Assembly: GCF_002407245.1 (NCBI RefSeq)
Contig: NZ_CP010681.1
Span: 868,001-932,000 of the forward strand
DNA length: 64,000 bases
Direction: 5' to 3'
Source of the DNA: Phaeobacter piscinae
Lineage (GTDB): Bacteria; Pseudomonadota; Alphaproteobacteria; Rhodobacterales; Rhodobacteraceae
The number at the start of each line of letters is the position of its first letter. Position 1 is the first letter of the stretch. Made by a program: the position numbers and the translations under genes. Shown here in pieces: positions 1 through 64,000 of this stretch. The notes under the pieces were generated by a model that saw only the letters and a program-made list of their open reading frames with translations, searched no databases and was not told the DNA's origin.

Positions 1-2
1 TG

Positions 3-212
3 GCCGAGGCGGAAGAGGATTTGGACGGGCTGGCAGATGAAGCCGTGACATGGCGACTGGGGCAGGCGGCAGAAGCCCGCAACAAGGCCGTGCGCAGCGA
101 GAATGAAGACCGTGCGCAATATGATGTGGGGGAGAACGGAGCGCGTCTGAACCGTGAGGAACGCGACGCTTTCGGAGCCCTGTTGGAACGAATTGGCTAC
201 TCCAAGAAGTGA
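3..212 (+). CDS. dnaG: DNA primase DnaG, C-terminal end (5'-truncated)
   Basis: The reading frame is open from the window edge to a TGA at 210-212, giving about 69 residues that are acidic, alanine-rich and helical, ending in ERIGYSKK. It sits directly upstream of rpoD, where dnaG normally lies in alphaproteobacteria, and the residues resemble the C-terminal helicase-interacting tail of alphaproteobacterial primases. The catalytic TOPRIM and zinc domains are outside the window, so the identity rests on position and general resemblance. Confidence 0.7.
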   Translation, partial: AEAEEDLDGLADEAVTWRLGQAAEARNKAVRSENEDRAQYDVGENGARLNREERDAFGALLERIGYSKK

Positions 213-342
213 CCGCTGCGCCGCAGTGAGTCGTTTTGCTAAGGAAGAGCGAAAGAAAAACGGGTAAACCGGGTGACGAATCAGCGGATCGCGATAATGA
301 TTCGCGAAACCGAATCGCCCCAGCCCCTACGAGGAGCATTGA

Positions 343-2331
343 ATGGCCGCCAAAGATACCGACGACCGCAAACCTGACGATCAGGAGCCCGAAATCTCTC
401 TCGACATGAGCCAGGCTCAGGTCAAGAAGATGATCGCCGAAGCGCGTGAGAAGGGTTACATCACCTATGATCAGCTCAATCAGGTCCTGCCGCCGGATCA
501 GGTAAGTTCGGAGCAGATCGAGGATGTGATGTCCATGCTCTCCGAAATGGGCATCAACATCATCGAGGATGAGGAAGCCGAAGAGGAAGAGCAGAAAGGC
601 TCAACCGAACTGGTGACCACTGAGAGCAACCGCGAAGTGGCGGTGGCCGGGGCGGCAGCTGAGAAGCTGGACCGCACCGATGATCCCGTGCGGATGTATC
701 TGCGCGAGATGGGATCTGTCGAACTGCTGAGCCGCGAGGGCGAGATCGCCATCGCGAAGCGGATCGAGGCCGGTCGCAACACGATGATCGCAGGCCTCTG
801 CGAGAGTCCGCTGACCTTCCAGGCGATCACCATCTGGCACGATGAACTTCTGTCCGAAGACATTCTGCTGCGCGATGTGATCGACCTTGAGGCGACATTC
901 GGCAACCAGCTGGATGAGGATGGCGAGGTGAGCGAGCCGGTGGTGGATACCTCCGCCGTGGCCGCGAACAAGCCCGCCGCCAAGGAAACCGGCCCGGAGC
1001 TGGATGCCGACGGCAATCCGATTGCCCAGGACGATGACGACGACGAAGATGATCAGGCCAATATGTCCCTTGCCGCGATGGAAGCGGCGCTGAAAGACAA
1101 GGTGCTGACCACGCTGGAGCAGATCTCCTCGGACTATGCACAGCTGAGCGAGATGCAGGACAGCCGGATTTCGGCCACCCTGAATGAAGATGGCTCCTTC
1201 AGCGACCGCGATGAGCAGGTCTATCAGTCCCTGCGCGCAGAAATCGTGCTGCTGGTGAATGAGCTGCACCTGCACAACAACCGGATCGAAGCGCTGATCG
1301 ACCAGCTCTACGGGATCAACCGTCGGGTCATGTCGATCGACAGTTCCATGGTGAAGCTGGCTGATCAGGCCCGCATCAACCGCCGTGAGTTCGTCGAGGC
1401 CTATCGCGGTCGCGAGCTGGACCCGAACTGGCTTGCTGAGATGGGCGAGAAGCCCGGGCGCGGCTGGCAGATGTTTGTCGAGCGGTCGACCGAGAAGGTT
1501 GAAGAACTGCGCGCTGACATGGCCCAGGTCGGTCAATACGTTGGTTTGGATATCTCTGAATTCCGCCGCATTGTGCAGCAGGTTCAGAAGGGCGAAAAAG
1601 AGGCCCGCCAGGCCAAGAAGGAAATGGTCGAGGCCAACCTGCGTCTCGTGATCTCCATCGCCAAGAAATACACCAACCGGGGCCTGCAGTTCCTTGACCT
1701 CATTCAGGAAGGCAACATCGGCCTGATGAAGGCGGTGGATAAATTCGAATACCGTCGCGGTTACAAGTTCTCGACCTATGCGACCTGGTGGATCCGTCAG
1801 GCGATCACCCGTTCCATCGCGGATCAGGCCCGAACCATCCGTATTCCGGTCCACATGATCGAGACCATCAACAAGCTGGTCCGTACTGGCCGCCAGATGC
1901 TGCATGAAATCGGCCGCGAGCCGACGCCGGAAGAACTGGCCGAAAAGCTACAAATGCCGCTGGAGAAGGTCCGCAAGGTGATGAAAATCGCCAAGGAGCC
2001 GATCTCGCTCGAAACCCCGATCGGGGACGAGGAAGACAGCCAGCTGGGTGATTTCATCGAGGACAAGAATGCCGTGCTGCCGCTGGATAGCGCCATTCAG
2101 GAAAACCTCAAGGAAACCACCACCCGGGTTCTGGCCTCGCTCACCCCGCGTGAGGAGCGGGTTCTGCGGATGCGCTTTGGTATCGGTATGAACACCGACC
2201 ACACGCTGGAGGAAGTTGGCCAGCAGTTCAGCGTGACCCGCGAACGGATCCGTCAGATTGAGGCCAAGGCGCTCAGGAAACTGAAGCACCCGAGCCGCTC
2301 GCGCAAATTGCGGTCCTTCCTCGACCAGTAA
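343..2331 (+). CDS. rpoD: RNA polymerase primary sigma factor RpoD (sigma-70)
   Basis: Housekeeping sigma factor that directs RNA polymerase to -35/-10 promoters. The 662-residue product shows region 1.1 near the N-terminus, region 1.2 ([12 protein letters not shown], about residue 111), an acidic non-conserved insert with an aspartate run near residue 230, region 2 ([19 protein letters not shown], from about 430, followed by [12 protein letters not shown]), region 3, and region 4 with the -35 helix-turn-helix ([16 protein letters not shown], about 631). It is slightly longer than the E. coli protein (613), as is usual for alphaproteobacteria because of the acidic insert. The ATG is preceded by an AGGAG motif. 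It lies 131 bp after probable dnaG, the common primase-sigma arrangement, and ends in a strong terminator. Confidence 0.98.
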
Positions 2332-2356
2332 CATTGATGCAACCGCATCAAAGAAA

Positions 2357-2384
2357 AAGGCGTCCCACTCGGGGCGCCTTTTTT
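2357..2384 (+). terminator. Rho-independent terminator of rpoD
   Basis: A 10-bp stem (AAGGCGTCCC with GGGGCGCCTT, one G-U pair), a 4-nt loop and a T run lie 25 bp after the rpoD stop codon. Confidence 0.9.
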
Positions 2385-2549
2385 GTTGCGCGTGTGCAGG
2401 GTTGCGCTGGATGCGGGGCGAAATATGGGGCGCTTGACGACATACCGGCAGGTTGGTGTGTTAACCATTCCTAACGGTCAGCAATTGTTTTCGGCCTTCG
2501 AGTACCTAAGTTACCAACATACTAATTTCACGATATCTGAGGGGGTCCA

Positions 2550-2849
2550 ATGCCGCAAAATTCGAATTTGAACGATGCACTCATCGTGTTGGACGACAAA
2601 CTTAGATCGCTCAGCGCGCTGACCAAAGCGAATGCATTTTTGGTGGATATTATGCGCAAGGATCGCGCGTTGCTTGAGGAGCTGGAGGCCCCAGCTGCCC
2701 GCGCCATGTTGATGGACCGGGCCTGCGCCGCTTTCGGCGAAGAGGCAGGTGAGGCGGCGGACCCGGATGTTCTGGATGTGTTGGCCACGGCCCTGACCGA
2801 AGGGCAAACCGCTGAAATCATACCCTTTCCAACTGAACGCCGCCATTAA
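2550..2849 (+). CDS. Hypothetical protein, 99 residues
   Basis: A small soluble, leucine- and alanine-rich, mostly helical protein with no recognised domain, signal peptide or membrane segment; it ends in EIIPFPTERRH. The ATG has a good ribosome-binding site (GAGGGGG about 6 nt upstream), which favours this frame over the overlapping reverse-strand frames. The upstream intergenic contains TTAACCATTCCTAAC (2461-2475), which resembles a CtrA site. I do not recognise the family and assign no function. Confidence 0.6.
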   Translation: MPQNSNLNDALIVLDDKLRSLSALTKANAFLVDIMRKDRALLEELEAPAARAMLMDRACAAFGEEAGEAADPDVLDVLATALTEGQTAEIIPFPTERRH

Positions 2850-2954
2850 GCCGCGCGTTCTGCCGACGGCACTTATGATGCCGCTGCAACCACCCGGACG
2901 GGATGTGATCCACGCCCGGATGGTATGCTACAGATAAGGTCTGCGACTGTCGGG

Positions 2955-3629
2955 TCAGCCGGTGGGCATCAGGAACACTTCGCGCACGGCGTTGCGCGGA
3001 TCAGCCTCCAGTGCAAAGACGACAGCATCGGCCACATCTTCGGGTTTCAGCTTGTCGGGCTTAGCCTCATCAAAGAAGGCGGTGTCCACCATGCCCGGTG
3101 CAACCACCGTGCAGCGACCGCCCCATTCCTTCATCTCTTCAGCAAGATTGCCGCCGTAACCGTGGACGAACCATTTGGAGGCGCCGTAGATTGAGCCGGG
3201 AATATGCACCCGCCCGGCTGCGGAACCGGTCAGCACCATGTGGCCCTTTTGACGTTTCAGATGCGGCAGGGCGGCCTTGGCTGTGTAGAGCAGCGCCATG
3301 ATATTGATATGCACCATATCATGCCATTCTGACGGGTCCCCCTTCTCCGTGCCGGGTGTGTTCAGTCCGGTGCCTGCATTGGCAAAGGCAGCGTCCACCT
3401 GACCGAAACTGTCGCGAAGATGCTGCAGGGCGGCAACCTGATCTTCGAATTTCGTTGCATCGCCGGGCAAGACCAAGGTGCCGTCGCCCAATTCCTCAGC
3501 AAGGGTGTGCAATTTGTCTTCGGAGCGGGCAAACAACCCGACATTCCAACCTGCCTTGTGGGCCGCACGGGCGGTTGCCGCGCCAATGCCGCTGGAGGCA
3601 CCGGTGATGAACAGGGTTTTCTGAGCCAT
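2955..3629 (-). CDS. SDR-family NAD(P)-dependent oxidoreductase
   Basis: A classical short-chain dehydrogenase/reductase of 224 residues. It has the Rossmann cofactor motif TGASSGIG (residues 9-16), the NAG structural motif (84-86), and the catalytic Ser136, Tyr148 and Lys152 in YxxxK (YGASK). Length and the 'ITGASSGIGAA' start are typical of YdfG-like cytosolic reductases; the substrate cannot be read from sequence. It is transcribed alone toward the 2550 gene, with which it converges. Confidence 0.9.
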   Translation of the reverse strand: MAQKTLFITGASSGIGAATARAAHKAGWNVGLFARSEDKLHTLAEELGDGTLVLPGDATKFEDQVAALQHLRDSFGQVDAAFANAGTGLNTPGTEKGDPSEWHDMVHINIMALLYTAKAALPHLKRQKGHMVLTGSAAGRVHIPGSIYGASKWFVHGYGGNLAEEMKEWGGRCTVVAPGMVDTAFFDEAKPDKLKPEDVADAVVFALEADPRNAVREVFLMPTG

Positions 3630-3888
3630 AGAAAGATCCTCTCGCTTGGGGGTGTTTCCTGCTCAACGCGGTGACCAGGTGTTTGGTTGCGCCGCCGCGG
3701 CAAAGTGGCGTTGCCTCGGTGAAAGTGATCAGTTGTGACTGGCCGCACCGCTCGGTATCTGGAATCCTGCCTTTGGCCTCCTATCTCAGGTTTGAGACCT
3801 ATTTTGCACGCTTTGCAGCGCCGGCCCCGTTGGCCTGAGGGTTTCAGTCCGGACGCGCGGCAGATCAACTTATTCAGGGATTGGCATC

Positions 3889-4299
3889 ATGCGACTACTT
3901 TCTTTACCCCTTGCAGCGACGCTTGCGCTCTCAGCTTGTGCAGAGGCGGCGCCGACAGCCCATGTCACCCCTGACCGGGCGCGGGTTTTTGCGCTGTCTG
4001 ATGGCCAGTTCGAAGTGGCCCCGCCGCAGGGTGCTGTTCGTTCGGCGTTCTGGTGTGGGGCTGCCGATTACGCCCGCCGCGCATTGGGCGCTGGCTGGGG
4101 GCAGGATATTTACGTCGCCCGTGGCCTGGGCGCCGGGGTGGCGGTGAACCGCAAATCCACCGTGCATTTCACGCTGACACCGGTTGCGAGCGAGCGTGGC
4201 GACAGCTGGCTGAAGCGGACCAACGCCTATCGCGTCGGCGACCGGCTGAGTGTTCAGCAGGCTGACCACCAATGCACAACCGCTTTCACCCGCTTCTGA
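3889..4299 (+). CDS. Putative lipoprotein, paralogue of the next gene
   Basis: A 136-residue exported protein. The N-terminus is a short hydrophobic signal ending in the lipobox LSAC, with the acylated cysteine at residue 17, so it is probably anchored in a membrane. The mature part has the segment FWCGAADYARRALG and a C-terminal QCTTAFTRF, both with close counterparts in the neighbouring product (YWCAAGDYVRKSLG and KCEDWIFPF), suggesting a conserved disulphide or ligand pair. The gene stops 33 bp before its paralogue starts, so the two are likely co-transcribed after a tandem duplication. Function unknown. Confidence 0.75.
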   Translation: MRLLSLPLAATLALSACAEAAPTAHVTPDRARVFALSDGQFEVAPPQGAVRSAFWCGAADYARRALGAGWGQDIYVARGLGAGVAVNRKSTVHFTLTPVASERGDSWLKRTNAYRVGDRLSVQQADHQCTTAFTRF

Positions 4300-4332
4300 G
4301 GATCACAGTGGCCCCGGACCAGGAGGTTGCCC

Positions 4333-4821
4333 ATGCGTTTTGTTTCCCGTTTCACCTCCCGCCTTACCAAAGTAGCGGGCCGCACTATTCCCACCTCAGG
4401 TGGACGGATTCTGGGACCCCTAGGCGCCGGGCTGGTTCTGATCGCCCTGTCGACACCGGCCTTCGCCTTTCGCGCCATCAACCGGCTGGAGGTGGTGCCC
4501 GCCGGGACCGGGCAGTTTGAGGTGATTGGCCGGGCCGGAGCCCTGAAATCAGACTATTGGTGTGCTGCCGGAGACTATGTGCGCAAATCCCTGGGGCTGT
4601 CCTGGCAGACGAAGATCTACGCCGTGGACGGTATCGGCCCCAGCGCCACCACTGGTGCCCGCTCTGCCGTGCGCTTCACGCTGGATCCGGAGGCCGCCGG
4701 GGTGACGCCCTTTACCGGCAACTGGACCGGCGATATCCTGACGCCGGGATATGCGTTCCGCGCCAATGCGGCTTATGGCAAATGCGAAGATTGGATTTTC
4801 CCCTTCCGCAGCCGCAACTAA
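4333..4821 (+). CDS. Exported protein of unknown function, paralogue of the preceding lipoprotein
   Basis: A 162-residue protein with a long basic N-terminal region and a hydrophobic stretch ending in an AFA-type signal peptidase site, so probably periplasmic. The start is taken at the ATG at 4333 because AGGAGG at 4321-4326 is well spaced for it; a TTG two codons upstream overlaps that site. Shared features with the upstream product are a DGQFEV/TGQFEV segment, YWCAAGDY-R-SLG-W and a C-terminal cysteine. No catalytic motif was seen. Confidence 0.75.
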   Translation: MRFVSRFTSRLTKVAGRTIPTSGGRILGPLGAGLVLIALSTPAFAFRAINRLEVVPAGTGQFEVIGRAGALKSDYWCAAGDYVRKSLGLSWQTKIYAVDGIGPSATTGARSAVRFTLDPEAAGVTPFTGNWTGDILTPGYAFRANAAYGKCEDWIFPFRSRN

Positions 4822-4861
4822 GGCGCCCAGATCAAGACAATCAGGACCAGGGGCAGAGGCC

Positions 4862-5278
4862 ATGCAGGCAGAGTTTACCGTCACAACCCGTGGCCAGGCG
4901 CTGTATGATATAACCGATCAGATCGCCCCTTGGGTGCAGGAGAGCGGGCGCAGCCAAGGGCTGCTGACGCTCTTTGTGCAGCATACGTCCTGTTCGCTGT
5001 TGATCCAGGAAAACGCTGATCCGAAGGTGCAGGGCGATTTGCTGGCCTATCTGTCCCGTTTGGTGCCTCCGGCCTCTGACCCGTCGATGGCTTATCTGCG
5101 TCACACCTATGAGGGGCCGGACGACATGCCCGCCCATATCAAGGCAGCGTTGTTGCCGGTCAGCCTGTCCATCCCTGTGCGCGATGGGCGCCCTGCGTTG
5201 GGCACCTGGCAAGGCATCTACCTGTTCGAGCATCGCGACGCGCCGCACAGCCGCAGGCTGATCGCGCATCTGGTCTAG
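4862..5278 (+). CDS. YjbQ/UPF0047 family protein
   Basis: A 138-residue soluble protein of the YjbQ family (annotated in E. coli as a secondary thiamine-phosphate synthase enzyme; the physiological role is unclear). Family signatures are visible: the histidine in FVQHTSCSL, the NADP-like ENADPKVQGD segment, the MPAHIKAAL helix and the C-terminal GTWQGIYLFEHR. The start is the ATG giving MQAEFTV, which matches family length; the open frame extends further upstream but overlaps the preceding gene. It is the only thiamine-related annotation away from the thi operon at 22-28 kb. Confidence 0.9.
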   Translation: MQAEFTVTTRGQALYDITDQIAPWVQESGRSQGLLTLFVQHTSCSLLIQENADPKVQGDLLAYLSRLVPPASDPSMAYLRHTYEGPDDMPAHIKAALLPVSLSIPVRDGRPALGTWQGIYLFEHRDAPHSRRLIAHLV

Positions 5279-5398
5279 GCCCCGGCATCTTGTGGTCGCA
5301 ATTCACCTCTACCCAAACCCTAGAGGCTGCCATATAGTTGTGGATAAGGGCGCAGCGGCGTCCCATTGACCGGCGGACTGGAACAGGGGGGACAGCTG

Positions 5399-5866
5399 AT
5401 GCGCTGCCCATTTTGCGGAAATATCGACACCCAAGTAAAAGACTCGCGCCCTGCTGAGGATCATGTCTCGATCCGCCGGCGCCGGTTCTGTCCGGCTTGC
5501 GGCGGTCGGTTTACCACCTACGAGCGGGTGCAGCTGCGTGATCTCGTTGTGATCAAGACCAATGGAAAACGTGAAGATTTTGACCGCGACAAGCTGGAGC
5601 GTTCGATCCGTATTTCCATGCAGAAACGCCCGATTGAGCCGGAACGCATTGACCAGATGATTTCGGGGATCGTGCGGCGGTTGGAAAGCATGGGCGAGAC
5701 CGATATTCAGTCCAGCAAGATTGGTGAGATCGTGATGGAGGCGCTGGCCCGGATCGACACCGTTGCCTATGTGCGCTTTGCCAGCGTTTACAAGAATTTC
5801 CAGGCGGCGGATGATTTCGAGGATTTCGTTCACGAGCTGCGCCCGCCGGTGGCGCCGGAAGAGTGA
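5399..5866 (+). CDS. nrdR: Transcriptional repressor NrdR
   Basis: ATP/dATP-sensing repressor of ribonucleotide reductase genes. The 155-residue product has the N-terminal zinc ribbon (Cys3, Cys6, Cys31, Cys34 in MRCPFCG and [14 protein letters not shown]) followed by the ATP-cone domain ([17 protein letters not shown]). The ATG at 5399 is chosen because the family begins MRCPFCG; the frame opens 11 codons earlier. Its stop codon overlaps the ribD start (GTGA), a common nrdR-ribD pairing. Confidence 0.97.
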
Positions 5867-6984
5867 GCCCCGCAGAGCGGGCGCGGCCCGAGGACGCGAG
5901 GTTCATGTCGCTGGCATTGTCGCTGGGGCGGCGCGGGCAGGGGAACTGCTGGCCGAACCCGGCGGTGGGCTGTGTGATTGTGCGCGACGGACGCATCGTT
6001 GGACGTGGGTGGACGCAACCGGGCGGGCGTCCCCATGCTGAACCACAGGCGTTGCAACAGGCCGGGGCGTTGGCGCGCGGCGCAACCGCCTATGTCTCGC
6101 TTGAACCTTGCTCCCACACCGGGAAGACACCGCCTTGTGCGCAGGCCTTGATCGACGCCGGTGTCGCGCGTGTTGTCGCCGCGATTGAGGATAGCGACCC
6201 GCGCGTCTCAGGCCATGGGTTTGCGATGTTGCGTGACGCAGGGGTCATGGTCACCACCGGGGTCTGTTCAGATGCTGCGGCGCGGGATCATGCCGGGTTC
6301 TTCCTGAAGACCGAACAGGGACGTCCCTTTGTTACCCTGAAACTGGCAAGCAGTTTTGACGGGCGTATTGCCACCGCAACAGGCGAAAGCAAGTGGATCA
6401 CCGAGGCAGAGGCGCGGCGGGCCGTACATGCCATGCGGGCGCGCCACGATGCGGTGATGGTGGGCGGCGGTACCGCGCGGGCTGATGATCCGTCGTTGAC
6501 GGTGCGGGATCTTGGCGTGACCCATCAGCCGGTGCGGGTGGTGATTTCGCGTCATCTGGATCTGCCGCTGATGGGACAGTTGGCGCGCAGTGCGCGCGAC
6601 ATTCCGGTCTGGATCTGCCACGGCGCTGGAGCCGACGCTGAACGCCTGCGCGCCTGGGAAGGGTTGGGGGCGGTCTTGCTGCCCTGCGCGGCGGACGGGT
6701 TGCAGCTGGACGCGGGCGACGTGCTGCAGCAACTTGGACAGGCCGGGCTGACGCGGGTCTTCTGCGAGGGGGGCAGTGCGCTTGCGGCCTCGCTTCTGGC
6801 GCAGGATCTGGTGGATGAGCTGATCGGGTTCACCGCAGGGCTGGGTATCGGCGGCGATGGCTTGTCTTCGATCGGCGGCCTCGGGCTGGACACATTGGCC
6901 GAGGCGCCGCGCTTTGATTTGCTGGATGTTCGCCCGGTCGGGGCTGATATCCAGCACCGCTGGACGCGCTCCCTGCGCGAGTAG
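5863..6984 (+). CDS. ribD: Bifunctional riboflavin deaminase/reductase RibD
   Basis: Carries out two riboflavin steps: deamination of the pyrimidine intermediate and reduction of its ribosyl side chain. Of 373 residues, the N-terminal half is the zinc deaminase domain (HAE at 58-60, Cys83 and Cys92 in [12 protein letters not shown]) and the C-terminal part from about 150 is the NADPH reductase domain ([15 protein letters not shown], later [13 protein letters not shown]). The start is a GTG overlapping the nrdR stop by 4 bp, indicating translational coupling. The remaining rib genes resume at 11.8 kb after the capsule genes. Confidence 0.96.
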
Positions 6985-7027
6985 GGGCAGGCGCCCACCG
7001 CCAAAAGGCCCCCTCAGCGCGCGCAGA

Positions 7028-9058
7028 TCAGCGCCACAGGTGGGCGTAGGTGGCCAGCAGACCCTGAAGCTTGGCGAGTGTTCTATTGGCGGCGCTTGGT
7101 TCGGGGATTTCTCCTTTGGCCAGTCGCTCGACCACCAGTTCCACCTGACAGGGCAGGCCGCTGATTGGATCAACGTAACGCGGGTAGTCGATCAACGTGG
7201 CGTGCACCAACCCCATCAGCGAGGGGCGTGCACGGCGGCGGGCCACCGGGACGGCTCCCAGATCCGTGGTCAGCCCCCAACCGGCATAGAAGGGCGCGCC
7301 AACCGTCGTGACCTTCACCCCGCGCAGCAGGGCCTCAAACCCCATCAGCGACGTCATCGTCCAGACCTCATGTACCATATCCAAGAGCGCCATCGGATCG
7401 CTGTCGGGAACCACCACATCCGCCAGCTGCTCTGCGGCGATGCTGCCACTACGCAGTCCGGCCTCTACATCGGGGTGGGGTTTGTAGATCAGCACCGCGT
7501 CCGGATTTGCAGCGCGCGCGGCACGTAGCAAATCGGCGTTGGTCGCGATTTTCTCACAGCCCAGCCGCACCGAGGCATCATCGGCCACCTGTCCCACCAC
7601 CAGCACCCGATGCCCCTCCGGCAGGTCCGGCACCGTGCCGCCAAGGTTGTATTTCGACAGGCTGTCCTGCACCAGTCGCTGGGTCAGGGCTTCTGCGCGC
7701 TGTTGCTGCTCCGGCGTCAGGGTGGCGCGGGCGGCGATCAGATCCTCCAGATCGCTGGGTTGGTGGGGGTCGTAGTAGATCCCCTGCCGGTCCACCACCA
7801 ATGACAGCGGCGGGATCAGATCCGCGCCCAAGCCGCGCGACCGCAGAAAGCCATCCTCGACACGATGCGCGCCGGGAGATTGCCCGGTGCTGGTGCGCCC
7901 GGCCCAGATCATCCAGTTGCGCCCGCTGGCCTTCGCCGTCTTGGCGCTGTTGCTGAACCGCAGGCGCCGGTAGCGGCCAAAGAAAGTCTGTAGCGGGCGG
8001 CGTTTCCAGAGCCGCATGCCAGAGGCAATCCATCCAACGCGGTCCTGCTGCCAGGCGCGGGTCTCTGCCTCCAGCGCGTCGATCACCTCCTCCAGCTCGC
8101 ACAGGCGGTCGTGATGGGGGCTGTACCATGTGGGATAAAGGATCATCGCGGCTGCAAACAGCTGCGCGCGGGTCAGGCGGCGCTGACGCCGGGTGATGGG
8201 GAATTCATCTTCGCTGAGGCCCCAGCCAGCGTAGAAGGGCTGGCCAAAGATACGGGGCCTGTGGCCGCAGAGGATCGCCTCAAACCCCATTTGCGACGAT
8301 ACAGTATAGACAGCGATTGCGCCCTCCAGCAGCGCCCAGGGCGACACCGGCGCGTCAAGGATTTCAACCCGGCCCTGCGCGTCTGCTGCGCTGTAGTAGC
8401 CGGGGCGGTGGCCTGCGCGGTCTTCTGGGTGGGATTTGATGATGATACGGGCGCCCGGATGTTCGTCCTGGGCGTAATAGAGCATCTCTTGAAATCGCGC
8501 GTGATCGGTGCCCTCGAACGGGGTCGAGGCACGGACGGAGGCATCACCACGAGCCTGATCAATCACCAGCACGTAACCGGGATCGGGGACCGGAGCCTGC
8601 GGTGAATAGGCGTTGTATTTGCTCAGATGGGCGTCTTGCAGTCGCGCGATGGCGCGCCGGGCGCGCCGCATCAATGCGCTGTCATCCAGCGGATGCGAGG
8701 CCAGCAGCTGCTCCAGATCGGAGGGGGTTGCAGGGTCAAAATGCAACCCGGAGCGGTCCAGCAACAGTCCCAATGGCGGCTCTCCCGCGCGGCCGGGATG
8801 GATCGAGCGGAGGAAAGCGTCCTCGACCCGCAACAGCTCACAGCCGTGGGCCTCAGCCACAGCATGGCCACGATGGGCGGTATCAGCATTGCCCCAGACC
8901 GCGACCAGATCATCGGCGGTTGGTTTGCCGAGGCGCAGGTCGTACCCGGCCAGTGACAGGATGCGCCGCAGCCGCTTTTGACGCAGGAAGCCGGCGTTGT
9001 AATAAAAAAGCCGGGAGCGCGCGCCCCCGGCCTTGGTCGTCGGGTATTGTCCCGTCAT
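7028..9058 (-). CDS. kpsC: KpsC-type capsule Kdo transferase (two-domain)
   Basis: A 676-residue protein made of two related capsule-synthesis domains in tandem (about 20-330 and 345-650). Each repeat contains VEDGFLRS/VEDAFLRS, SKYN, the DDASVR/GDASVR segment, KPHP/KSHP and MGFEALL/MGFEAIL followed by PFYAGWGL. This matches KpsC/LipA, the cytoplasmic enzyme that builds the beta-Kdo linker on the lipid anchor of group 2-type capsules. It is the last of three minus-strand genes (kpsS, lipoprotein, kpsC); its start lies 4 bp after the lipoprotein gene. It converges with ribD. Confidence 0.92.
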   Translation of the reverse strand: MTGQYPTTKAGGARSRLFYYNAGFLRQKRLRRILSLAGYDLRLGKPTADDLVAVWGNADTAHRGHAVAEAHGCELLRVEDAFLRSIHPGRAGEPPLGLLLDRSGLHFDPATPSDLEQLLASHPLDDSALMRRARRAIARLQDAHLSKYNAYSPQAPVPDPGYVLVIDQARGDASVRASTPFEGTDHARFQEMLYYAQDEHPGARIIIKSHPEDRAGHRPGYYSAADAQGRVEILDAPVSPWALLEGAIAVYTVSSQMGFEAILCGHRPRIFGQPFYAGWGLSEDEFPITRRQRRLTRAQLFAAAMILYPTWYSPHHDRLCELEEVIDALEAETRAWQQDRVGWIASGMRLWKRRPLQTFFGRYRRLRFSNSAKTAKASGRNWMIWAGRTSTGQSPGAHRVEDGFLRSRGLGADLIPPLSLVVDRQGIYYDPHQPSDLEDLIAARATLTPEQQQRAEALTQRLVQDSLSKYNLGGTVPDLPEGHRVLVVGQVADDASVRLGCEKIATNADLLRAARAANPDAVLIYKPHPDVEAGLRSGSIAAEQLADVVVPDSDPMALLDMVHEVWTMTSLMGFEALLRGVKVTTVGAPFYAGWGLTTDLGAVPVARRRARPSLMGLVHATLIDYPRYVDPISGLPCQVELVVERLAKGEIPEPSAANRTLAKLQGLLATYAHLWR

Positions 9059-9062
9059 GTCA

Positions 9063-10199
9063 TCAGCCGCCGCTGGCCAAACTTTCGACGCTGGCGATGG
9101 GGGCCAGCGGGCTGGCCAGCAGGGAAATCGTCTTGGTCCACTGGGCGTAGGGCGCCTCTGTCACGTAGAGCGTATCGGAATCGCGGATCACAAAGTCGCG
9201 TGCCACAAACAGCCCGTTGGGTTTGGTCAGGTTCAGCACATAGACCAGCCGCTGCGCGCCGATCAGATCGTTGCGCCCCAAGACCTGATTGGCGATTTCA
9301 GCAGGTTCATTGCGCAACACAAAGACGCCGGTGGGATCCGACGCGGTGGAGACCAGACCGCCGACCTGCGCAATCGCTTCAAGCGCGGAGAGGTTCTGGC
9401 TTTCAAACGGGACGCGCGCCTGCGCGCTGGTGGCGCCCAATGCGGTGAAGGAGCGGCTGTCCTCTTCCACCAGGATTTTGTCCCCGCCGCGCAGGGCAAT
9501 GTCCAGCTCTGGATGTTTGAAGAGATCCTGGAACCAGATGGTGCCACGCTCGGCGCCACGAATGACGGTGATCTGGGCGTTTTCAGGCTCAATCGCGACG
9601 CCGCCTGCACGGGCCAGCATGGTCGCCAACGTCCGGGTGGGGCGTTCAATCGGGTAAACGCCCTGCCCACCTACGGCCCCGGTCAGGCTGACGGTTGCGC
9701 CATCGCCTGCAAGCCGGCGTACCTGAACCTGTGGGTCCGGGGTCTGGTCTTCCAGTTTCTTGGTGATGGTGCGGCGCAGCTGATCCGGCGTATTGCCCGA
9801 GGCGCGCAGCCGCCCAGCATAGGGGACGAAGATGAAGCCGGCACTGTCGACCTGGACTTCTTCCAGAACCGTGGCATTGGTTGTTTCAGCCGCCAGCAAC
9901 CCGTCGTCGACGTTTTCCCAAACCGTGAGGCCAAGAACGTCGCCGGGGCGGATCACATCGGAGGTCAGCCGACCGGCGCTGCGGAAACTGTCAGAAAATC
10001 CAAGCGCCGGCACAACAGCGGTTGCACGGGTGACGCGGTCATTGACCGAGACGATGAAGGCATCGCCTTCTTTTTGCACGGAACCGGCGTAGATCTGACG
10101 CTTGTTCGGGCCGACCTGGGGAAGGCCACAGGATGCTGCCAGCGAGACTGCGGCCAGAATCGCAACCGGTCGCGCCCATTGAAAGGGAACGGTTTTCAC
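9063..10199 (-). CDS. Polysaccharide export outer-membrane lipoprotein (Wza/KpsD/BexD family)
   Basis: A 378-residue lipoprotein with lipobox LAASC (Cys24), a polysaccharide-export domain (IRPGDVLGLTVWEN near residue 85, then VDSAGFIFVPYAGRL), and soluble-ligand-binding beta-grasp repeats (LTGAVGGQGVYPI, and FTALGATSAQARVPF). This is the outer-membrane channel family for capsule and exopolysaccharide. The flanking kpsS and kpsC suggest it exports a Kdo-linked capsule. The inner-membrane ABC transporter and the polysaccharide co-polymerase are not in this window. Confidence 0.93.
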   Translation of the reverse strand: MKTVPFQWARPVAILAAVSLAASCGLPQVGPNKRQIYAGSVQKEGDAFIVSVNDRVTRATAVVPALGFSDSFRSAGRLTSDVIRPGDVLGLTVWENVDDGLLAAETTNATVLEEVQVDSAGFIFVPYAGRLRASGNTPDQLRRTITKKLEDQTPDPQVQVRRLAGDGATVSLTGAVGGQGVYPIERPTRTLATMLARAGGVAIEPENAQITVIRGAERGTIWFQDLFKHPELDIALRGGDKILVEEDSRSFTALGATSAQARVPFESQNLSALEAIAQVGGLVSTASDPTGVFVLRNEPAEIANQVLGRNDLIGAQRLVYVLNLTKPNGLFVARDFVIRDSDTLYVTEAPYAQWTKTISLLASPLAPIASVESLASGG

Positions 10200-10295
10200 T
10201 GCTCGGTCTCCTCGACCTATTATTGTTTTGCCTCAAGTTTTGGGGCCAAGCTAGCGCAGTGTCTTGAAAAAATCCAGCCTTAGAGATGTGGCGCT

Positions 10296-11588
10296 TCAGC
10301 TCACCACACGCAACTGTTGCCGCGGTGCCGCTGTCCCCTGCATCAGCGCCTGATAGGGGTCTTCTGCCGCCAGCATCATATCCACCACCTGCCGCAGCAG
10401 TTGACGGCGACCCTTGCGGGAATAGAAGCCACCGGGAAGTTGCGAGGTTTCCAGAAGATAGCGGCGATAGTCCTTATAGGCGCGGTTGTCCGGCCTTGCG
10501 GGCGCGGCGAAGAAGTCCGCCAGTCGTTGGGTCGAAACAAACTCTGGTTTGTCATAGACAGCCTTGCCGAACACCTTCAGCGGGATGCCGCGCCAGAGCA
10601 CCTGCTGACCTGCGGTTGAATTCACGGTAACAGCTGTGCGGGCCTCGTTCAGCAGGGCGGCCAGTTTGCCGCCGCGCACGTAATGCACGCGATGTTCCAG
10701 CCCGTAGCGTTTGGCCAGCTGACGGACGGTGCGCCGGATCGGAACCCGGCCGTCCTCAAGCGGATGCGCCTTGACGACGAGGTGGTGATGACGTGGCGCA
10801 CCCTCAGCGAAGCCTTGAAACACGTCGGTCAGGAAATCCGTCAGGCTGGCAAAGGGCGAATGCTCCTGAAAGGCGCTGTCATGTTCCAGTTGCAGCAGCG
10901 CCAGGTGGTAGGGGAAACCGCCGTTGCGGATGCGTCTTGTGGCGACCCGACGCTCAAGTGCCTGGAACGGCATCAGCAGCAGGCGGCGCAGATATAGTTG
11001 AAATTCGCGGGTGACCGGCAGCGCCCGATGGGGGCGGAACTGGCGGTAGCCACGATTGAGCAGCATGACAAAGCCATGATAAAGCGCGCCGTAAAAGACA
11101 TGCTGCCGGGTATCGCCCCAATGGGACGGCGGCAATGGTGCCTCCATGTCGGACAGGGCAAGGGCCGCAGTCATCTGCGTGACCGGCATGTCCATCAGCC
11201 GGGAATGCCCGTTGGAGCCCTCCCGTTCATAGGTGACCCAGTACGGGCGCAGATAACCTTCCTCAAACACATGCACCCGGATGCCGCGTGCGCGCGCAGC
11301 GGACACCGCTGTCGCGTGGATCGGACGGGTGTCGCCGTAAAGCACCAGATCGGTAATCTGACGATCACCCAGAACCTGTTCGAGATGTGCGGGCCAGTCC
11401 TCCGGTGTGCCGCGATAGGGCAGGTAGCTGGTCTTGTCGCGCCAGAACGCCTGATCGCCCGCATTGAAACCGACGCGCCAGACAGTGCAGCCAGCCGCCT
11501 GCAGCATCTCTGCCAGACTGGCGAAGAACGGCCCGTGGGGGCCTTGCAGAAACAGGAAAGCGCGCTGTGGATCGTCGGTCTTGTGCAT
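10296..11588 (-). CDS. kpsS: KpsS-type capsule Kdo transferase
   Basis: A 430-residue capsule-synthesis protein. Features matching KpsS/LipB are the start FLFLQGPHGPFF, GFNAGD, LVLYGDTRPIH, FEEGYLRPYWVTYE, a KAHPLEDG motif and the late TVNSTAGQQVLWRGIPLKVFG. KpsS adds the first Kdo to the phosphatidylglycerol acceptor, after which KpsC extends the linker. It is the first gene of the minus-strand capsule group; 96 bp separate it from the lipoprotein gene. Two copies of GGCTTAACC lie 35-60 bp upstream of the start (11623 and 11640). Confidence 0.9.
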   Translation of the reverse strand: MHKTDDPQRAFLFLQGPHGPFFASLAEMLQAAGCTVWRVGFNAGDQAFWRDKTSYLPYRGTPEDWPAHLEQVLGDRQITDLVLYGDTRPIHATAVSAARARGIRVHVFEEGYLRPYWVTYEREGSNGHSRLMDMPVTQMTAALALSDMEAPLPPSHWGDTRQHVFYGALYHGFVMLLNRGYRQFRPHRALPVTREFQLYLRRLLLMPFQALERRVATRRIRNGGFPYHLALLQLEHDSAFQEHSPFASLTDFLTDVFQGFAEGAPRHHHLVVKAHPLEDGRVPIRRTVRQLAKRYGLEHRVHYVRGGKLAALLNEARTAVTVNSTAGQQVLWRGIPLKVFGKAVYDKPEFVSTQRLADFFAAPARPDNRAYKDYRRYLLETSQLPGGFYSRKGRRQLLRQVVDMMLAAEDPYQALMQGTAAPRQQLRVVS

Positions 11589-11833
11589 AATGGGTCAAAT
11601 ATATCCCGATTGTACAAACAATGGCTTAACCGCTAATTCGGCTTAACCACATCTGCGGTCTAGGGTAGGGCGCCGGGCCAGCGCAAGGCAAGAGCGGCCA
11701 TCGGTGTCGGGCAATTGCAGGGCGGGGCGGGTTCATCCGGCAACAGCGGGGCTTGCCGCGCGGCGGTCCAATGGCTACCAGAGAGGCGCCGGCCGATCAA
11801 CACGGCCACAACCGCATTTGCAGGAGCCCGCCC

Positions 11834-12427
11834 ATGTTCACAGGCATCGTCACCGATATCGGCATCATCACCGAGCTGGAGCAGCAGGGCGACCTGCGGG
11901 CGCGGATCAAGACCGGCTATGACACCGCCACCATTGATATCGGCGCCTCGATTGCCTCCGACGGCGTTTGCCTGACAGTGATCGCGCTGGGGGACGATTG
12001 GTATGACGTGCAAATCTCGGCCGAGACCGTGTCCAAGACCAATATCGGCGGCAATGGCTGGACCGTTGGCAAGCGGGTCAATCTGGAACGCGCGCTGAAG
12101 GTTGGTGATGAGTTGGGCGGCCATATCGTGTCAGGCCACGTCGATGGGGTCGCCGAGGTGGTGGACATCCGCGATGAGGGTGACAGCACCCGTGTCACCC
12201 TGCGCGCGCCGCAGGATCTGGCACGCTTCATCGCACCAAAAGGGTCGGTTGCGCTCAACGGGACTTCACTGACTGTGAATGATGTGGTGGGCTGTGATTT
12301 CGGCATCAATTTCATCCCGCACACCAAAGAGGTTACAACCTGGGGGGATGTTGCTGTCGGTGATGCGGTGAACCTGGAGATCGACACGCTGGCCCGCTAC
12401 GTCGCGCGGTTGAACGAAGCAGGCTGA
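11834..12427 (+). CDS. ribE: Riboflavin synthase (alpha chain) RibE
   Basis: Dismutates two 6,7-dimethyl-8-ribityllumazines to riboflavin. The 197-residue product starts MFTGIVTDIG and shows the two tandem lumazine-binding repeats, the second marked by GSVALNGTSLTVND and the C-terminal NLEIDTLARYVARL. The ATG at 11834 has AGGAG at 11822 and matches the family start; an upstream in-frame ATG is inconsistent with family alignment. It continues the plus-strand rib cluster interrupted by the capsule genes. Confidence 0.97.
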   Translation: MFTGIVTDIGIITELEQQGDLRARIKTGYDTATIDIGASIASDGVCLTVIALGDDWYDVQISAETVSKTNIGGNGWTVGKRVNLERALKVGDELGGHIVSGHVDGVAEVVDIRDEGDSTRVTLRAPQDLARFIAPKGSVALNGTSLTVNDVVGCDFGINFIPHTKEVTTWGDVAVGDAVNLEIDTLARYVARLNEAG

Positions 12428-12790
12428 TCCGGGTCACCTACGCCGACTGGAACGACCGTCTACAGCTGAGGCAAACGGCTCCCGCCCCTTGTCACGGCAC
12501 CACAGGTGCCGCGCAGAGCGTTGGGCCGAGCGCGCCGCCTTGGCGGCGCGCGTCAGCGCTTGACTGCAGGGCGACTGGTAGGACGGGACGCTGCCGCGTT
12601 GACGATCCAACCCGCCAACTGACAGGCCTGCTGCTGACGGCGACGCCGCGTCCGGGCCATGGTCTGCCGCATGCGGGGCTGGTATTTGCGGGATGGCTGG
12701 TCTATCCCGCTTTGGTATCCACGGCCTTGCTCGGGGCTGTGGGGGTCGCATAGACCGCTGTCCACGACTGCCCACCGAAAGGTTGCCTGA
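12428..12790 (+). other. Intergenic between ribE and ribBA, no convincing gene
   Basis: No ATG/GTG/TTG-initiated plus-strand gene is supported. The frame from 12628 to a TAG at 12751-12753 reads like a proline-glycine turn followed by a hydrophobic helix (GLVFAGWLVYPALVSTALLG), but the open frame extends back to ribE with no usable start. A perfect 10-bp GC hairpin lies at 12530-12551 (GCGCGCCGCC, TT, GGCGGCGCGC) without a T run. I looked for the conserved FMN-riboswitch blocks (ACCGGCGGT and similar) and did not find them. Confidence 0.5.
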
Positions 12791-13912
12791 ATGAGCTTTG
12801 AAACACCGGGGCCGATTGAAGCCCAGCTGCGCGATGCAATCAGCCCGATTGAAGAGATCATCGAAGAGGCCCGCCAGGGGCGGATGTTTATCCTCGTGGA
12901 TCACGAAGATCGCGAAAACGAAGGCGATCTGGTGATTGCCGCCGAATTTGCGGATGCTGCGGCAATCAACTTTATGGCGACTCACGGACGAGGGCTGATT
13001 TGCCTGCCGATGACTGCAGAACGGGTTGATGCGCTGGGGCTGCCAATGATGGCTGTGAACAACTCCTCGCGTCATGAAACCGCCTTCACCGTGTCAATCG
13101 AGGCGCGCGAGGGTGTTTCGACCGGGATTTCGGCAGCCGACCGCGCCCTGACCGTGGCGGAGGCCATTAACGAGAACAACACCATGGCATCGCTTGCCAC
13201 ACCGGGCCATGTCTTTCCGCTGCGGGCGAAGCGGGGCGGGGTTCTGGTGCGGGCGGGCCATACCGAGGCTGCGGTTGATATCTCGCGCCTCGCCGGGCTG
13301 AACCCGTCCGGGGTGATCTGTGAGATCATGAACGACGATGGCACCATGTCGCGCCTGCCGGAGCTGGTCACCTTTGGCAAGACCCATGGGCTGAAGATTG
13401 GCACGATCAGCGATCTGATCGCCTACCGGGCGCGCAACGACAATCTGGTGGTTGAAACCTCGCGCGAGACCGTGACGGCCGAGATTGGTGGTGATTGGGA
13501 GATGCGCCTGTTTACCGATCAGACCCATGGCATCGAACATGTGGTGATGATCAAAGGCGATATCACCACGCCGGAACCTGTGCTGACCCGCACCCACGCG
13601 CTGCATGAGGCGACCGATCTGCTGGGGCTGGGTCCCAAGTCGGCCCGCCAGTTGCCCCGCGCGATGGAGTTGATCGCCGCGGAAGGGCGTGGTGTGGTCT
13701 GCCTGTTCCGTGAACCGCGCAGCGCGCTCTATGCGCAGGACGACGAGGGCCCGCGCACCATCAAACAGACCGGTCTGGGCGCGCAGATCCTCTCAAAAAT
13801 GGGGCTGCAAGAACTGGTGCTTCTGACAGATTCGCCCTCCACCACCTATGTTGGACTGGATGCCTATGGGCTGACCATTGTTGGCACCAAACCTCTGTTG
13901 AAGGACGCTTGA
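12791..13912 (+). CDS. ribB: 3,4-dihydroxy-2-butanone-4-phosphate synthase with degenerate GTP cyclohydrolase II-like domain
   Basis: A 373-residue RibBA-type fusion. The RibB domain (1 to about 205) is intact: metal-binding VDHEDRENEGDL (36-47), RHETAFTVSIEA with STGISAADRA, and GRAGHTEAAVD-like segment. It makes the four-carbon unit of the lumazine ring. The C-terminal 165 residues have the RibA fold (late TGLGAQIL, LTDSPSTTYVGLDAYGL) but lack the three zinc cysteines expected where the sequence reads LTRTHALHEATDLLGLG, so GTP cyclohydrolase activity is unlikely. It is followed after 1 bp by ribH, so is clearly part of that transcription unit. Confidence 0.93.
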   Translation: MSFETPGPIEAQLRDAISPIEEIIEEARQGRMFILVDHEDRENEGDLVIAAEFADAAAINFMATHGRGLICLPMTAERVDALGLPMMAVNNSSRHETAFTVSIEAREGVSTGISAADRALTVAEAINENNTMASLATPGHVFPLRAKRGGVLVRAGHTEAAVDISRLAGLNPSGVICEIMNDDGTMSRLPELVTFGKTHGLKIGTISDLIAYRARNDNLVVETSRETVTAEIGGDWEMRLFTDQTHGIEHVVMIKGDITTPEPVLTRTHALHEATDLLGLGPKSARQLPRAMELIAAEGRGVVCLFREPRSALYAQDDEGPRTIKQTGLGAQILSKMGLQELVLLTDSPSTTYVGLDAYGLTIVGTKPLLKDA

Positions 13913-13913
13913 T

Positions 13914-14465
13914 ATGGCTGCACATGAAACCCACTACACGCTGGACCGCCCGACCTTTGACAAGCCGGTGAAGCTGCTGATTGTCGTCGCCCCTTATTAC
14001 AAGGACATTGCCGACAATCTGGTCGCCGGGGCGCAGGCGGAGATTGAGGCCGCAGGCGGCACCTGTGAGCTGATCGAGGTGCCCGGCGCGTTGGAAGTGC
14101 CCACCGCCATCGCAATCGCCGATCGCAGCTCAAACTTTGATGGCTATGTGGCGCTGGGCTGTGTGATCCGGGGCGAAACCACCCATTATGAAACCGTCTG
14201 CAATGACAGCAGTCGCGCAATTCAGTTGATGGGGTTGCAGGGGCTGTGCATCGGCAATGGCATCCTGACCGTGGAAAATCGCAAGCAGGCAGAGGTCCGC
14301 GCCGATACCAAAGATCAGAACAAGGGGGGTGGCGCTGCCGCTGCGGCCTTGCATCTGATCGCGCTGACGCGTAAATGGGGCGCCCAAACCAAGGGAGTCG
14401 GCTTCAAGGCCCCTTCCGAGGCCATCAGACTGGCCGACTCAGATAATGGACCCACCACCGCATGA
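13914..14465 (+). CDS. ribH: 6,7-dimethyl-8-ribityllumazine synthase RibH
   Basis: Condenses the RibB product with the pyrimidine to give lumazine. The 183-residue protein has the family motifs VPGALEVPTAI, ALGCVIRGETTHYE and GILTVENRKQAEVRA. It carries a longer C-terminal tail (about 30 residues past the usual core) that ends over the nusB start, the two genes overlapping as ATGA. The operon order ribBA-ribH-nusB is standard. Confidence 0.97.
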   Translation: MAAHETHYTLDRPTFDKPVKLLIVVAPYYKDIADNLVAGAQAEIEAAGGTCELIEVPGALEVPTAIAIADRSSNFDGYVALGCVIRGETTHYETVCNDSSRAIQLMGLQGLCIGNGILTVENRKQAEVRADTKDQNKGGGAAAAALHLIALTRKWGAQTKGVGFKAPSEAIRLADSDNGPTTA

Positions 14466-14953
14466 CCACCTCGGACAGCCAGGGCGCCGCTCGCAAGGGC
14501 AGTGACAAGCACAAGATGAAATCAGCGTCCCGGCTTTATGCCGTGCAGGCGCTGTTTCAGATGGAACATAGCAATCTGACCTTTGACAAGGTCATCGTCG
14601 AATTCGAAGACCACCGGTTTGGTGCAGTCTATGACGGCGATGAAATGGCTGAGGGCGACTCCAAGAGCTTTCGCAAGCTGATTGAGGGCGCGGTCAACGA
14701 ACAGGCCAAGATTGACCAGATGACCGACCGTGCGCTGGTGGCCAAATGGCCGATTGCCCGGATCGATCCGACGCTGCGCGCCTTGTTCCGTGCCGCTGGC
14801 GCTGAGTTTCTGACGGGTAAAACCCCGCCCAAGGTGGTGATCAACGAATTCGTCGATATTGCACGCGCCTTCTTCCCGGAAGGGAAGGAGCCGAAGTTTG
14901 TGAACGCCGTGCTGGACCACATGGCCCGCGAGGCAGCGCCCGAGGCCTTTTGA
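14462..14953 (+). CDS. nusB: Transcription antitermination factor NusB
   Basis: An all-helical RNA-binding factor that works with NusE (S10) on boxA in rRNA transcription. The 163-residue product shows SASRLYAVQALFQME near the N-terminus and the C-terminal NEFVDIARAFFPEGKEPKFVNAVLDHMA, both diagnostic. Translationally coupled to ribH (ATGA overlap). A terminator at 15035 ends the unit. Confidence 0.97.
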   Translation: MTTSDSQGAARKGSDKHKMKSASRLYAVQALFQMEHSNLTFDKVIVEFEDHRFGAVYDGDEMAEGDSKSFRKLIEGAVNEQAKIDQMTDRALVAKWPIARIDPTLRALFRAAGAEFLTGKTPPKVVINEFVDIARAFFPEGKEPKFVNAVLDHMAREAAPEAF

Positions 14954-15034
14954 GGCCCGCTTGGCAGGCGGCGTCCCTTGGTAACGGGATGCAAATAGCC
15001 AGGTGAAGATAGAGCGTCATGTGAGGACAATTGG

Positions 15035-15062
15035 AAAGCGTGCCCCAGTGGCGCGCTTTTTT
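15035..15062 (+). terminator. Terminator of the rib-nusB operon
   Basis: Stem AAAGCGTGCC with GGCGCGCTTT (one wobble), 5-nt loop, followed by a T run, 82 bp after the nusB stop. Confidence 0.85.
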
Positions 15063-15188
15063 GATTCTGCTTCCGAAGGCGAGCGTCAAAGATCGGGCGA
15101 CATGCGTCAAATTCCGCCGGTCCGCCATTTGCCGCTGGACGCCCCTGCAAAGAATGCTACCGTTTTCCCTGTAGCAGGAGGGCGTTTT

Positions 15189-15518
15189 ATGCCGAAGCTG
15201 GTGAGACTCTATATTCAGAATGTGGTGATTGGCTTTGCCATCGCCGGGGCTTTTGTCGGGATGCTGTTGTGGTTCAATGTAATGAACCTTTGGCATCTGG
15301 TCAGCACATCGGACAGCGGGTTGCTGGCGGTTGCGCTCCTGTGGTTCATGAACGGGATCGTCTTTGCCGGGGTGCAGTTCGGCTATGCGGTGATGTCGCT
15401 CGCAGGGAAAGACGATGGCCCGCGGGGCGGAATGCGCATCACGCCGGATGTGAAACGTGAGATGATCCCGGTGCGGGTCCCCGCCGAGAAAGCCACCAGA
15501 CAGCTGCCGCGTCGCTGA
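15189..15518 (+). CDS. Small membrane protein, unknown function
   Basis: A 109-residue protein with two predicted membrane helices (about 8-30 and 43-68) and a basic soluble tail (GMRITPDVKREMIPVRV). The ATG at 15189 is preceded by AGGAGG; the frame is open further upstream, but that extension would cross the nusB terminator, so the shorter form is preferred. I recognise no family. It has its own terminator downstream. Confidence 0.75.
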   Translation: MPKLVRLYIQNVVIGFAIAGAFVGMLLWFNVMNLWHLVSTSDSGLLAVALLWFMNGIVFAGVQFGYAVMSLAGKDDGPRGGMRITPDVKREMIPVRVPAEKATRQLPRR

Positions 15519-15568
15519 CCCTTAGTCTGCAGTGGATGTGGCTTGGGCACACTTGCCCCCAATCGACC

Positions 15569-15601
15569 AGCCGTGCCTCTCTCAGGCGCGGCTTTTGTTT
15601 T
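15569..15601 (+). terminator. Terminator after the small membrane protein gene
   Basis: Stem AGCCGTGCC with GGCGCGGCT (one wobble pair), 7-nt loop and a T-rich tail. Confidence 0.85.
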
Positions 15602-15604
15602 GTC

Positions 15605-15845
15605 AGATCGAATTGTGGTGGGATGCGGCGGGACCACCAGTCAACCGTGCGGTTTTGATTCCCGAGGACCTGTATGTACAGGTGGGCGCCAGGTAAAAGG
15701 ACCAGGGTCCGAACAGAGCCAGCTCCCTCGGAATTGCTTAAGGCCACTGGAATGCTACCTGTCACGAGAAGGGCAGAACCCGCCTCCGCTCTAACTAGGG
15801 GGCGGGCAGGGGGGAGACAAGGGGGTGGCCCAAGTCTTTTCATGC
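15605..15845. other. Structured-looking intergenic, possible unassigned RNA
   Basis: No credible protein gene lies between the terminator at 15601 and mmcB. The stretch contains several short inverted repeats: GTGGT/ACCAC near 15614-15636, AACCG/CGGTT near 15645-15656, a perfect ACCTGTA-TG-TACAGGT hairpin near 15669, an enclosing CCGAGG/CCTCGG pair, and CCCGCCTCC/GGGGGCGGG near 15779-15807. I could not match it to tmRNA, RNase P RNA, SRP RNA, 6S RNA or a cobalamin riboswitch by conserved motifs. The strand and ends are unknown. Confidence 0.3.
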
Positions 15846-15923
15846 CGTTGGTCACCGCAGAGCAATCAGCGCCGTTGACAGGGCGTGATCAAACGATTGG
15901 TCCATGGCGTGGACTTGCTATTT

Positions 15924-15938
15924 GTTCATGAATTGTTC
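15924..15938 (+). promoter_or_regulatory. LexA (SOS) box of mmcB
   Basis: GTTC-N7-GTTC with the 7-nt spacer ATGAATT, an exact match to the alphaproteobacterial LexA consensus, ending 11 bp before the mmcB ATG. Confidence 0.85.
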
Positions 15939-15949
15939 ACATTGCCGCC

Positions 15950-16405
15950 ATGGTACAGGATCTTGCCCCCGGTCAGCGTCTTGCGCGCGGCGTGGCGCGT
16001 CATATGGCGACGCTTGGCTTTGTCACAGTTGAGGAATTCGTCCCGGCGCGCGGTCTTCGGGTTGATGTTATGGCGCTTGGCCCGAAGGGCGAGCTATGGG
16101 TGGTGGAGTGCAAGTCCAGCCGCGCCGATTTCCAGTCCGACAGCAAATGGCAGGGCTATCTGGAGTGGTGCGACCGTTACTTCTGGGCCGTGGATCTGGC
16201 GTTTCCGAATGAGCTGTTGCCGGATGACAGCGGGCTGATCATTGCAGATGACTACGACGCGGAGATTGTCCGCATGGCGCCGGAGCAGAAGCTGCCCGCC
16301 GCCAGACGCAAAAAGCTGATCCAGAAGTTCGCGATGGATGCGGCCAGTCGCCTGCATCGGTTGCGTGATCCCCAGCCGGGTGCGGCTGGGACCTGGGGTG
16401 TCTGA
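15950..16405 (+). CDS. mmcB: DNA repair protein MmcB
   Basis: A 151-residue protein of the MmcB family, a nuclease-fold DNA-repair factor described in the alphaproteobacterial SOS response (mitomycin C sensitivity). The PD-(D/E)XK-like core is visible: LRVDVMALGPKGELWVVECKSS with the acidic and lysine residues, then WCDRYFWAVD and a C-terminal basic helix. An exact LexA box sits just upstream. There is no Shine-Dalgarno motif between that box and the ATG, so a leaderless or short-leader mRNA is possible. Convergent with the small 16426 gene. Confidence 0.88.
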   Translation: MVQDLAPGQRLARGVARHMATLGFVTVEEFVPARGLRVDVMALGPKGELWVVECKSSRADFQSDSKWQGYLEWCDRYFWAVDLAFPNELLPDDSGLIIADDYDAEIVRMAPEQKLPAARRKKLIQKFAMDAASRLHRLRDPQPGAAGTWGV

Positions 16406-16425
16406 GGGCTGGTTCGGTCCCGAGA

Positions 16426-16614
16426 TCAGGTGTTGAGGGTGCGCGCGGCCTGAGCGGCTGCCATGATCTCTTCGGCGATTTCATTGGCCTCTTCCGGGTC
16501 GAAATCCATCGGGATCTCGATGCCATCGGCTTCGATGAAAATGCGCACCATGCCAGCATCGGTGGGGCCGATCTGCATATTGGCTTCGATGTCACGCTCG
16601 GTATTGATGCTCAT
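16426..16614 (-). CDS. Small acidic protein (DUF6324-like)
   Basis: A 62-residue acidic protein (EADGIEIPMDFDPEEANEIAEEIMAAAQAA) with no membrane segment. It resembles a short family widespread in Rhodobacteraceae that I recall as DUF6324; that name is from memory. The ATG has a GAGTG motif upstream on the minus strand. No function can be inferred. Confidence 0.65.
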   Translation of the reverse strand: MSINTERDIEANMQIGPTDAGMVRIFIEADGIEIPMDFDPEEANEIAEEIMAAAQAARTLNT

Positions 16615-16831
16615 GCGGCACTCCTGTCGTCGGGCTTGCGTTAGCTGGTTCTGCTAGCTTGCCAGCAGTCTAAAGGCAAGAACCCGCCGCCGCCAGACGG
16701 GGTATGTCAGACGGGGTATGTCTGGGTGCGCGCGACCCGTCCCATTGGCGGCACATCTCTGCACATTGAGGGTAAAAACTTGCGGCTTTCCTCTTGCGCT
16801 CTCATCGCCCCTGTATTAAATCGCCCTCAGT

Positions 16832-16908
16832 GCCGCCTTAGCTCAGTAGGTTAGAGCGCCTGATTGTGGATCAGGAGGTCCCCCGTTCGAGCCGGGGAGG
16901 TGGTACCA
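16832..16908 (+). tRNA. tRNA-His (GTG)
   Basis: A complete 77-nt cloverleaf including encoded CCA: acceptor GCCGCCT/AGGTGGT, D arm AGCTCAGTAGGTTAGAGC, anticodon arm CCTGATTGTGGATCAGG with anticodon GTG, and T arm CCCCCGTTCGAGCCGGGG. The discriminator is A73 and the base before position 1 is T, so there is no encoded G-1; this is the known alphaproteobacterial form recognised by its divergent HisRS. Confidence 0.97.
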
Positions 16909-17048
16909 CTCTCCACCCCAAGAAAATCGCGGCTTGGACAGAAACCGGCTCCAGCCTTTGCTGCGTTGGTTTCATCTTTATCGTGTGAATTCAAAGCTTT
17001 CTCAAGCCTGTGAGGCTCTGTCGGTTGACTTGTGACAGCCGCCTTGCG

Positions 17049-17363
17049 TCAGTTGTCGGCAGGCTGGATCTTCAAACGCTGCTCGACTGCGCCGCTCAGG
17101 TTGTTCAGGATCAGGATTTCATCCTCATCTGTCACCACCGCAATCCAGCCGTCGCCGAAGGTCACGGCGCGGGCACTGACGCCAGTCGGCAGGGAGACAG
17201 TTTCCGGCAGGTTTGGACCGGATGCAGACAAACGGATGACAAGCAGGGTCAGAACCACTAAGAACCCGCAAATCATGATCACCGTCAATGTGGTCACCAT
17301 CCGCCGCAGGAACACCAGCTGGGGCGGTTCACTTTGATTATCTGTTTCAGAAGGATGTGTCAT
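17049..17363 (-). CDS. Single-pass membrane protein of unknown function (DUF6476-like)
   Basis: A 104-residue protein with a polar N-terminus, one membrane helix (about 22-46, MVTTLTVIMICGFLVVLTLL) and a C-terminal domain resembling one beta-propeller blade strand set (ARAVTFGDGWIAVVTDEDEILI). The DUF name is from memory. The start is at 17363 because further upstream codons run into rluD; the start codons of this gene and rluD overlap in the tetranucleotide CATG. Confidence 0.75.
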   Translation of the reverse strand: MTHPSETDNQSEPPQLVFLRRMVTTLTVIMICGFLVVLTLLVIRLSASGPNLPETVSLPTGVSARAVTFGDGWIAVVTDEDEILILNNLSGAVEQRLKIQPADN

Positions 17364-18396
17364 GGCCCGCCGCCGGATCGAGTTTGTCATCGCGGAAAAC
17401 CCGCCTAAACGGCTTGATAAAGCGGTTTCGCGTGATGTGCCAGAGGAAGCCACCCTGTCGCGCACCCGACTGGCCCGCCTGATTGAGGCTGGGCAGGTGC
17501 AGGTGGACGGTGTGGTCGTGACCGACCCCAAGGCCAAGGTGGCGGCAGGTGCGGTTATCGAGATCACCGTGGAGGAGGCCGAAGACAGCCACATAGGCCC
17601 CGAGGACATCCCGCTTGAAGTCATCTATGAAGATGACGACCTGATCGTCGTCAACAAACCCACAGGTATGGTCGTGCATCCGGCGCCCGGCACGCCGTCT
17701 GGCACGCTGGTCAACGCGCTGCTGCATCACTGCGGCGACAATCTCTCCGGCGTGGGCGGTGTCAAACGTCCCGGCATTGTTCATCGCATCGATAAGGAAA
17801 CCAGCGGGTTGTTGGTGGTGGCCAAATCCGACGCCGCCCATCAGGGGTTGGCGGCGCAGTTTGAGAAACACACAGTGGAACGCTACTACCGCGCGATTTG
17901 CTACGGTGTGCCCGACGCCAACGATCCTCGCTTGCGTGGGGTTAAGGGCACCAGTTTCGAGCCGGGCAATATCCTGAAGCTGACCACCCAGTTGGCCCGT
18001 CACAAGACCGACCGGCAGCGGCAGGCGGTTCTGTTTCAGGGCGGCCGTCATGCCATCACCCGCGCGCGCATCGTCAATGCCTTTGGCACACCGCCAGTTG
18101 TCGCATTGATCGAATGTTGGCTGGAAACCGGACGCACCCATCAGATTCGCGTGCATATGGCGCATGCGGGGCATGGGCTGGTTGGGGACCCTGTTTATGG
18201 CGGCAAGCGCAAGCTGGCGGCAAAATCACTACCGGAAGACACCGCCGCTGCCATCCAGGCCTTCCCGCGTCAGGCGCTGCATGCGGCCGTTCTTGGGTTT
18301 GTCCACCCGGTCACAGGCGACGCCATGCGGTTTGAAGCGCCCCTGCCGGAAGATATGGCGCATTTGCTGCAAAAGCTGGGCGCCGCGGGTACATAA
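17362..18396 (+). CDS. 23S rRNA pseudouridine synthase, RluD/RluA family
   Basis: A 344-residue pseudouridine synthase. It has an S4 RNA-binding domain (LSRTRLARLIEAGQVQVDG) and the RluA catalytic core with the active aspartate in HRIDKETSGLLVVAKS, then RTHQIRVHMAHAGHGLVGDPVYG. The length and S4 domain fit RluD (pseudouridines 1911/1915/1917 in helix 69), but RluC-type paralogues are similar. AAGGA precedes the ATG by 6 nt. Divergent from, and overlapping by 2 bp with, the membrane protein gene. Confidence 0.92.
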   Translation: MARRRIEFVIAENPPKRLDKAVSRDVPEEATLSRTRLARLIEAGQVQVDGVVVTDPKAKVAAGAVIEITVEEAEDSHIGPEDIPLEVIYEDDDLIVVNKPTGMVVHPAPGTPSGTLVNALLHHCGDNLSGVGGVKRPGIVHRIDKETSGLLVVAKSDAAHQGLAAQFEKHTVERYYRAICYGVPDANDPRLRGVKGTSFEPGNILKLTTQLARHKTDRQRQAVLFQGGRHAITRARIVNAFGTPPVVALIECWLETGRTHQIRVHMAHAGHGLVGDPVYGGKRKLAAKSLPEDTAAAIQAFPRQALHAAVLGFVHPVTGDAMRFEAPLPEDMAHLLQKLGAAGT

Positions 18397-18616
18397 ATCC
18401 GCCTCTTGCTTGGTAACATACTGAACTGTAGGTATGATTCCCCGCGTCGCCGAATTGGTAGCGCGGCTTTTGGCCTGCAAATTGTTGTGAACTCAATCAC
18501 AGACCGCTTTTCTTCTGATTTCTATAAGAGATAAAATCGGCAACTCTTGAACGGGGCTGTGCGTTAACCCATATGACGAGATGTTAAGTCCTTATACATT
18601 GGGAGGGACACGAAAA

Positions 18617-19513
18617 ATGGCGAATTATGCAAATCTGCCCGCACCAACCCCCGAAGGCGGGTTGAACCGGTACCTTCAGGAAATCCGCAAGTTCCCTTTG
18701 TTGGAGCCGGAAGAAGAATACATGCTGGCCAAGCGCTGGGTGGAAGAGCAAGACAGTGCCTCTGCCCATAAGATGGTGACGTCGCACCTGCGACTGGCTG
18801 CGAAAATTGCCATGGGCTATCGTGGTTACGGTCTGCCACAGGCTGAGGTGATCTCCGAGGCCAATGTCGGCTTGATGCAGGCGGTGAAAAGGTTTGACCC
18901 CGAGAAGGGCTTTCGCCTCGCAACTTACGCGATGTGGTGGATTCGTGCTTCGATCCAAGAATATATCTTGCGCTCATGGTCGCTGGTGAAGCTGGGCACC
19001 ACTTCGGCACAGAAGAAGTTGTTCTTCAATCTGCGCAAGGCCAAAGCCCGTATCGGCGCGCTAGAAGAGGGGGATCTGCACCCTGACAGCGTCAAAAAAA
19101 TTGCCACCGACCTTGGCGTGACCGAAGCTGAGGTGATCTCCATGAACCGGCGTATGTCCGGTGGGGACGCCTCCCTCAATGCCACTGTGGGCAGCGAGGG
19201 CGAGGGCACCATGCAGTGGCAGGATTGGCTGGAAGACGAAGATGCCGATCAGGCCGGTGATTATGAGGCACGCGATGAGCTTGAGGCGCGGCGTGAACTT
19301 CTGGCCAGCGCGCTTGAGGTGTTGAATGACCGCGAGAAGGATATTCTGACCCAGCGCCGTCTGGCCGATCAGGCAAAGACGCTGGAGGACCTTAGCACTC
19401 AATACGGTGTCAGCCGCGAGCGGATCCGCCAGATCGAAGTACGCGCCTTCGAGAAGCTGCAGAAGAAAATGCGCGAACTGGCGTCCGAGAAGGGCATGTT
19501 GTCAGTTCAGTGA
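18617..19513 (+). CDS. rpoH: RNA polymerase sigma-32 factor RpoH
   Basis: Heat-shock/oxidative stress sigma factor, 298 residues. It has sigma-70 region 2 (LAAKIAMGYRGYGLPQAEVISEAN, then FRLATYAMWWIRASIQEYI), the RpoH box QKKLFFNLRKAKA and region 4 ([19 protein letters not shown]). The ATG at 18617 follows GGGAGGG and begins MANYANLPAP, as in RpoH proteins; an upstream ATG in frame lacks a site. Many Rhodobacteraceae carry two RpoH proteins, and I cannot say which this is. A terminator follows. The 220-bp leader shows no ROSE-type element I could recognise. Confidence 0.96.
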   Translation: MANYANLPAPTPEGGLNRYLQEIRKFPLLEPEEEYMLAKRWVEEQDSASAHKMVTSHLRLAAKIAMGYRGYGLPQAEVISEANVGLMQAVKRFDPEKGFRLATYAMWWIRASIQEYILRSWSLVKLGTTSAQKKLFFNLRKAKARIGALEEGDLHPDSVKKIATDLGVTEAEVISMNRRMSGGDASLNATVGSEGEGTMQWQDWLEDEDADQAGDYEARDELEARRELLASALEVLNDREKDILTQRRLADQAKTLEDLSTQYGVSRERIRQIEVRAFEKLQKKMRELASEKGMLSVQ

Positions 19514-19544
19514 TACCAAGTATATCGGCGCTGCAAATTTGATG

Positions 19545-19570
19545 AAACGGCCCCGCCCTGGGGCCGTTTT
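19545..19570 (+). terminator. Terminator of rpoH
   Basis: Perfect stem AAACGGCCCC/GGGGCCGTTT, 5-nt loop, short T run. Confidence 0.92.
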
Positions 19571-19774
19571 CCACCGCTTGGCAGGGGTTGCAGATTCGCA
19601 GATAAACAGGGCCGGGCCTTAACTTTTGCGGGTTTCAAACACCTTAAGAAAACAGATCGAAACTCTACGTAATATCGGTGCAAAACGGGCAATTGAAGAG
19701 GTTGACCTAACGCTTTGTTAGGGGGCAGCGGCATAGGGTCGGGAAATCTAATTCCTTAAAGGATCAAGTGACCG

Positions 19775-21727
19775 ATGCCGTCCATTTTCTATCGTCTTCC
19801 CATCCGTATCTACGCAGTGGTGGCGATGGCGCTCGCACTTTCCGTGCTGTTGACCGTCCTGCTGCTGTCACGCGCTGTCGATAATGCCTATGCAATGCGC
19901 GACCGCGAGCTGCACAACATCATCGACACCTCGATCAGCTTGCTTGCTGATCTTGAAGCCCGGGTGCAGTCGGGCGACCTAACTGCTGATGAGGCGCGCG
20001 CCCAAGGGCGTGAGGTGATTGAAAAAATCCGCTTCGAGACATCCGGATATCTCTTCGCTTTCGACCAGGACTTGATTGTGCGGGCGCACCCGATGGTGCC
20101 GGATTGGGTTGGCACAGATCGGTCCGGCTTCGAGGACGTGAAGGGCATGAAGGTTTTCCAGGAACTTGGCAAGATTGCCGCCAGCGATGGTGCCGGATCT
20201 GTCCGATATTGGTTCCAGAAGCCTGGGCAGACCACGCCGGAACAGAAAATCGGTTATGTGCAGGCGTTTGAACCTTGGGGCTGGATCATCGGCACCGGTT
20301 CCTATGTATCGGATATCCAAGCGGACCTGGCTCAGATGCGGATCGAATCGATGATCACACTCGGGGTGAGCCTTGTTTTGCTGATGATCGCATCGACGGT
20401 TCTTTTGCGCAGTGTTACCGGGCCGATCAACAGGCTGAAAGCGCGGATGGCTTCCATGGCGGAGGGTGAAACCCATGCGGATGTTCCCTACACGCGGGCC
20501 CGCAGCGAAATCGGCGAAATGGCCCGCACGCTGGAGGCCTTCCGCGAGAAACTTGAGCAGCAAGAGGCGATGAAAGGCCATCAACAGGCCCGTGACGCCG
20601 AACGTGCCGATGTCGTTCAGGTTATCTCCAGTCGTCTGGCCACACTCTCAAAAGGAGATCTGACGGTCCGTATCAACGAACATCTGCCCGAAGATTACGC
20701 CCAGCTGCAGCGCGATTTCAACCGCACAGCCGAGACATTGAGCACGACCGTGACCCAGGTGATCGACACCGCCGAGAGCATTCGCAGTGGCGCAAATGAA
20801 ATTAGCCAGGCCTCCGACGATCTGTCGAACCGCACCGAAAGCCAGGCCGCCACGCTGGAGGAAACCGCGGCCGCCCTTGACGAGATGACGGCCAGCGTGA
20901 AATCCGCCGCCGAAGGCGCGCGCAGCGTCGAAGGCATCATGCAAGAGGCCAAGCAGGAAGCCGAAACCAGCGGTGAAGTGGTTCAGAGCGCAGTCTCTGC
21001 CATGACCGAGATCGAGCAATCCTCGACGCATATTTCGCAGATCATCGGGGTGATCGACGATATCGCCTTCCAGACCAACCTTCTGGCGCTCAATGCCGGG
21101 GTGGAAGCGGCGCGCGCCGGTGAGGCTGGCAAAGGCTTTGCGGTGGTTGCCAGCGAGGTGCGCGCCCTGGCGCAGCGCTCTTCGGATGCGGCGATGGAGA
21201 TCAAGACGCTGATCGGTGACAGCACCAAACAGGTGGAGCGCGGCGTGGATCTGGTCGGCAAGACCGGCGATGCACTGCAAAGCATCGTCGAGCGGGTTGG
21301 CCATATCTCGAAACTGGTGTCTGGCATTGCGACCGGTGCCAGCGAGCAGTCCACCGGCCTGCATGAGATCAACACCGGCGTGACCCAGTTGGACCAGGTC
21401 ACCCAGCAGAATGCCGCCATGGTTGAAGAGGCCACTGCCGCCGGGCACATGCTGAATGCGGATGCCAGCAAACTGGCTGAACTGGTCGCGCATTTCCGCG
21501 TGGCAGCGGGCGGGCGGCAGGCAGCGGCGCCGGTTCGCAAATCCGCAGCGGCGCCGGCGCCAGCTCAGATCCAGGTTGCCGCGCAAGATACTCCCCCCGC
21601 CGCCCCCAGTGCCGCCCCCAGTGCCCATGGCGATGATTGGGACATCGAAGCGGTCACACCCAAGCCGGCACCGGCCGCTGCCAGCAGCAGTGGCAATGCC
21701 GCCAAGGACATCTGGCAGGATTTCTGA
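19775..21727 (+). CDS. Methyl-accepting chemotaxis protein with periplasmic Cache domain
   Basis: A 650-residue transmembrane chemoreceptor. The N-terminal helix (about 10-33) leads to a single Cache-type sensor domain (SGYLFAFDQDLIVRAHP, FEPWGWIIGTGSYVSDI), a second helix (about 190-210), HAMP, and the MCP signalling domain whose tip reads IDDIAFQTNLLALNAGVEAA. The C-terminal 85 residues are a proline/alanine-rich linker ending in IWQDF, which resembles the W-x-x-F docking pentapeptide used to recruit CheR/CheB. Ligand unknown; Cache domains of this type often bind small carboxylates. Monocistronic, with a terminator after it. Confidence 0.95.
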   Translation: MPSIFYRLPIRIYAVVAMALALSVLLTVLLLSRAVDNAYAMRDRELHNIIDTSISLLADLEARVQSGDLTADEARAQGREVIEKIRFETSGYLFAFDQDLIVRAHPMVPDWVGTDRSGFEDVKGMKVFQELGKIAASDGAGSVRYWFQKPGQTTPEQKIGYVQAFEPWGWIIGTGSYVSDIQADLAQMRIESMITLGVSLVLLMIASTVLLRSVTGPINRLKARMASMAEGETHADVPYTRARSEIGEMARTLEAFREKLEQQEAMKGHQQARDAERADVVQVISSRLATLSKGDLTVRINEHLPEDYAQLQRDFNRTAETLSTTVTQVIDTAESIRSGANEISQASDDLSNRTESQAATLEETAAALDEMTASVKSAAEGARSVEGIMQEAKQEAETSGEVVQSAVSAMTEIEQSSTHISQIIGVIDDIAFQTNLLALNAGVEAARAGEAGKGFAVVASEVRALAQRSSDAAMEIKTLIGDSTKQVERGVDLVGKTGDALQSIVERVGHISKLVSGIATGASEQSTGLHEINTGVTQLDQVTQQNAAMVEEATAAGHMLNADASKLAELVAHFRVAAGGRQAAAPVRKSAAAPAPAQIQVAAQDTPPAAPSAAPSAHGDDWDIEAVTPKPAPAAASSSGNAAKDIWQDF

Positions 21728-21801
21728 TCCCGCCAAACGCCCCCAGCCCCTAGGCCAAACAAAGTGAGGTCAGCTCAGGCTCGGAATTGGGCCGATTACA
21801 A

Positions 21802-21835
21802 AAACACCGCGCCGGATCAGTCCGGCGCGGTGTTT
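21802..21835 (+). terminator. Terminator between the chemoreceptor and thiD genes
   Basis: Perfect 15-bp stem AAACACCGCGCCGGA/TCCGGCGCGGTGTTT with a 4-nt loop; A and T runs on both sides suggest it could act in both directions. Confidence 0.9.
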
Positions 21836-22006
21836 CCGTGTCGACCGCACTGTTAGATGCGCCCTTGGGCAGCAAGGGGCGCCACCGCCCCCGGAAATAG
21901 CGGTCCGAGGCAAAGACACGCGAAATGCCGTGCAGCCACGGGTCTCTTCAGGCGTCAGCCTAAGGGGGTTCTGGCTGCGATGGCCAGCAGGCCTGAGCGG
22001 GGCGGT

Positions 22007-22786
22007 TCAGGCTGCGACTTCCTTCAGCCATTCATGGACATAATCACCGGCATGGGCGCAGGCCTGATCCAAATTCTGACCGGCCATCAGTTGAACGGCA
22101 ATTGCCGTGGCAAGGGTGCAGCCGGTGCCACGCCTGCCGCGCTGCAGCCGTGGTCTGTCGTAGCGCACATGCGTGTCACCAAAAAAGAGCTGGTCAACCG
22201 ATATGGCCCCGCCTCCGTGTCCGCCTTTGATCAGCACCGCATCGGCGCCCGCCTCCTGCAACTGACGGGCCTGCAATGCGATGCCGGATGCCTCAGGGCT
22301 GTCGGGTTGCCGGTTGCTGGCGGAGGGGGCAAGCTGAGCGGCCTCTTGCAGATTGGGGGTGATGAGAGTGGCGCGCGCAATCAGCGGTTTGACGTCTGCG
22401 ACCTGCATCAACTGGCCGCCGGAACTGCTGCGCAGCACGGGATCCAGCACAACCGGGCATGTTTCGGGCACCGAATGGGCCAGCGCCTTGGCGATGGCTT
22501 TGGCGGCCATTGCGCTGCCGACCATACCGATTTTTACTGCAGAAATCGGCCCGGTCGCGGCGGCTGCGCGTATCTGGCTCTGGATGGTCTCGGGGGGCGT
22601 CGGGCGGATCTCCTCCAGCGCCGTGTCTGTCTGCACTGTGATCGCCGTCACCACCGGCCGCAACGCGGGCGATCGCTGTGCGAATGGAGGCAACAGCTGC
22701 GCCATTGCAGTGGCCGCGGCGATGTCGCGGGTCAATCCCGCACCGCCGCTGCTGTCGGTCCCAGCGATGATCAGAAGCGCGCTCAT
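22007..22786 (-). CDS. thiD: Hydroxymethylpyrimidine (phosphate) kinase ThiD
   Basis: Phosphorylates HMP and HMP-P to HMP-PP in thiamine synthesis. The 259-residue ribokinase-fold protein begins LIIAGTDSSGGAGLTRDI and has AVKIGMVGS, VLDPVL and the anion-hole RGTGCTLATAIA. It is the last gene of the minus-strand thi operon and overlaps the thiF stop. Confidence 0.95.
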   Translation of the reverse strand: MSALLIIAGTDSSGGAGLTRDIAAATAMAQLLPPFAQRSPALRPVVTAITVQTDTALEEIRPTPPETIQSQIRAAAATGPISAVKIGMVGSAMAAKAIAKALAHSVPETCPVVLDPVLRSSSGGQLMQVADVKPLIARATLITPNLQEAAQLAPSASNRQPDSPEASGIALQARQLQEAGADAVLIKGGHGGGAISVDQLFFGDTHVRYDRPRLQRGRRGTGCTLATAIAVQLMAGQNLDQACAHAGDYVHEWLKEVAA

Positions 22787-23751
22787 CCGCGCCGACCCGC
22801 GGCCAGCAGGACAATTTCTCCGACAAACTCCGGGGCAATCTCAGCCGCCATGCGCCAGGCGCGCAGGCCACTGTGACAGGCCAGCACCACGCGGCGATCA
22901 CGGGGCAGATCGCTTGCGCGCAAGGCCTCCGGCAGGATACGGACAGCAGCGCGGACGGCGGGTGTCGGGGCTTCTTGCGCGGAGCGCAACTCAACCACGT
23001 AATCCTCATCGGTGATCGCGTTCCGCCCGATGAAGGGGAAGGGGCGGGATGGCTCCTCTGCAGTGCTGAAATCAAAACCACCCATCTGCAGCCCTGCGAA
23101 GTCCACGCTGAAGAGGCGCCCGCGCGGGGTCGGCTGGTGGTTGAGCAACAGTTTCAGCGCCAACTGTGCCTGCCAGGCGCCAATCACACCGACAACCGGG
23201 CCCATAATACCGGCACTGGCGCAGGTGGCGGCACTGCCGGGCGGGTCAGGGAAGACCGCGCGCAGCGACGGGCCACCGCCGCAGAAGACGCCGATATAGC
23301 CCGATTGTGCCAGTGCCGAAGCAGAGATCAAGTCTCGCCCCAGCCGCTGGCAACAATCTGACAACGTATACGACACCGCGTGGCTGTCGGCGGCATCGAT
23401 CACCAGATCCACCGGTGTCACCGCAGCTGTGACATTGTCGGGGGTGAGATCTCGCGCATGGGGATGCAGGCGCAATTCGGGCGCCATGGCGCGCAGCCTT
23501 TCGCGGGCGGCGTCAACTTTGTAGCGGCCGATATCTGCGGGCATATACAGGGGTTGGCGCGGCAGGTTCGTGGCCTCTACACTGTCGCCATCCATCACCG
23601 TGATTTCACCAAGTCCAGCCCCGGCGAGATATTGCAGGACGGGGCTGCCCAGCCCGCCAGCCCCGACCACCAGAACATGGGCGGCTGCGAGCTTTGCCTG
23701 TCCTTCCGCCCCCACCTCGGGCAGGGCAATCTGGCGGTCAAAGCGGCTCAT
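22783..23751 (-). CDS. thiF: ThiF/MoeB/HesA-type adenylyltransferase with rhodanese-like C-terminus
   Basis: E1-like enzyme expected to adenylate the C-terminal Gly-Gly of ThiS for sulphur loading. The 322-residue product starts MSRFDRQIALPEVG, has the nucleotide loop GAGGLGSP and the arginine finger region NLPRQPLY, and retains a catalytic-type cysteine in ATCASAGIMGP. The two zinc CxxC motifs of E. coli ThiF/MoeB are absent: the usual CYRCLFP position reads LRAVFPDPP. The last 75 residues resemble a rhodanese loop (VVLACHSGLRAWRMA), which could supply the persulphide. Start set at 23751 by its ATGA overlap with the thiE stop. Confidence 0.85.
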   Translation of the reverse strand: MSRFDRQIALPEVGAEGQAKLAAAHVLVVGAGGLGSPVLQYLAGAGLGEITVMDGDSVEATNLPRQPLYMPADIGRYKVDAARERLRAMAPELRLHPHARDLTPDNVTAAVTPVDLVIDAADSHAVSYTLSDCCQRLGRDLISASALAQSGYIGVFCGGGPSLRAVFPDPPGSAATCASAGIMGPVVGVIGAWQAQLALKLLLNHQPTPRGRLFSVDFAGLQMGGFDFSTAEEPSRPFPFIGRNAITDEDYVVELRSAQEAPTPAVRAAVRILPEALRASDLPRDRRVVLACHSGLRAWRMAAEIAPEFVGEIVLLAAGRRG

Positions 23752-24341
23752 GAGGCACAGGCCTTGATCCATTCGCGGGTGCGCGCCTCCGGATCAGGGG
23801 CCTGCTGGATATCGGTGACCACAGCGGCACTGTCTGCGCCCGCAGCAAAGACACCGGGCAGGCGTTCGGGCGTCAGCCCGCCAATGGCGACCAGAGGGGT
23901 GTCGCCCGCCATTTCCTTCCAGCGCCGCAGGCGATCCAAGCCTTGTGGCGCCCATTTCATCTTCTTCAGCAGGGTCTCATACACCGGGCCAAGGGCAATA
24001 TAGTCCGGCTCAAACGCCAAGGCGCGCTCCAGTTCCGCCTCATCATGGGTCGACAGGCCAAATTGCACGCCCTTGCGACGCAGCGCGGCAAAATCGGCGC
24101 TGTCCATGTCTTCCTGCCCGAGATGGACAAATCCGCAATTCAGGTCCAGCGCGACCTGCCAATGGTCATTGACCACCAGCTGTGCGCCATGCACCGCACA
24201 GAAATCCCGCGCCCGCGCGATCTGGCGGCGGATCTCCTGCTCTGGCAGGTCCTTCAACCGCAGCTGCACCAGCCGGACCCCATGCGGCACCAGCAGTTCC
24301 AGTTGGCTGACATGGCCAACGATCAGGTAAAAACGCTCCAT
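23748..24341 (-). CDS. thiE: Thiamine phosphate synthase ThiE-like
   Basis: Joins HMP-PP and thiazole phosphate. The 197-residue TIM-barrel protein contains VRLVQLRLKD, LVVNDHWQVAL, FVHLGQEDM, YIALGPVYET and VAIGGLTPERLPGVFAAGADSAAVVTDI, the order of motifs in ThiE. The ATG at 24341 has GGAGA upstream; a TTG four codons earlier sits on that ribosome-binding site. Confidence 0.92.
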   Translation of the reverse strand: MERFYLIVGHVSQLELLVPHGVRLVQLRLKDLPEQEIRRQIARARDFCAVHGAQLVVNDHWQVALDLNCGFVHLGQEDMDSADFAALRRKGVQFGLSTHDEAELERALAFEPDYIALGPVYETLLKKMKWAPQGLDRLRRWKEMAGDTPLVAIGGLTPERLPGVFAAGADSAAVVTDIQQAPDPEARTREWIKACAS

Positions 24342-24364
24342 TGTCGTCTCCAAATTGAGGGGGC

Positions 24365-25132
24365 TCAGCTCAGCGCGGCGAGGCCAAGAACAGGGGTGGA
24401 GGGCACGGCCATATCGCGGCGTTCCATCGGGTCAGCCAGATACCCTTCACGGCCGGCCTCAATCGCGAGTGCGATGGCACCGGCCATGCCGGCAGGGTCT
24501 CCGGCCTTTGCCACTGCGGTATTCAGCAGCACCGCATCCATTCCCAGCTCCATTGCCTGGGTGGCATCCGAAGGGCGACCGATGCCCGCATCGACGATCA
24601 ACGGCACGTCGGGAAAATGCGCCCGCATTGCGCGCAGCGCATCGGGGTTGCGCAGGCCCTGACCGGATCCAATCGGCGCGCCCCAAGGCATCAACACCTC
24701 GCAGCCTGCCTCCAGCAGTTTTTCTCCCACCACCAGATCATCGGTCGTGTAGGGAAACACCTGAAACCCGTCATCAGACAGCACGCGCGCGGCCTCCACC
24801 AGCGCAAACACATCGGGCTGCAGCGTGTCGGAATGACCGATCACCTCCAGTTTGATCCACGGGGTGTCAAACAGCTCGCGCGCCATATGGGCGGTGGTCA
24901 CGGCCTCCTGCACAGAATGGCACCCGGCTGTGTTGGGTAGGATGCGACAGTTCAATGTCCGCAACTGATCCCAAAACCCGGCGCCGGTGCCCTCCGCCGT
25001 TTCCCGCCGCAGCGACACCGTGATGATCTCGCTGGCGCTGCTTTTGATTGCCGCGTTCAGAACGCAGGGTGAGGGGTATTGCGCGGTCCCCAGCAACAGG
25101 CGTGAAGTGATGTCCTGACCATAGAGTTGCAT
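24365..25132 (-). CDS. thiG: Thiazole synthase ThiG
   Basis: Builds the thiazole phosphate ring from DXP, dehydroglycine and ThiS thiocarboxylate. The 255-residue barrel protein shows [34 protein letters not shown] IKLEVIGH with the imine lysine, [15 protein letters not shown], and [17 protein letters not shown]. Lies 3 bp after thiS, consistent with coupling to the sulphur carrier. Confidence 0.97.
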
Positions 25133-25301
25133 GGTTCAGCCCCCTTGCATCGGCGTGAGGATCTCCAGCCGATCCCCCTCCGCCAGTTGAGTTTTGGGGC
25201 GGGCAGCGCGGGCCACGAAGTGTCCGTTGACGGCGGTTGCAACTGCGGACTGGGCATAGCCGAGCTGGTGCAGCGCCTCGTCGAGAGTGCCGGCGCGGAC
25301 C

Positions 25302-28099
<2,798 letters not shown>

Positions 28100-28216
28100 C
28101 TAGACTTGGAAAAGACACCAGATGAGGTTTGGCTCGGGAAACAGAGGGCGTAGGACCCCCTTGTTCAGTCATCGCAAGACGTCCGGGAGTGTACAAGTCC
28201 CGTAGCCATGCGCGCC

Positions 28217-28330
28217 TAGCTTCCTACGCCAGTATCAACTGGGTCAGGTTCAAAGGGTCGCGCCGCCGGTTCGGGAATGCCCCGCACCTAAACGCCTCTC
28301 AGTCCCCTTGGCGGGACTCCCCTGCGTGCT
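28217..28330 (-). promoter_or_regulatory. TPP riboswitch (THI element) upstream of thiC
   Basis: On the minus strand the conserved blocks occur in order: GGGGAGTC, CTGAGAGG, ACCCTTTGAACCTGACC and ATACTGGCGTAGGAAGC. These are the pyrimidine-sensor and pyrophosphate-sensor helices of the TPP riboswitch. It lies about 135 nt before the thiC start and would repress the whole operon when TPP is abundant. Confidence 0.97.
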
Positions 28331-28372
28331 TTAGGGGTAGGGGAGACAGGGTCTCTCCGTCAATATGTTATT

Positions 28373-28382
28373 TTATAGATTA
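28373..28382. promoter_or_regulatory. Second, weaker BioR-like site
   Basis: TTATAGATTA matches the BioR operator TTATAGATAA at 9 of 10 positions. It lies in the thiC-bioB intergenic, 98 bp upstream of the exact BioR site. Confidence 0.4.
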
Positions 28383-28480
28383 TTTTTAACGTTTTATTTT
28401 AGGATGTTGTGACGGTTTTGGTTGGAGATTAGAGCGAATTCGCCGCAGTGCAGCTTTGCACTTGATCGCTGCACGTCAAG

Positions 28481-28490
28481 TTATCTATAA
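28481..28490. promoter_or_regulatory. BioR operator upstream of bioB
   Basis: TTATCTATAA fits the palindromic consensus TTATMKATAA of BioR, the GntR-family biotin repressor of alphaproteobacteria. It lies 52 bp before the bioB start. The bioR gene is not in the window. Confidence 0.85.
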
Positions 28491-28542
28491 AACACCAACG
28501 CCATCCGCGTATGGCCATCTGGTAGAGAGAACAGGAGACAGC

Positions 28543-29520
28543 ATGCTGGACGCTGCACCCATCCGCACCGATTGGACCCGCGAGGAAGCGGAGGCAATTT
28601 ACAACACGCCCTTCATGGATCTGCTGTTTCAGGCGCATTCGGTGCATCGGCAGTATTTCGACCCCAATCAGGTGCAGAAATCCAAGCTTCTCAGCATCAA
28701 GACCGGCGGCTGCGCCGAGGACTGCGCCTATTGCTCCCAGTCGGCGCGCAACGGCGCGCAGCTGTCGGCCTCCAAGCTGATCGAAGTGCAGCGGGTGATT
28801 GCCGAGGCGCGCAAGGCCAAGGAAGGCGGCGCCACGCGCTATTGTATGGGCGCGGCCTGGCGCTCGCCCAAGGACCGTGACATGGCCGCATTGGAGGCGA
28901 TGGTGCAGGGGGTCAAGGATCTCGGGATGGAAACCTGCATGACCCTTGGCATGCTGGACGAGGAACAGGTTTTCCGCCTGCGCGACGCGGGCCTTGATTA
29001 CTACAACCACAACATCGACACCTCCGAGCGCTACTACTCCGAGATCATCACCACCCGCACCTTTGCCGACCGGATCGACACCCTGAACCGGGTGCGCGAG
29101 GCGGGCATCAAAGTCTGCTCCGGCGGTATTGTCGGCATGGGCGAGCAGCAGCTGGACCGCATCGACATGATGCTGGCGCTGGCCACGCTGGAGGTGCATC
29201 CGGATTCGGTGCCCGTGAACATGCTGATCCCGATCGCCGACACGCCGCTGGCGGATGTGGAAAAGCTGGACCCGATCGAATTTGTCCGTTCCGTGGCGCT
29301 GGCCCGGATCCTGATGCCGAAATCCCACGTGCGCCTGTCCGCAGGCCGCACCGATATGTCGGATGAGATGCAGGCGATGTGTTTCTTTGCCGGCGCCAAC
29401 TCGATCTTTGTGGGGGATACGCTGCTGACCGCGGACAACCCGGAAGAAGACAAGGATCAGCAGCTGTTCGACCGTCTGGGCATCACCGCAATGGCGGTGG
29501 GATGTGACGGCAGCCGCTGA
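28543..29520 (+). CDS. bioB: Biotin synthase BioB
   Basis: Radical SAM enzyme inserting sulphur into dethiobiotin. The 325-residue product has the [4Fe-4S] motif CAEDCAYC, followed by [26 protein letters not shown] and the C-terminal [12 protein letters not shown]. The ATG at 28543 follows CAGGAGA; the frame opens 29 codons upstream but that overlaps the BioR operator. First gene of bioBFDAGC. Confidence 0.97.
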
Positions 29521-30659
29521 TGGCGGGCGCCTTCCCGAGGCATGAGACATCGCTGGATGCGCTGCGCAATCGCGGGCGCTACCGGCAGCTGATGCCGCGG
29601 GACGGGCATGATTTTGCCTCCAACGACTATCTTGGGCTGGCGGGCAGCGATGTGCTGCGCGCTGCCGCCGCTGATGCCTTGGCGCGAGGAGTGCCGGTCG
29701 GCGCAGGCGGTTCGCGCCTGCTGCGCGGCAATGACGCAGAGCATCAGCAGTTGGAAGCTGAGGCGGCGGCGTTCTTTGGAACCGAGGCCGCGCTGTTCAT
29801 GGGCGGCGGCTTCACTGCCAATCAGGCGATCTTCTCGACCCTGCCGCAGCAGGGTGATCTGGTGCTCTATGACGCACTGATCCATGCCAGCACCCATGAC
29901 GGCATGCGGCTGGGCCGCGCCGACACCCGCAGCTTTGCCCACAGCGACGTGGAAGATGCTGCAAGGGTGCTGAAAGACTGGCGCGCCCAAGGCGGCGAGG
30001 GCCAGGTCTGGATCGCGGTTGAGGCGGTCTATTCGATGGACGGTGATCTGGCGCCGCTGGACGCACTGATGGCGCTGGCGGATGCCACCGGCGCCGTGTT
30101 GGTGGTGGATGAGGCCCATGCAACCGGTGTCTTTGGCAATCTGGGGCGTGGGCTGGCGCATGATATCGCGCACCGTCCCAACGTCCTTTCCTTACACACC
30201 TGCGGCAAGGCGCTGGGCGCCTCCGGTGCGCTGATCTGCGGCCCGAGTGTGCTGATTGAGACGCTGATCAACAAGGCCCGCAGCTTCATCTATGCCACCG
30301 CGCCGTCGCCGCTGAACGCCGCACTGGTCCGCGCTGCTTTGTATGAGCTGCGGGATAATCCGGCCCGCCGCGACCGGGCATGGGAGGGCATCAGCCATGC
30401 CCAGGATGAGGCCAAACGGCTTTGCGGTCTGGCGGGCTTCCAGAGCCAGATCCTGCCGGTGGTGATCGGCGACGACAAACGCACCATGGCGCTGGCCTCG
30501 GCCATGCAGGCCCGCGGCTATGACATTCGCGGCATCCGCCCGCCGACGGTGCCCCGCGGCACCTCGCGGCTGCGGCTGTCGATTACTTTGAATACGGGGG
30601 CAGAGGTCGTCACCGCGATGTTCGAAGACCTCGCCCGGGAAATGGAGACAAACCCATGA
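29520..30659 (+). CDS. bioF: 8-amino-7-oxononanoate synthase BioF
   Basis: PLP enzyme joining pimeloyl-ACP and alanine. The 379-residue product has DFASNDYLGLAG, GAGGSRLLRGNDAEH, DEAHATGVFG, and the lysine region LHTCGKALGASGA. Its start overlaps the bioB stop by one base (TGATG). Confidence 0.96.
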   Translation: MAGAFPRHETSLDALRNRGRYRQLMPRDGHDFASNDYLGLAGSDVLRAAAADALARGVPVGAGGSRLLRGNDAEHQQLEAEAAAFFGTEAALFMGGGFTANQAIFSTLPQQGDLVLYDALIHASTHDGMRLGRADTRSFAHSDVEDAARVLKDWRAQGGEGQVWIAVEAVYSMDGDLAPLDALMALADATGAVLVVDEAHATGVFGNLGRGLAHDIAHRPNVLSLHTCGKALGASGALICGPSVLIETLINKARSFIYATAPSPLNAALVRAALYELRDNPARRDRAWEGISHAQDEAKRLCGLAGFQSQILPVVIGDDKRTMALASAMQARGYDIRGIRPPTVPRGTSRLRLSITLNTGAEVVTAMFEDLAREMETNP

Positions 30660-31297
30660 GCGCGCTGATCGTCACTGGAACAGATACCGGCATCGGCAAG
30701 ACCATCTTCTCGGCCGGCCTGGTGCAGGCCCTGGCCGCCACCTACTGGAAGCCGGTGCAATCCGGGCTGGAGGAGGAGACCGACAGCCAGATTGTTGCGC
30801 GCTTGTCAGGCCGCCCGGCGCTGCCTGAAGGGTATCTTCTGCAACTCCCTGCCTCGCCGCATCTGTCGGCAGAGGCCGAAGGCGTGGAGATCGACCCGGA
30901 CGCGCTGCCCCTGCCTGAGGCCGATGGTGTGCTGGTCGCCGAAGGGGCAGGCGGTTTGATGGTTCCGCTGAACCGTGAGGCGCTGTATCTTGATCTGTTC
31001 GCCCGCTGGGGGGCGCCGGTGATCCTTTGTGCGCGGACGCAGCTGGGCACGATCAACCACACGCTGTTGTCGCTGAAGGCCCTGCGCGGCGCGGGCTGCC
31101 CAGTGGTTGGCGTTGTTTTCATCGGCGATCCGGAACCGGCGGTGGAGGAAACCATCTGCCAGTTCGGCAAGGCCGCGCATCTGGGCCGGCTGCCGGTTCT
31201 GGGCGAGCTGACCTCTGACGCGCTGGCGGTGGCCTTTCAGGCCAGCATCCAGGTGGACCTGATCAAGGCCGCCCTGGCCCAAGGAGAGATAGCATGA
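30656..31297 (+). CDS. bioD: Dethiobiotin synthetase BioD
   Basis: ATP-dependent ureido-ring closure. The 213-residue product has the P-loop GTDTGIGKT (8-16), KPVQSG and EGAGGLMVPLN. It overlaps bioF and bioA by 4 bp at each end. Confidence 0.96.
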   Translation: MSALIVTGTDTGIGKTIFSAGLVQALAATYWKPVQSGLEEETDSQIVARLSGRPALPEGYLLQLPASPHLSAEAEGVEIDPDALPLPEADGVLVAEGAGGLMVPLNREALYLDLFARWGAPVILCARTQLGTINHTLLSLKALRGAGCPVVGVVFIGDPEPAVEETICQFGKAAHLGRLPVLGELTSDALAVAFQASIQVDLIKAALAQGEIA

Positions 31298-32607
31298 GCG
31301 CATCCGGCCTCACCCAGCTGGAATTCGACCAGCAGCACCTTTGGCATCCCTACACCAATGTCGCCAGACCCGGTCCGACCTTCGTGGTGAAGGAAAGCGA
31401 GGGTGTCCACATCACGCTGGACGACGGCACCCGGCTGATCGACGCCATGTCGTCGTGGTGGTGCATGATGCACGGCCATAAGAACCCGGCGATCACCAAG
31501 GCGATCCATGACCAACTCGACACCCTGCCGCATGTGATGTTCGGCGGGCTGACCCATGATCCGGCGATCGACCTGGGCCGCAAGCTGTTGGAGATAACGC
31601 CGGACAGCCTCACCCGCATCTTCTATTGCGACAGCGGCTCGGTCTCGGTCGAAGTGGCGATGAAGATGGCGGTGCAGTACCAGCACGCTATCGGCCAGCC
31701 CGGGCGCAAGGAGTTCGCCACCATCCGCTCCGGCTATCACGGCGACACCTGGAAGGCGATGAGCGTCTGCGACCCGGACACCGGCATGCACCATCTGTTT
31801 CAGGGCGCGCTGAGCGTGCAGCATTTCGTCTCCCGCCCGCCGATACGCATTCATGAAGAATGGATCGATGACCCGGCGCAAAACGGCCTCGGCGAGCTGC
31901 GCCAAATGCTTGAGGCCAACGCGGAAAAGATCGCGGCTTTCATCCTGGAACCCGTGGTGCAGGGCACCGGCGGCATGTATTTCTATCACCCGGAGTATCT
32001 CAATCAGGCGCGCGCCTTGTGTGACGAGCTGGGCATCCTCCTGATCTTCGACGAGATCGCCACCGGTTTCGGCCGCACAGGCGAGCTGTTCGCCACTGGT
32101 TTCTGCACTGTCGAACCGGATATCATCTGCCTCGGCAAAGGGCTGACGGGCGGCCATATTTCATTCGCCTGCACCATGACCAATGACCGCGTCGCCGAGG
32201 GCATCGGCGGCGGCAATCCCGGGCTGTTCATGCATGGCCCCACCTATATGGGCAACCCGCTGGCCTGTGCCGCGGCCAAGGCCTCGCTGGATCTGCTGAC
32301 CGGGCAGGCCCCTGAAACTCAAGACTGGCGCGGCACCGTCGCCGCAATCGGTGAGCAGATGCAGGCCGAGCTGGCACCGGCGCGCGATCTGCCCAATGTG
32401 GCGGATGTGCGGGTTCTGGGCGCGATTGGCGTCATCGAGATGAAACACGCGGTGTCTGCGGATGAGGCCCACGCCCGGGCGCATGAGATGGGCGTGTTCC
32501 TGCGTCCCTTTGGCAAGAATATCTATACCATGCCGCCCTTCATCACCGCGCCGGATCAGCTGAGCGAAATCACCGCAGGCATGCTGCGGCTGGCGCGGGA
32601 GCTGTAA
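31294..32607 (+). CDS. bioA: Adenosylmethionine-8-amino-7-oxononanoate aminotransferase BioA
   Basis: Class III PLP aminotransferase that uses SAM as amino donor. The 437-residue product has HLWHPYTNVARP, DAMSSWWCMMHGH, FCDSGSVSVEVAMKMA-type segment YCDSGSVSVEVA, FDEIATGFGRTG and the PLP lysine in CLGKGLTGG (about residue 282). The gene starts inside the bioD stop. Confidence 0.97.
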   Translation: MSASGLTQLEFDQQHLWHPYTNVARPGPTFVVKESEGVHITLDDGTRLIDAMSSWWCMMHGHKNPAITKAIHDQLDTLPHVMFGGLTHDPAIDLGRKLLEITPDSLTRIFYCDSGSVSVEVAMKMAVQYQHAIGQPGRKEFATIRSGYHGDTWKAMSVCDPDTGMHHLFQGALSVQHFVSRPPIRIHEEWIDDPAQNGLGELRQMLEANAEKIAAFILEPVVQGTGGMYFYHPEYLNQARALCDELGILLIFDEIATGFGRTGELFATGFCTVEPDIICLGKGLTGGHISFACTMTNDRVAEGIGGGNPGLFMHGPTYMGNPLACAAAKASLDLLTGQAPETQDWRGTVAAIGEQMQAELAPARDLPNVADVRVLGAIGVIEMKHAVSADEAHARAHEMGVFLRPFGKNIYTMPPFITAPDQLSEITAGMLRLAREL

Positions 32608-33228
32608 ATGGACTTCCGCTGGCTCAAACAGGATCAGGCAGCCGAGGCCATCGTGGTCTTTGGCGGCTGGGCTGTGGGGCCGGATGTGTTTGATCATCTC
32701 ACAGGCCCTCAGGACATCCTTTTCGTCAGTGATTACCGCAGCCTTGATGCAGACCTTCCCGATATGTCGGGTTACGACCATATCACCCTTCTGGCTTGGT
32801 CCTTTGGCGTTGCAGCCTATGCCCATTGGCAAGAGGGGCGCACCGATCCCTTTGACTGCAAGGTTGCAGTCAACGGAACCCTTGCACCGGTGGATGCAGG
32901 GCATGGTATCCCGCCAGACGTGATGGACAGAACGGCGGAAGGGCTGAGCGAGGCGAGCTTTGCCCAGTTCCTGCGCCGGACCTTCAATGCGCCGCAATCC
33001 CCCAGGGTGATCGACATTGAGGCCCGCCGCGCTGAACTGCATGCGGTTGCTGCGCGCGGCGCGGCCCCCGCCGTGGCCTTCGATCAGGTCTGGATTGCGG
33101 GGCGGGATCGAATTTTCCCGCCTGCCAATCAGCACCGGGCTTGGGAAGGTGCGCCACTTCGGGAACTGCCCGCGGCGGCCCATGCCCCCTTTGATCACTT
33201 CGACAGCTGGCAGGCCCTGATCTCATGA
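32608..33228 (+). CDS. bioG: Pimeloyl-ACP methyl ester carboxylesterase BioG
   Basis: Alpha/beta hydrolase (former DUF452) that ends pimelate synthesis by removing the methyl group added by BioC. The 206-residue product has the N-terminal FGGW oxyanion element, the nucleophile Ser65 in AWSFGVAAY, a late aspartate in the WIAGRDRIFPP segment and the histidine in APFDHFD. It begins directly after the bioA stop and overlaps bioC. BioG replaces BioH or BioZ found in other species. Confidence 0.9.
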   Translation: MDFRWLKQDQAAEAIVVFGGWAVGPDVFDHLTGPQDILFVSDYRSLDADLPDMSGYDHITLLAWSFGVAAYAHWQEGRTDPFDCKVAVNGTLAPVDAGHGIPPDVMDRTAEGLSEASFAQFLRRTFNAPQSPRVIDIEARRAELHAVAARGAAPAVAFDQVWIAGRDRIFPPANQHRAWEGAPLRELPAAAHAPFDHFDSWQALIS

Positions 33229-34013
33229 AAGATCTGACACCCCCAGCTGTTGATGCCGCCCGTGTGGCGCGCGCGTTCCGCCGGGGGCTGGGCAGCTATC
33301 ACGGTGCGGCGTCTGCGCAGGCGCAGATTGCAGCCGAACTTTCGGCGCTTTTGGCCAAACACGTGGGTCAGACACCGTTTTCGCATCTGTTTGAATTTGG
33401 GGCCGGGACTGGCCATCTGACCTATGCGCTGCTGCGGGATCTCTCGGTTTCGCGCCTCACGCTCAACGATCTGCTGCCTGAGGCGGAGGCCGGTTTGCTG
33501 CCGATCCTGAGGGCTCGGGGGAAATCCGCAAGTTTCCTGCCAGGGCGAATTGAGGACATCTGCCTGCCCGAGCCGCTAGACCTGATCGCAGCGGCCTCTG
33601 TTGTGCAGTGGGTCAGCGACCTGCCAGGTCTGCTGCGCCGATTTGAGGCCGCGCTGTGCCCCGGTGGCTGGCTTGCGCTCTCCGGTTTCGGCTCGGCGCA
33701 TTTTCACGAATTGGTCGCACTCGGCTCTGATGCAGCAGCCCCAAACTATATGGACCACCACCAATGGGCGGGGGTGCTGCCTCGGGGTCTACGGCTGATC
33801 GAACTGCGACAGGCGCCGATTGTCCTCAGGTTTGACACTCCGCGCGCTGTCTTGCGCCATCTGCGGAACACCGGTGTGAACGGCCAGTCGCGCGGTGGCT
33901 GGAGCCGTGGCAGGCTTCGGGCGTTTGAAGACGCTTATTGCAGCCGTTTTTCTCATCAGGGCGGTGTACGTCTTACCTATGATCCGGTGCTGATGCTGGC
34001 GCGGCGCGTCTGA
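33225..34013 (+). CDS. bioC: Malonyl-ACP O-methyltransferase BioC
   Basis: SAM-dependent methyltransferase that primes pimeloyl-ACP synthesis. The 262-residue product has AFRRGLGSYHGAASAQ, the SAM motif EFGAGTGHL (57-65), LIAAASVVQWVSD, and LRHLRNTGVNG typical of BioC. Last gene of the bio operon, with a 4-bp overlap with bioG. Confidence 0.92.
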   Translation: MKDLTPPAVDAARVARAFRRGLGSYHGAASAQAQIAAELSALLAKHVGQTPFSHLFEFGAGTGHLTYALLRDLSVSRLTLNDLLPEAEAGLLPILRARGKSASFLPGRIEDICLPEPLDLIAAASVVQWVSDLPGLLRRFEAALCPGGWLALSGFGSAHFHELVALGSDAAAPNYMDHHQWAGVLPRGLRLIELRQAPIVLRFDTPRAVLRHLRNTGVNGQSRGGWSRGRLRAFEDAYCSRFSHQGGVRLTYDPVLMLARRV

Positions 34014-34118
34014 ACGGCACTGCGGCCAAAGTCGCAGGCCGCGCGACGATTGCGCCTCTGGCAGTTGCGCGGCTTTGGCGCTAGCCTGTGGCCGGAAATC
34101 ACCAAATAAGAGGCCACA

Positions 34119-34646
34119 ATGCATCTGTCCTACGTCATGACCCAGGAGCGCGGTGCCACCGACAAGCTGCTCAGCGCATTGGCAGAGCGGCTGCAGGCCG
34201 ATGGGCTGCGACTGGCCGGGATCGTCCAGACCAATACCGAATGCTATGATAACGCGCTGTGTGACATGGATGTGCGCGTCCTGCCGGCGGGCGAGACCAT
34301 CCGTATTTCGCAATCCCTCGGCCCAGAGGCGCGGGGATGTCGTCTCAACCCGGAGGCGCTGGAGCGCGCGGTGGGACAGGTCACGGCAGCGCTGGGGCAG
34401 GACCCGGCACCGCAGGTTTTGCTGGTGAATAAATTCGGCAAACACGAGGCGGATGGGCGCGGAATGCGCCCCGTCATCGGCGAGGCGCTGGCGCGCGGAG
34501 CGGTGGTGGTTTCTGGCGTCAACCGGATGAATGTTGAGGCGTTTCAGAACTTCTCTGACGGGCTAGCGCAGGAGGCTGAACCGGATCTTGATGCGCTCGT
34601 AAACTGGGTTCATTCCGCCGTTGCAGAGGCCGCGAAAGAGCGCTGA
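34119..34646 (+). CDS. DUF2478 family protein (NTPase-like)
   Basis: A 175-residue protein matching the DUF2478 family, which has a P-loop-NTPase-like fold and often occurs near molybdate transport genes. Conserved parts are LAGIVQTN, CDMDVRVLPAGE, ISQSLGPEARGCRLNPEALE, LLVNKFGKHEADGRGMRPVIGEAL. The Walker A lysine is not obvious, so nucleotide hydrolysis is doubtful. AGAGG precedes the ATG. It stands alone here, 105 bp after bioC. Confidence 0.8.
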   Translation: MHLSYVMTQERGATDKLLSALAERLQADGLRLAGIVQTNTECYDNALCDMDVRVLPAGETIRISQSLGPEARGCRLNPEALERAVGQVTAALGQDPAPQVLLVNKFGKHEADGRGMRPVIGEALARGAVVVSGVNRMNVEAFQNFSDGLAQEAEPDLDALVNWVHSAVAEAAKER

Positions 34647-34673
34647 TAATTCCTGTCGTCGCACAACTGATCC

Positions 34674-34710
34674 AACAAACCGGTGGGGGATATCACGCCG
34701 GTTTGTTTGG
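34674..34710 (+). terminator. Hairpin after the DUF2478 gene
   Basis: Perfect inverted repeat AACAAACCGG/CCGGTTTGTT with a 14-nt loop, followed by only a short T stretch; probable terminator. Confidence 0.6.
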
Positions 34711-34870
34711 CGTACCTGCCGCCGATGATATCAGAGAGCGGAGTGTATAGGCGCAGGTGGTCGGTGCGTGAAGTCGGGAATAATGATATAAATCAGCTGG
34801 TTGGATTAAGATATTCGCCCGGCGGCAAGTGCCACCATCTTCTTGCTTCATGCTGCTGAAAGAGAGAAGA

Positions 34871-34954
34871 TGGTGGGCGACCCTGGAATCGAACCAGGCG
34901 TGCGTCTCCGCGAGGGAGTTACAGTCCCCTGCCACACCTTGCGGCCTGTCGCCC
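34871..34954 (-). tRNA. tRNA-Tyr (GTA)
   Basis: An 84-nt class II tRNA with encoded CCA: acceptor GGGCGAC/GTCGCCC, anticodon loop CTGTAAC (anticodon GTA), long variable arm CTCGCGGAGACGC-type, and T arm CCTGGTTCGATTCCAGG. Its 3' end forms a 12-bp inverted repeat with sequence 35-50 bp downstream (34830-34841). Confidence 0.97.
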
Positions 34955-35074
34955 ACAATCAGTTGCGTGTTGCACCTGATGTGGAGGCGTGATTACAAGC
35001 AGGCCAAAGGGGCGTCAACCGGAAAAACGCAAGTTTTTCACGCGGGTCCTGATTTCTTTCTGCTGGAGAGCAAT

Positions 35075-35851
35075 ATGTCCAAAAAACCCAAGTGGGTCGT
35101 CGAAAAAGAGCAGGCCAAGAAGGCGGCTTCCGCGGAAACCGTATGGCTGTTTGGCCTGCATGCGGTGCGCGATGCGCTGCTCAATCCTGAGCGTGAAAAA
35201 CTGCGCCTGATGGTAACCCAGAACGCGGAGGCAAAACTGGCCGACGCCATTGCCCAGTCGGGGGTTGAGGCGGAGGTGATTGACCCGCGCAAATTCAACC
35301 CGCCGATTGACAAGCAGTCGGTCCATCAGGGCGCCGTTCTCGAAGTGAAGCCGCTGAACTGGGGCGGGCTGGACGAGAACTGCATCGGCGCGGAGGTTCC
35401 GCGCGTGTTGCTGCTGGACCGGGTGACAGATCCCCACAACGTTGGTGCAATCCTGCGCTCGGCAGAGGTGTTGGGCGCCAGCGCGGTCATCGGCACACGA
35501 CACAACTCCGCGCCAGAGACCGGCGCGCTTGCCAAAACCGCCAGCGGTGCGCTGGAGCGTCAACCCTATCTGCGGATGCGCAACCTTGCGGACACGATTG
35601 TCGAACTGCAACAGATGGGCTTTCTAGTGCTGGGCCTTGATGGCGAGGCGGAGCAAACCATCGAAACGGTTCTGGACGGGCGCAAGGGCGATCCTGTGGC
35701 ATTGGTCCTCGGGGCAGAGGGGCCGGGCCTGCGTCAAAAGACGAAGGAAACCGTGGATCATCTGGTCAAGATTGATGCTGCTGGTGGCTTCGGGTCGCTG
35801 AATGTCTCCAATGCGGCGGCGATTGCGCTCTACGCATCGCTGCCTCGCTAA
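35075..35851 (+). CDS. rlmB: 23S rRNA 2'-O-methyltransferase RlmB/TrmH family
   Basis: SPOUT-class RNA ribose methyltransferase, 258 residues. An N-terminal substrate-binding domain (WLFGLHAVRDALLNPERE) is followed by the knotted SPOUT core: LLLDRVTDPHNVGAILRSAEVLGA, LVLGAEGPGLRQ and GSLNVSNAAAIALY. This matches RlmB (Gm2251). The ATG at 35075 follows GGAGAG; the frame opens upstream across the tRNA-Tyr gene, which is not coding. Divergent from tRNA-Tyr. Confidence 0.93.
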   Translation: MSKKPKWVVEKEQAKKAASAETVWLFGLHAVRDALLNPEREKLRLMVTQNAEAKLADAIAQSGVEAEVIDPRKFNPPIDKQSVHQGAVLEVKPLNWGGLDENCIGAEVPRVLLLDRVTDPHNVGAILRSAEVLGASAVIGTRHNSAPETGALAKTASGALERQPYLRMRNLADTIVELQQMGFLVLGLDGEAEQTIETVLDGRKGDPVALVLGAEGPGLRQKTKETVDHLVKIDAAGGFGSLNVSNAAAIALYASLPR

Positions 35852-36047
35852 TTGGTGCCAGCGACCCCGATCAGGCCTGTGAGGCGCCGTACTGACAATG
35901 TCAGCGCGCCCTCACAGGCCTATCACAAATGCGTATCCTCTCTTTGCAGACGCCGGTCTGCCGGGCAGACTTGTCGTGACACAGTCGCGGGCATGTACCC
36001 GTCTGCGCGCCAAGACTGAACAACTCGATGAAGGACCCCGCCTGCCC

Positions 36048-36611
36048 GTGACCCGCCGCCCTGCCATGCCCAGTCCGCGATCCCACCCGATTCCGTCGCC
36101 GCGTATTTCGCGCCTGCGGGAAGGGAAAGTCCGGCATCTGGGTGCTGTTGTCAGGTCGATGATGGCCGTGCTGGCGATCGGCAGTGTGGTTGCATTGACG
36201 GCAACGCTGAGACCTGAGACCGCCCGCGCTGATCCGGCGCTGGTCTCCGCGCCAAAGGGCGTGGCGGCAGGTGGCCATGATGTGGTGGCATTTTTTCAGG
36301 ATGGGACGGCCGTGCTGGGCCAGCAGACCCATGCGATCCTGTGGCATGGGGCCGTCTGGCGTTTTGCCTCCTCGCAGAATCAGGAGCGGTTTGAGCTGAA
36401 CCCCCGTGCCTATGCGCCCCGGTTTGGGGGCTATTGCGCCTATGCGCTCTCCAAAGGGTATCTGGCGCCCGGCAATCCGACGCTTTGGGTGATTGCGGAT
36501 GGTCGGCTTTATCTGCTGAACAATCCAAGCGCGCTGGCCGCCTGGCAGGCCGAGCGGCAAGCGCTGATCGCCGCCGCAGAGGGGCGGTGGCCCAAAATCC
36601 TGCGGAAGTGA
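36048..36611 (+). CDS. Exported YHS domain-containing protein
   Basis: The C-terminal 110 residues carry a YHS-type domain (GGHDVVAFFQDGTAVLGQ, WRFASSQNQERFELNPRAYAPRFGGYCAYALSKG), common in periplasmic proteins linked to metal handling. A hydrophobic stretch ending RPETARADPA is a probable signal sequence, but its N-region is long. The start is uncertain: GTG at 36048 with AAGGA 12 nt upstream is used here, with ATG at 36066 and ATG at 36156/36159 as alternatives; the frame opens at 35898. Confidence 0.75.
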   Translation: MTRRPAMPSPRSHPIPSPRISRLREGKVRHLGAVVRSMMAVLAIGSVVALTATLRPETARADPALVSAPKGVAAGGHDVVAFFQDGTAVLGQQTHAILWHGAVWRFASSQNQERFELNPRAYAPRFGGYCAYALSKGYLAPGNPTLWVIADGRLYLLNNPSALAAWQAERQALIAAAEGRWPKILRK

Positions 36612-36684
36612 CCGGCAGGCACCGCCTCTTGCCTGAGTTGCGGAAGTCCCGTGACAGCCCCCTATGTGACTGGCCGCGCGAGAG

Positions 36685-36777
36685 AAATGTCACGAATTTG
36701 AGAGGTTCCCTTTCAAATTCGACAACCCACCCCATATTATTAACAGACTGCGAACTGGAACCTTCGCAGATCTTTTT
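36685..36777 (+). ncRNA. Candidate small RNA with two hairpins
   Basis: A perfect 9-bp hairpin (CGAATTTGA/TCAAATTCG, 36693-36721), then a single-stranded CCCACCCC stretch, then CTGCGAA/TTCGCAG (36748-36769) followed by ATCTTTTT. The last hairpin with its T run has the form of an intrinsic terminator, and it lies 137 bp after the YHS gene with no gene in between. No promoter could be assigned; it may instead be the end of the YHS transcript. Confidence 0.35.
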
Positions 36778-36799
36778 CACTGTCCCTCGTTCCATACCT

Positions 36800-36830
36800 T
36801 GCGCCCGGGCCTGATCCTGGGCGCATTTTT
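36800..36830 (+). terminator. Intrinsic terminator
   Basis: TGCGCCC/GGGCGCA stem, 12-nt loop and T5. It follows the preceding hairpin by 22 bp. The remainder of the 36612-36981 intergenic shows no gene. Confidence 0.75.
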
Positions 36831-36981
36831 CTTGCTCTGTAGGGAGCGTGCGATTTCTGATAGGGCCGCAGCACGCAATTGACCTTGCACCCAATGCATC
36901 AGGCGATACGGTCAGGATTGACGCAACGCTCATCAGACGACTTTGGCAGGGCGATGTGAGACCAGCGCAGACGGGGGAGCG

Positions 36982-37452
36982 ATGCCAGACTATACTGACC
37001 AGCATCTGAAAGATGTGCTGACACGCACCAAGACCATCGCGGTGGTTGGCGTTTCCACCAATTCGGTCCGTCCCAGCTACTATGTGGCGCGGTATCTCGG
37101 CCTCAAGGGCTATCGCGTGCTGCCGGTGAACCCGGGTCATGCCGGGAAGTCCCTGTTTGGTCAGACCATTCACGCCAGCCTAAGCGATATTCAGGAGCCG
37201 ATCGATATGGTCGACATCTTTCGCCGCTCCGAGGCGGTGCCCGCCATCGTGGAGGAGGCGCTGGAGGTCTGCGAAGGGGTGCAGACGATCTGGATGCAGA
37301 TCGGCGTAGAGCATGCTGGGGCCGCCGCAAAGGCGGAGGCGCGCGGTGTCACAGTGATCCAGAACCGCTGTCCGAAGATCGAATATCAGCGCCTGTTCGG
37401 AGAGCTGCGCATGGGTGGATTTGCCACCGGGATCATTTCCTCGAAGCTCTGA
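36982..37452 (+). CDS. CoA-binding domain protein (YccU-like)
   Basis: A 156-residue Rossmann-fold protein of the CoA-binding family: IAVVGVSTNSVRPSYYVARYL at the N-terminus, GYRVLPVNPGHAGKSLFG, DMVDIFRRSEAVP, IWMQIGVEHAGAAAKAEARG and VIQNRCPKIEY. These are the YccU motifs. The ATG at 36982 follows GGGGGAG. No neighbour gives a functional clue. Confidence 0.9.
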   Translation: MPDYTDQHLKDVLTRTKTIAVVGVSTNSVRPSYYVARYLGLKGYRVLPVNPGHAGKSLFGQTIHASLSDIQEPIDMVDIFRRSEAVPAIVEEALEVCEGVQTIWMQIGVEHAGAAAKAEARGVTVIQNRCPKIEYQRLFGELRMGGFATGIISSKL

Positions 37453-37497
37453 GGCGGCTGGCCAAATCAGTGCTCCCGCCAGCGCCAGATCCCTATG

Positions 37498-37815
37498 TCA
37501 GCCCTTGGGTCGCGCGGCCTTCTCAGCAATGCCACTCAGCCCCTGACGATCTGCCAGCACCTGAAGCACATCATCCAGCGCCACATCACGCGCCGCCAGC
37601 ATCACCAGAAAATGATAAAGTACATCCGCCCCCTCAGAGGCGAGGCCGGTCTTGTTGTCCTTCACCGCCTCAATGATGGCCTCAATGGCTTCCTCGCCGA
37701 ATTTCTCGGCACATTTTTCCGGCCCCTTGGCGAGCAGTTTGGCGGTCCAGCTGCTGTCCGGATCAGCCCCCTTGCGGGACAGAATGGTGGTCTCAAGATC
37801 GTGCAACAGGGTCAT
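37498..37815 (-). CDS. hisE: Phosphoribosyl-ATP pyrophosphatase HisE
   Basis: Second step of histidine synthesis. The 105-residue all-alpha protein has [29 protein letters not shown] with the Mg-binding glutamates and [18 protein letters not shown]. It overlaps the hisF stop by 3 bp (ATGA), so it is the last gene of the DUF2867-hisF-hisE unit. Confidence 0.96.
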
Positions 37816-38573
37816 GTCAGCCTCATCGGGATACCGGCAGCGGCCATATGTTTTTTGGCTTCCTGCACAGTGAATTCACCAAAGTGAAAGATGGAGGCCG
37901 CCAGTACCGCGCTGGCACCGCCCTTGGTGACGCCCTCTACCAGATGGTCCAGCGTGCCGACACCACCAGAGGCAATCACGGGCACATCGACGGCATCGGA
38001 TATCGCGCGGGTCAGCGGCAGGTTGAAACCTGATTTGGTGCCGTCGCGGTCCATTGAGGTCAGCAGGATTTCTCCCGCACCTTTGGCCACCACCAGCCGG
38101 GCGAATTCAACCGCATCAATTCCGGTTTCGCGGCGACCGCCATGGGTGAAGATCTCCCATTTTCCAGGTGCCACCGTTTTTGCGTCAATGGCGCAGACGA
38201 TACACTGGCTGCCGAACTGATCCGCAGCCTCGCGAATGACATCCGGGTTGGCCACTGCTGCGGAATTGAACGAGACCTTATCGGCCCCAGCCAGGAGCAA
38301 GGCACGCACGTCTTCTTTGGTACGGACCCCACCGCCAACGGTGAGCGGTACGAAACATTGCTCCGCTGTGCGCCGAACCATATCGAACATGGTGCCACGG
38401 TTTTCATGGGTCGCGTGGATGTCAAGAAAGCAGATCTCATCCGCGCCGGCCGCATCATAGGCCTTGGCGGCCTCAACGGGATCGCCGGCGTCGCGCAGGC
38501 CAACGAAATTCACACCTTTGACCACGCGGCCATCAGCCACGTCGAGACAGGGGATAATGCGGGTTTTCAGCAT
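37812..38573 (-). CDS. hisF: Imidazole glycerol phosphate synthase subunit HisF
   Basis: Cyclase half of IGP synthase, partner of HisH encoded 5 kb away. The 253-residue barrel starts [23 protein letters not shown] (catalytic Asp11) and has [13 protein letters not shown], the second catalytic aspartate in [11 protein letters not shown], and [16 protein letters not shown]. Start chosen by family; the frame extends upstream into intergenic sequence. Confidence 0.97.
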
Positions 38574-38607
38574 GGAGGATCCCTTTGCCGCTGCGGTTGG
38601 CCTTGTC

Positions 38608-39090
38608 TTACTGCGCGGGTGGTTGGGATGCAATCGCGGGGCTGTGCCGCGCGATGCGGCGCATACTGTCCCGGACAATCAGGATATGAAACGGCATCAC
38701 CAGCGCCAGATAGATCCGCCCCAGAAGGTTATGCCGGTGTACCCAGGTGGCCATGTAAATCTGCCCATCGTGGCGTAAAACGGTGATGCGGAAATCCAGA
38801 TGACTGTCATCTGCGCCCAGGATCAATTCGCGGCTGTCCTCAAAGGTGACGGGAAAGATCGCGCCTTCGCCGATGTCACTCACCTCGGTTTTCAGTCCCA
38901 GAGGCCGCACAATCGCGTTGCGCAGGCGCAAAAGCGCTGAGGCCCATCCCGGCATCGACAGGCCAATATCGGCGGCCTCGCGCGGGGACAATGGGCTTTC
39001 AACCACATAGCCGTCGATGAAATCGCCGGGCGAGACCATCTGCCACAAACGGGCACTGTCGGGGAGGCGGGTCTTGCGGACGCGGGGCAT
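38608..39090 (-). CDS. DUF2867 domain-containing protein
   Basis: A 160-residue protein matching DUF2867, which has a START/Bet v 1-like ligand-binding fold. Conserved stretches are [47 protein letters not shown] and [26 protein letters not shown]. The last forms an amphipathic helix. It lies 34 bp upstream of hisF on the same strand and is probably co-transcribed, with no obvious link to histidine synthesis. Confidence 0.82.
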
Positions 39091-39360
39091 GGGCTGAGTT
39101 CCGTTTCTATTTTCGCACCGAATAGATCAACGGCACTATTGCGGCGCAATAAACGTCAATTTGCGACAGATGGGAAGCGGGCGCGGTGCCGCAGGGGGCG
39201 CGGCGTCTGCCTCGGCGCCATTTATGACTTCGCTTGCTGTGGTCAAATGATCGGACCCGGCTCTGTGGCACGGGTGTGCCGATGCCAAAGATGTGAATTG
39301 TACACAGGGCTTTGCTGGCTTGTTCTTAGCGTAGCCATTCCCAAATTCGGAGCTGCCGTT

Positions 39361-39807
39361 ATGATCAAATCCCTTGCCCTCGCCGGAGTCATTGCTGTTA
39401 TGTCTGCCCTTCCTGCCGCTGCTGACCTGATCAAAATACCAAGCCAGAAACCCGTGGCCGACACCATGGATGCGCTGCAGGCCGCCGTTGAGGGCGCGGG
39501 CGCCACGGTGTTTGCCCGTGTGGATCACGCCGCAGGGGCGCAGAAAGTGGATCTGTCGCTTGGTGACGCGCAGCTGCTGATTTTTGGCAATCCCAAACTG
39601 GGCACCCCGGTGATGCAGGCGGATCCGCGCGCGGGGTTGTTCCTGCCCCTGAAAATCCTCGCGTATCAGGACGCGGAGGGGCAGGTCTGGCTGACCTATG
39701 AAGATCCGGCCGAGATGCTCTCAGCGCTGGATGTTCCGGCCGATGCGGAGGCCGTGGCCAAGATGCAGGGCGCGCTTGGCAAGCTGACGGGTGCCGCGGT
39801 CAAATAA
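39361..39807 (+). CDS. Exported DUF302 domain protein
   Basis: A 148-residue protein with a cleavable signal peptide (MIKSLALAGVIAVMSALPAA) and a DUF302 domain: VADTMDALQAAVEGAGATVFARVDHAAGA, LLIFGNPKLGTPVMQADP, LPLKILAYQDAEGQVWLTYEDP. Such proteins are small periplasmic alpha-beta proteins of unknown role. GGAG lies 10 nt before the ATG; the longer open frame is rejected because it lacks a signal sequence. Confidence 0.9.
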   Translation: MIKSLALAGVIAVMSALPAAADLIKIPSQKPVADTMDALQAAVEGAGATVFARVDHAAGAQKVDLSLGDAQLLIFGNPKLGTPVMQADPRAGLFLPLKILAYQDAEGQVWLTYEDPAEMLSALDVPADAEAVAKMQGALGKLTGAAVK

Positions 39808-39901
39808 CGCGGGCGGTTTCAGCACAGGCGGAGGGGGCGCTGCCCTCTCTGGGCCTCTGGCCCATTCACCGCGGGGATATTTCCAGCCAGAAGAGGGGCG
39901 A

Positions 39902-40624
39902 TCAGCTTTTCAGGATCTTCAGCGCCTCGCCAAGGTCAATCGCGCCATCATAAAGCGCGCGACCGGAGATGGCGCCGTTCAAAGGCGCGCCGCAGGATTT
40001 GAGCGCCTGCAGATCGTCCAACGAAGAAACGCCGCCCGAGGCAATCACCGGAATACTCACGGCATTTGCCAGCGCGGCTGTGGCCTCAACGTTCGGACCT
40101 TTCATGGCGCCATCACGCAGAATATCGGTGTAGATAATCGCGGCCACACCGGCATCCTCAAAGGATTTTGCCAGATCGGTCACCATGACATCGGTCTCTT
40201 CGGCCCAACCCTTGGTGGCGACGCGGCCATTGCGGGCATCAATCCCGACGGCGACCTTGCCGGGGAAGGCGCGCGCCGCTTCGCGGACCAGATCGGGGTT
40301 CTCTACCGCGACGGTGCCGAGGATCACCCGCGCCAGACCTTTGTCAATCCAACGCTCGATGGTGGCCATGTCGCGAATGCCGCCGCCCAGCTGGGCCGGG
40401 ACCTTGCAGCGCTTCAGGATCTCTTCGACCGGGGCCGCGTTGACCGGCTCACCCGCAAAGGCCCCGTTCAGATCCACCAGATGCAGCCAATCACAGCCTG
40501 CCTCGACAAACTCCAGCGCCTGCGCTGCCGGGTCGTCATTGAAGACGGTGGTCTTCTCCATATCGCCGTGCAACAGGCGAACGGCCTGGCCATCCTTGAG
40601 GTCGATTGCGGGGTAGAGGATCAT
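39902..40624 (-). CDS. hisA: Phosphoribosylformimino-AICAR-phosphate isomerase HisA
   Basis: Amadori rearrangement step of histidine synthesis. The 240-residue barrel starts [21 protein letters not shown] (catalytic Asp8) and shows [40 protein letters not shown] (second catalytic Asp) and [13 protein letters not shown]. It stands alone between plus-strand genes. Confidence 0.97.
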
Positions 40625-40756
40625 CCGGCCGGTCCTTCATCAAACTAAGCTGGCCTCTTTTGCACAAGGCCGCGCCGGATTGCAACGCGACCCGAGGTCA
40701 AGCTTGCCTGAATTGCCCCTTGGCGGCCAGACTGGCTGCAAAAGGGAGGATGACAC

Positions 40757-41143
40757 ATGAAAAAACTGGCACTTGGTATTGCCTGTGCATTGGGACTGGC
40801 GGGCATGGCCTCAGCTGATCCGGTGCTGGGCACCTGGAAAACCCAGCCTGATGACGGCTCATATGCGCATGTCACCATGGCGCCCTGCGGGGCTGCAGTC
40901 TGTGGCAAGATCAGCCGGACCTTCAATGCCGAGGGAGAGTATAAATCGCCCAACATCGGCAAAACGCTGGTGATCGACATGGTGGCGAATGGCGATGGCT
41001 CTTATGCGGGCAAGGTCTGGCGCCCCTCGAACAACAAGATCTATACCGGCAAGATGAACCTGTCCGGCAAATCGCTGGCCCTGCGCGGCTGCGTGGCGGG
41101 TGGGTTGATCTGCTCTAAACAGACCTGGAGCCGGGTGAAGTAA
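40757..41143 (+). CDS. Exported DUF2147 family protein
   Basis: A 128-residue protein with signal peptide (MKKLALGIACALGLAGMASA) and a DUF2147 domain: PVLGTWKTQPDDGSYAHV, CGAAVCGKI, GGKVWRPSNNKIYTGKM-like segment and LRGCVAGGLICSKQTW. Four cysteines suggest disulphides in the periplasm. GGGAGGA precedes the ATG. Divergent from hisA. Confidence 0.9.
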   Translation: MKKLALGIACALGLAGMASADPVLGTWKTQPDDGSYAHVTMAPCGAAVCGKISRTFNAEGEYKSPNIGKTLVIDMVANGDGSYAGKVWRPSNNKIYTGKMNLSGKSLALRGCVAGGLICSKQTWSRVK

Positions 41144-41181
41144 GCGCGCCCTTCAAGGTCACGTGAGTGGATCAGTACCTC

Positions 41182-41217
41182 AAGGGGGCGGCGGCATCAG
41201 ATCGGCGCCCTTTTTTT
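41182..41217 (+). terminator. Terminator after the DUF2147 gene
   Basis: Imperfect stem AAGGGGGCG/CGCCCTT (2-nt bulge) followed by seven T. Confidence 0.7.
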
Positions 41218-41260
41218 ATGCGCGTGCGGATGATGGGTGTGCAGAGACTGGGGCTGGGCC

Positions 41261-41632
41261 TTAGAACAGTCCCAGCTGCACCGGGATCGGCACAAAGCCA
41301 CGTTTGATCTGGCGGTCGCGATGTTTCTCGGCAGCGGCCAGGGCGGTTTCCTGGGATGTATAATAGCTGCGCCGCTGTTGACCGCCGGCCTCTCCCAGCG
41401 GGCCGTTGGTCTGTTCGACACACCACTCCCCGAACAGGGTCTGGCTCAGGTTCAACACGCAATAGCGGTGCTGACCTTCAATATAGTCGAATTTTTCGAG
41501 ACGGATCTGCACCGGGCGGCGACCTGCAAAAGACTGGGGATATCTGGGTTTGCGGTGTATGCCCGTGTGCGCCCCCACTGTCCATCCATTCTCGCCCGGA
41601 TTTCGCATTCCCATGCTGCGTCCGGTTGCCAT
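41261..41632 (-). CDS. WGR domain protein
   Basis: The C-terminal 80 residues are a WGR-like domain: VQIRLEKFDYIEGQHRYCVL, TLFGEWCVEQTNGPLGEAGGQQ, SYYTSQETALAAAEKHRDRQIKRG, a small nucleic acid-binding module. The tryptophan-glycine-arginine core is altered to TNGPLG. The start is uncertain; 41632 (ATG) is taken because the longer frame (to 41740) would run into the upstream peroxiredoxin gene. ATG at 41614 or 41608 are possible. Confidence 0.7.
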   Translation of the reverse strand: MATGRSMGMRNPGENGWTVGAHTGIHRKPRYPQSFAGRRPVQIRLEKFDYIEGQHRYCVLNLSQTLFGEWCVEQTNGPLGEAGGQQRRSYYTSQETALAAAEKHRDRQIKRGFVPIPVQLGLF

Positions 41633-41687
41633 CTGGCCACAGCACCCTGCGGCCAGATACCCCCCTTTATCGGTCTGCGGCTTGTGA

Positions 41688-42224
41688 TCAGACGTCGCCG
41701 TCGTATTCGCCGCGCGCGGGGTAGTCATTGGCGATGGCAAAATCCAGCGCCGAGACCAGCTCCGAGAAATGCGGGCGCACGAAGGGCATGGTCTGCACCG
41801 ATCCGTAATAAAGCGTCTGCTCAGGCGTCACCATGAACAGGCCGGGTTCGGAAAACAGTGCCGGTTCTTCGATCCCGATGGAGGTCTTCCCGCGCGAGGT
41901 GGACAGATACAGCCCCCACTGGCGGGCGACATTCAGCGACAGGTCATAACCAAAGCGCAGCGCCTTAGCGCCGATCTTGTCGGCCATGGCGCGGGTCCGT
42001 TCCTCGCCATCACTGCTGACGGCGATACAGGCCACGCCGCGGCTGGCGAAATCAGCAACCCGCTTTTCCAGCTCAGTCAGATAGTTGGCGCAGATCGGGC
42101 AGTGCAATCCGCGGTAAAAACAGATCACTGTGCCCCGTGTCGCATCTTCTGACGACAGATCAAATGTCCCGTGGTCCAGTGTCGGCAGGGTGAGATCGGG
42201 TGTTTTTTGGCGTGGCATCAGCAT
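41688..42224 (-). CDS. Peroxiredoxin-like (AhpC/TSA family) protein
   Basis: A 178-residue thioredoxin-fold protein with the redox motif GLHCPICANYL (C-x2-C) after CFYR, as in the 'peroxiredoxin-like' AhpC/TSA group, then VAVSSDGEE-type CIAVSSDGEERTRAMADKI. The ATG at 42224 has AAGGA 7 nt upstream; a longer frame lacks one. The gene is divergent from an AraC regulator (82 bp between starts), which probably controls it. Confidence 0.87.
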   Translation of the reverse strand: MLMPRQKTPDLTLPTLDHGTFDLSSEDATRGTVICFYRGLHCPICANYLTELEKRVADFASRGVACIAVSSDGEERTRAMADKIGAKALRFGYDLSLNVARQWGLYLSTSRGKTSIGIEEPALFSEPGLFMVTPEQTLYYGSVQTMPFVRPHFSELVSALDFAIANDYPARGEYDGDV

Positions 42225-42305
42225 GGGGTGGTCCTTGTCAGATCGCAGTTTTGGTGGCTTGTTTTTCATCTTTGCGCAGATTATGGTCACATAAATCCGA
42301 AAAAT

Positions 42306-43058
42306 ATGATGGATAATCCGATTTCCATGGACCGTCTGACCACATTGATGGATCGCTTCCAGCTCAGCGTATGCGCCGCAGGGCCGGGGGAGGCGAACCT
42401 TATCGCCCTTGCGGATCCCAAAGGTGAGCCGGTGTGTATCTGCTATCGTACGAATGAGCGGTCACAGATGCCCACCTCTGCTGCGGTGATGTGGGCGGCG
42501 CGGGTGGAATGGTCTGGACGCCGCAACCCGTTTCTCGCGGCTCTTCCGGCGCAGGTTGAATATGACATCTCCGATGCCTCGGAGGTGCAGGCTCTCGTGC
42601 GTGCAATGCGGGGGGAGGCTGAGGCCGGTCGATGTGGGGCGCAATCGGTGATCAACCGCTTGGGCGAGGTGCTGATGGTGCATCTTCTGCGCAACCAGCT
42701 TCAGAATGGTGCGACCGAGCCGGGGCTGCTGGCCGGGCTGGCGGACCCGCGGCTGAGTCGGGCGATTGTCGCCATGCATGATCATCCGGGCCGCCTCTGG
42801 AGCAATGCCGACCTTGCCGAGATCGCAGGATTGTCGCTATCGCGTTTTGCCGAAGTTTTCGCCGCAGAGGTGGGAGAAACCCCGATCGGATACCTGCGCC
42901 GCTGGCGGTTGATCCTTGCACATCAGGATCTGTCGCGCGGGGACCGGGTCGATGCCGTGGCCCGGCGCTACGCGTATAGCAGCCCCGAAGGTTTCAGCCG
43001 TGCCTTTCGCAAGGCCTATGACGTGGCGCCGCTGTCCCTGCGCATGGCGGCTGCCTGA
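42306..43058 (+). CDS. AraC-family transcriptional regulator
   Basis: A 250-residue regulator: an N-terminal ligand domain of the small cupin type (MDRLTTLMDRFQL) and two C-terminal helix-turn-helix motifs, with NADLAEIAGLSLSRFAEVFAAEVGETPIGYLRRWRL and VARRYAYSSPEGFSRAFRKAYDVAPLSLR. The start is one of the closely spaced ATGs at 42306, 42309 or 42327. It is divergent from the peroxiredoxin-like gene. Confidence 0.9.
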   Translation: MMDNPISMDRLTTLMDRFQLSVCAAGPGEANLIALADPKGEPVCICYRTNERSQMPTSAAVMWAARVEWSGRRNPFLAALPAQVEYDISDASEVQALVRAMRGEAEAGRCGAQSVINRLGEVLMVHLLRNQLQNGATEPGLLAGLADPRLSRAIVAMHDHPGRLWSNADLAEIAGLSLSRFAEVFAAEVGETPIGYLRRWRLILAHQDLSRGDRVDAVARRYAYSSPEGFSRAFRKAYDVAPLSLRMAAA

Positions 43059-43100
43059 TCGCCGCCGCGCCTGTCATCTTTCCATAAATACTCAAATACA

Positions 43101-43127
43101 AAAGCCACCTGCGCAGCAGGTGGCTTT
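43101..43127. terminator. Bidirectional terminator between araC-type gene and hisH
   Basis: Perfect 12-bp stem AAAGCCACCTGC/GCAGGTGGCTTT with a 3-nt loop between convergent genes. Confidence 0.8.
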
Positions 43128-43155
43128 CGGATGTCATGATATAACAACCCTTGGG

Positions 43156-43794
43156 TTACGGCGCCCAGGTCAGGAAATTCCCGATCATCCGCAGGCCAAT
43201 GTCCTGGCTTTTCTCCGGGTGGAACTGCATCCCCACCATGGTGTCACGACCAATAACCGCGGTGACATCGCCGCCGTAATCCACATGTGCCAACCGTTCG
43301 GATGGGTCACTCACTCGGAAATGGTAGGAGTGCACAAAATAGCAGTGATCGCCGGACGTGATGCCATCAAACATCGCGTGGTCATGGTCGATCACCAGAT
43401 TGTTCCAGCCCATATGCGGCACCTTCAGGGTGCTGTCGCTGGGCGTGATCTTGACCACATCTCCTGCGACCCAGCCAAGGCCTGGAGTGTCGCGGTATTC
43501 GTGGCCGGTGGTGGCCATCAGCTGCATACCGACACAAATTCCCAGAAAGGGGCGACCGTTCTGTTCGACGGCCTCCACCATGGCCTCATAGATGCCGCGG
43601 TGGCCGCGCAGCTCCTCCGCGCAGGCCGGGAAGGCGCCATCGCCGGGCAGCACCAGCCGGTCGGCCCGCGCCACAACATCGGCGTCCGAGGTCACCACAA
43701 CCTCGCCGCCATCCACCTCCCGCGCCATGCGTTGAAAGGCTTTTTCGGCCGAGTGCAGATTGCCGGATTCGTAGTCGATGATCGCGGTCAGCAT
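43156..43794 (-). CDS. hisH: Imidazole glycerol phosphate synthase subunit HisH
   Basis: Glutaminase half of IGP synthase. The 212-residue class I amidotransferase starts MLTAIIDYESGNLHS and has the nucleophile Cys87 in FLGICVGMQL and the His/Glu pair in MQFHPEKS. The start at 43794 lies 1 bp after the hisB stop; the longer frame overlaps hisB and is rejected. Confidence 0.97.
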   Translation of the reverse strand: MLTAIIDYESGNLHSAEKAFQRMAREVDGGEVVVTSDADVVARADRLVLPGDGAFPACAEELRGHRGIYEAMVEAVEQNGRPFLGICVGMQLMATTGHEYRDTPGLGWVAGDVVKITPSDSTLKVPHMGWNNLVIDHDHAMFDGITSGDHCYFVHSYHFRVSDPSERLAHVDYGGDVTAVIGRDTMVGMQFHPEKSQDIGLRMIGNFLTWAP

Positions 43795-43795
43795 A

Positions 43796-44383
43796 TTAGA
43801 GCGCACCTTTGGTCGACGGGATGGCATCGCCTTTGCGCGGATCGGTTTCGACAGCCGTGCGCAGGGCGCGGGCCACGGCCTTGAATGCCGCTTCGGCGAT
43901 GTGATGACTGTTGAAGCCATGCAACTGGTCAATATGCAGGGTGATGCCGCCGTGCGTGCTCAGCGCCTGAAAGAACTCGCGCACCAGTTCGGTGTCGAAA
44001 GTGCCGATCTTCTGGGTCGGGAGGTCCACATTCCAGATCAGGAAGGGGCGCGCCGACAGATCCAGCGCACAGCGCACCTGCGCGTCATCCATCGGCAGGT
44101 GGCATTCGCCATAGCGGTTGATGCCCTTCTTGTCGCCAAGGGCCGCAACCAGTGCCTGCCCCAGCGCGATGCCGGTATCCTCGACGGTGTGGTGATCATC
44201 AATGTGATAATCGCCTTTGGCGCGGATGGTCATATCGATCAGCGAATGGCGGGACAGCTGGTCCAGCATATGGTCGAAAAAGCCGACGCCGGTCTGGTTG
44301 TCATAGGCACCGGTCCCGTCGAGGTTGATCTCGACAGTGATCTCGGTTTCGGCGGTCTTGCGGGTGATCTGAGCGCTACGCAT
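43796..44383 (-). CDS. hisB: Imidazoleglycerol-phosphate dehydratase HisB
   Basis: Mn-dependent dehydratase of histidine synthesis, 195 residues from the chosen ATG. Metal motifs are [29 protein letters not shown] and [14 protein letters not shown], with [13 protein letters not shown]. Start at 44383 (MRSAQITRK) has AAGGA at good spacing; an ATG three codons upstream (44392) is too close to that site. First gene of hisB-hisH. Confidence 0.96.
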
Positions 44384-44585
44384 GGTCGGCATGTCCTTGA
44401 TATCCTGCGCCGCTTATAGGGGCAGGGCGGGGGCGCGCTCAAGCCTGCCGCCGCAATTGGCGCAAAACTGTTGCGCCATTCGACCGCGCAGCCCCCACGG
44501 GAGGCCGCGCCGGGGATTGCCTCCGCCGCGCCTGCGTGTCAGCTTGGCGGTCAAACCACGCATTCCCAAACAGTTGAGGGGCACC

Positions 44586-44825
44586 ATGTCCACCTGCGTC
44601 TTTATCCAGATCCGCTGCAAGCCCGGCACCACCTACAAGGTCGCCGAGGAGATTGCTCTGCGTGAAATCCATTCCGAGCTTTATTCCACCAGCGGGGACT
44701 ATGATCTGTTGATGAAGCTATACATTCCCAGCGATCAGGATGTTGGCAAATATATCAATGACCAGCTCTTGGTCATCGACGGGATCGAACGCTCGCTCAC
44801 CACAATGACCTTCAAGGTGTTCTGA
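44586..44825 (+). CDS. Stand-alone Lrp/AsnC ligand-binding (RAM) domain protein
   Basis: A 79-residue protein that consists only of the RAM domain of Lrp/AsnC regulators (TCVFIQIRCKPGTTYKVAEEI, ELYSTSGDYDLLMKLYIPSDQDVGKYI, IDGIERSLTTMTFKVF), with no DNA-binding domain. Such proteins may bind amino acids or modulate full-length Lrp partners. The ATG follows GAGGGG. Divergent from hisB. Confidence 0.9.
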   Translation: MSTCVFIQIRCKPGTTYKVAEEIALREIHSELYSTSGDYDLLMKLYIPSDQDVGKYINDQLLVIDGIERSLTTMTFKVF

Positions 44826-45166
44826 TCCGCCGCAGCGTTCGGGGCAGCGGGGGAGCGGCGCGGGTCCATGCCACGCCACCTCCCTTGCCCCGGTTTCCCC
44901 GACCTACCGGATACAGTGGTCCCCGGATCCACTGGCGCTCTGTACCCCGCAAGTCCCGGACCGTCTGGTTCCCCCCGAAACCATCTGATCGCAGGGCCAT
45001 GCGGGATCACATAATCAACTGGTGCTGAAATGCTGGTTTGGAACACCTTTGGAATAGGATAATCCTTGCAGCATTTCACGGTCCATTCACGGGGAAAAAT
45101 CGCAGGTTTGTGACATTGTCGATTTGGGAGGCCATGCTGCGCCCCACCGTGATAAGCCACCTGACC
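44826..45166. other. Intergenic without recognisable gene
   Basis: No plausible gene. Short repeats are present: AAATGCTG/CAGCATTT bracket about 38 bp near 45027-45080, and CCGGATACAGTGG resembles CCGGATCCACTGG 20 bp later. A possible 28-codon frame from ATG 45134 has its Shine-Dalgarno motif only 2 nt away and is not called. Confidence 0.5.
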
Positions 45167-45198
45167 AAGAAAAAGCGGCGCCATGATCTGACGCCGCT
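45167..45198 (-). terminator. Terminator of the class III aminotransferase gene
   Basis: On the minus strand AGCGGCG/CGCCGCT with an 11-nt loop is followed by TTTTTC. Confidence 0.85.
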
Positions 45199-45238
45199 GC
45201 CGTGGATTTTGCAGTCTTAATTGCCGCGCTTTTTCGCG

Positions 45239-46591
45239 TTAGTGGGCCAGGTGGCCACCGGCCTTCAGCTCCGCGTAGCTGGCGTCAATCGCGGTCTTCA
45301 GGCGGGTCAGCATCTCGTCAACTTCCTCGCGGGTGATGATCAGCGGCGGGCATAGCGCCACCGCATTGCCAGCCACCGCCCGCAAGATCAGCCCATTATC
45401 CTGACACAGCCGTTGCGCGGTTGCACCGGCACGCCCTTTTTCAAAACTCGCGCCGGTGGTTTTGTTCGACACCAGCTCCAGCGCCGCAATCAATCCCTTG
45501 CCGCGCACTTCGCCCACCAGCGGATGGTCGGTGAAAATCTCCCGCAGCTGCGCCTGCAAATAGCTGCCCACCTCGGCGGCATGCGCAAACAGGTTATCCC
45601 GCTCGTAAATCTCCAGCGTCTTCAGCGCTGCCGCACAGGCGGCGGGGTGACCGGAGTAGGTATAGCCGTGACCAAACACGCCCACCTCATTGGTCTGATC
45701 CACCATCGCCTCATACATCCAGCCCGGAATGACTGAGGCAGAGATCGGGAAATAGGCAGACGACAGCTGCTTGGCGAAGGTCATCAGGTCCGGCGTGATG
45801 CCCATGGTGGTGCAGCCGAAATCCGCACCGGTGCGGCCAAAGCCACAGATCACCTCATCCGCCCAGATCAGAATGCCGTATTTGCGCAGCAGCGCCTGCA
45901 GCCCCTCATAATACCCCTCCGGCGGCACGATCACGCCGGAGGCGCCGGTGATCGGCTCCACGATCATCGCGGCAATGGTGTCGGGATCTTCAGCAAGGAT
46001 CTGATCCTCAAGGTTTTGCAGGATCCGCTCGACAAACTGCGCTTCGGTCTCATTGCCCTGCCGGGCGGTGTAATAATGCGGCGAGTCGGCGCGCAGGATG
46101 CTCAGCGCCTCCAGCGGCGCGTCGAAATGCGCCAGATTCGCGGGCAGGGACGTCAGTGAACCGGCCGCCACCGTGACCCCGTGATAGCCGCGCTCGCGGG
46201 TGATGATCTTGCGTTTTTCCGGCTTGCCGATTGCATTGAAGTAATAGCGTAGCATCTTGTAATGGGTGTCATTGGCATCCGAGCCGGAGTTGCCGAAGAA
46301 GATATAGGCATCCTCCACCGGCACCATCGCCGCCAGTTTATCCGCCAGATCCTGGATCGGCTGATGCGTCTTGCCGCCAAAGGTGTGGGAGAAGGGCAGC
46401 TTGTGCAGCTGTTCGGTGATCGCATCCATCACCTCGGTGTTGCTGTAGCCCAGCGAGGTGCACCAAAGACCCGCAAGCCCTTCGATATATTTGCGCCCGT
46501 CGCTGTCGAACACATAGATGCCTTCGCCCCGCTCAAGGCAAAGCTGTTCAGTGGCGGTGAAATTGGTGGTGGGATAGATGACCGGGGCCAT
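45239..46591 (-). CDS. Class III PLP-dependent aminotransferase
   Basis: A 450-residue omega-type aminotransferase. The N-terminus reads PTTNFTATEQLCLERGEGIYVFDSDG, followed by FGNSGSDANDTHYKMLRYY, ADEVICGFGRTG, and the PLP lysine in MTFAKQLSSAYFPIS. The closest groups include pyruvate-dependent omega-transaminases and diaminobutyrate/taurine enzymes; the substrate cannot be assigned. The ATG at 46591 follows AGGAGG, so the 35-codon upstream extension is rejected. It has its own terminator. Confidence 0.92.
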   Translation of the reverse strand: MAPVIYPTTNFTATEQLCLERGEGIYVFDSDGRKYIEGLAGLWCTSLGYSNTEVMDAITEQLHKLPFSHTFGGKTHQPIQDLADKLAAMVPVEDAYIFFGNSGSDANDTHYKMLRYYFNAIGKPEKRKIITRERGYHGVTVAAGSLTSLPANLAHFDAPLEALSILRADSPHYYTARQGNETEAQFVERILQNLEDQILAEDPDTIAAMIVEPITGASGVIVPPEGYYEGLQALLRKYGILIWADEVICGFGRTGADFGCTTMGITPDLMTFAKQLSSAYFPISASVIPGWMYEAMVDQTNEVGVFGHGYTYSGHPAACAAALKTLEIYERDNLFAHAAEVGSYLQAQLREIFTDHPLVGEVRGKGLIAALELVSNKTTGASFEKGRAGATAQRLCQDNGLILRAVAGNAVALCPPLIITREEVDEMLTRLKTAIDASYAELKAGGHLAH

Positions 46592-46767
46592 GGGCTGTTG
46601 TCCTCCTGAGCTGGCGCGCCGCCGTGGCGGCATATCGGCGATGGGGCTTGCGCCCCCTTTGGCCACAGCATTGGCGGGTTTTGAGAGTCGGGTCAAAGGA
46701 ATTTGATCAAATCTTCACGCCAATTCCGCACAGGCCACATGTGGCGCGCAGCAAAAGGCAGAAACGC

Positions 46768-46795
46768 AAAAGGCCGCTCAAAAGAGCGGCCTTTG
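46768..46795 (-). terminator. Terminator of tRNA-Gly copy 1
   Basis: Perfect 11-bp stem AAAGGCCGCTC/GAGCGGCCTTT with a 4-nt loop, 10 bp downstream of the tRNA 3' end on the minus strand. Confidence 0.85.
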
Positions 46796-46804
46796 CAATC
46801 CAAA

Positions 46805-46879
46805 TGGAGCGGGCGAGGCGATTCGAACGCCCGACCCTAACCTTGGCAAGGTTATGCTCTACCCCTGAGCTACGCCCGC
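46805..46879 (-). tRNA. tRNA-Gly (GCC), copy 1
   Basis: A 75-nt cloverleaf with encoded CCA: acceptor GCGGGCG/CGCCCGC, anticodon loop CTTGCCAAG (GCC), and T arm GGGCGTTCGAATCGCCT-like with TTCGAAT. Identical to copies 2 and 3; the flank differs by one base (CCATTTGG). Confidence 0.97.
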
Positions 46880-47060
46880 GCTGCCATTTGGTGAGGCGGT
46901 ATGTAGGAAATTGCTGCAGCCCCCGCAAGAGGGAAAATGACCTGCCATAGCAGAAAATAGCAAAACCCACGCTGGCCCTGCACACTCGCGGGCCTGCGCT
47001 TTACCGCCCGCGCTGGTCCGGCATAAATCCTCTAGTGGATTGTTTTCATTGGACAAAGAA

Positions 47061-47086
47061 AAAGCCGCTCAATTGAGCGGCCTTTC
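47061..47086 (-). terminator. Terminator of tRNA-Gly copy 2
   Basis: Stem AAAGCCGCTC/GAGCGGCCTTT with one bulged base and an AATT loop. Confidence 0.75.
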
Positions 47087-47185
47087 TGTCCAAATGGAGC
47101 GGGCGAGGCGATTCGAACGCCCGACCCTAACCTTGGCAAGGTTATGCTCTACCCCTGAGCTACGCCCGCGCTGCCATTCGGTGAG
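47086..47185. repeat. 100-bp direct repeat, left copy (contains tRNA-Gly copy 2)
   Basis: Runs from CTGTCCAAATGG to CCATTCGGTGAG and is identical, base for base, to 49383-49482. Together the two copies bracket the restriction-modification genes. Confidence 0.95.
47095..47169 (-). tRNA. tRNA-Gly (GCC), copy 2
   Basis: Same 75-nt tRNA sequence as copies 1 and 3, with anticodon GCC and encoded CCA. It has its own downstream terminator. Confidence 0.97.
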
Positions 47186-47236
47186 CCGGTGAATAGGCAA
47201 TTGCGCGCAGGGCTGCAATAGGAAAACAGCGGCTTT

Positions 47237-48148
47237 TTACGCCTTGTCGAAAAAATCTTCGCAGCCCGCGTGGCCGGCGCTCGCCGCCAGCCGGGCCTCC
47301 GCCAGAGTGGTCAGCTGCGCGGAGATGAATTCGGATCCGCTGCAATGGGGCAGGTCGAGCGCACGGATCAGCTGTGCATCCTTGCGCCCCTCAAGAATCA
47401 CGATGCCATCGCGGGCCAGAAGGTCGCGGGTGCCATGGCCGCCGTCCGAACGGATCCGCCGCATGAAATCCTTCTGCGCTGCCACGGCCTCCACCACATC
47501 CCGCGGAATCGGCTGACGCTGTACCGCCCGGAACAGCGTCGCCATCCGGGCATTGCCGCTGTCCCCGGCGAAAATACCCTCCACTACGGCCTCCGGCAGC
47601 AGGCGCCAGAAATTGGCCGGGTAGGGCTGGTCGCACAGCAGCCAGAGGATATGCTCAAACCCCTGCGCAGAGATCGACCGTTTGGCGTCCTTGTTCTGCC
47701 CGGCGGTCAGGTAATCGCGCCGTGCCACGATCAGCCCCAGATAACAGCGCGCCCGTGGCTCATCTGCCGCCACCAGAATGCAGGGCTGATCCACCGCCTC
47801 GGTTGGAATCATCCAGTTGCTGCCCATCGTGTGTTTGATATCCACGTCATGGCCGAGGATTTCGGTATCCAGCCGCCCCTTCGGCAGCCGCAGCAGCGCG
47901 CGCAGCTCAATCTCCACCCGCGTACCGATATAGGTCTTTTCGGTCTTCTCCAGATCCTCATAGGCGCGCCGACCAGTTTTGGAGGTCAGGATCACATCGT
48001 CAATGCAATCGCGCAGCATTGCGGGGACGCTGCGGGTCAGCTCCATCAACCCGCCCGCGCGGGTGGTGATGTCCTGCGCCAATGCAGACAGCAGGGCGTG
48101 ATCGGCGTGACCGGGGCTGATCTGGCTGGGCGGCAGTTTCTGTTTCAT
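47237..48148 (-). CDS. NaeI-family type II restriction endonuclease
   Basis: A 303-residue protein that follows the layout of NaeI: an N-terminal Endo domain with TSKTGRRAYEDLEKTEKTYIGTRVEIEL, the catalytic GHDVDIK (Asp103, Lys105) and NWMIPTEAV, then a C-terminal Topo-like DNA-binding domain (AAQKDFMRRIRSDGGHGTRDLLARDGIVIL). NaeI cuts GCC^GGC after binding two sites. The residue matching NaeI Leu43, whose change to Lys turns the enzyme into a topoisomerase, is Leu66 here, so an endonuclease is expected. It follows a cytosine methyltransferase gene by 112 bp. Confidence 0.88.
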   Translation of the reverse strand: MKQKLPPSQISPGHADHALLSALAQDITTRAGGLMELTRSVPAMLRDCIDDVILTSKTGRRAYEDLEKTEKTYIGTRVEIELRALLRLPKGRLDTEILGHDVDIKHTMGSNWMIPTEAVDQPCILVAADEPRARCYLGLIVARRDYLTAGQNKDAKRSISAQGFEHILWLLCDQPYPANFWRLLPEAVVEGIFAGDSGNARMATLFRAVQRQPIPRDVVEAVAAQKDFMRRIRSDGGHGTRDLLARDGIVILEGRKDAQLIRALDLPHCSGSEFISAQLTTLAEARLAASAGHAGCEDFFDKA

Positions 48149-48260
48149 CGCACGCCCTGTGCTGATCCGCAGCGGCGGGATGAGTATTTTTGGAAAGGTG
48201 ACAGGGCAGGGTGTGGCCTATCGGAGCAGGCGGGAATCAGACCCGGCATCTCAACGCGCC

Positions 48261-49235
48261 TCAGCGTCCGGCGGCAGGCGCGGTGACAACCGTCAGGTTG
48301 GGGCGTGCAATAGCCAGGCGGATCTGGCGCGCCACAGCCTCCGCCACCGGGGGCGGGAAGGCATTGCCGACCTGGCGATAGGCGTTGGTCTTGGCACCGG
48401 TGAAATGCCAGCTGTCGGGGAAACCCTGGATGCGCGCCACCATCCGCACGGTGAGGCGCGGCATATCGTTGTGGAACGGATCCGGTGCCTCATAGGCGAT
48501 CGTGCGCCCCTCAACGCCCAAGGCCGCCCAGGCACGCCGCGCCCGTGTCGGACCCAGATCCGGTCCGCCGTGTTTCTTGGAGCCGCCAACAATGGTCGGG
48601 GCTATTTCATCGGCCTTGGCGGCCCAGTCTTCCGCCCCGCGCCAGCCGCGTTCCTTCATCAGGTCGAGCAGCGTCTCACCCACGGTGCGCGGATTATGCG
48701 GCAGGGGGTCAGGCCAGTTGAACTGGCCAGAAAATTCCTTGCGCAGGGCAACAATCGCCACGCGGGGGCGCAGCTGCGGCACGCCGTAGTCAGAGGCATT
48801 GAGCAGCCGCCAGTCGGTCTCATAGCCAAGCTTGGCGAGCTGTTTCTTCAGCTTCTCGCGGTAATCATGGAACACCGCATCGAGGAAGCCACGTACGTTT
48901 TCGATCATCACCGCGCGGGGGCGGGTGGCGGCGACAATCTCGATGGCGTCATCAAAGAGATTGCGCTCGTCTTTCTCACCAAGCTGTTTGCCCGCAACGG
49001 AGAATGGCGGGCAGGGCAGGCCGCCGGCCAGGAGATCAATACCGCGATAGGCGTCGGCATCCGCCTTGAAGGCGCGCACGTCCTCCTCCAGTACGTTCCA
49101 CTGGGGGCGATTGTGGCGCAGGGTGGCGCAGCAGTGTTTGTCGATTTCGACCAGCGCGGTGTGGTCAAATCCGGCCTTTTCAAGCCCCAGCGCCTGACCG
49201 CCTGCCCCTGCGCAGAGTTCTACCGATGTGAGCAT
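48261..49235 (-). CDS. DNA (cytosine-5) methyltransferase, partner of the NaeI-like enzyme
   Basis: A 324-residue m5C methyltransferase with motifs in order: I (ELCAGAGGQALGLEKAG, 6-22), IV (PCPPFS with catalytic Cys75), VI (ENVR, 112-115), VIII (QLRPRV), a target-recognition region (about 165-260), IX and X (RQVGNAFPPPVA). Motif order is standard, not permuted. As partner of a NaeI-like nuclease it probably protects GCCGGC. The pair is flanked by tRNA-Gly repeats. Confidence 0.93.
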   Translation of the reverse strand: MLTSVELCAGAGGQALGLEKAGFDHTALVEIDKHCCATLRHNRPQWNVLEEDVRAFKADADAYRGIDLLAGGLPCPPFSVAGKQLGEKDERNLFDDAIEIVAATRPRAVMIENVRGFLDAVFHDYREKLKKQLAKLGYETDWRLLNASDYGVPQLRPRVAIVALRKEFSGQFNWPDPLPHNPRTVGETLLDLMKERGWRGAEDWAAKADEIAPTIVGGSKKHGGPDLGPTRARRAWAALGVEGRTIAYEAPDPFHNDMPRLTVRMVARIQGFPDSWHFTGAKTNAYRQVGNAFPPPVAEAVARQIRLAIARPNLTVVTAPAAGR

Positions 49236-49344
49236 GCTGCCGTATTACCTGTTCTCGTGCTGCGGATGCAGCTGTTCCCGCTCTGTTCTTAGGCGCTGAA
49301 GTGATTCCGCGCAAGCCAGAGGCTACGCCGGATTTCAGAAACAC

Positions 49345-49380
49345 AAAAGGCCACCGTTGCGTCTGCAGCGGTGGCCTTTT
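49345..49380 (-). terminator. Terminator of tRNA-Gly copy 3
   Basis: Stem AAAAGGCCACCG/CGGTGGCCTTTT with a 12-nt loop, next to the tRNA 3' end. Confidence 0.8.
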
Positions 49381-49382
49381 TG

Positions 49383-49482
49383 CTGTCCAAATGGAGCGGG
49401 CGAGGCGATTCGAACGCCCGACCCTAACCTTGGCAAGGTTATGCTCTACCCCTGAGCTACGCCCGCGCTGCCATTCGGTGAG
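49383..49482. repeat. 100-bp direct repeat, right copy (contains tRNA-Gly copy 3)
   Basis: Identical to 47086-47185; the offset between copies is 2297 bp. Sequence diverges immediately outside at both ends. Confidence 0.95.
49392..49466 (-). tRNA. tRNA-Gly (GCC), copy 3
   Basis: Same 75-nt sequence as copies 1 and 2, anticodon GCC, encoded CCA. Confidence 0.97.
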
Positions 49483-49701
49483 GGGGATTTAGTCATTCGC
49501 TGGCAGGGCTGCAAGCGAAAAACGCAAAGTGGTCGGCAAAAAATGACCGTCACGGCGATTTGAGCGACGGAACCCGCTGGTTGCTGCGTTTTACCTCTAT
49601 GATGACACCATGAGCCCGGCCGAAACGACCCCAAGCACAGCGTACCAATGAGCCGGGCCAACCCGCAGACAGATCTGCGAAACCGAAAAGGGAGCCGCTT
49701 G

Positions 49702-49908
49702 ATGACACTGCTAAGCACACCGCTGCGTGACCGGCTGGGCACATCCTTGGACGACCGGCTGGATACCCTGCGTATTCTGGGTCTGACCGTTGCCATTTGT
49801 CTGGCAATCGGCGTCAAACTCACCGCCGGTGGACAGGCCGCGGGTCTTCATTCCGCCGAGGCCCCGGTGATGCAGCCGCCCGCGATTGAGACACAGGCGC
49901 TGATCTGA
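49702..49908 (+). CDS. Small membrane protein, unknown function
   Basis: A 68-residue protein with one hydrophobic helix (LRILGLTVAICLAIGVKLTA) between a polar N-terminus and a short tail. AAAGGGAG before the ATG at 49702 supports this start over the ATG at 49648. No family recognised. Confidence 0.55.
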   Translation: MTLLSTPLRDRLGTSLDDRLDTLRILGLTVAICLAIGVKLTAGGQAAGLHSAEAPVMQPPAIETQALI

Positions 49909-49943
49909 CCATCACGCATCTGGCAGCACGCACCATCTGACGG

Positions 49944-49974
49944 GAAAAAGGCGCCCCCGATCTGAGGGACGCCT
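49944..49974 (-). terminator. Terminator of the pyruvate carboxylase gene
   Basis: On the minus strand AGGCGTCCC pairs with GGGCGCCT (one mismatch), followed by TTTTT. Confidence 0.8.
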
Positions 49975-50023
49975 CTATATGATATTCGCATTGCCTGCCA
50001 TCCGTGACAGACGCTGGCGGCGA

Positions 50024-53000
50024 TCACTCCAGCTCGATCAGCAGATCCTTGGCGTCGATCTGACCACCGGGTTGGACATGCACGGCCTTCACCACCGCAT
50101 CACGTTCGGCGTGGATGCCGGTCTCCATCTTCATCGCCTCGATGGTCAGGAGCATATCGCCCTCATGCACCGGCTGACCAACCTGCACCGCTACGGAGGC
50201 CACAACACCCGGCATCGGCGCACCGATGTGATTGGGGTTGCCCTGCTCGGCCTTCGGGTTGGCCTGGGTGGTGGCCTTGACCAGACGGTTCGGGACGCGA
50301 ATGACGCGGGGCTGACCGTTCAGTTCAAAGAAGACTTTGACCTCCCCCTTGTCGTCAGTGTCGCCAATCGCCTGCAGGCGGATTTCCAACGTCTTGCCGG
50401 GATCGATTTCGGCAGTGATCTCCTCGCCCGGTTCCATCCCGTAGAAGAAGGTGCGGGTGGGCAGGCTGCGGACCGGGCCATAGGTCCGGTGGCGGCCCAT
50501 GTAATCGAGGAAGACCTTGGGATACATCAGGTAGCCGTTCAGATCCTCATCATCGACCTCTTTGCCTTCCAGCTCCTTGGACAGTTCGGCGCGGGTCGCT
50601 TCCAGATCCACCGGGGCGAGATGGGCGCCGGGGCGTTCCAGATTGGGGGCATCGCCTTTCAGTACCTTGGAGACGATCGCTTCAGGGAAGCCGCCCGGAG
50701 GCTGGCCCAGATTGCCGCGCATCATGTCCACCACCGAGTCGGGGAAGGCCACATCGGTCTTCGGATCCTCAACATCATCGCGGGTCAGCCCTTGGGACAC
50801 CATCATCAGCGCCATATCGCCAACCACCTTGGACGATGGCGTCACCTTCACAATGTCGCCAAACATCTGGTTCACATCGGCATAGGTCTGCGCCACATCC
50901 GACCATTTCTCTTCCAGACCCAGCGACCGGGCCTGTGCTTTCAGGTTGGTGAACTGACCACCGGGCATCTCGTGCAGGTAGACCTCAGATGCAGGCGCGG
51001 CGAGACCGCTCTCGAAGGCCACATAATGCGCCCGCACCTGCTCCCAGTAACCGGAGATTTCGCGCACGGCGGCAATGTCGATACCGGTATCGCGGTCGGT
51101 ATTGCGCAGCGCTTCGACGATGGAGCCGAGGCAGGGCTGCGAGGTGCCGCCACTGAAGGCATCCATCGCTGCATCCACTGCATCCACGCCCGCATCAGCG
51201 GCCGCCAGAATGGTGGCACCCGCCACACCGGAGGTGTCATGGGTGTGGAAATGCACCGGCAGGCCAACCTCTTCCTTCAGCGCCTTGACCAGCTGGCGGG
51301 CGGCCGCTGGCTTCAACAGGCCGGCCATGTCTTTGAGGCCCAGAATATGCGCGCCTGCGGCTTCCAGCTCCTTGGCCATGCCGACATAATATTTGAGGTC
51401 GTATTTGGCCCGGTTCGGATCGAGGATATCACCGGTGTAGCAGATCGTGCCTTCGCAGATCTTGCCGCTCTCAACCACGGCATCCATGGCGACACGCATG
51501 TTTTCAACCCAGTTCAGGCTGTCAAATACGCGAAACACATCCACGCCGGTGGTCGCGGCCTGACGCACGAATTCCTGCACCACATTGTCGGGGTAGTTGG
51601 TGTAGCCAACCCCGTTGGAGGCGCGCAGCAGCATCTGGGTCATCAGGTTCGGCATCCGCTCGCGCAGATCGCGCAGACGCTGCCAGGGGCATTCCTGCAG
51701 GAAGCGGTAGGCCACGTCGAATGTCGCGCCGCCCCAGCACTCAACCGAGAACAGCTGGCTGAGGTTCTGCGCATAGGCCGGGGCCACCTTGATCATGTCG
51801 ATCGAACGCATCCGGGTCGCCAGCAGCGACTGGTGGCCGTCGCGCATGGTGGTGTCTGTCAGCAGCAGCTGGCGCTGTGCTTTCATCCAGTCGGCCACCG
51901 CCTGCGCACCCTTCTGCTCCAGCAGGTTGCGGGTGCCGTAGGGCTGCGTTGCGGCATCCGCCTTGGGCGCGCGCGGCTCTTTCAAATCGGCATGGGGCGC
52001 GGCGCGGCCTTCGGTTTCAGGATGCCCGTTGACCGAGATATCGGCGATATAGGTCAGCACTTTGGTGCCCCGGTCGCGGCGCTTGGCGAACTGGAACAGT
52101 TCCGGCGTCTCGTCGATGAATTTGGTGGTGTATTCATTCGACAGGAAGGTCGGGTGTTTCAGCAGGTTCTCGACGAAGGCGATATTGGTGCTGACACCGC
52201 GCACCCGGAATTCGCGCAGCGCGCGATCCATGCGGGCAATAGCTTTTTCAGGTGTTGGCGCCTTGGCGGTTACTTTGGTCAGCAGTGAATCGTAGTAGCG
52301 CGTGATCACCCCGCCCGCATAAGCGGTGCCACCATCCAGACGGATGCCCATGCCGGTGGCCGAGCGGTAAGCGGTGATGCGGCCATAGTCGGGAATGAAG
52401 TTGTTGAGCGGATCCTCAGTGGTGACCCGTGTTTGCAGCGCATGGCCATTGAGGCGGATTTCATCTTGCGATGCCTTGCCGGTGGCCTCGGCAATGGTCT
52501 TGCCCTCGGCGATCAGGATCTGCGCCTGCACGATGTCGATGCCGGTGACTTCCTCGGTGACCGTATGTTCCACCTGGACCCGCGGGTTTACCTCGATGAA
52601 GTAGAATTTGCCGTCGTTCATATCCATCAGGAATTCGACGGTGCCCGCGCATTCATAGTTCACATGCTGGCAGATCTTGCGGCCCAGATCGCAGATCTCT
52701 GCGCGCTGCTCCTCTGTCAGATAGGGGGCAGGGGCGCGTTCAACCACTTTCTGGTTGCGGCGCTGAACCGAGCAGTCCCGCTCATAAAGATGGTAGATTT
52801 CACCGTGCTTGTCGCCAAGGATCTGCACCTCAACGTGACGGGCGCGGGTGATCATCTTCTCCAGATAGCCCTCACCATTGCCGAATGCGGCTTCTGCCTC
52901 ACGGCGGCCTTCCAGCACTTTTTCTTCCAGCTCATCTTCGCTGTGAATGGGGCGCATGCCACGACCACCACCACCCCAGGAGGCCTTCAGCATCAGCGGG

Positions 53001-53467
53001 TAGCCGACCTCAGCCGCTTCCTTGCGGATCGCGTCCATATCATTGCCCAATACCTCGGTGGCCGGGATCACTGGCACATCGGCCTCAATCGCGACGCGGC
53101 GCGCCGAAGCCTTGTCGCCAAGGGCGCGCATGGTTTCCGCCTTCGGCCCGATGAAGGTGATGCCGTTGCGGGCGCAGGCATCCACAAAGTCCGGGTTTTC
53201 GGACAACAGGCCGTATCCGGGGTGGATCGCATCGGCGCCGCATTCCTTCGCGACACGGATAATCTCATCAATCGACAGATAGGCCGCAACCGGCCCCATG
53301 CCTTCTCCTATCCGATAGGCTTCATCTGCCTTGAACCGGTGCAGGCCCAGCTTGTCCTCTTCGGCATAGACGGCCACCGTCTTCTTGCCCATCTCATTGG
53401 CTGCCCGCATGACGCGGATGGCGATCTCGCCGCGGTTGGCGATCAGGATTTTCTTGAAGTCGGTCAT
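50024..53467 (-). CDS. pyc: Pyruvate carboxylase
   Basis: Biotin enzyme making oxaloacetate from pyruvate, an anaplerotic reaction. The 1147-residue single chain has the biotin carboxylase domain (ILIANRGEIAIRVMRAA; ATP-grasp region KASWGGGGRGMR), the carboxyltransferase domain (LLTDTTMRDGHQSLLATRMR, then VFDSLNWVENM), the tetramerisation domain and the C-terminal biotinyl domain with the biotin lysine in IEAMKMETG. The ATG at 53467 follows GAGGAC; the 42-codon extension is rejected. Biotin synthesis is encoded at 28.5-34 kb. Confidence 0.97.
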   Translation of the reverse strand: MTDFKKILIANRGEIAIRVMRAANEMGKKTVAVYAEEDKLGLHRFKADEAYRIGEGMGPVAAYLSIDEIIRVAKECGADAIHPGYGLLSENPDFVDACARNGITFIGPKAETMRALGDKASARRVAIEADVPVIPATEVLGNDMDAIRKEAAEVGYPLMLKASWGGGGRGMRPIHSEDELEEKVLEGRREAEAAFGNGEGYLEKMITRARHVEVQILGDKHGEIYHLYERDCSVQRRNQKVVERAPAPYLTEEQRAEICDLGRKICQHVNYECAGTVEFLMDMNDGKFYFIEVNPRVQVEHTVTEEVTGIDIVQAQILIAEGKTIAEATGKASQDEIRLNGHALQTRVTTEDPLNNFIPDYGRITAYRSATGMGIRLDGGTAYAGGVITRYYDSLLTKVTAKAPTPEKAIARMDRALREFRVRGVSTNIAFVENLLKHPTFLSNEYTTKFIDETPELFQFAKRRDRGTKVLTYIADISVNGHPETEGRAAPHADLKEPRAPKADAATQPYGTRNLLEQKGAQAVADWMKAQRQLLLTDTTMRDGHQSLLATRMRSIDMIKVAPAYAQNLSQLFSVECWGGATFDVAYRFLQECPWQRLRDLRERMPNLMTQMLLRASNGVGYTNYPDNVVQEFVRQAATTGVDVFRVFDSLNWVENMRVAMDAVVESGKICEGTICYTGDILDPNRAKYDLKYYVGMAKELEAAGAHILGLKDMAGLLKPAAARQLVKALKEEVGLPVHFHTHDTSGVAGATILAAADAGVDAVDAAMDAFSGGTSQPCLGSIVEALRNTDRDTGIDIAAVREISGYWEQVRAHYVAFESGLAAPASEVYLHEMPGGQFTNLKAQARSLGLEEKWSDVAQTYADVNQMFGDIVKVTPSSKVVGDMALMMVSQGLTRDDVEDPKTDVAFPDSVVDMMRGNLGQPPGGFPEAIVSKVLKGDAPNLERPGAHLAPVDLEATRAELSKELEGKEVDDEDLNGYLMYPKVFLDYMGRHRTYGPVRSLPTRTFFYGMEPGEEITAEIDPGKTLEIRLQAIGDTDDKGEVKVFFELNGQPRVIRVPNRLVKATTQANPKAEQGNPNHIGAPMPGVVASVAVQVGQPVHEGDMLLTIEAMKMETGIHAERDAVVKAVHVQPGGQIDAKDLLIELE

Positions 53468-53593
53468 GGCGTCCTCGGGGTCGTGCAGTTTGGCGAAGTG
53501 ATAAGCGCAAATTAGGGTCCGGTATAGACGTAGTTCTGGGTATGACCAGCGTGATAGCGCTGACCTGAGGCCAGAAACCGGCATAATTCGCAT

Positions 53594-54790
53594 TTATGGC
53601 GGTGCATTTATGTCCGTATCGGACCTATTTGTCGTGAACGGGGTGGCAAACGACGCAAGTGCCAGTGGTTGGGGCAGCGCAGACAGTGTCTCAAGGCCCA
53701 GTTGCCCCATATTGGCCTCCAGATCCTTGCGCAGAATATCCACCAGATGATCCGGCCCCCGTGGCCCAAGTGCGGCGAGCGCAAAGTGGAAGGCGCGGCC
53801 CAGCATCACATAGTCGGCCCCCAGTGCCAGCGCGCGCAAAATATCCAGCCCGCTCTCGATCCCGCTGTCGAATATCAGCGGCAGGCGGGTGGCAGCGCGA
53901 ATGCCTGGCAGGGCCTCGATCGTGGAGGGGGCGGCGTCGAATTGGCGGCCCGCATGGTTGGACACCCACAGCGCATCGGCGCCGATTGCCTCCAGCGGCG
54001 CTGCATCCTCTGCGCGCATCACCCCCTTGATGATCAGCGGGCCATCCCAATGGTCGCGCAGCCACTGCACATATTCCCAGTCCGGTGAGGTGCGCAGCAG
54101 GTAGCCGACATGGGCTGTTGATGACAGGCTTGCGCCCGCTCCGCTCACATATTTGTCCAGTGTCCGCATATGTGGCAGGCCACGGCGTGCCATGCCCATC
54201 GCCCAGGCCGGTCGCATGGCAACCTGCGCCAGCAACCGGGGTGTCAGCCGCGGCGGCTGCGTCAGCCCGGAGCGGGTCTGCCGTTCCCGCCGGGAGGCGA
54301 CAGGCACATCCACGGTCAGCACCAGCCCGGCAAATCCGGCGGCCTTGGCGCGCGCCAGCAGATCTCGGCGGATGTCAGGGGCCTTCGGCGGGTAGAGCTG
54401 GAACCACGGCGCGGCCCCCAAATCATCCACAAGATCCTCGGGCGACTGGCTGGCCACGGTGGACAGGCAATAGGGCAGGCCCTGTGCCGCAGCGCAGCGC
54501 GCCAGCAACCGTTCCGCATCCGGCCAGATCAGCCCGGACATGCCAACTGGCGCCACACCAAACGGCAGTGGCCGGTCAACGCCCAGAAAGCGACGGCGCA
54601 GATTGGTCTGCTGAGGCCCATGCAGGATAGACGGCGAAAACCCCAGCAGATCCAGCGCAGCACGGTTGCGGACCTTGGTTGCCTCGGTCCCGGTGCCGCT
54701 GTCCAGATACTCCCAAACGAACCGCGGCAGGCGCCGCCGGGCGCGCTGGCGAAGGTCACTGAGAGCGGGATAACGCTGGTGCAGATCCAT
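53594..54790 (-). CDS. FMN-dependent alpha-hydroxy-acid oxidase/dehydrogenase (LldD-like)
   Basis: A 398-residue TIM-barrel flavoprotein. Family motifs are FGVAPVGMSGLIWPDAE, WFQLYPPKAPDI, LTVDVPVASRRERQTRSG, LIIKGVMRAEDA with the FMN lysine, and SNHAGRQFDAAP containing the catalytic histidine; the usual SNHGGRQ has alanine in place of the second glycine. The substrate (lactate, mandelate or other) is not readable. The start is the ATG at 54790 (MDLHQRYP); one three codons upstream is possible. Confidence 0.9.
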   Translation of the reverse strand: MDLHQRYPALSDLRQRARRRLPRFVWEYLDSGTGTEATKVRNRAALDLLGFSPSILHGPQQTNLRRRFLGVDRPLPFGVAPVGMSGLIWPDAERLLARCAAAQGLPYCLSTVASQSPEDLVDDLGAAPWFQLYPPKAPDIRRDLLARAKAAGFAGLVLTVDVPVASRRERQTRSGLTQPPRLTPRLLAQVAMRPAWAMGMARRGLPHMRTLDKYVSGAGASLSSTAHVGYLLRTSPDWEYVQWLRDHWDGPLIIKGVMRAEDAAPLEAIGADALWVSNHAGRQFDAAPSTIEALPGIRAATRLPLIFDSGIESGLDILRALALGADYVMLGRAFHFALAALGPRGPDHLVDILRKDLEANMGQLGLETLSALPQPLALASFATPFTTNRSDTDINAPP

Positions 54791-55023
54791 GCCGCGCATT
54801 TGTCGCTGCCTTGCAGCAAAAGTCTAGTGCCGAGTGCGGGTTTGAAACAATTTTGTAACTATTCGTGCTGGGTCTGTTTACTCTGGCCTGTTGTTCCTCG
54901 ACCTTCTGACATCAGCTGCTCAAATGCGGTGTGACGACGCCATGGTGTGATGTACTGCCTCACGAGCATCTGACAGGCCATGATTGATGCGAGGTCGCGC
55001 CACCGTTGCAGCGTGCGCCCGTA

Positions 55024-56817
55024 TTACTCGGCAGCGATCGGGCTGTCGGACCCGGGAGGCTTTGGCTTTATGTTCTGCGCCGCTGGATCACGCGGAGCCT
55101 GCTCTGCTGAGGATGCGACGCAGACCTGGTTGCGGCCCTTTGCCTTCGCCTCGTAAAGCGCTTCATCCGATGCCCGCAGTAGATCCTGCGGCATGGTGCC
55201 GTGGCGCGGATAATGAGCGACGCCAAGTGAGATCGAAATCGCCGGGAGCGCCTTCTCTCCATAGCGCACAACGATGGCTTCCACGGCTTGGCGCAACAGC
55301 TCTGCCTTGGTCATGACATCTTCCTGGCTGGCGCCTGGTAGGATCAGGGTGAATTCCTCGCCTCCGGGGCGGCAGGCGACTTCGTCGCCGTCGCAGGCCT
55401 GTTCCAGCACCGAGCCGACGGCGCGCAAAACCATATCGCCAGCGTCATGGCCGTGGTTGTCGTTGAACTTCTTGAAGTGATCCACATCCACGGCAATGAT
55501 GCTGAGTGGCGTACCGGCATTCTGGCTGTTGTTGATGCTCTTGCGCAGGGTCTCGGTCATATGGCGGCGGTTAAACAGGCCGGTGAGCGGGTCACGTACA
55601 GACTGATCATGCAATTGATCGCGCATGCGCACATTGGCGATGGCCATGGAGATCTGTTCCGCGCACATCTGGGCCAGTTTCTTGCTATTGATGAAAGCCT
55701 CGGTTGCATCCGTCAATGCGCGCAGATGCATCAGGCCAACCGTTTCCCCATGCGCGAGGATCGGGAAGCAGTAATAGGCGCGACCATCATGAGGCTCAGC
55801 GTGTCCGCAGACAAAATCAATCTCCGAGGCGCCAAATTCATAGGTGCGGCCACGGCGCAACCCCCAGCATTCTTCCGGGTGAATGTGATCTTTGTGGGTG
55901 CCGCCATTCCAGCTGGCGCAGCCATCCAGCACATCGCGTGAGTTGGAGTAGACATAGACGCTGCCCTCTGCGGTGGGCAGGATATGGGTCATGAAGCGCG
56001 CAACCATGTCAAACAGTTCATCCAGTGAACGGCTGGATTGTAACCATTCGTTCAGTTCGCCCAGCAGCTGCACCTCGCGGGCCAACCGCAGCTGTTCGTC
56101 CAGAATTTCACGTTCGGTTTCACTGCGCTGACGCAGCTGGTTCATCCGAAACCGGTTCGATTTGAAAATCACATAAGCGGCAATTGTCATCGCCGCCAGG
56201 GCAATACCGGTCAGCAGAGCGACCAGCAACCGGGCTAGCTGTATGAATGTGGTGCGAAGGTCGGTGATATCAGTGTGAAAATCGATGGCACCGTCAAAAT
56301 GACCATTGTGCATCAGCGGGACGTAGATGCGGGCGACCTCTCGGGTCAGCTCTTCAGTGTAGCTGCCGCTAAGGGGTGAGTTGTCGACCTCAAACACGGG
56401 CACCGTGTCGCTGTCGTAATAGGTTTCTCCACGAGAGACCTGAGTTGAGAAAAAGACATTGGATTCGAATTCCCCAATCTCATCACTGCGCGACGACCAG
56501 AAAATCTCGCCTGCACTGGTCAGTAGGCGATAGCGGTAAACGTCGGTTTCTTCGGTAAACAGAGTCAGCAGCGAGGCGTCCTGCGGCTGGATAATCCCCT
56601 CCTCAAAGGCGGATTCAGCATCGGCCATATGTAGTGTGACACGGCGCTGCCAGAGTTCCGCTTGCTGGCGGATGTCCGCCTCAAGCATCCTGTCGACAAC
56701 CGGGCCAGGGACTGCAAGTACGGCCCAGGTCGAAACCGCTGTGGCGGCAATCAGCATGAGCAACAGGGACAGACCACGTAGTCTATCCACAATACTTAAG
56801 GTCAGTGCTTTTTTCAT
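55024..56817 (-). CDS. Membrane-bound GAF-GGDEF diguanylate cyclase
   Basis: A 597-residue sensor: membrane helix (about 13-36), periplasmic domain (36-200), second helix (about 203-225), a coiled-coil linker, a GAF-like domain (LDELFDMVARFMTHILPTAEGSVYVYS, about 265-425) and a C-terminal GGDEF domain with DPLTGLFNRRHMTE and the active loop RPGGEEF (about 483-489). The RxxD inhibitory site normally just upstream is replaced by DGDE, so product inhibition is unlikely by that route. It would make c-di-GMP in response to an external signal. Divergent from pcrA. Confidence 0.92.
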   Translation of the reverse strand: MKKALTLSIVDRLRGLSLLLMLIAATAVSTWAVLAVPGPVVDRMLEADIRQQAELWQRRVTLHMADAESAFEEGIIQPQDASLLTLFTEETDVYRYRLLTSAGEIFWSSRSDEIGEFESNVFFSTQVSRGETYYDSDTVPVFEVDNSPLSGSYTEELTREVARIYVPLMHNGHFDGAIDFHTDITDLRTTFIQLARLLVALLTGIALAAMTIAAYVIFKSNRFRMNQLRQRSETEREILDEQLRLAREVQLLGELNEWLQSSRSLDELFDMVARFMTHILPTAEGSVYVYSNSRDVLDGCASWNGGTHKDHIHPEECWGLRRGRTYEFGASEIDFVCGHAEPHDGRAYYCFPILAHGETVGLMHLRALTDATEAFINSKKLAQMCAEQISMAIANVRMRDQLHDQSVRDPLTGLFNRRHMTETLRKSINNSQNAGTPLSIIAVDVDHFKKFNDNHGHDAGDMVLRAVGSVLEQACDGDEVACRPGGEEFTLILPGASQEDVMTKAELLRQAVEAIVVRYGEKALPAISISLGVAHYPRHGTMPQDLLRASDEALYEAKAKGRNQVCVASSAEQAPRDPAAQNIKPKPPGSDSPIAAE

Positions 56818-56995
56818 AATGCGCTGGTCTGCCTTGCCGGATGTTGAGTGTCAAAAAAACAACCTGTAGATGAAAACACGGTGCCTGAATGGGTTTTAGA
56901 AAACGTTAATGCCTCACCGCGCGGTCTTTCTTGGCACGGCGCTGACATCCCGCAGGCGGCACAAGCGCCACATCTCGTACCGTGAATTTGGGGTG

Positions 56996-57010
56996 GAACA
57001 GACTGTGAAC
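56996..57010 (+). promoter_or_regulatory. LexA (SOS) box upstream of pcrA/uvrD
   Basis: GAAC-N7-GAAC (spacer AGACTGT), the reverse complement of the alphaproteobacterial consensus GTTC-N7-GTTC, ending 42 bp before the pcrA start. Confidence 0.8.
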
Positions 57011-57052
57011 GCCCTCTTTCCGCCGGGATTGAATCGCGCTAATGTCCCGCTC

Positions 57053-59416
57053 ATGAGCAGTTTTGACGATATCGACCCCTATGAGGGGATCTCGCTGTCC
57101 GCGCGCGCCATGGCAGCGCGGCCGATGCCGTATCTCGACGGGCTGAACCCGGCACAGCGGGCCGCCGTTGAATGCCTGGAGGGACCTGTGCTGATGCTGG
57201 CCGGGGCCGGCACCGGCAAGACGAAGGCGCTGACTGCGCGCATCGTGCATCTTCTGACCACGGGCATCGCCAAACCAAATGAGATCCTTGCTGTGACCTT
57301 TACCAACAAGGCCGCGCGCGAGATGAAGGAGCGGGTTGCAGGCATGTTGGGGCAGGCGGTTGAGGGGATGCCCTGGCTTGGCACCTTCCATTCGATCTGC
57401 GTGAAGCTGCTGCGCCGCCATGCCGAATTGGTCGGGCTCAAATCCAATTTCACCATTCTGGATACCGATGATCAGATCCGCCTGCTGAAACAGCTGATCA
57501 AGGCGGAAGGCATTGATGACAAACGCTGGCCCGCGCGCATGCTGGCAGGTGTCATAGACGATTGGAAAAACCGCGCGCTGACGCCGTCGAAAGTGCCGGT
57601 GTCCGATGCCAGTGCCTACAACCATCGCGGCGTGGATTTCTACGCCCAGTATCAGGCGCGGCTGAAGGATCTGAACGCGGTCGATTTTGGTGATCTACTG
57701 CTGCATATGGTCACCATATTTCAGGATAACCCGGATGTGCTGGAGCAATATCAGCGTTGGTTCCGCTTCATCATGGTGGACGAATATCAGGATACCAACG
57801 TGGCGCAGTACCTCTGGCTGCGGCTGCTGGCGGGCGCCCATAAGAACATCTGCTGCGTCGGTGACGATGATCAGTCGATCTATGGCTGGCGCGGCGCAGA
57901 GGTGGGCAATATCCTGCGGTTTGAAAAGGATTTTCCCGGCGCCAATGTGGTGCGGCTGGAACAAAACTACCGCTCGACTGAACATATTCTCAGCGCCGCC
58001 TCTGGTGTGATCCGTGGCAATTCCGGCCGTCTGGGCAAGGAGCTGTGGACCGAGGCGCGCGGCGGCGAGAAGGTCCGCCTGATCGGTCATTGGGACGGCG
58101 AGGAGGAGGCCCGCTGGATCGGCGAGGAGATTGAGGCGATGCAGCGCGGCACCCGTGGCCTGGCGCCGGTCGATCTCAACAATATGGCCATCCTCGTCCG
58201 GGCCTCGCATCAGATGCGCGCCTTTGAGGATCGGTTTCTGACCATCGGCTTGCCGTACCGGGTCATTGGCGGGCCACGCTTTTATGAGCGGCTCGAAATT
58301 CGCGATGCCATGGCCTATTTCCGGCTGGTGGTCAGTGCTGACGATGATCTTGCCTTTGAGCGGATCGTCAACACGCCGAAGCGCGGCCTTGGCGATAAGG
58401 CGCAGCAGACCATTCAGACCATGGCGCGCAGCAATGGCGTCTCCCTGGTGGAGGGCGCGCGGCTTGCGGTTGAATCCGGCCAGATCAAGGGGAAGGGTGG
58501 CAATGCCCTGCGCCAGCTGGTCACCGACCTTGCCCGCTGGGGGCGTCTGGCGGGGGATGCGGATATGACCCATATGGAGCTGGCCGAAACCATTCTGGAT
58601 GAAAGCGGCTACACCACCATGTGGCAGACCGACAAAAACCCGGATTCGCCGGGGCGTCTGGAAAACCTCAAGGAACTGGTGAAGGCGCTGGAGGCGTTTG
58701 AAAACCTGCAAGGCTTCCTCGAACATGTCAGTCTGATCATGGACAATGACAAACAGGACGCCGCCCAAAAGGTGTCGATCATGACACTGCACGCCGCCAA
58801 AGGGTTGGAATTTCCGGCTGTGTTCTTGCCTGGCTGGGAGGATGGGCTGTTCCCTTCGCAGCGCTCCATGGATGAAAGCGGCCTGAAGGGCCTCGAGGAG
58901 GAGCGCCGTTTGGCCTATGTCGGCATCACCCGGGCCGAGGAAATCTGCACCATCTCCTTTGCCGGCAATCGCCGCGTCTTTGGGCAATGGCAGTCACAGC
59001 TGCCCTCCCGCTTCATTGATGAGCTGCCGGAAGAACATGTGGAGGTGCTGACCCCGCCCGGTCTTTATGGTGGCGGCTACGGGGCTGCGGCCCCCGGCGG
59101 TGGTGGTGGGGCGGTGCGCTCCACGATTGAGGATCGCATGGCAGCCGCCGACGGGTACAACTCGCCCGGCTGGAAGCGCATGCAATCCCGCGCCGGTGAG
59201 CGTGGTCTGTCACAGCCCAAGGAAAGCAAATCCAGCGTCATCGACCTCACCGCGACATCCGCCTTCATGGTCGGGGAGCGGGTGTTTCACCAGAAATTTG
59301 GCTATGGCGCGATCACCGGGATCGAAGGCGACAAACTGGAGGTGGATTTCGAGAAGGCTGGCACCAAGAAAGTCGTCGCCCGCTTTGTCTCCGCAGCGGA
59401 GGACGTGCCCTTTTAA
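57053..59416 (+). CDS. uvrD: UvrD/PcrA-type DNA helicase
   Basis: SF1A 3'-5' helicase for repair and replication-fork clearance. The 787-residue product has motif I GAGTGKT (51-57), AVTFTNKAAREMKERV, DEYQDTN (about 243), DDDQSIYGWRGAE, LEQNYRS, VSIMTLHAAKGLEFPAVF and AYVGITRAEE, and a C-terminal PcrA-type tudor-like domain (GERVFHQKFGYGAITGIEGDKLEVDF). The start is the ATG at 57053, since the longer frame (from 56909) would include the LexA box as coding sequence. SOS control is inferred from that box. Confidence 0.94.
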   Translation: MSSFDDIDPYEGISLSARAMAARPMPYLDGLNPAQRAAVECLEGPVLMLAGAGTGKTKALTARIVHLLTTGIAKPNEILAVTFTNKAAREMKERVAGMLGQAVEGMPWLGTFHSICVKLLRRHAELVGLKSNFTILDTDDQIRLLKQLIKAEGIDDKRWPARMLAGVIDDWKNRALTPSKVPVSDASAYNHRGVDFYAQYQARLKDLNAVDFGDLLLHMVTIFQDNPDVLEQYQRWFRFIMVDEYQDTNVAQYLWLRLLAGAHKNICCVGDDDQSIYGWRGAEVGNILRFEKDFPGANVVRLEQNYRSTEHILSAASGVIRGNSGRLGKELWTEARGGEKVRLIGHWDGEEEARWIGEEIEAMQRGTRGLAPVDLNNMAILVRASHQMRAFEDRFLTIGLPYRVIGGPRFYERLEIRDAMAYFRLVVSADDDLAFERIVNTPKRGLGDKAQQTIQTMARSNGVSLVEGARLAVESGQIKGKGGNALRQLVTDLARWGRLAGDADMTHMELAETILDESGYTTMWQTDKNPDSPGRLENLKELVKALEAFENLQGFLEHVSLIMDNDKQDAAQKVSIMTLHAAKGLEFPAVFLPGWEDGLFPSQRSMDESGLKGLEEERRLAYVGITRAEEICTISFAGNRRVFGQWQSQLPSRFIDELPEEHVEVLTPPGLYGGGYGAAAPGGGGGAVRSTIEDRMAAADGYNSPGWKRMQSRAGERGLSQPKESKSSVIDLTATSAFMVGERVFHQKFGYGAITGIEGDKLEVDFEKAGTKKVVARFVSAAEDVPF

Positions 59417-59503
59417 TCCACGCCTCGGTGGGACCTTGCCGTGATGGATCACATCTATTGGTCGTCGCAGTGAAGAGGGCCGACATAGCAGCCACAACAG
59501 ATC

Positions 59504-59533
59504 AGGCGTCGACATTCTGTCGGCGCCTTTTTT
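59504..59533 (+). terminator. Terminator of pcrA/uvrD
   Basis: Stem AGGCGTCGACA/TGTCGGCGCCT (one wobble) with a 3-nt loop and T tract. Confidence 0.85.
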
Positions 59534-59580
59534 GCGGCCGGTGATCAGTGGGAGGGACTGCGGTGCAGGCCATAAGGCAC

Positions 59581-59768
59581 AAAAAAACGGCGGTGCCAGG
59601 GAGGAGGAGGGCACCGCCGTTCTGTGCAACACCATACCATCAGGGAGGAGGAGGCATGGTGTATCAGGATCCGGCTATGACGCCGGTATAGGGTGCGGTG
59701 ACATCAGGGAGGAGGAGGATGTCACCGCGATTACAGGCCCTCAAGGGAGGAGGAGAAGAGAGCCTGAA
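59581..59768 (-). ncRNA. Four CcsR/'cuckoo'-type RNA hairpins with CCUCCUCCC loops
   Basis: On the minus strand, directly after a DUF1127 gene, four hairpins in a row each expose a CUCCUCCUCCCU-type loop. Plus-strand coordinates: 59734-59766 (CAGGC stem, weaker), 59695-59728 (11-bp perfect stem), 59629-59662 (10-bp stem with one G-U), and 59587-59620 (11-bp perfect stem). The last is followed by seven T (59581-59587 as A) and is also an intrinsic terminator. This is the arrangement of the CcsR1-4 RNAs of Rhodobacter sphaeroides, which are co-transcribed with a DUF1127 gene and induced by stress. The C-rich loops are complementary to Shine-Dalgarno sequences. Confidence 0.85.
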
Positions 59769-59772
59769 CTCT

Positions 59773-59991
59773 TTATTTCGTGCCGTAGGCGGCCTCATAG
59801 GCAACGCTGCGCAGCATGGAGCGGCTCAGCCCCAGATCTGCCAGTTCGCGACCAGAGAGCGTCGACAGCTCATTCATGGTCTGGCGAAACAGGCGGTAGC
59901 GTGCAATCTTGCCTTTCAGTTCGTCAAACACGGCGCGCGGGCTGAAGGCCAGAGCGCCTTTACGGGTTGTCATATTATCAACAGCGGCCAT
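59773..59991 (-). CDS. DUF1127 small protein (CcaF1-like)
   Basis: A 72-residue basic protein with the DUF1127 signature in its second half (YRLFRQTMNELSTLSGRELADLGLSRSMLRSVAYEAAYG). In R. sphaeroides the equivalent 71-residue protein lies just upstream of the CcsR RNAs and binds RNA. AAGGACA precedes the ATG at 59991; the longer frame to 60078 has no site. It is the promoter-proximal part of the hairpin transcript. The region upstream to 60310 is a 319-bp divergent promoter region with a (TG) run at 60011-60022 and no gene. Confidence 0.9.
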   Translation of the reverse strand: MAAVDNMTTRKGALAFSPRAVFDELKGKIARYRLFRQTMNELSTLSGRELADLGLSRSMLRSVAYEAAYGTK

Positions 59992-60310
59992 CGGTGTTGT
60001 CCTTAACGTCTGTGTGTGTGTCTGGCCGTTTCCGGCCTCGCTTGACCCCATAAATATGATAATGCTGCGAGCGCACAATCCCTGAAAGGGGCATTTCTGC
60101 TATGCAGCAAATGCATGGGTTTCCTAAGGGAAACGGGGTTGATCCTGCTGAGTTATGCATCAAGGAGCGGTCAGGCGCTCAAAAACCGGGCGGGGCGTGA
60201 AGCGGCGTGCCATGGCGCCTGCCTTGATCGGCGCGGTCTCTCATTGCAATGCGGCCTTGGGCTTGGTCGCGGCAGGTCTTATATGGCTGGAAACCATGAG
60301 GAGACCGGCC

Positions 60311-61381
60311 ATGACCCCCACCCAGGAAGAGATTCGCGACGCCCTTGCGCGGCTGCAGCTGCCCGATGGCGGCACGCTGGTCTCACGTGACATGCTGCGC
60401 GCGGTGATGGTTGATGGCGGGCGCGTCAGTTTCGTGATCGAGGCCCCCAATCCGCAGATCGCCGCCCAGATGGAGCCGCTGCGCCGCGCTGCCGAGGCCA
60501 CTGTTCTGGCCTTGCCGGGGGTGGACAGCGTGTCCGCTGCACTGACCGCTCATGCGGACGCGGCCGCCAAACCGGCGCCGACCCTGAAACTGGGCGGTCA
60601 TCCCAAACCGCAGCAGGGGCCGCTGAAACCCAGTGGTGTCAAACGCATTCTTGCGGTTGGTTCGGGCAAGGGCGGCGTGGGCAAATCCACCGTCAGCGCC
60701 AATCTCGCCGTGGCTCTGACGCGGCAGGGCCGCAAGGTGGGGTTGCTGGATGCGGATATATATGGACCGAGCCAGCCGCGCATGATGGGCGCCAGTGGCC
60801 GCCCCGCCAGCCCGGATGGCAAAATCATTGAACCGCTGCACGCCCATGGCGTCACCTTGATGTCCATCGGCTTCATGGTGGATGAGGCCAAGGCCGTGGT
60901 CTGGCGCGGCCCGATGCTGATGGGCGCGTTGCAGCAGATGCTGGGGCAGGTGAACTGGGGTGAACTCGACGTGCTGATCGTGGACCTGCCGCCCGGCACC
61001 GGCGATGTGCAGCTGACCCTCTGCACGAAGGCGGAGTTGTCCGGCGCCATCGTGGTTTCCACGCCGCAAGATGTGGCGCTCCTCGATGCGCGCAAAGCGC
61101 TCGACATGTTCAACACCCTAAAGACCCCCGTGCTGGGCCTGATTGAGAATATGTCCTTCTTCGCCTGCCCGGACTGCGGTGGCGAGCATCACATCTTTGG
61201 CCATGGTGGGGTCGCTGCGGAAGCGGAGCGCCTTGGCGTGCCGCTGTTGGGCGCGCTGCCGATTGATCTTGAAACCCGGTTGGCAGGCGATAATGGCACG
61301 CCGATTGCGGCCGGTGACGGCGTGATGGCGCAGGCCTACGCCAAAATGGCCGAAGGGCTGATCCGCGGCGGTATGGCCTGA
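60311..61381 (+). CDS. apbC: Mrp/NBP35/ApbC-type iron-sulphur carrier ATPase
   Basis: P-loop ATPase that carries or inserts Fe-S clusters. The 356-residue product has an N-terminal DUF59/MIP18-like region (EIRDALARLQLPDGGTLVSRDM), the deviant Walker A GSGKGGVGKST (117-127), DADIYGPSQPRMMG, LIVDLPPGTGDVQLT and the cluster-binding CxxC in SFFACPDCGGEHHIFG (Cys about 285 and 288). The ATG at 60311 follows GAGGAG. Confidence 0.95.
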   Translation: MTPTQEEIRDALARLQLPDGGTLVSRDMLRAVMVDGGRVSFVIEAPNPQIAAQMEPLRRAAEATVLALPGVDSVSAALTAHADAAAKPAPTLKLGGHPKPQQGPLKPSGVKRILAVGSGKGGVGKSTVSANLAVALTRQGRKVGLLDADIYGPSQPRMMGASGRPASPDGKIIEPLHAHGVTLMSIGFMVDEAKAVVWRGPMLMGALQQMLGQVNWGELDVLIVDLPPGTGDVQLTLCTKAELSGAIVVSTPQDVALLDARKALDMFNTLKTPVLGLIENMSFFACPDCGGEHHIFGHGGVAAEAERLGVPLLGALPIDLETRLAGDNGTPIAAGDGVMAQAYAKMAEGLIRGGMA

Positions 61382-61480
61382 CACACTATCTGATCGCCAA
61401 TCGACCGGCCTGCTGAAGGCCGGTCTTACCCGCAGGTGCTTTTCTCGGGTCTCACTGCAATCTGACCGCCGGGCCGACCT

Positions 61481-61556
61481 TGGGAAACTAAGGGCTGCCT
61501 GGGAAATTATGGGAGCCATGGGAATTCATGGGGCCGGTGGGAATTTATGGGCGTGC
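61481..61556 (+). promoter_or_regulatory. Array of tandem MraZ boxes (four 19-bp units)
   Basis: Four direct 19-bp units begin at 61481, 61500, 61519 and 61538, each of the form TGGGAA-N4-(T/A)GGG. The TGGG motifs occur at alternating 10- and 9-bp spacing (61481, 61491, 61500, 61510, 61519, 61529, 61538, 61548). Tandem TGGG motifs at about 10-bp period are the operator of MraZ, the DNA-binding repressor of the division cluster. They lie about 620 bp upstream of the mraZ start. Confidence 0.75.
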
Positions 61557-62168
61557 GCGCATGTTTTGCCGCCGCTACTCCGAATCACTGTGTCATTACG
61601 GTGCGATTATTCAGGGATATCGGCAAAATCAGGCCGTTTCTAATATCCGATACGGGTGGCGCCATGTGAACGAATGGGGAACACATGGATTCTCCAGATC
61701 TCTTTCCAGAATATCTGGGAAATCATGGCACTTTTTTCAGATCGACGATCACACCTATATGTAGTGGGTTTTGCGATCACTTAATCTATCACTGGGAAAA
61801 TTATCGATTCCTCTCCGTAGAATCGGCGCGGCATTATCTACATGCGGCAGGAGGGTCCACAGAAAACAGTTGTGGCCCACGTTTTCCCATAGTATCCCTA
61901 GTTTATCGAATGAGACGAAGAGCAGGGGCACCAAACGACCCCAACCAAGACTACTAAGAAGCAGGTTTCATACAGGCCTTCGCTTTCATCGAAAATAGAG
62001 AGATCCGGCGCGCGAGCGAGCAGACATCCCCCCAGGTGGCGCGCGCAGTCGGACACCCCGCACGTCGGGATTAGGGAGGCGGGTTGATCAGTGGCAGCAG
62101 ATCAGCCCGCCCCTTTTGCTTCTGGGGATCGCTTCGGCACGAGGGACGCTGAAAAAAGGGACGATAGA
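61557..62168 (+). other. Long leader/promoter region of mraZ
   Basis: No gene is supported in these 612 bp although short frames are open. Further MraZ-like motifs are scattered: TGGGGAACACATGG (61675), TGGGAAATCATGG (61716), TGGGAAAATTA (61793), and an inverted TTTTCCCATAGTATCCCT (61882-61899). Four GANTC sites occur at 61582, 61688, 61806 and 61820. The sequence is more AT-rich than its surroundings, as expected for a promoter. Confidence 0.6.
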
Positions 62169-62672
62169 TTGGGCCGTAGGTTCAGAGGTGAAAGCCACCA
62201 TAAGGTGGATACAAAGGGGCGGGTCTCGATTCCGGCCTCCTTTCGCCGTGTTCTGGAAGCGGGCGATCCCAACTGGCAATCCGGCAGCAACCCCGAACTG
62301 GTGATCGTCTACGGTGATCATCGTCGCAATTTTCTCGAATGTTACACGATGGAGGCGATCGCGGAAGTCGACGCCAAAATTGATGCCTTGCCGCGAGGCT
62401 CAATGCCGCGCAAAATGTTGCAGCGCATGTTCCACGGTCAGTCCTTCCCGACCACCGTTGATGAAACTGGGCGCCTGGTGCTGCCTGCCAAGCTGCGCAA
62501 CAAGATTGATCTGGAGGCCGAAGCCTTCTTTATCGCGGCCGGCGATACATTCCAGATCTGGAAGCCTGAAACCTATGAAGAGGAAGAGCTGGCGAAATCT
62601 GAGGAGTGGATGGATGATCTGCCCGAGGATTTCGACCCGATGGAACTCCTCGACGGCGCCGGAGGCGCTTGA
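62169..62672 (+). CDS. mraZ: Transcriptional regulator MraZ
   Basis: DNA-binding AbrB-fold repressor of the dcw cluster. The 167-residue product from the chosen start reads GRRFRGESHHKVDTKGRVSIPASFRRVLE, then a second AbrB-like copy FPTTVDETGRLVLPAKLRNKI, and an acidic tail. The start is taken as TTG at 62169, with AAAGGGA 8 nt upstream and agreement with the family start; a GTG at 62091 would add 26 charged residues. First gene of mraZ-rsmH-ftsL. Confidence 0.92.
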   Translation: MGRRFRGESHHKVDTKGRVSIPASFRRVLEAGDPNWQSGSNPELVIVYGDHRRNFLECYTMEAIAEVDAKIDALPRGSMPRKMLQRMFHGQSFPTTVDETGRLVLPAKLRNKIDLEAEAFFIAAGDTFQIWKPETYEEEELAKSEEWMDDLPEDFDPMELLDGAGGA

Positions 62673-62675
62673 TCC

Positions 62676-63683
62676 ATGACAACGGACCGCCCAACCTCAA
62701 CCGGTCCTCACGTACCGGTTCTTCTGCGTCCGCTGCTGAAAGCGGTGGCGCCGGTCACCGGGCGCTGGCTTGATGGCACCTTTGGGGCCGGGGGCTATAG
62801 CCGTGGCCTGCTGGAGGCGGGCGCGGATCATGTCATTGGCGTCGACCGCGATCCGCTGGCCTTTGAAATGGCCGACGGCTGGATCGGCGACTATGCTGGC
62901 CGTCTGAGCCTGCAACAGGGAGTGTTCTCCCGCATGGACGACTATGCGCAGGATCTTGATGGCGTTGTGCTGGACCTTGGCGTCTCCTCCATGCAGCTGG
63001 ATCTGGCCGAACGCGGCTTTTCCTTTATGCGCGACGGGCCGCTGGATATGCGGATGTCGCAGGATGGCCCCTCGGCAGCTGATCTGGTTGCGGAGCTGGA
63101 TGAGGCCGCCTTGGCCGATATCCTGTTCCTCTTTGGGGAAGAACGCGCCAGCCGCCGTATCGCCCGCGCCATCGTGAAGGCCCGGACCGAAGCGCCGATC
63201 ACCACCACGCTGCAACTGGCTGGCATTATCGAAGGCTGCCTGCCGCGCTCCAAACCCGGCCAGTCACATCCTGCCACCCGCAGCTTTCAGGGGCTGCGCA
63301 TTGCGGTGAACGCCGAATACGAGGAGCTGTTCGAGGGGCTTCTGGCCGCTGAGCGCGCGCTGAAACCCGGCGGATTGCTGGCGGTTGTGACGTTTCATTC
63401 GATCGAGGACCGCATGGTCAAACGCTTTTTCCAGCATCGCGCCGGCAAGACCGGCCGTGCCAACCGCTACGCGCCCGAGGTGGAGGAGACCCCCTCGCAG
63501 TTCACACTGGTCACCCGCAAGGCGGTGGGCCCCGATGATGACGAACTGGCCGAAAACCCGCGCTCCCGCTCTGCACGCTTGCGGGTCGGACGCCGCACCG
63601 AGGCCGCGCCGATTGCCATCAGCGCCAAGGACATCGGCATGCCCCAGCTGAAGCAGGCGCAGGGGAGAAACAAACGCTCATGA
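62676..63683 (+). CDS. rsmH: 16S rRNA m4C1402 methyltransferase RsmH (MraW)
   Basis: SAM-dependent methyltransferase acting on the decoding site. The 335-residue product has [61 protein letters not shown] and the late [14 protein letters not shown]. It starts 3 bp after mraZ and overlaps ftsL. Confidence 0.97.
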
Positions 63684-64000
63684 AGACGCTGCTTTATATC
63701 GCCACCTGTCTGGCTGTCTTTGGGTTGGCGTTCTGGGCTTACCGCGAGAATTACACCACTCAGCAGGTGCTGAAGGAGACCCGCAGCCTGCAACGCCAGA
63801 TCGGTGCCTCCCAGGTCCGGCTGAGTGTGTTGCGCGCCGAATGGGCCTATCTCAACCGCCCGGATCGCCTGCGCGAACTGGCGGAGCTGAACTTTGATCG
63901 CCTCAGCCTGCTGCCGCTGCGCCCGGAACAATTTGGCCGCGTGGATGAGGTCGCCTATCCCCCGCAAGAGGATGAGCGGCTGGATTTCACCAACGGGGTT
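63680..64000 (+). CDS. ftsL: Cell division protein FtsL (3'-truncated)
   Basis: The frame from ATG 63680 (ATGA overlap with rsmH) is open to the window end, 107 residues. It shows a short cytoplasmic start, one membrane helix ([19 protein letters not shown]) and a coiled-coil periplasmic part ([28 protein letters not shown], with [13 protein letters not shown]). Gene position and topology fit FtsL, the bitopic divisome protein that joins FtsB and FtsQ. Confidence 0.9.

Follow-up and report, generated by a model that had tools for sequence, protein, structure and literature searches.

A probable DUF1127-CcsR (cuckoo RNA) operon with two CcsR-like double-hairpin units in Phaeobacter piscinae and its predicted control by an LsrB-type regulator

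What is a DUF1127 gene followed by a row of hairpins with one common C-rich loop, and what controls it? The question is raised by a locus on the minus strand of the window (the whole 64,000-nt stretch of Phaeobacter piscinae DNA analysed here), which a preliminary description had filed as a DUF1127-CcsR or cuckoo RNA locus. The elements of the locus, within window positions 59581-60116, are as follows.

60102-60116, minus strand: operator box 1, ATGCATTTGCTGCAT (ATGC-N7-GCAT, T-N11-A type), containing TGCA-N6-GCAT
60065-60078, minus strand: operator box 2 or possible -35 region, TTGTGC-N4-GCAG, from the upstream alignment
60050-60058, minus strand: -10-like CATATTTAT, from sequence likeness and the upstream alignment
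59773-59991, minus strand: DUF1127 (CcaF1-like) gene, 72 aa, from its translation and PF06568 (E 1.1e-12)
59690-59770, minus strand: CcsR1-like unit 1, two hairpins; RF02791, 45.7 bits, E 6.4e-10, below the gathering score of 65.3
59734-59766, minus strand: hairpin 1 (H1), first of unit 1; loop word 59744-59755; 9 pairs, one of them G-U
59695-59728, minus strand: hairpin 2 (H2), second of unit 1; loop word 59706-59717; 11 bp, perfect
59687-59694, minus strand: inter-unit linker ACCCTATA; 7 of 8 positions the same in all seven sequences
59671-59686, minus strand: small linker hairpin CCGGC/GCCGG with no C-rich loop; 2 of 5 pairs changed on both sides
59582-59672, minus strand: CcsR1-like unit 2, two hairpins; RF02791, 45.2 bits, E 9.3e-10, below the gathering score of 65.3
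59629-59662, minus strand: hairpin 3 (H3), first of unit 2; loop word 59642-59653; 10 pairs, one of them G-U
59586-59621, minus strand: hairpin 4 (H4), second of unit 2; loop word 59598-59609; 12 bp, perfect
59581-59587, minus strand: T7 run 3' of H4, in the form of a Rho-independent terminator by sequence

The arrangement originally described, a DUF1127 gene and then four same-strand hairpins with the same loop, was borne out by word search, fold prediction and the PF06568 match. The loop common to all four hairpins is CUCCUCCUCCCU, and the four loops are spaced by 38, 64 and 44 nt. The word CTCCTCCTCCCT has exactly four copies in the window, one in each of these minus-strand hairpins, and did not appear in 100 shuffles. 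The 9-mer CCTCCTCCC has four copies in the window at the same four sites (shuffle mean 0.68; 1 of 100 shuffles reached four). Genome-wide it has 34 copies versus 43 for the pattern read backwards, so rarity lies not in the 9-mer itself but in its clustering in hairpins. The 216-nt stretch has a predicted fold of -94.7 kcal/mol, compared with -57.3 ± 4.2 kcal/mol for 200 shuffles (z -8.9). The suggestion that the last hairpin doubles as a terminator is supported by sequence, namely the 12-bp stem of H4 and the T7 run. The operon is flanked by a uvrD-type helicase gene at 56909-59416 and an mrp/NUBPL-type open frame at 60155-61381, both on the plus strand. Elsewhere, the window holds a TPP riboswitch (28204-28333, minus strand; 59.7 bits) and three equal-scoring tRNA genes that are likely copies (46808-46879, 47098-47169 and 49395-49466, minus strand).

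The locus is of the published DUF1127-CcsR "CIN1" (cuckoo RNA) type, known from Rhodobacter and relatives. Specifically, it combines adjacent hairpins with the CCUCCUCCC loop, variable stems with compensatory changes, and a DUF1127 gene upstream on the same strand, and the original filing is upheld on these grounds. Reinkensmeier and Giegerich (2015) reportedly described the cuckoo RNA family with two to four hairpins. Both PMC10253847 and PMC10746234 refer to this family. The ccaF1-CcsR transcript of R. sphaeroides is reported to start at an RpoHI/RpoHII promoter, to be cut by RNase E and to end at a Rho-independent terminator (PMC10253847, PMC7866481); CcaF1 is reported to bind RNA and to influence CcsR maturation (PMC10253847, PMC8307010), and flhR mRNA is named as a target of CcsR1-4 (PMC8307010). 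In S. meliloti, NfeR1 is presented as an sRNA that acts in trans, has three hairpins and is transcribed from its own promoter; its identical CCUCCUCCC loops act in reporter assays as redundant anti-Shine-Dalgarno seeds, and it silences ntrB (PMC10746234).

The array of four hairpins is best understood as two units, each composed of two kinds of hairpin, a reading suggested by the two-hairpin Rfam model, the alternating gaps between loops and the likeness of 5' arms within each kind. The Rfam CcsR1 model (RF02791) comprises 83 positions with two hairpins and matches the locus twice. The proposed Rfam check thus gave two CcsR1 matches (E 6.4e-10 and 9.3e-10), but both units, at 45.7 and 45.2 bits, miss the curated gathering score of 65.3 bits, and they are therefore named CcsR-like. 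No comparable second CcsR1 locus was found in the genome (next E 0.77, with 150 of 2548 candidates scored). The ar14 model (RF02344) matches the locus with 48.3 bits (E 1e-7) and misses its cut-off of 58.8 bits; among 135 class genomes it has matches in seven, none over the cut-off, and RF02343 (ar9) has no match in 142 genomes and none in the controls.

The loops of related arrays are spaced in the same alternating way. Over 53 loci, this one and 52 relatives, arrays hold 0 to 16 loops, the median gaps between loops are 41 and 63 (some of the loci being close relatives), and in 27 of the 34 even-numbered arrays with at least four loops short and long gaps strictly alternate. Between loci, second hairpins resemble one another in their 5' arms at a mean of 9.5 of 18 letters, versus 7.9 for first with first, 7.3 for first with second and 6.9 for shuffled arms (counted over 168 hairpins in 27 arrays, some from near relatives). 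Thus the stems, initially called unrelated, do differ in sequence, but are not wholly unrelated, with second-hairpin 5' arms alike across loci. The accompanying guess of two double-hairpin RNAs gains support from the Rfam model and the loop spacing. In contrast, the implied equation of the four hairpins with CcsR1-4 did not hold: they probably equal two CcsR-like units. A one-to-one assignment was rejected, because the CcsR1 unit has two hairpins and the loci above the cut-off carry 6 to 14 loops. Of 295 family genomes, 243 have a CcsR1 match at E <= 0.001, which exceeds the cut-off in 10; of 14 control genomes one has such a match, and that match falls short of the cut-off. In the ten family genomes above the cut-off, the best loci have 6 to 14 loops, with 8 of 10 alternating, and three have exactly eight, the number that four double-hairpin RNAs CcsR1-4 would need.

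Comparison within the genus suggests what has been kept. The set consists of seven distinct sequences, our own and those of six genomes of the genus; Phaeobacter italicus, the would-be eighth, was dropped because its sequence matches that of one of the six at 216/216 bases. All 28 hairpins, four in each of the seven sequences, keep the core CTCCTCCC. Standard pairs fill 98.8% of stem cells and 11 of 47 stem pairs are changed on both sides, values reached by 0 of 500 shuffles in either case; the number of further pair types shows a weaker excess, reached by 21 of 500 shuffles. These shuffle tests do not correct for the relatedness of the sequences. When the partner is slid by 1-3 columns, pairing falls to 29.5-51.1%. 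Compensatory stem changes had been set beforehand as the test on which the reading could fail; with double-sided changes in 11 of 47 pairs within the genus, it survived. Because the stems stay paired through compensatory changes and all 28 loop cores are kept, both the structure of the stems and the sequence of the loops look selected.

The stem of H2 stands apart, with 0 of 11 pairs varying among the seven sequences while the other stems vary. Such invariance would be unlikely (0.003) if all helices varied alike, a value not to be taken literally since it ignores the relatedness of the loci. In 15 hand-picked loci from several genera, H2 has 12 different 5' arms, and its pairs number 11 to 13 in 14 of the 15 loci and 6 in one (L030). 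The invariant H2 stem within the genus is not predicted if only loop sequence matters.

Of the 53 loci, all of which were found through the DUF1127 gene, 52 have at least one loop word behind it. The surroundings are largely kept: in flanks of up to 2.5 kb, mrp is present in 48 of the 52 relatives, uvrD in 39 and both in 38, where a missing neighbour may reflect a cut contig or a longer array. The sole locus with no C-rich loop behind the gene (L050) also lacks both operator boxes. Several arrays are enlarged. Four loci of Tropicimonas and Aliiruegeria (L024, L033, L034 and L042) have four same-strand DUF1127-profile frames interleaved with cuckoo loops, the first array holding 8 to 12 of them, and represent a multiplied CIN locus. 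Two Limimaricola loci (L057:2670-3345 and L065:2670-3380) carry 16 and 15 C-rich loops, respectively, in near-identical repeated blocks behind a single DUF1127 gene.

Taken with the published relatives, the locus is very likely a CIN1-type operon, namely one transcript that carries DUF1127 and two double-hairpin anti-Shine-Dalgarno RNAs released by cleavage. For this operon the anatomy, predicted fold, compensatory changes, loop conservation, gene order and operator conservation are established. By analogy to the published relatives, we expect its transcription, processing, anti-Shine-Dalgarno action, protein role and stress induction to resemble theirs. A promoter at about 60050-60116 would give one transcript with the CcaF1-like DUF1127 gene and the two cuckoo RNAs, ending at the terminator hairpin H4. 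An endonuclease (RNase E in R. sphaeroides) would cut probably in the linkers, for which ACCCTATA at 59687-59694 is a candidate cleavage zone, and would free two RNAs from the 3' UTR. Each RNA would expose two CUCCUCCUCCCU loops, pair with Shine-Dalgarno sites of GGAGG type and block translation, while the DUF1127 protein may modulate maturation and turnover of the RNAs.

Other explanations of the same anatomy have to be weighed. The hairpins lie directly behind the DUF1127 gene and H4 is shaped like a terminator, as would be expected if they merely stabilised or terminated the DUF1127 mRNA as a structured 3' UTR with no action in trans. Such a function needs the stem and not the loop; yet it is the stems that covary and the core CTCCTCCC that is kept in 28/28, and relatives have arrays of up to 16 loops. 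A terminator-only 3' UTR was rejected on the kept loop cores and covarying stems, and the broader explanation is quite improbable. The conserved loops could instead be mainly binding sites of the DUF1127 protein, as a sponge or for autoregulation, and not anti-Shine-Dalgarno seeds. This fits the reported RNA binding of CcaF1 and its effect on CcsR maturation in R. sphaeroides (PMC10253847, PMC8307010), and also the loops behind DUF1127 in 52/53 loci, though the loci were found via that gene. However, the same loops are described as anti-Shine-Dalgarno seeds in NfeR1, which acts in trans and has its own promoter (PMC10746234), and they are missing behind most other DUF1127 genes of this genome. 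The genome has five such genes, and within 450 nt downstream of the other four CTCCTCC is absent at three and present as a single copy at one. We consider the protein-site explanation quite unlikely.

The copy number of the loops, 0 to 16, and the near-identical repeated units in some species resemble a mobile REP-like repeat array with no regulatory role. Against this, the genome has one CcsR place with conserved loops, and the same neighbours recur in most relatives (mrp 48/52, uvrD 39/52). A mobile array, rejected on the single CcsR locus and the conserved neighbours, has close to negligible probability. The operon of a DUF1127 gene and two double-hairpin RNAs is the reading we retain. A lone CTCCTCC about 74 nt past the stop of another DUF1127 gene (L162) is possibly a lone cuckoo hairpin.

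The hairpins themselves add a further, smaller member to a known family and support the double hairpin as its unit; the main interest of the locus is its predicted LsrB-type control. Published work ties the R. sphaeroides operon to RpoHI/RpoHII and, in Rhizobiales, LsrB/VtlR to sRNAs and DUF1127, as far as the sources cited here go. Aligning the upstream DNA uncovered a conserved block of two boxes followed by the -10-like CATATTTAT, and this block offers a concrete handle on who controls these RNAs. The counts cover the 320 nt preceding the matched DUF1127 stretch in 53 loci, and 1315 control stretches from the same loci. An exact ATGC-N7-GCAT is present in 35/53 promoters versus 24/1315 controls, TTGTGC-N4-GCAG in 44/53 versus 4/1315, and the distance from box 1 to box 2 is 37 or 38 nt in all 33 loci that have both. 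As far as the literature was searched, the two-part operator is new.

Among the 53 promoter stretches, 18 lack an exact ATGC-N7-GCAT, 9 lack box 2 and 7 lack both, which counts against a common regulon. The loci with neither box are L024, L033, L034, L042, L044, L047 and L050; six of the seven belong to Tropicimonas or Aliiruegeria, and four of those six have four tandem DUF1127 frames, with the match falling on a frame other than the first.

The boxes resemble published motifs of LysR-type regulators. The LsrB motif given for S. meliloti, TGCA-N6-GCAT (PMC10746234), occurs on either strand in 46/53 stretches versus 31/1315 controls, falling in box 1 in 35 (own included), only in box 2 in 7 and elsewhere in 4. 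The Brucella VtlR motif, quoted in PMC12595884 as CAATGCAGCCATGCA, was searched with two positions opened as CAATGCNGCNATGCA and matches 27/53 promoters versus 15/1315 controls; our own promoter has no CAATGCNGCNATGCA match, again a point against the regulon. Over 289 class genomes, CAATGCNGCNATGCA has a match in 75, and two exact CAATGCAGCCATGCA sites have, by eye, no LysR-like frame nearby. The A. tumefaciens VtlR consensus GCAT-N3-TG-N3-T occurs, wherever in the stretch, in 13/53 stretches (own included) versus 32/1315. Box 1 also precedes further DUF1127 genes. Within 450 nt before the domain, ATGC-N7-GCAT is exact in two of the four other DUF1127 genes of the genome and has one mismatch in one, a one-mismatch box being expected by chance in about one stretch in ten (90/889). 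The remaining one of the four has no ATGC-N7-GCAT within 450 nt upstream, contrary to the regulon. At the second DUF1127 genes of the seven genus genomes, the box is exact in 8/8 places, one of them our own.

The genome has 36 LysR-type matches, of which thirty had their loci examined and four were compared with the PDB. One of these proteins (L216) has as its best PDB match 9HH1 (E 4e-72, 246 bits), identified as A. tumefaciens LsrB in PMC11975290, while of the three others two reached 97 and 127 bits and the third had no match listed. L216 is, by sequence, a putative LsrB ortholog, and an LsrB-like gene matching it at E <= 1e-40 is present in 117 of the 120 genomes compared from the family. 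Up to 300 nt after the stop codon of the LsrB-like gene there is an ATGC-N7-GCAT-type box, exact in 22/30 loci and with at most one mismatch in 27/30; in the 250 nt before the gene the figures are 1/30 and 7/30, respectively. In our own genome (L238:3560-3717, G000:C1), a LysR-type box and a SorX-like RNA lie directly downstream of the LsrB-type gene. This RNA scores 50.6 bits versus the Rfam SorX cut-off of 46.6, which is passed in 11 of the 20 LsrB-like loci scanned out of 30, own included. Because R. sphaeroides SorX is reported to derive from the 3' UTR of ompR-1 (PMC8625941), "SorX-like" denotes likeness by Rfam score alone. Published precedents are abcR1 and abcR2 directly downstream of vtlR in A. 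tumefaciens (PMC7486931) and the DUF1127 genes listed among LsrB/VtlR-regulon targets in Brucella (PMC12595884).

Together these results make rather likely a predicted Rhodobacteraceae regulon, in which an LsrB/VtlR-type LysR regulator acts through the two-part operator on the DUF1127-CcsR operon, further DUF1127 genes and the SorX-like RNA. The regulator would bind ATGC-N7-GCAT and then, 37-38 nt on, TTGTGC-N4-GCAG. Its signal would differ from that of LsrB: the redox cysteines C144 and C273 of LsrB, positioned from the 9HH1 alignment, are absent in 30/30 orthologs, which counts against the regulon and predicts a different response to oxidants, although 28/30 retain another cysteine. Also against it, the pair trxB-vtlR is termed well conserved in the class (PMC7486931); here trxB as a guide to lsrB led nowhere, with no LysR-like frame beside the genome's trxB and the nearest LysR matches about 20 kb away.

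If the regulon is true, a circuit of LsrB, DUF1127 and anti-Shine-Dalgarno RNA predates the split of Rhizobiales and Rhodobacterales, and the published description of LsrB as unique to Rhizobiales (PMC11975290) is contradicted; PMC7486931 places LsrB in many Alphaproteobacteria. Among the matches listed, no open-access paper joins LsrB/VtlR to CcsR or SorX. For LsrB with CcsR1/CcaF1, LsrB appears only in PMC12501420, once, in the reference list, and for VtlR with CcaF1/SorX, VtlR appears in none of the open-access papers listed. Because the search was limited to open-access literature, it is weak evidence for the novelty of the regulon.

Among known systems, the locus shares with R. sphaeroides ccaF1-CcsR1-4 the order of DUF1127 and then C-rich-loop hairpins, the two-hairpin unit and the terminator at the end. 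It differs in having four loops, whereas eight would be expected there from the two-hairpin Rfam model, and in scoring below the cut-off of the R. sphaeroides-type RF02791 CcsR1 model. With the cuckoo family it shares adjacent CCUCCUCCC-loop hairpins and variable stems, although relatives here reach 16 loops. With ar14/NfeR1 (RF02344) it shares identical anti-Shine-Dalgarno loops and the published LsrB motif TGCA-N6-GCAT upstream; NfeR1, in contrast, has three hairpins and its own promoter, and the ar14 match here is 48.3 bits against the required 58.8. Compared with the Rhizobiales LsrB/VtlR regulon, there is no trxB neighbour and C144 and C273 are missing, whereas a LysR-type regulator, an sRNA-like element directly downstream and a link to DUF1127 are common to both. 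Thus, as Agrobacterium vtlR lies beside abcR1, the LsrB-like gene here likewise lies beside an sRNA-like element.
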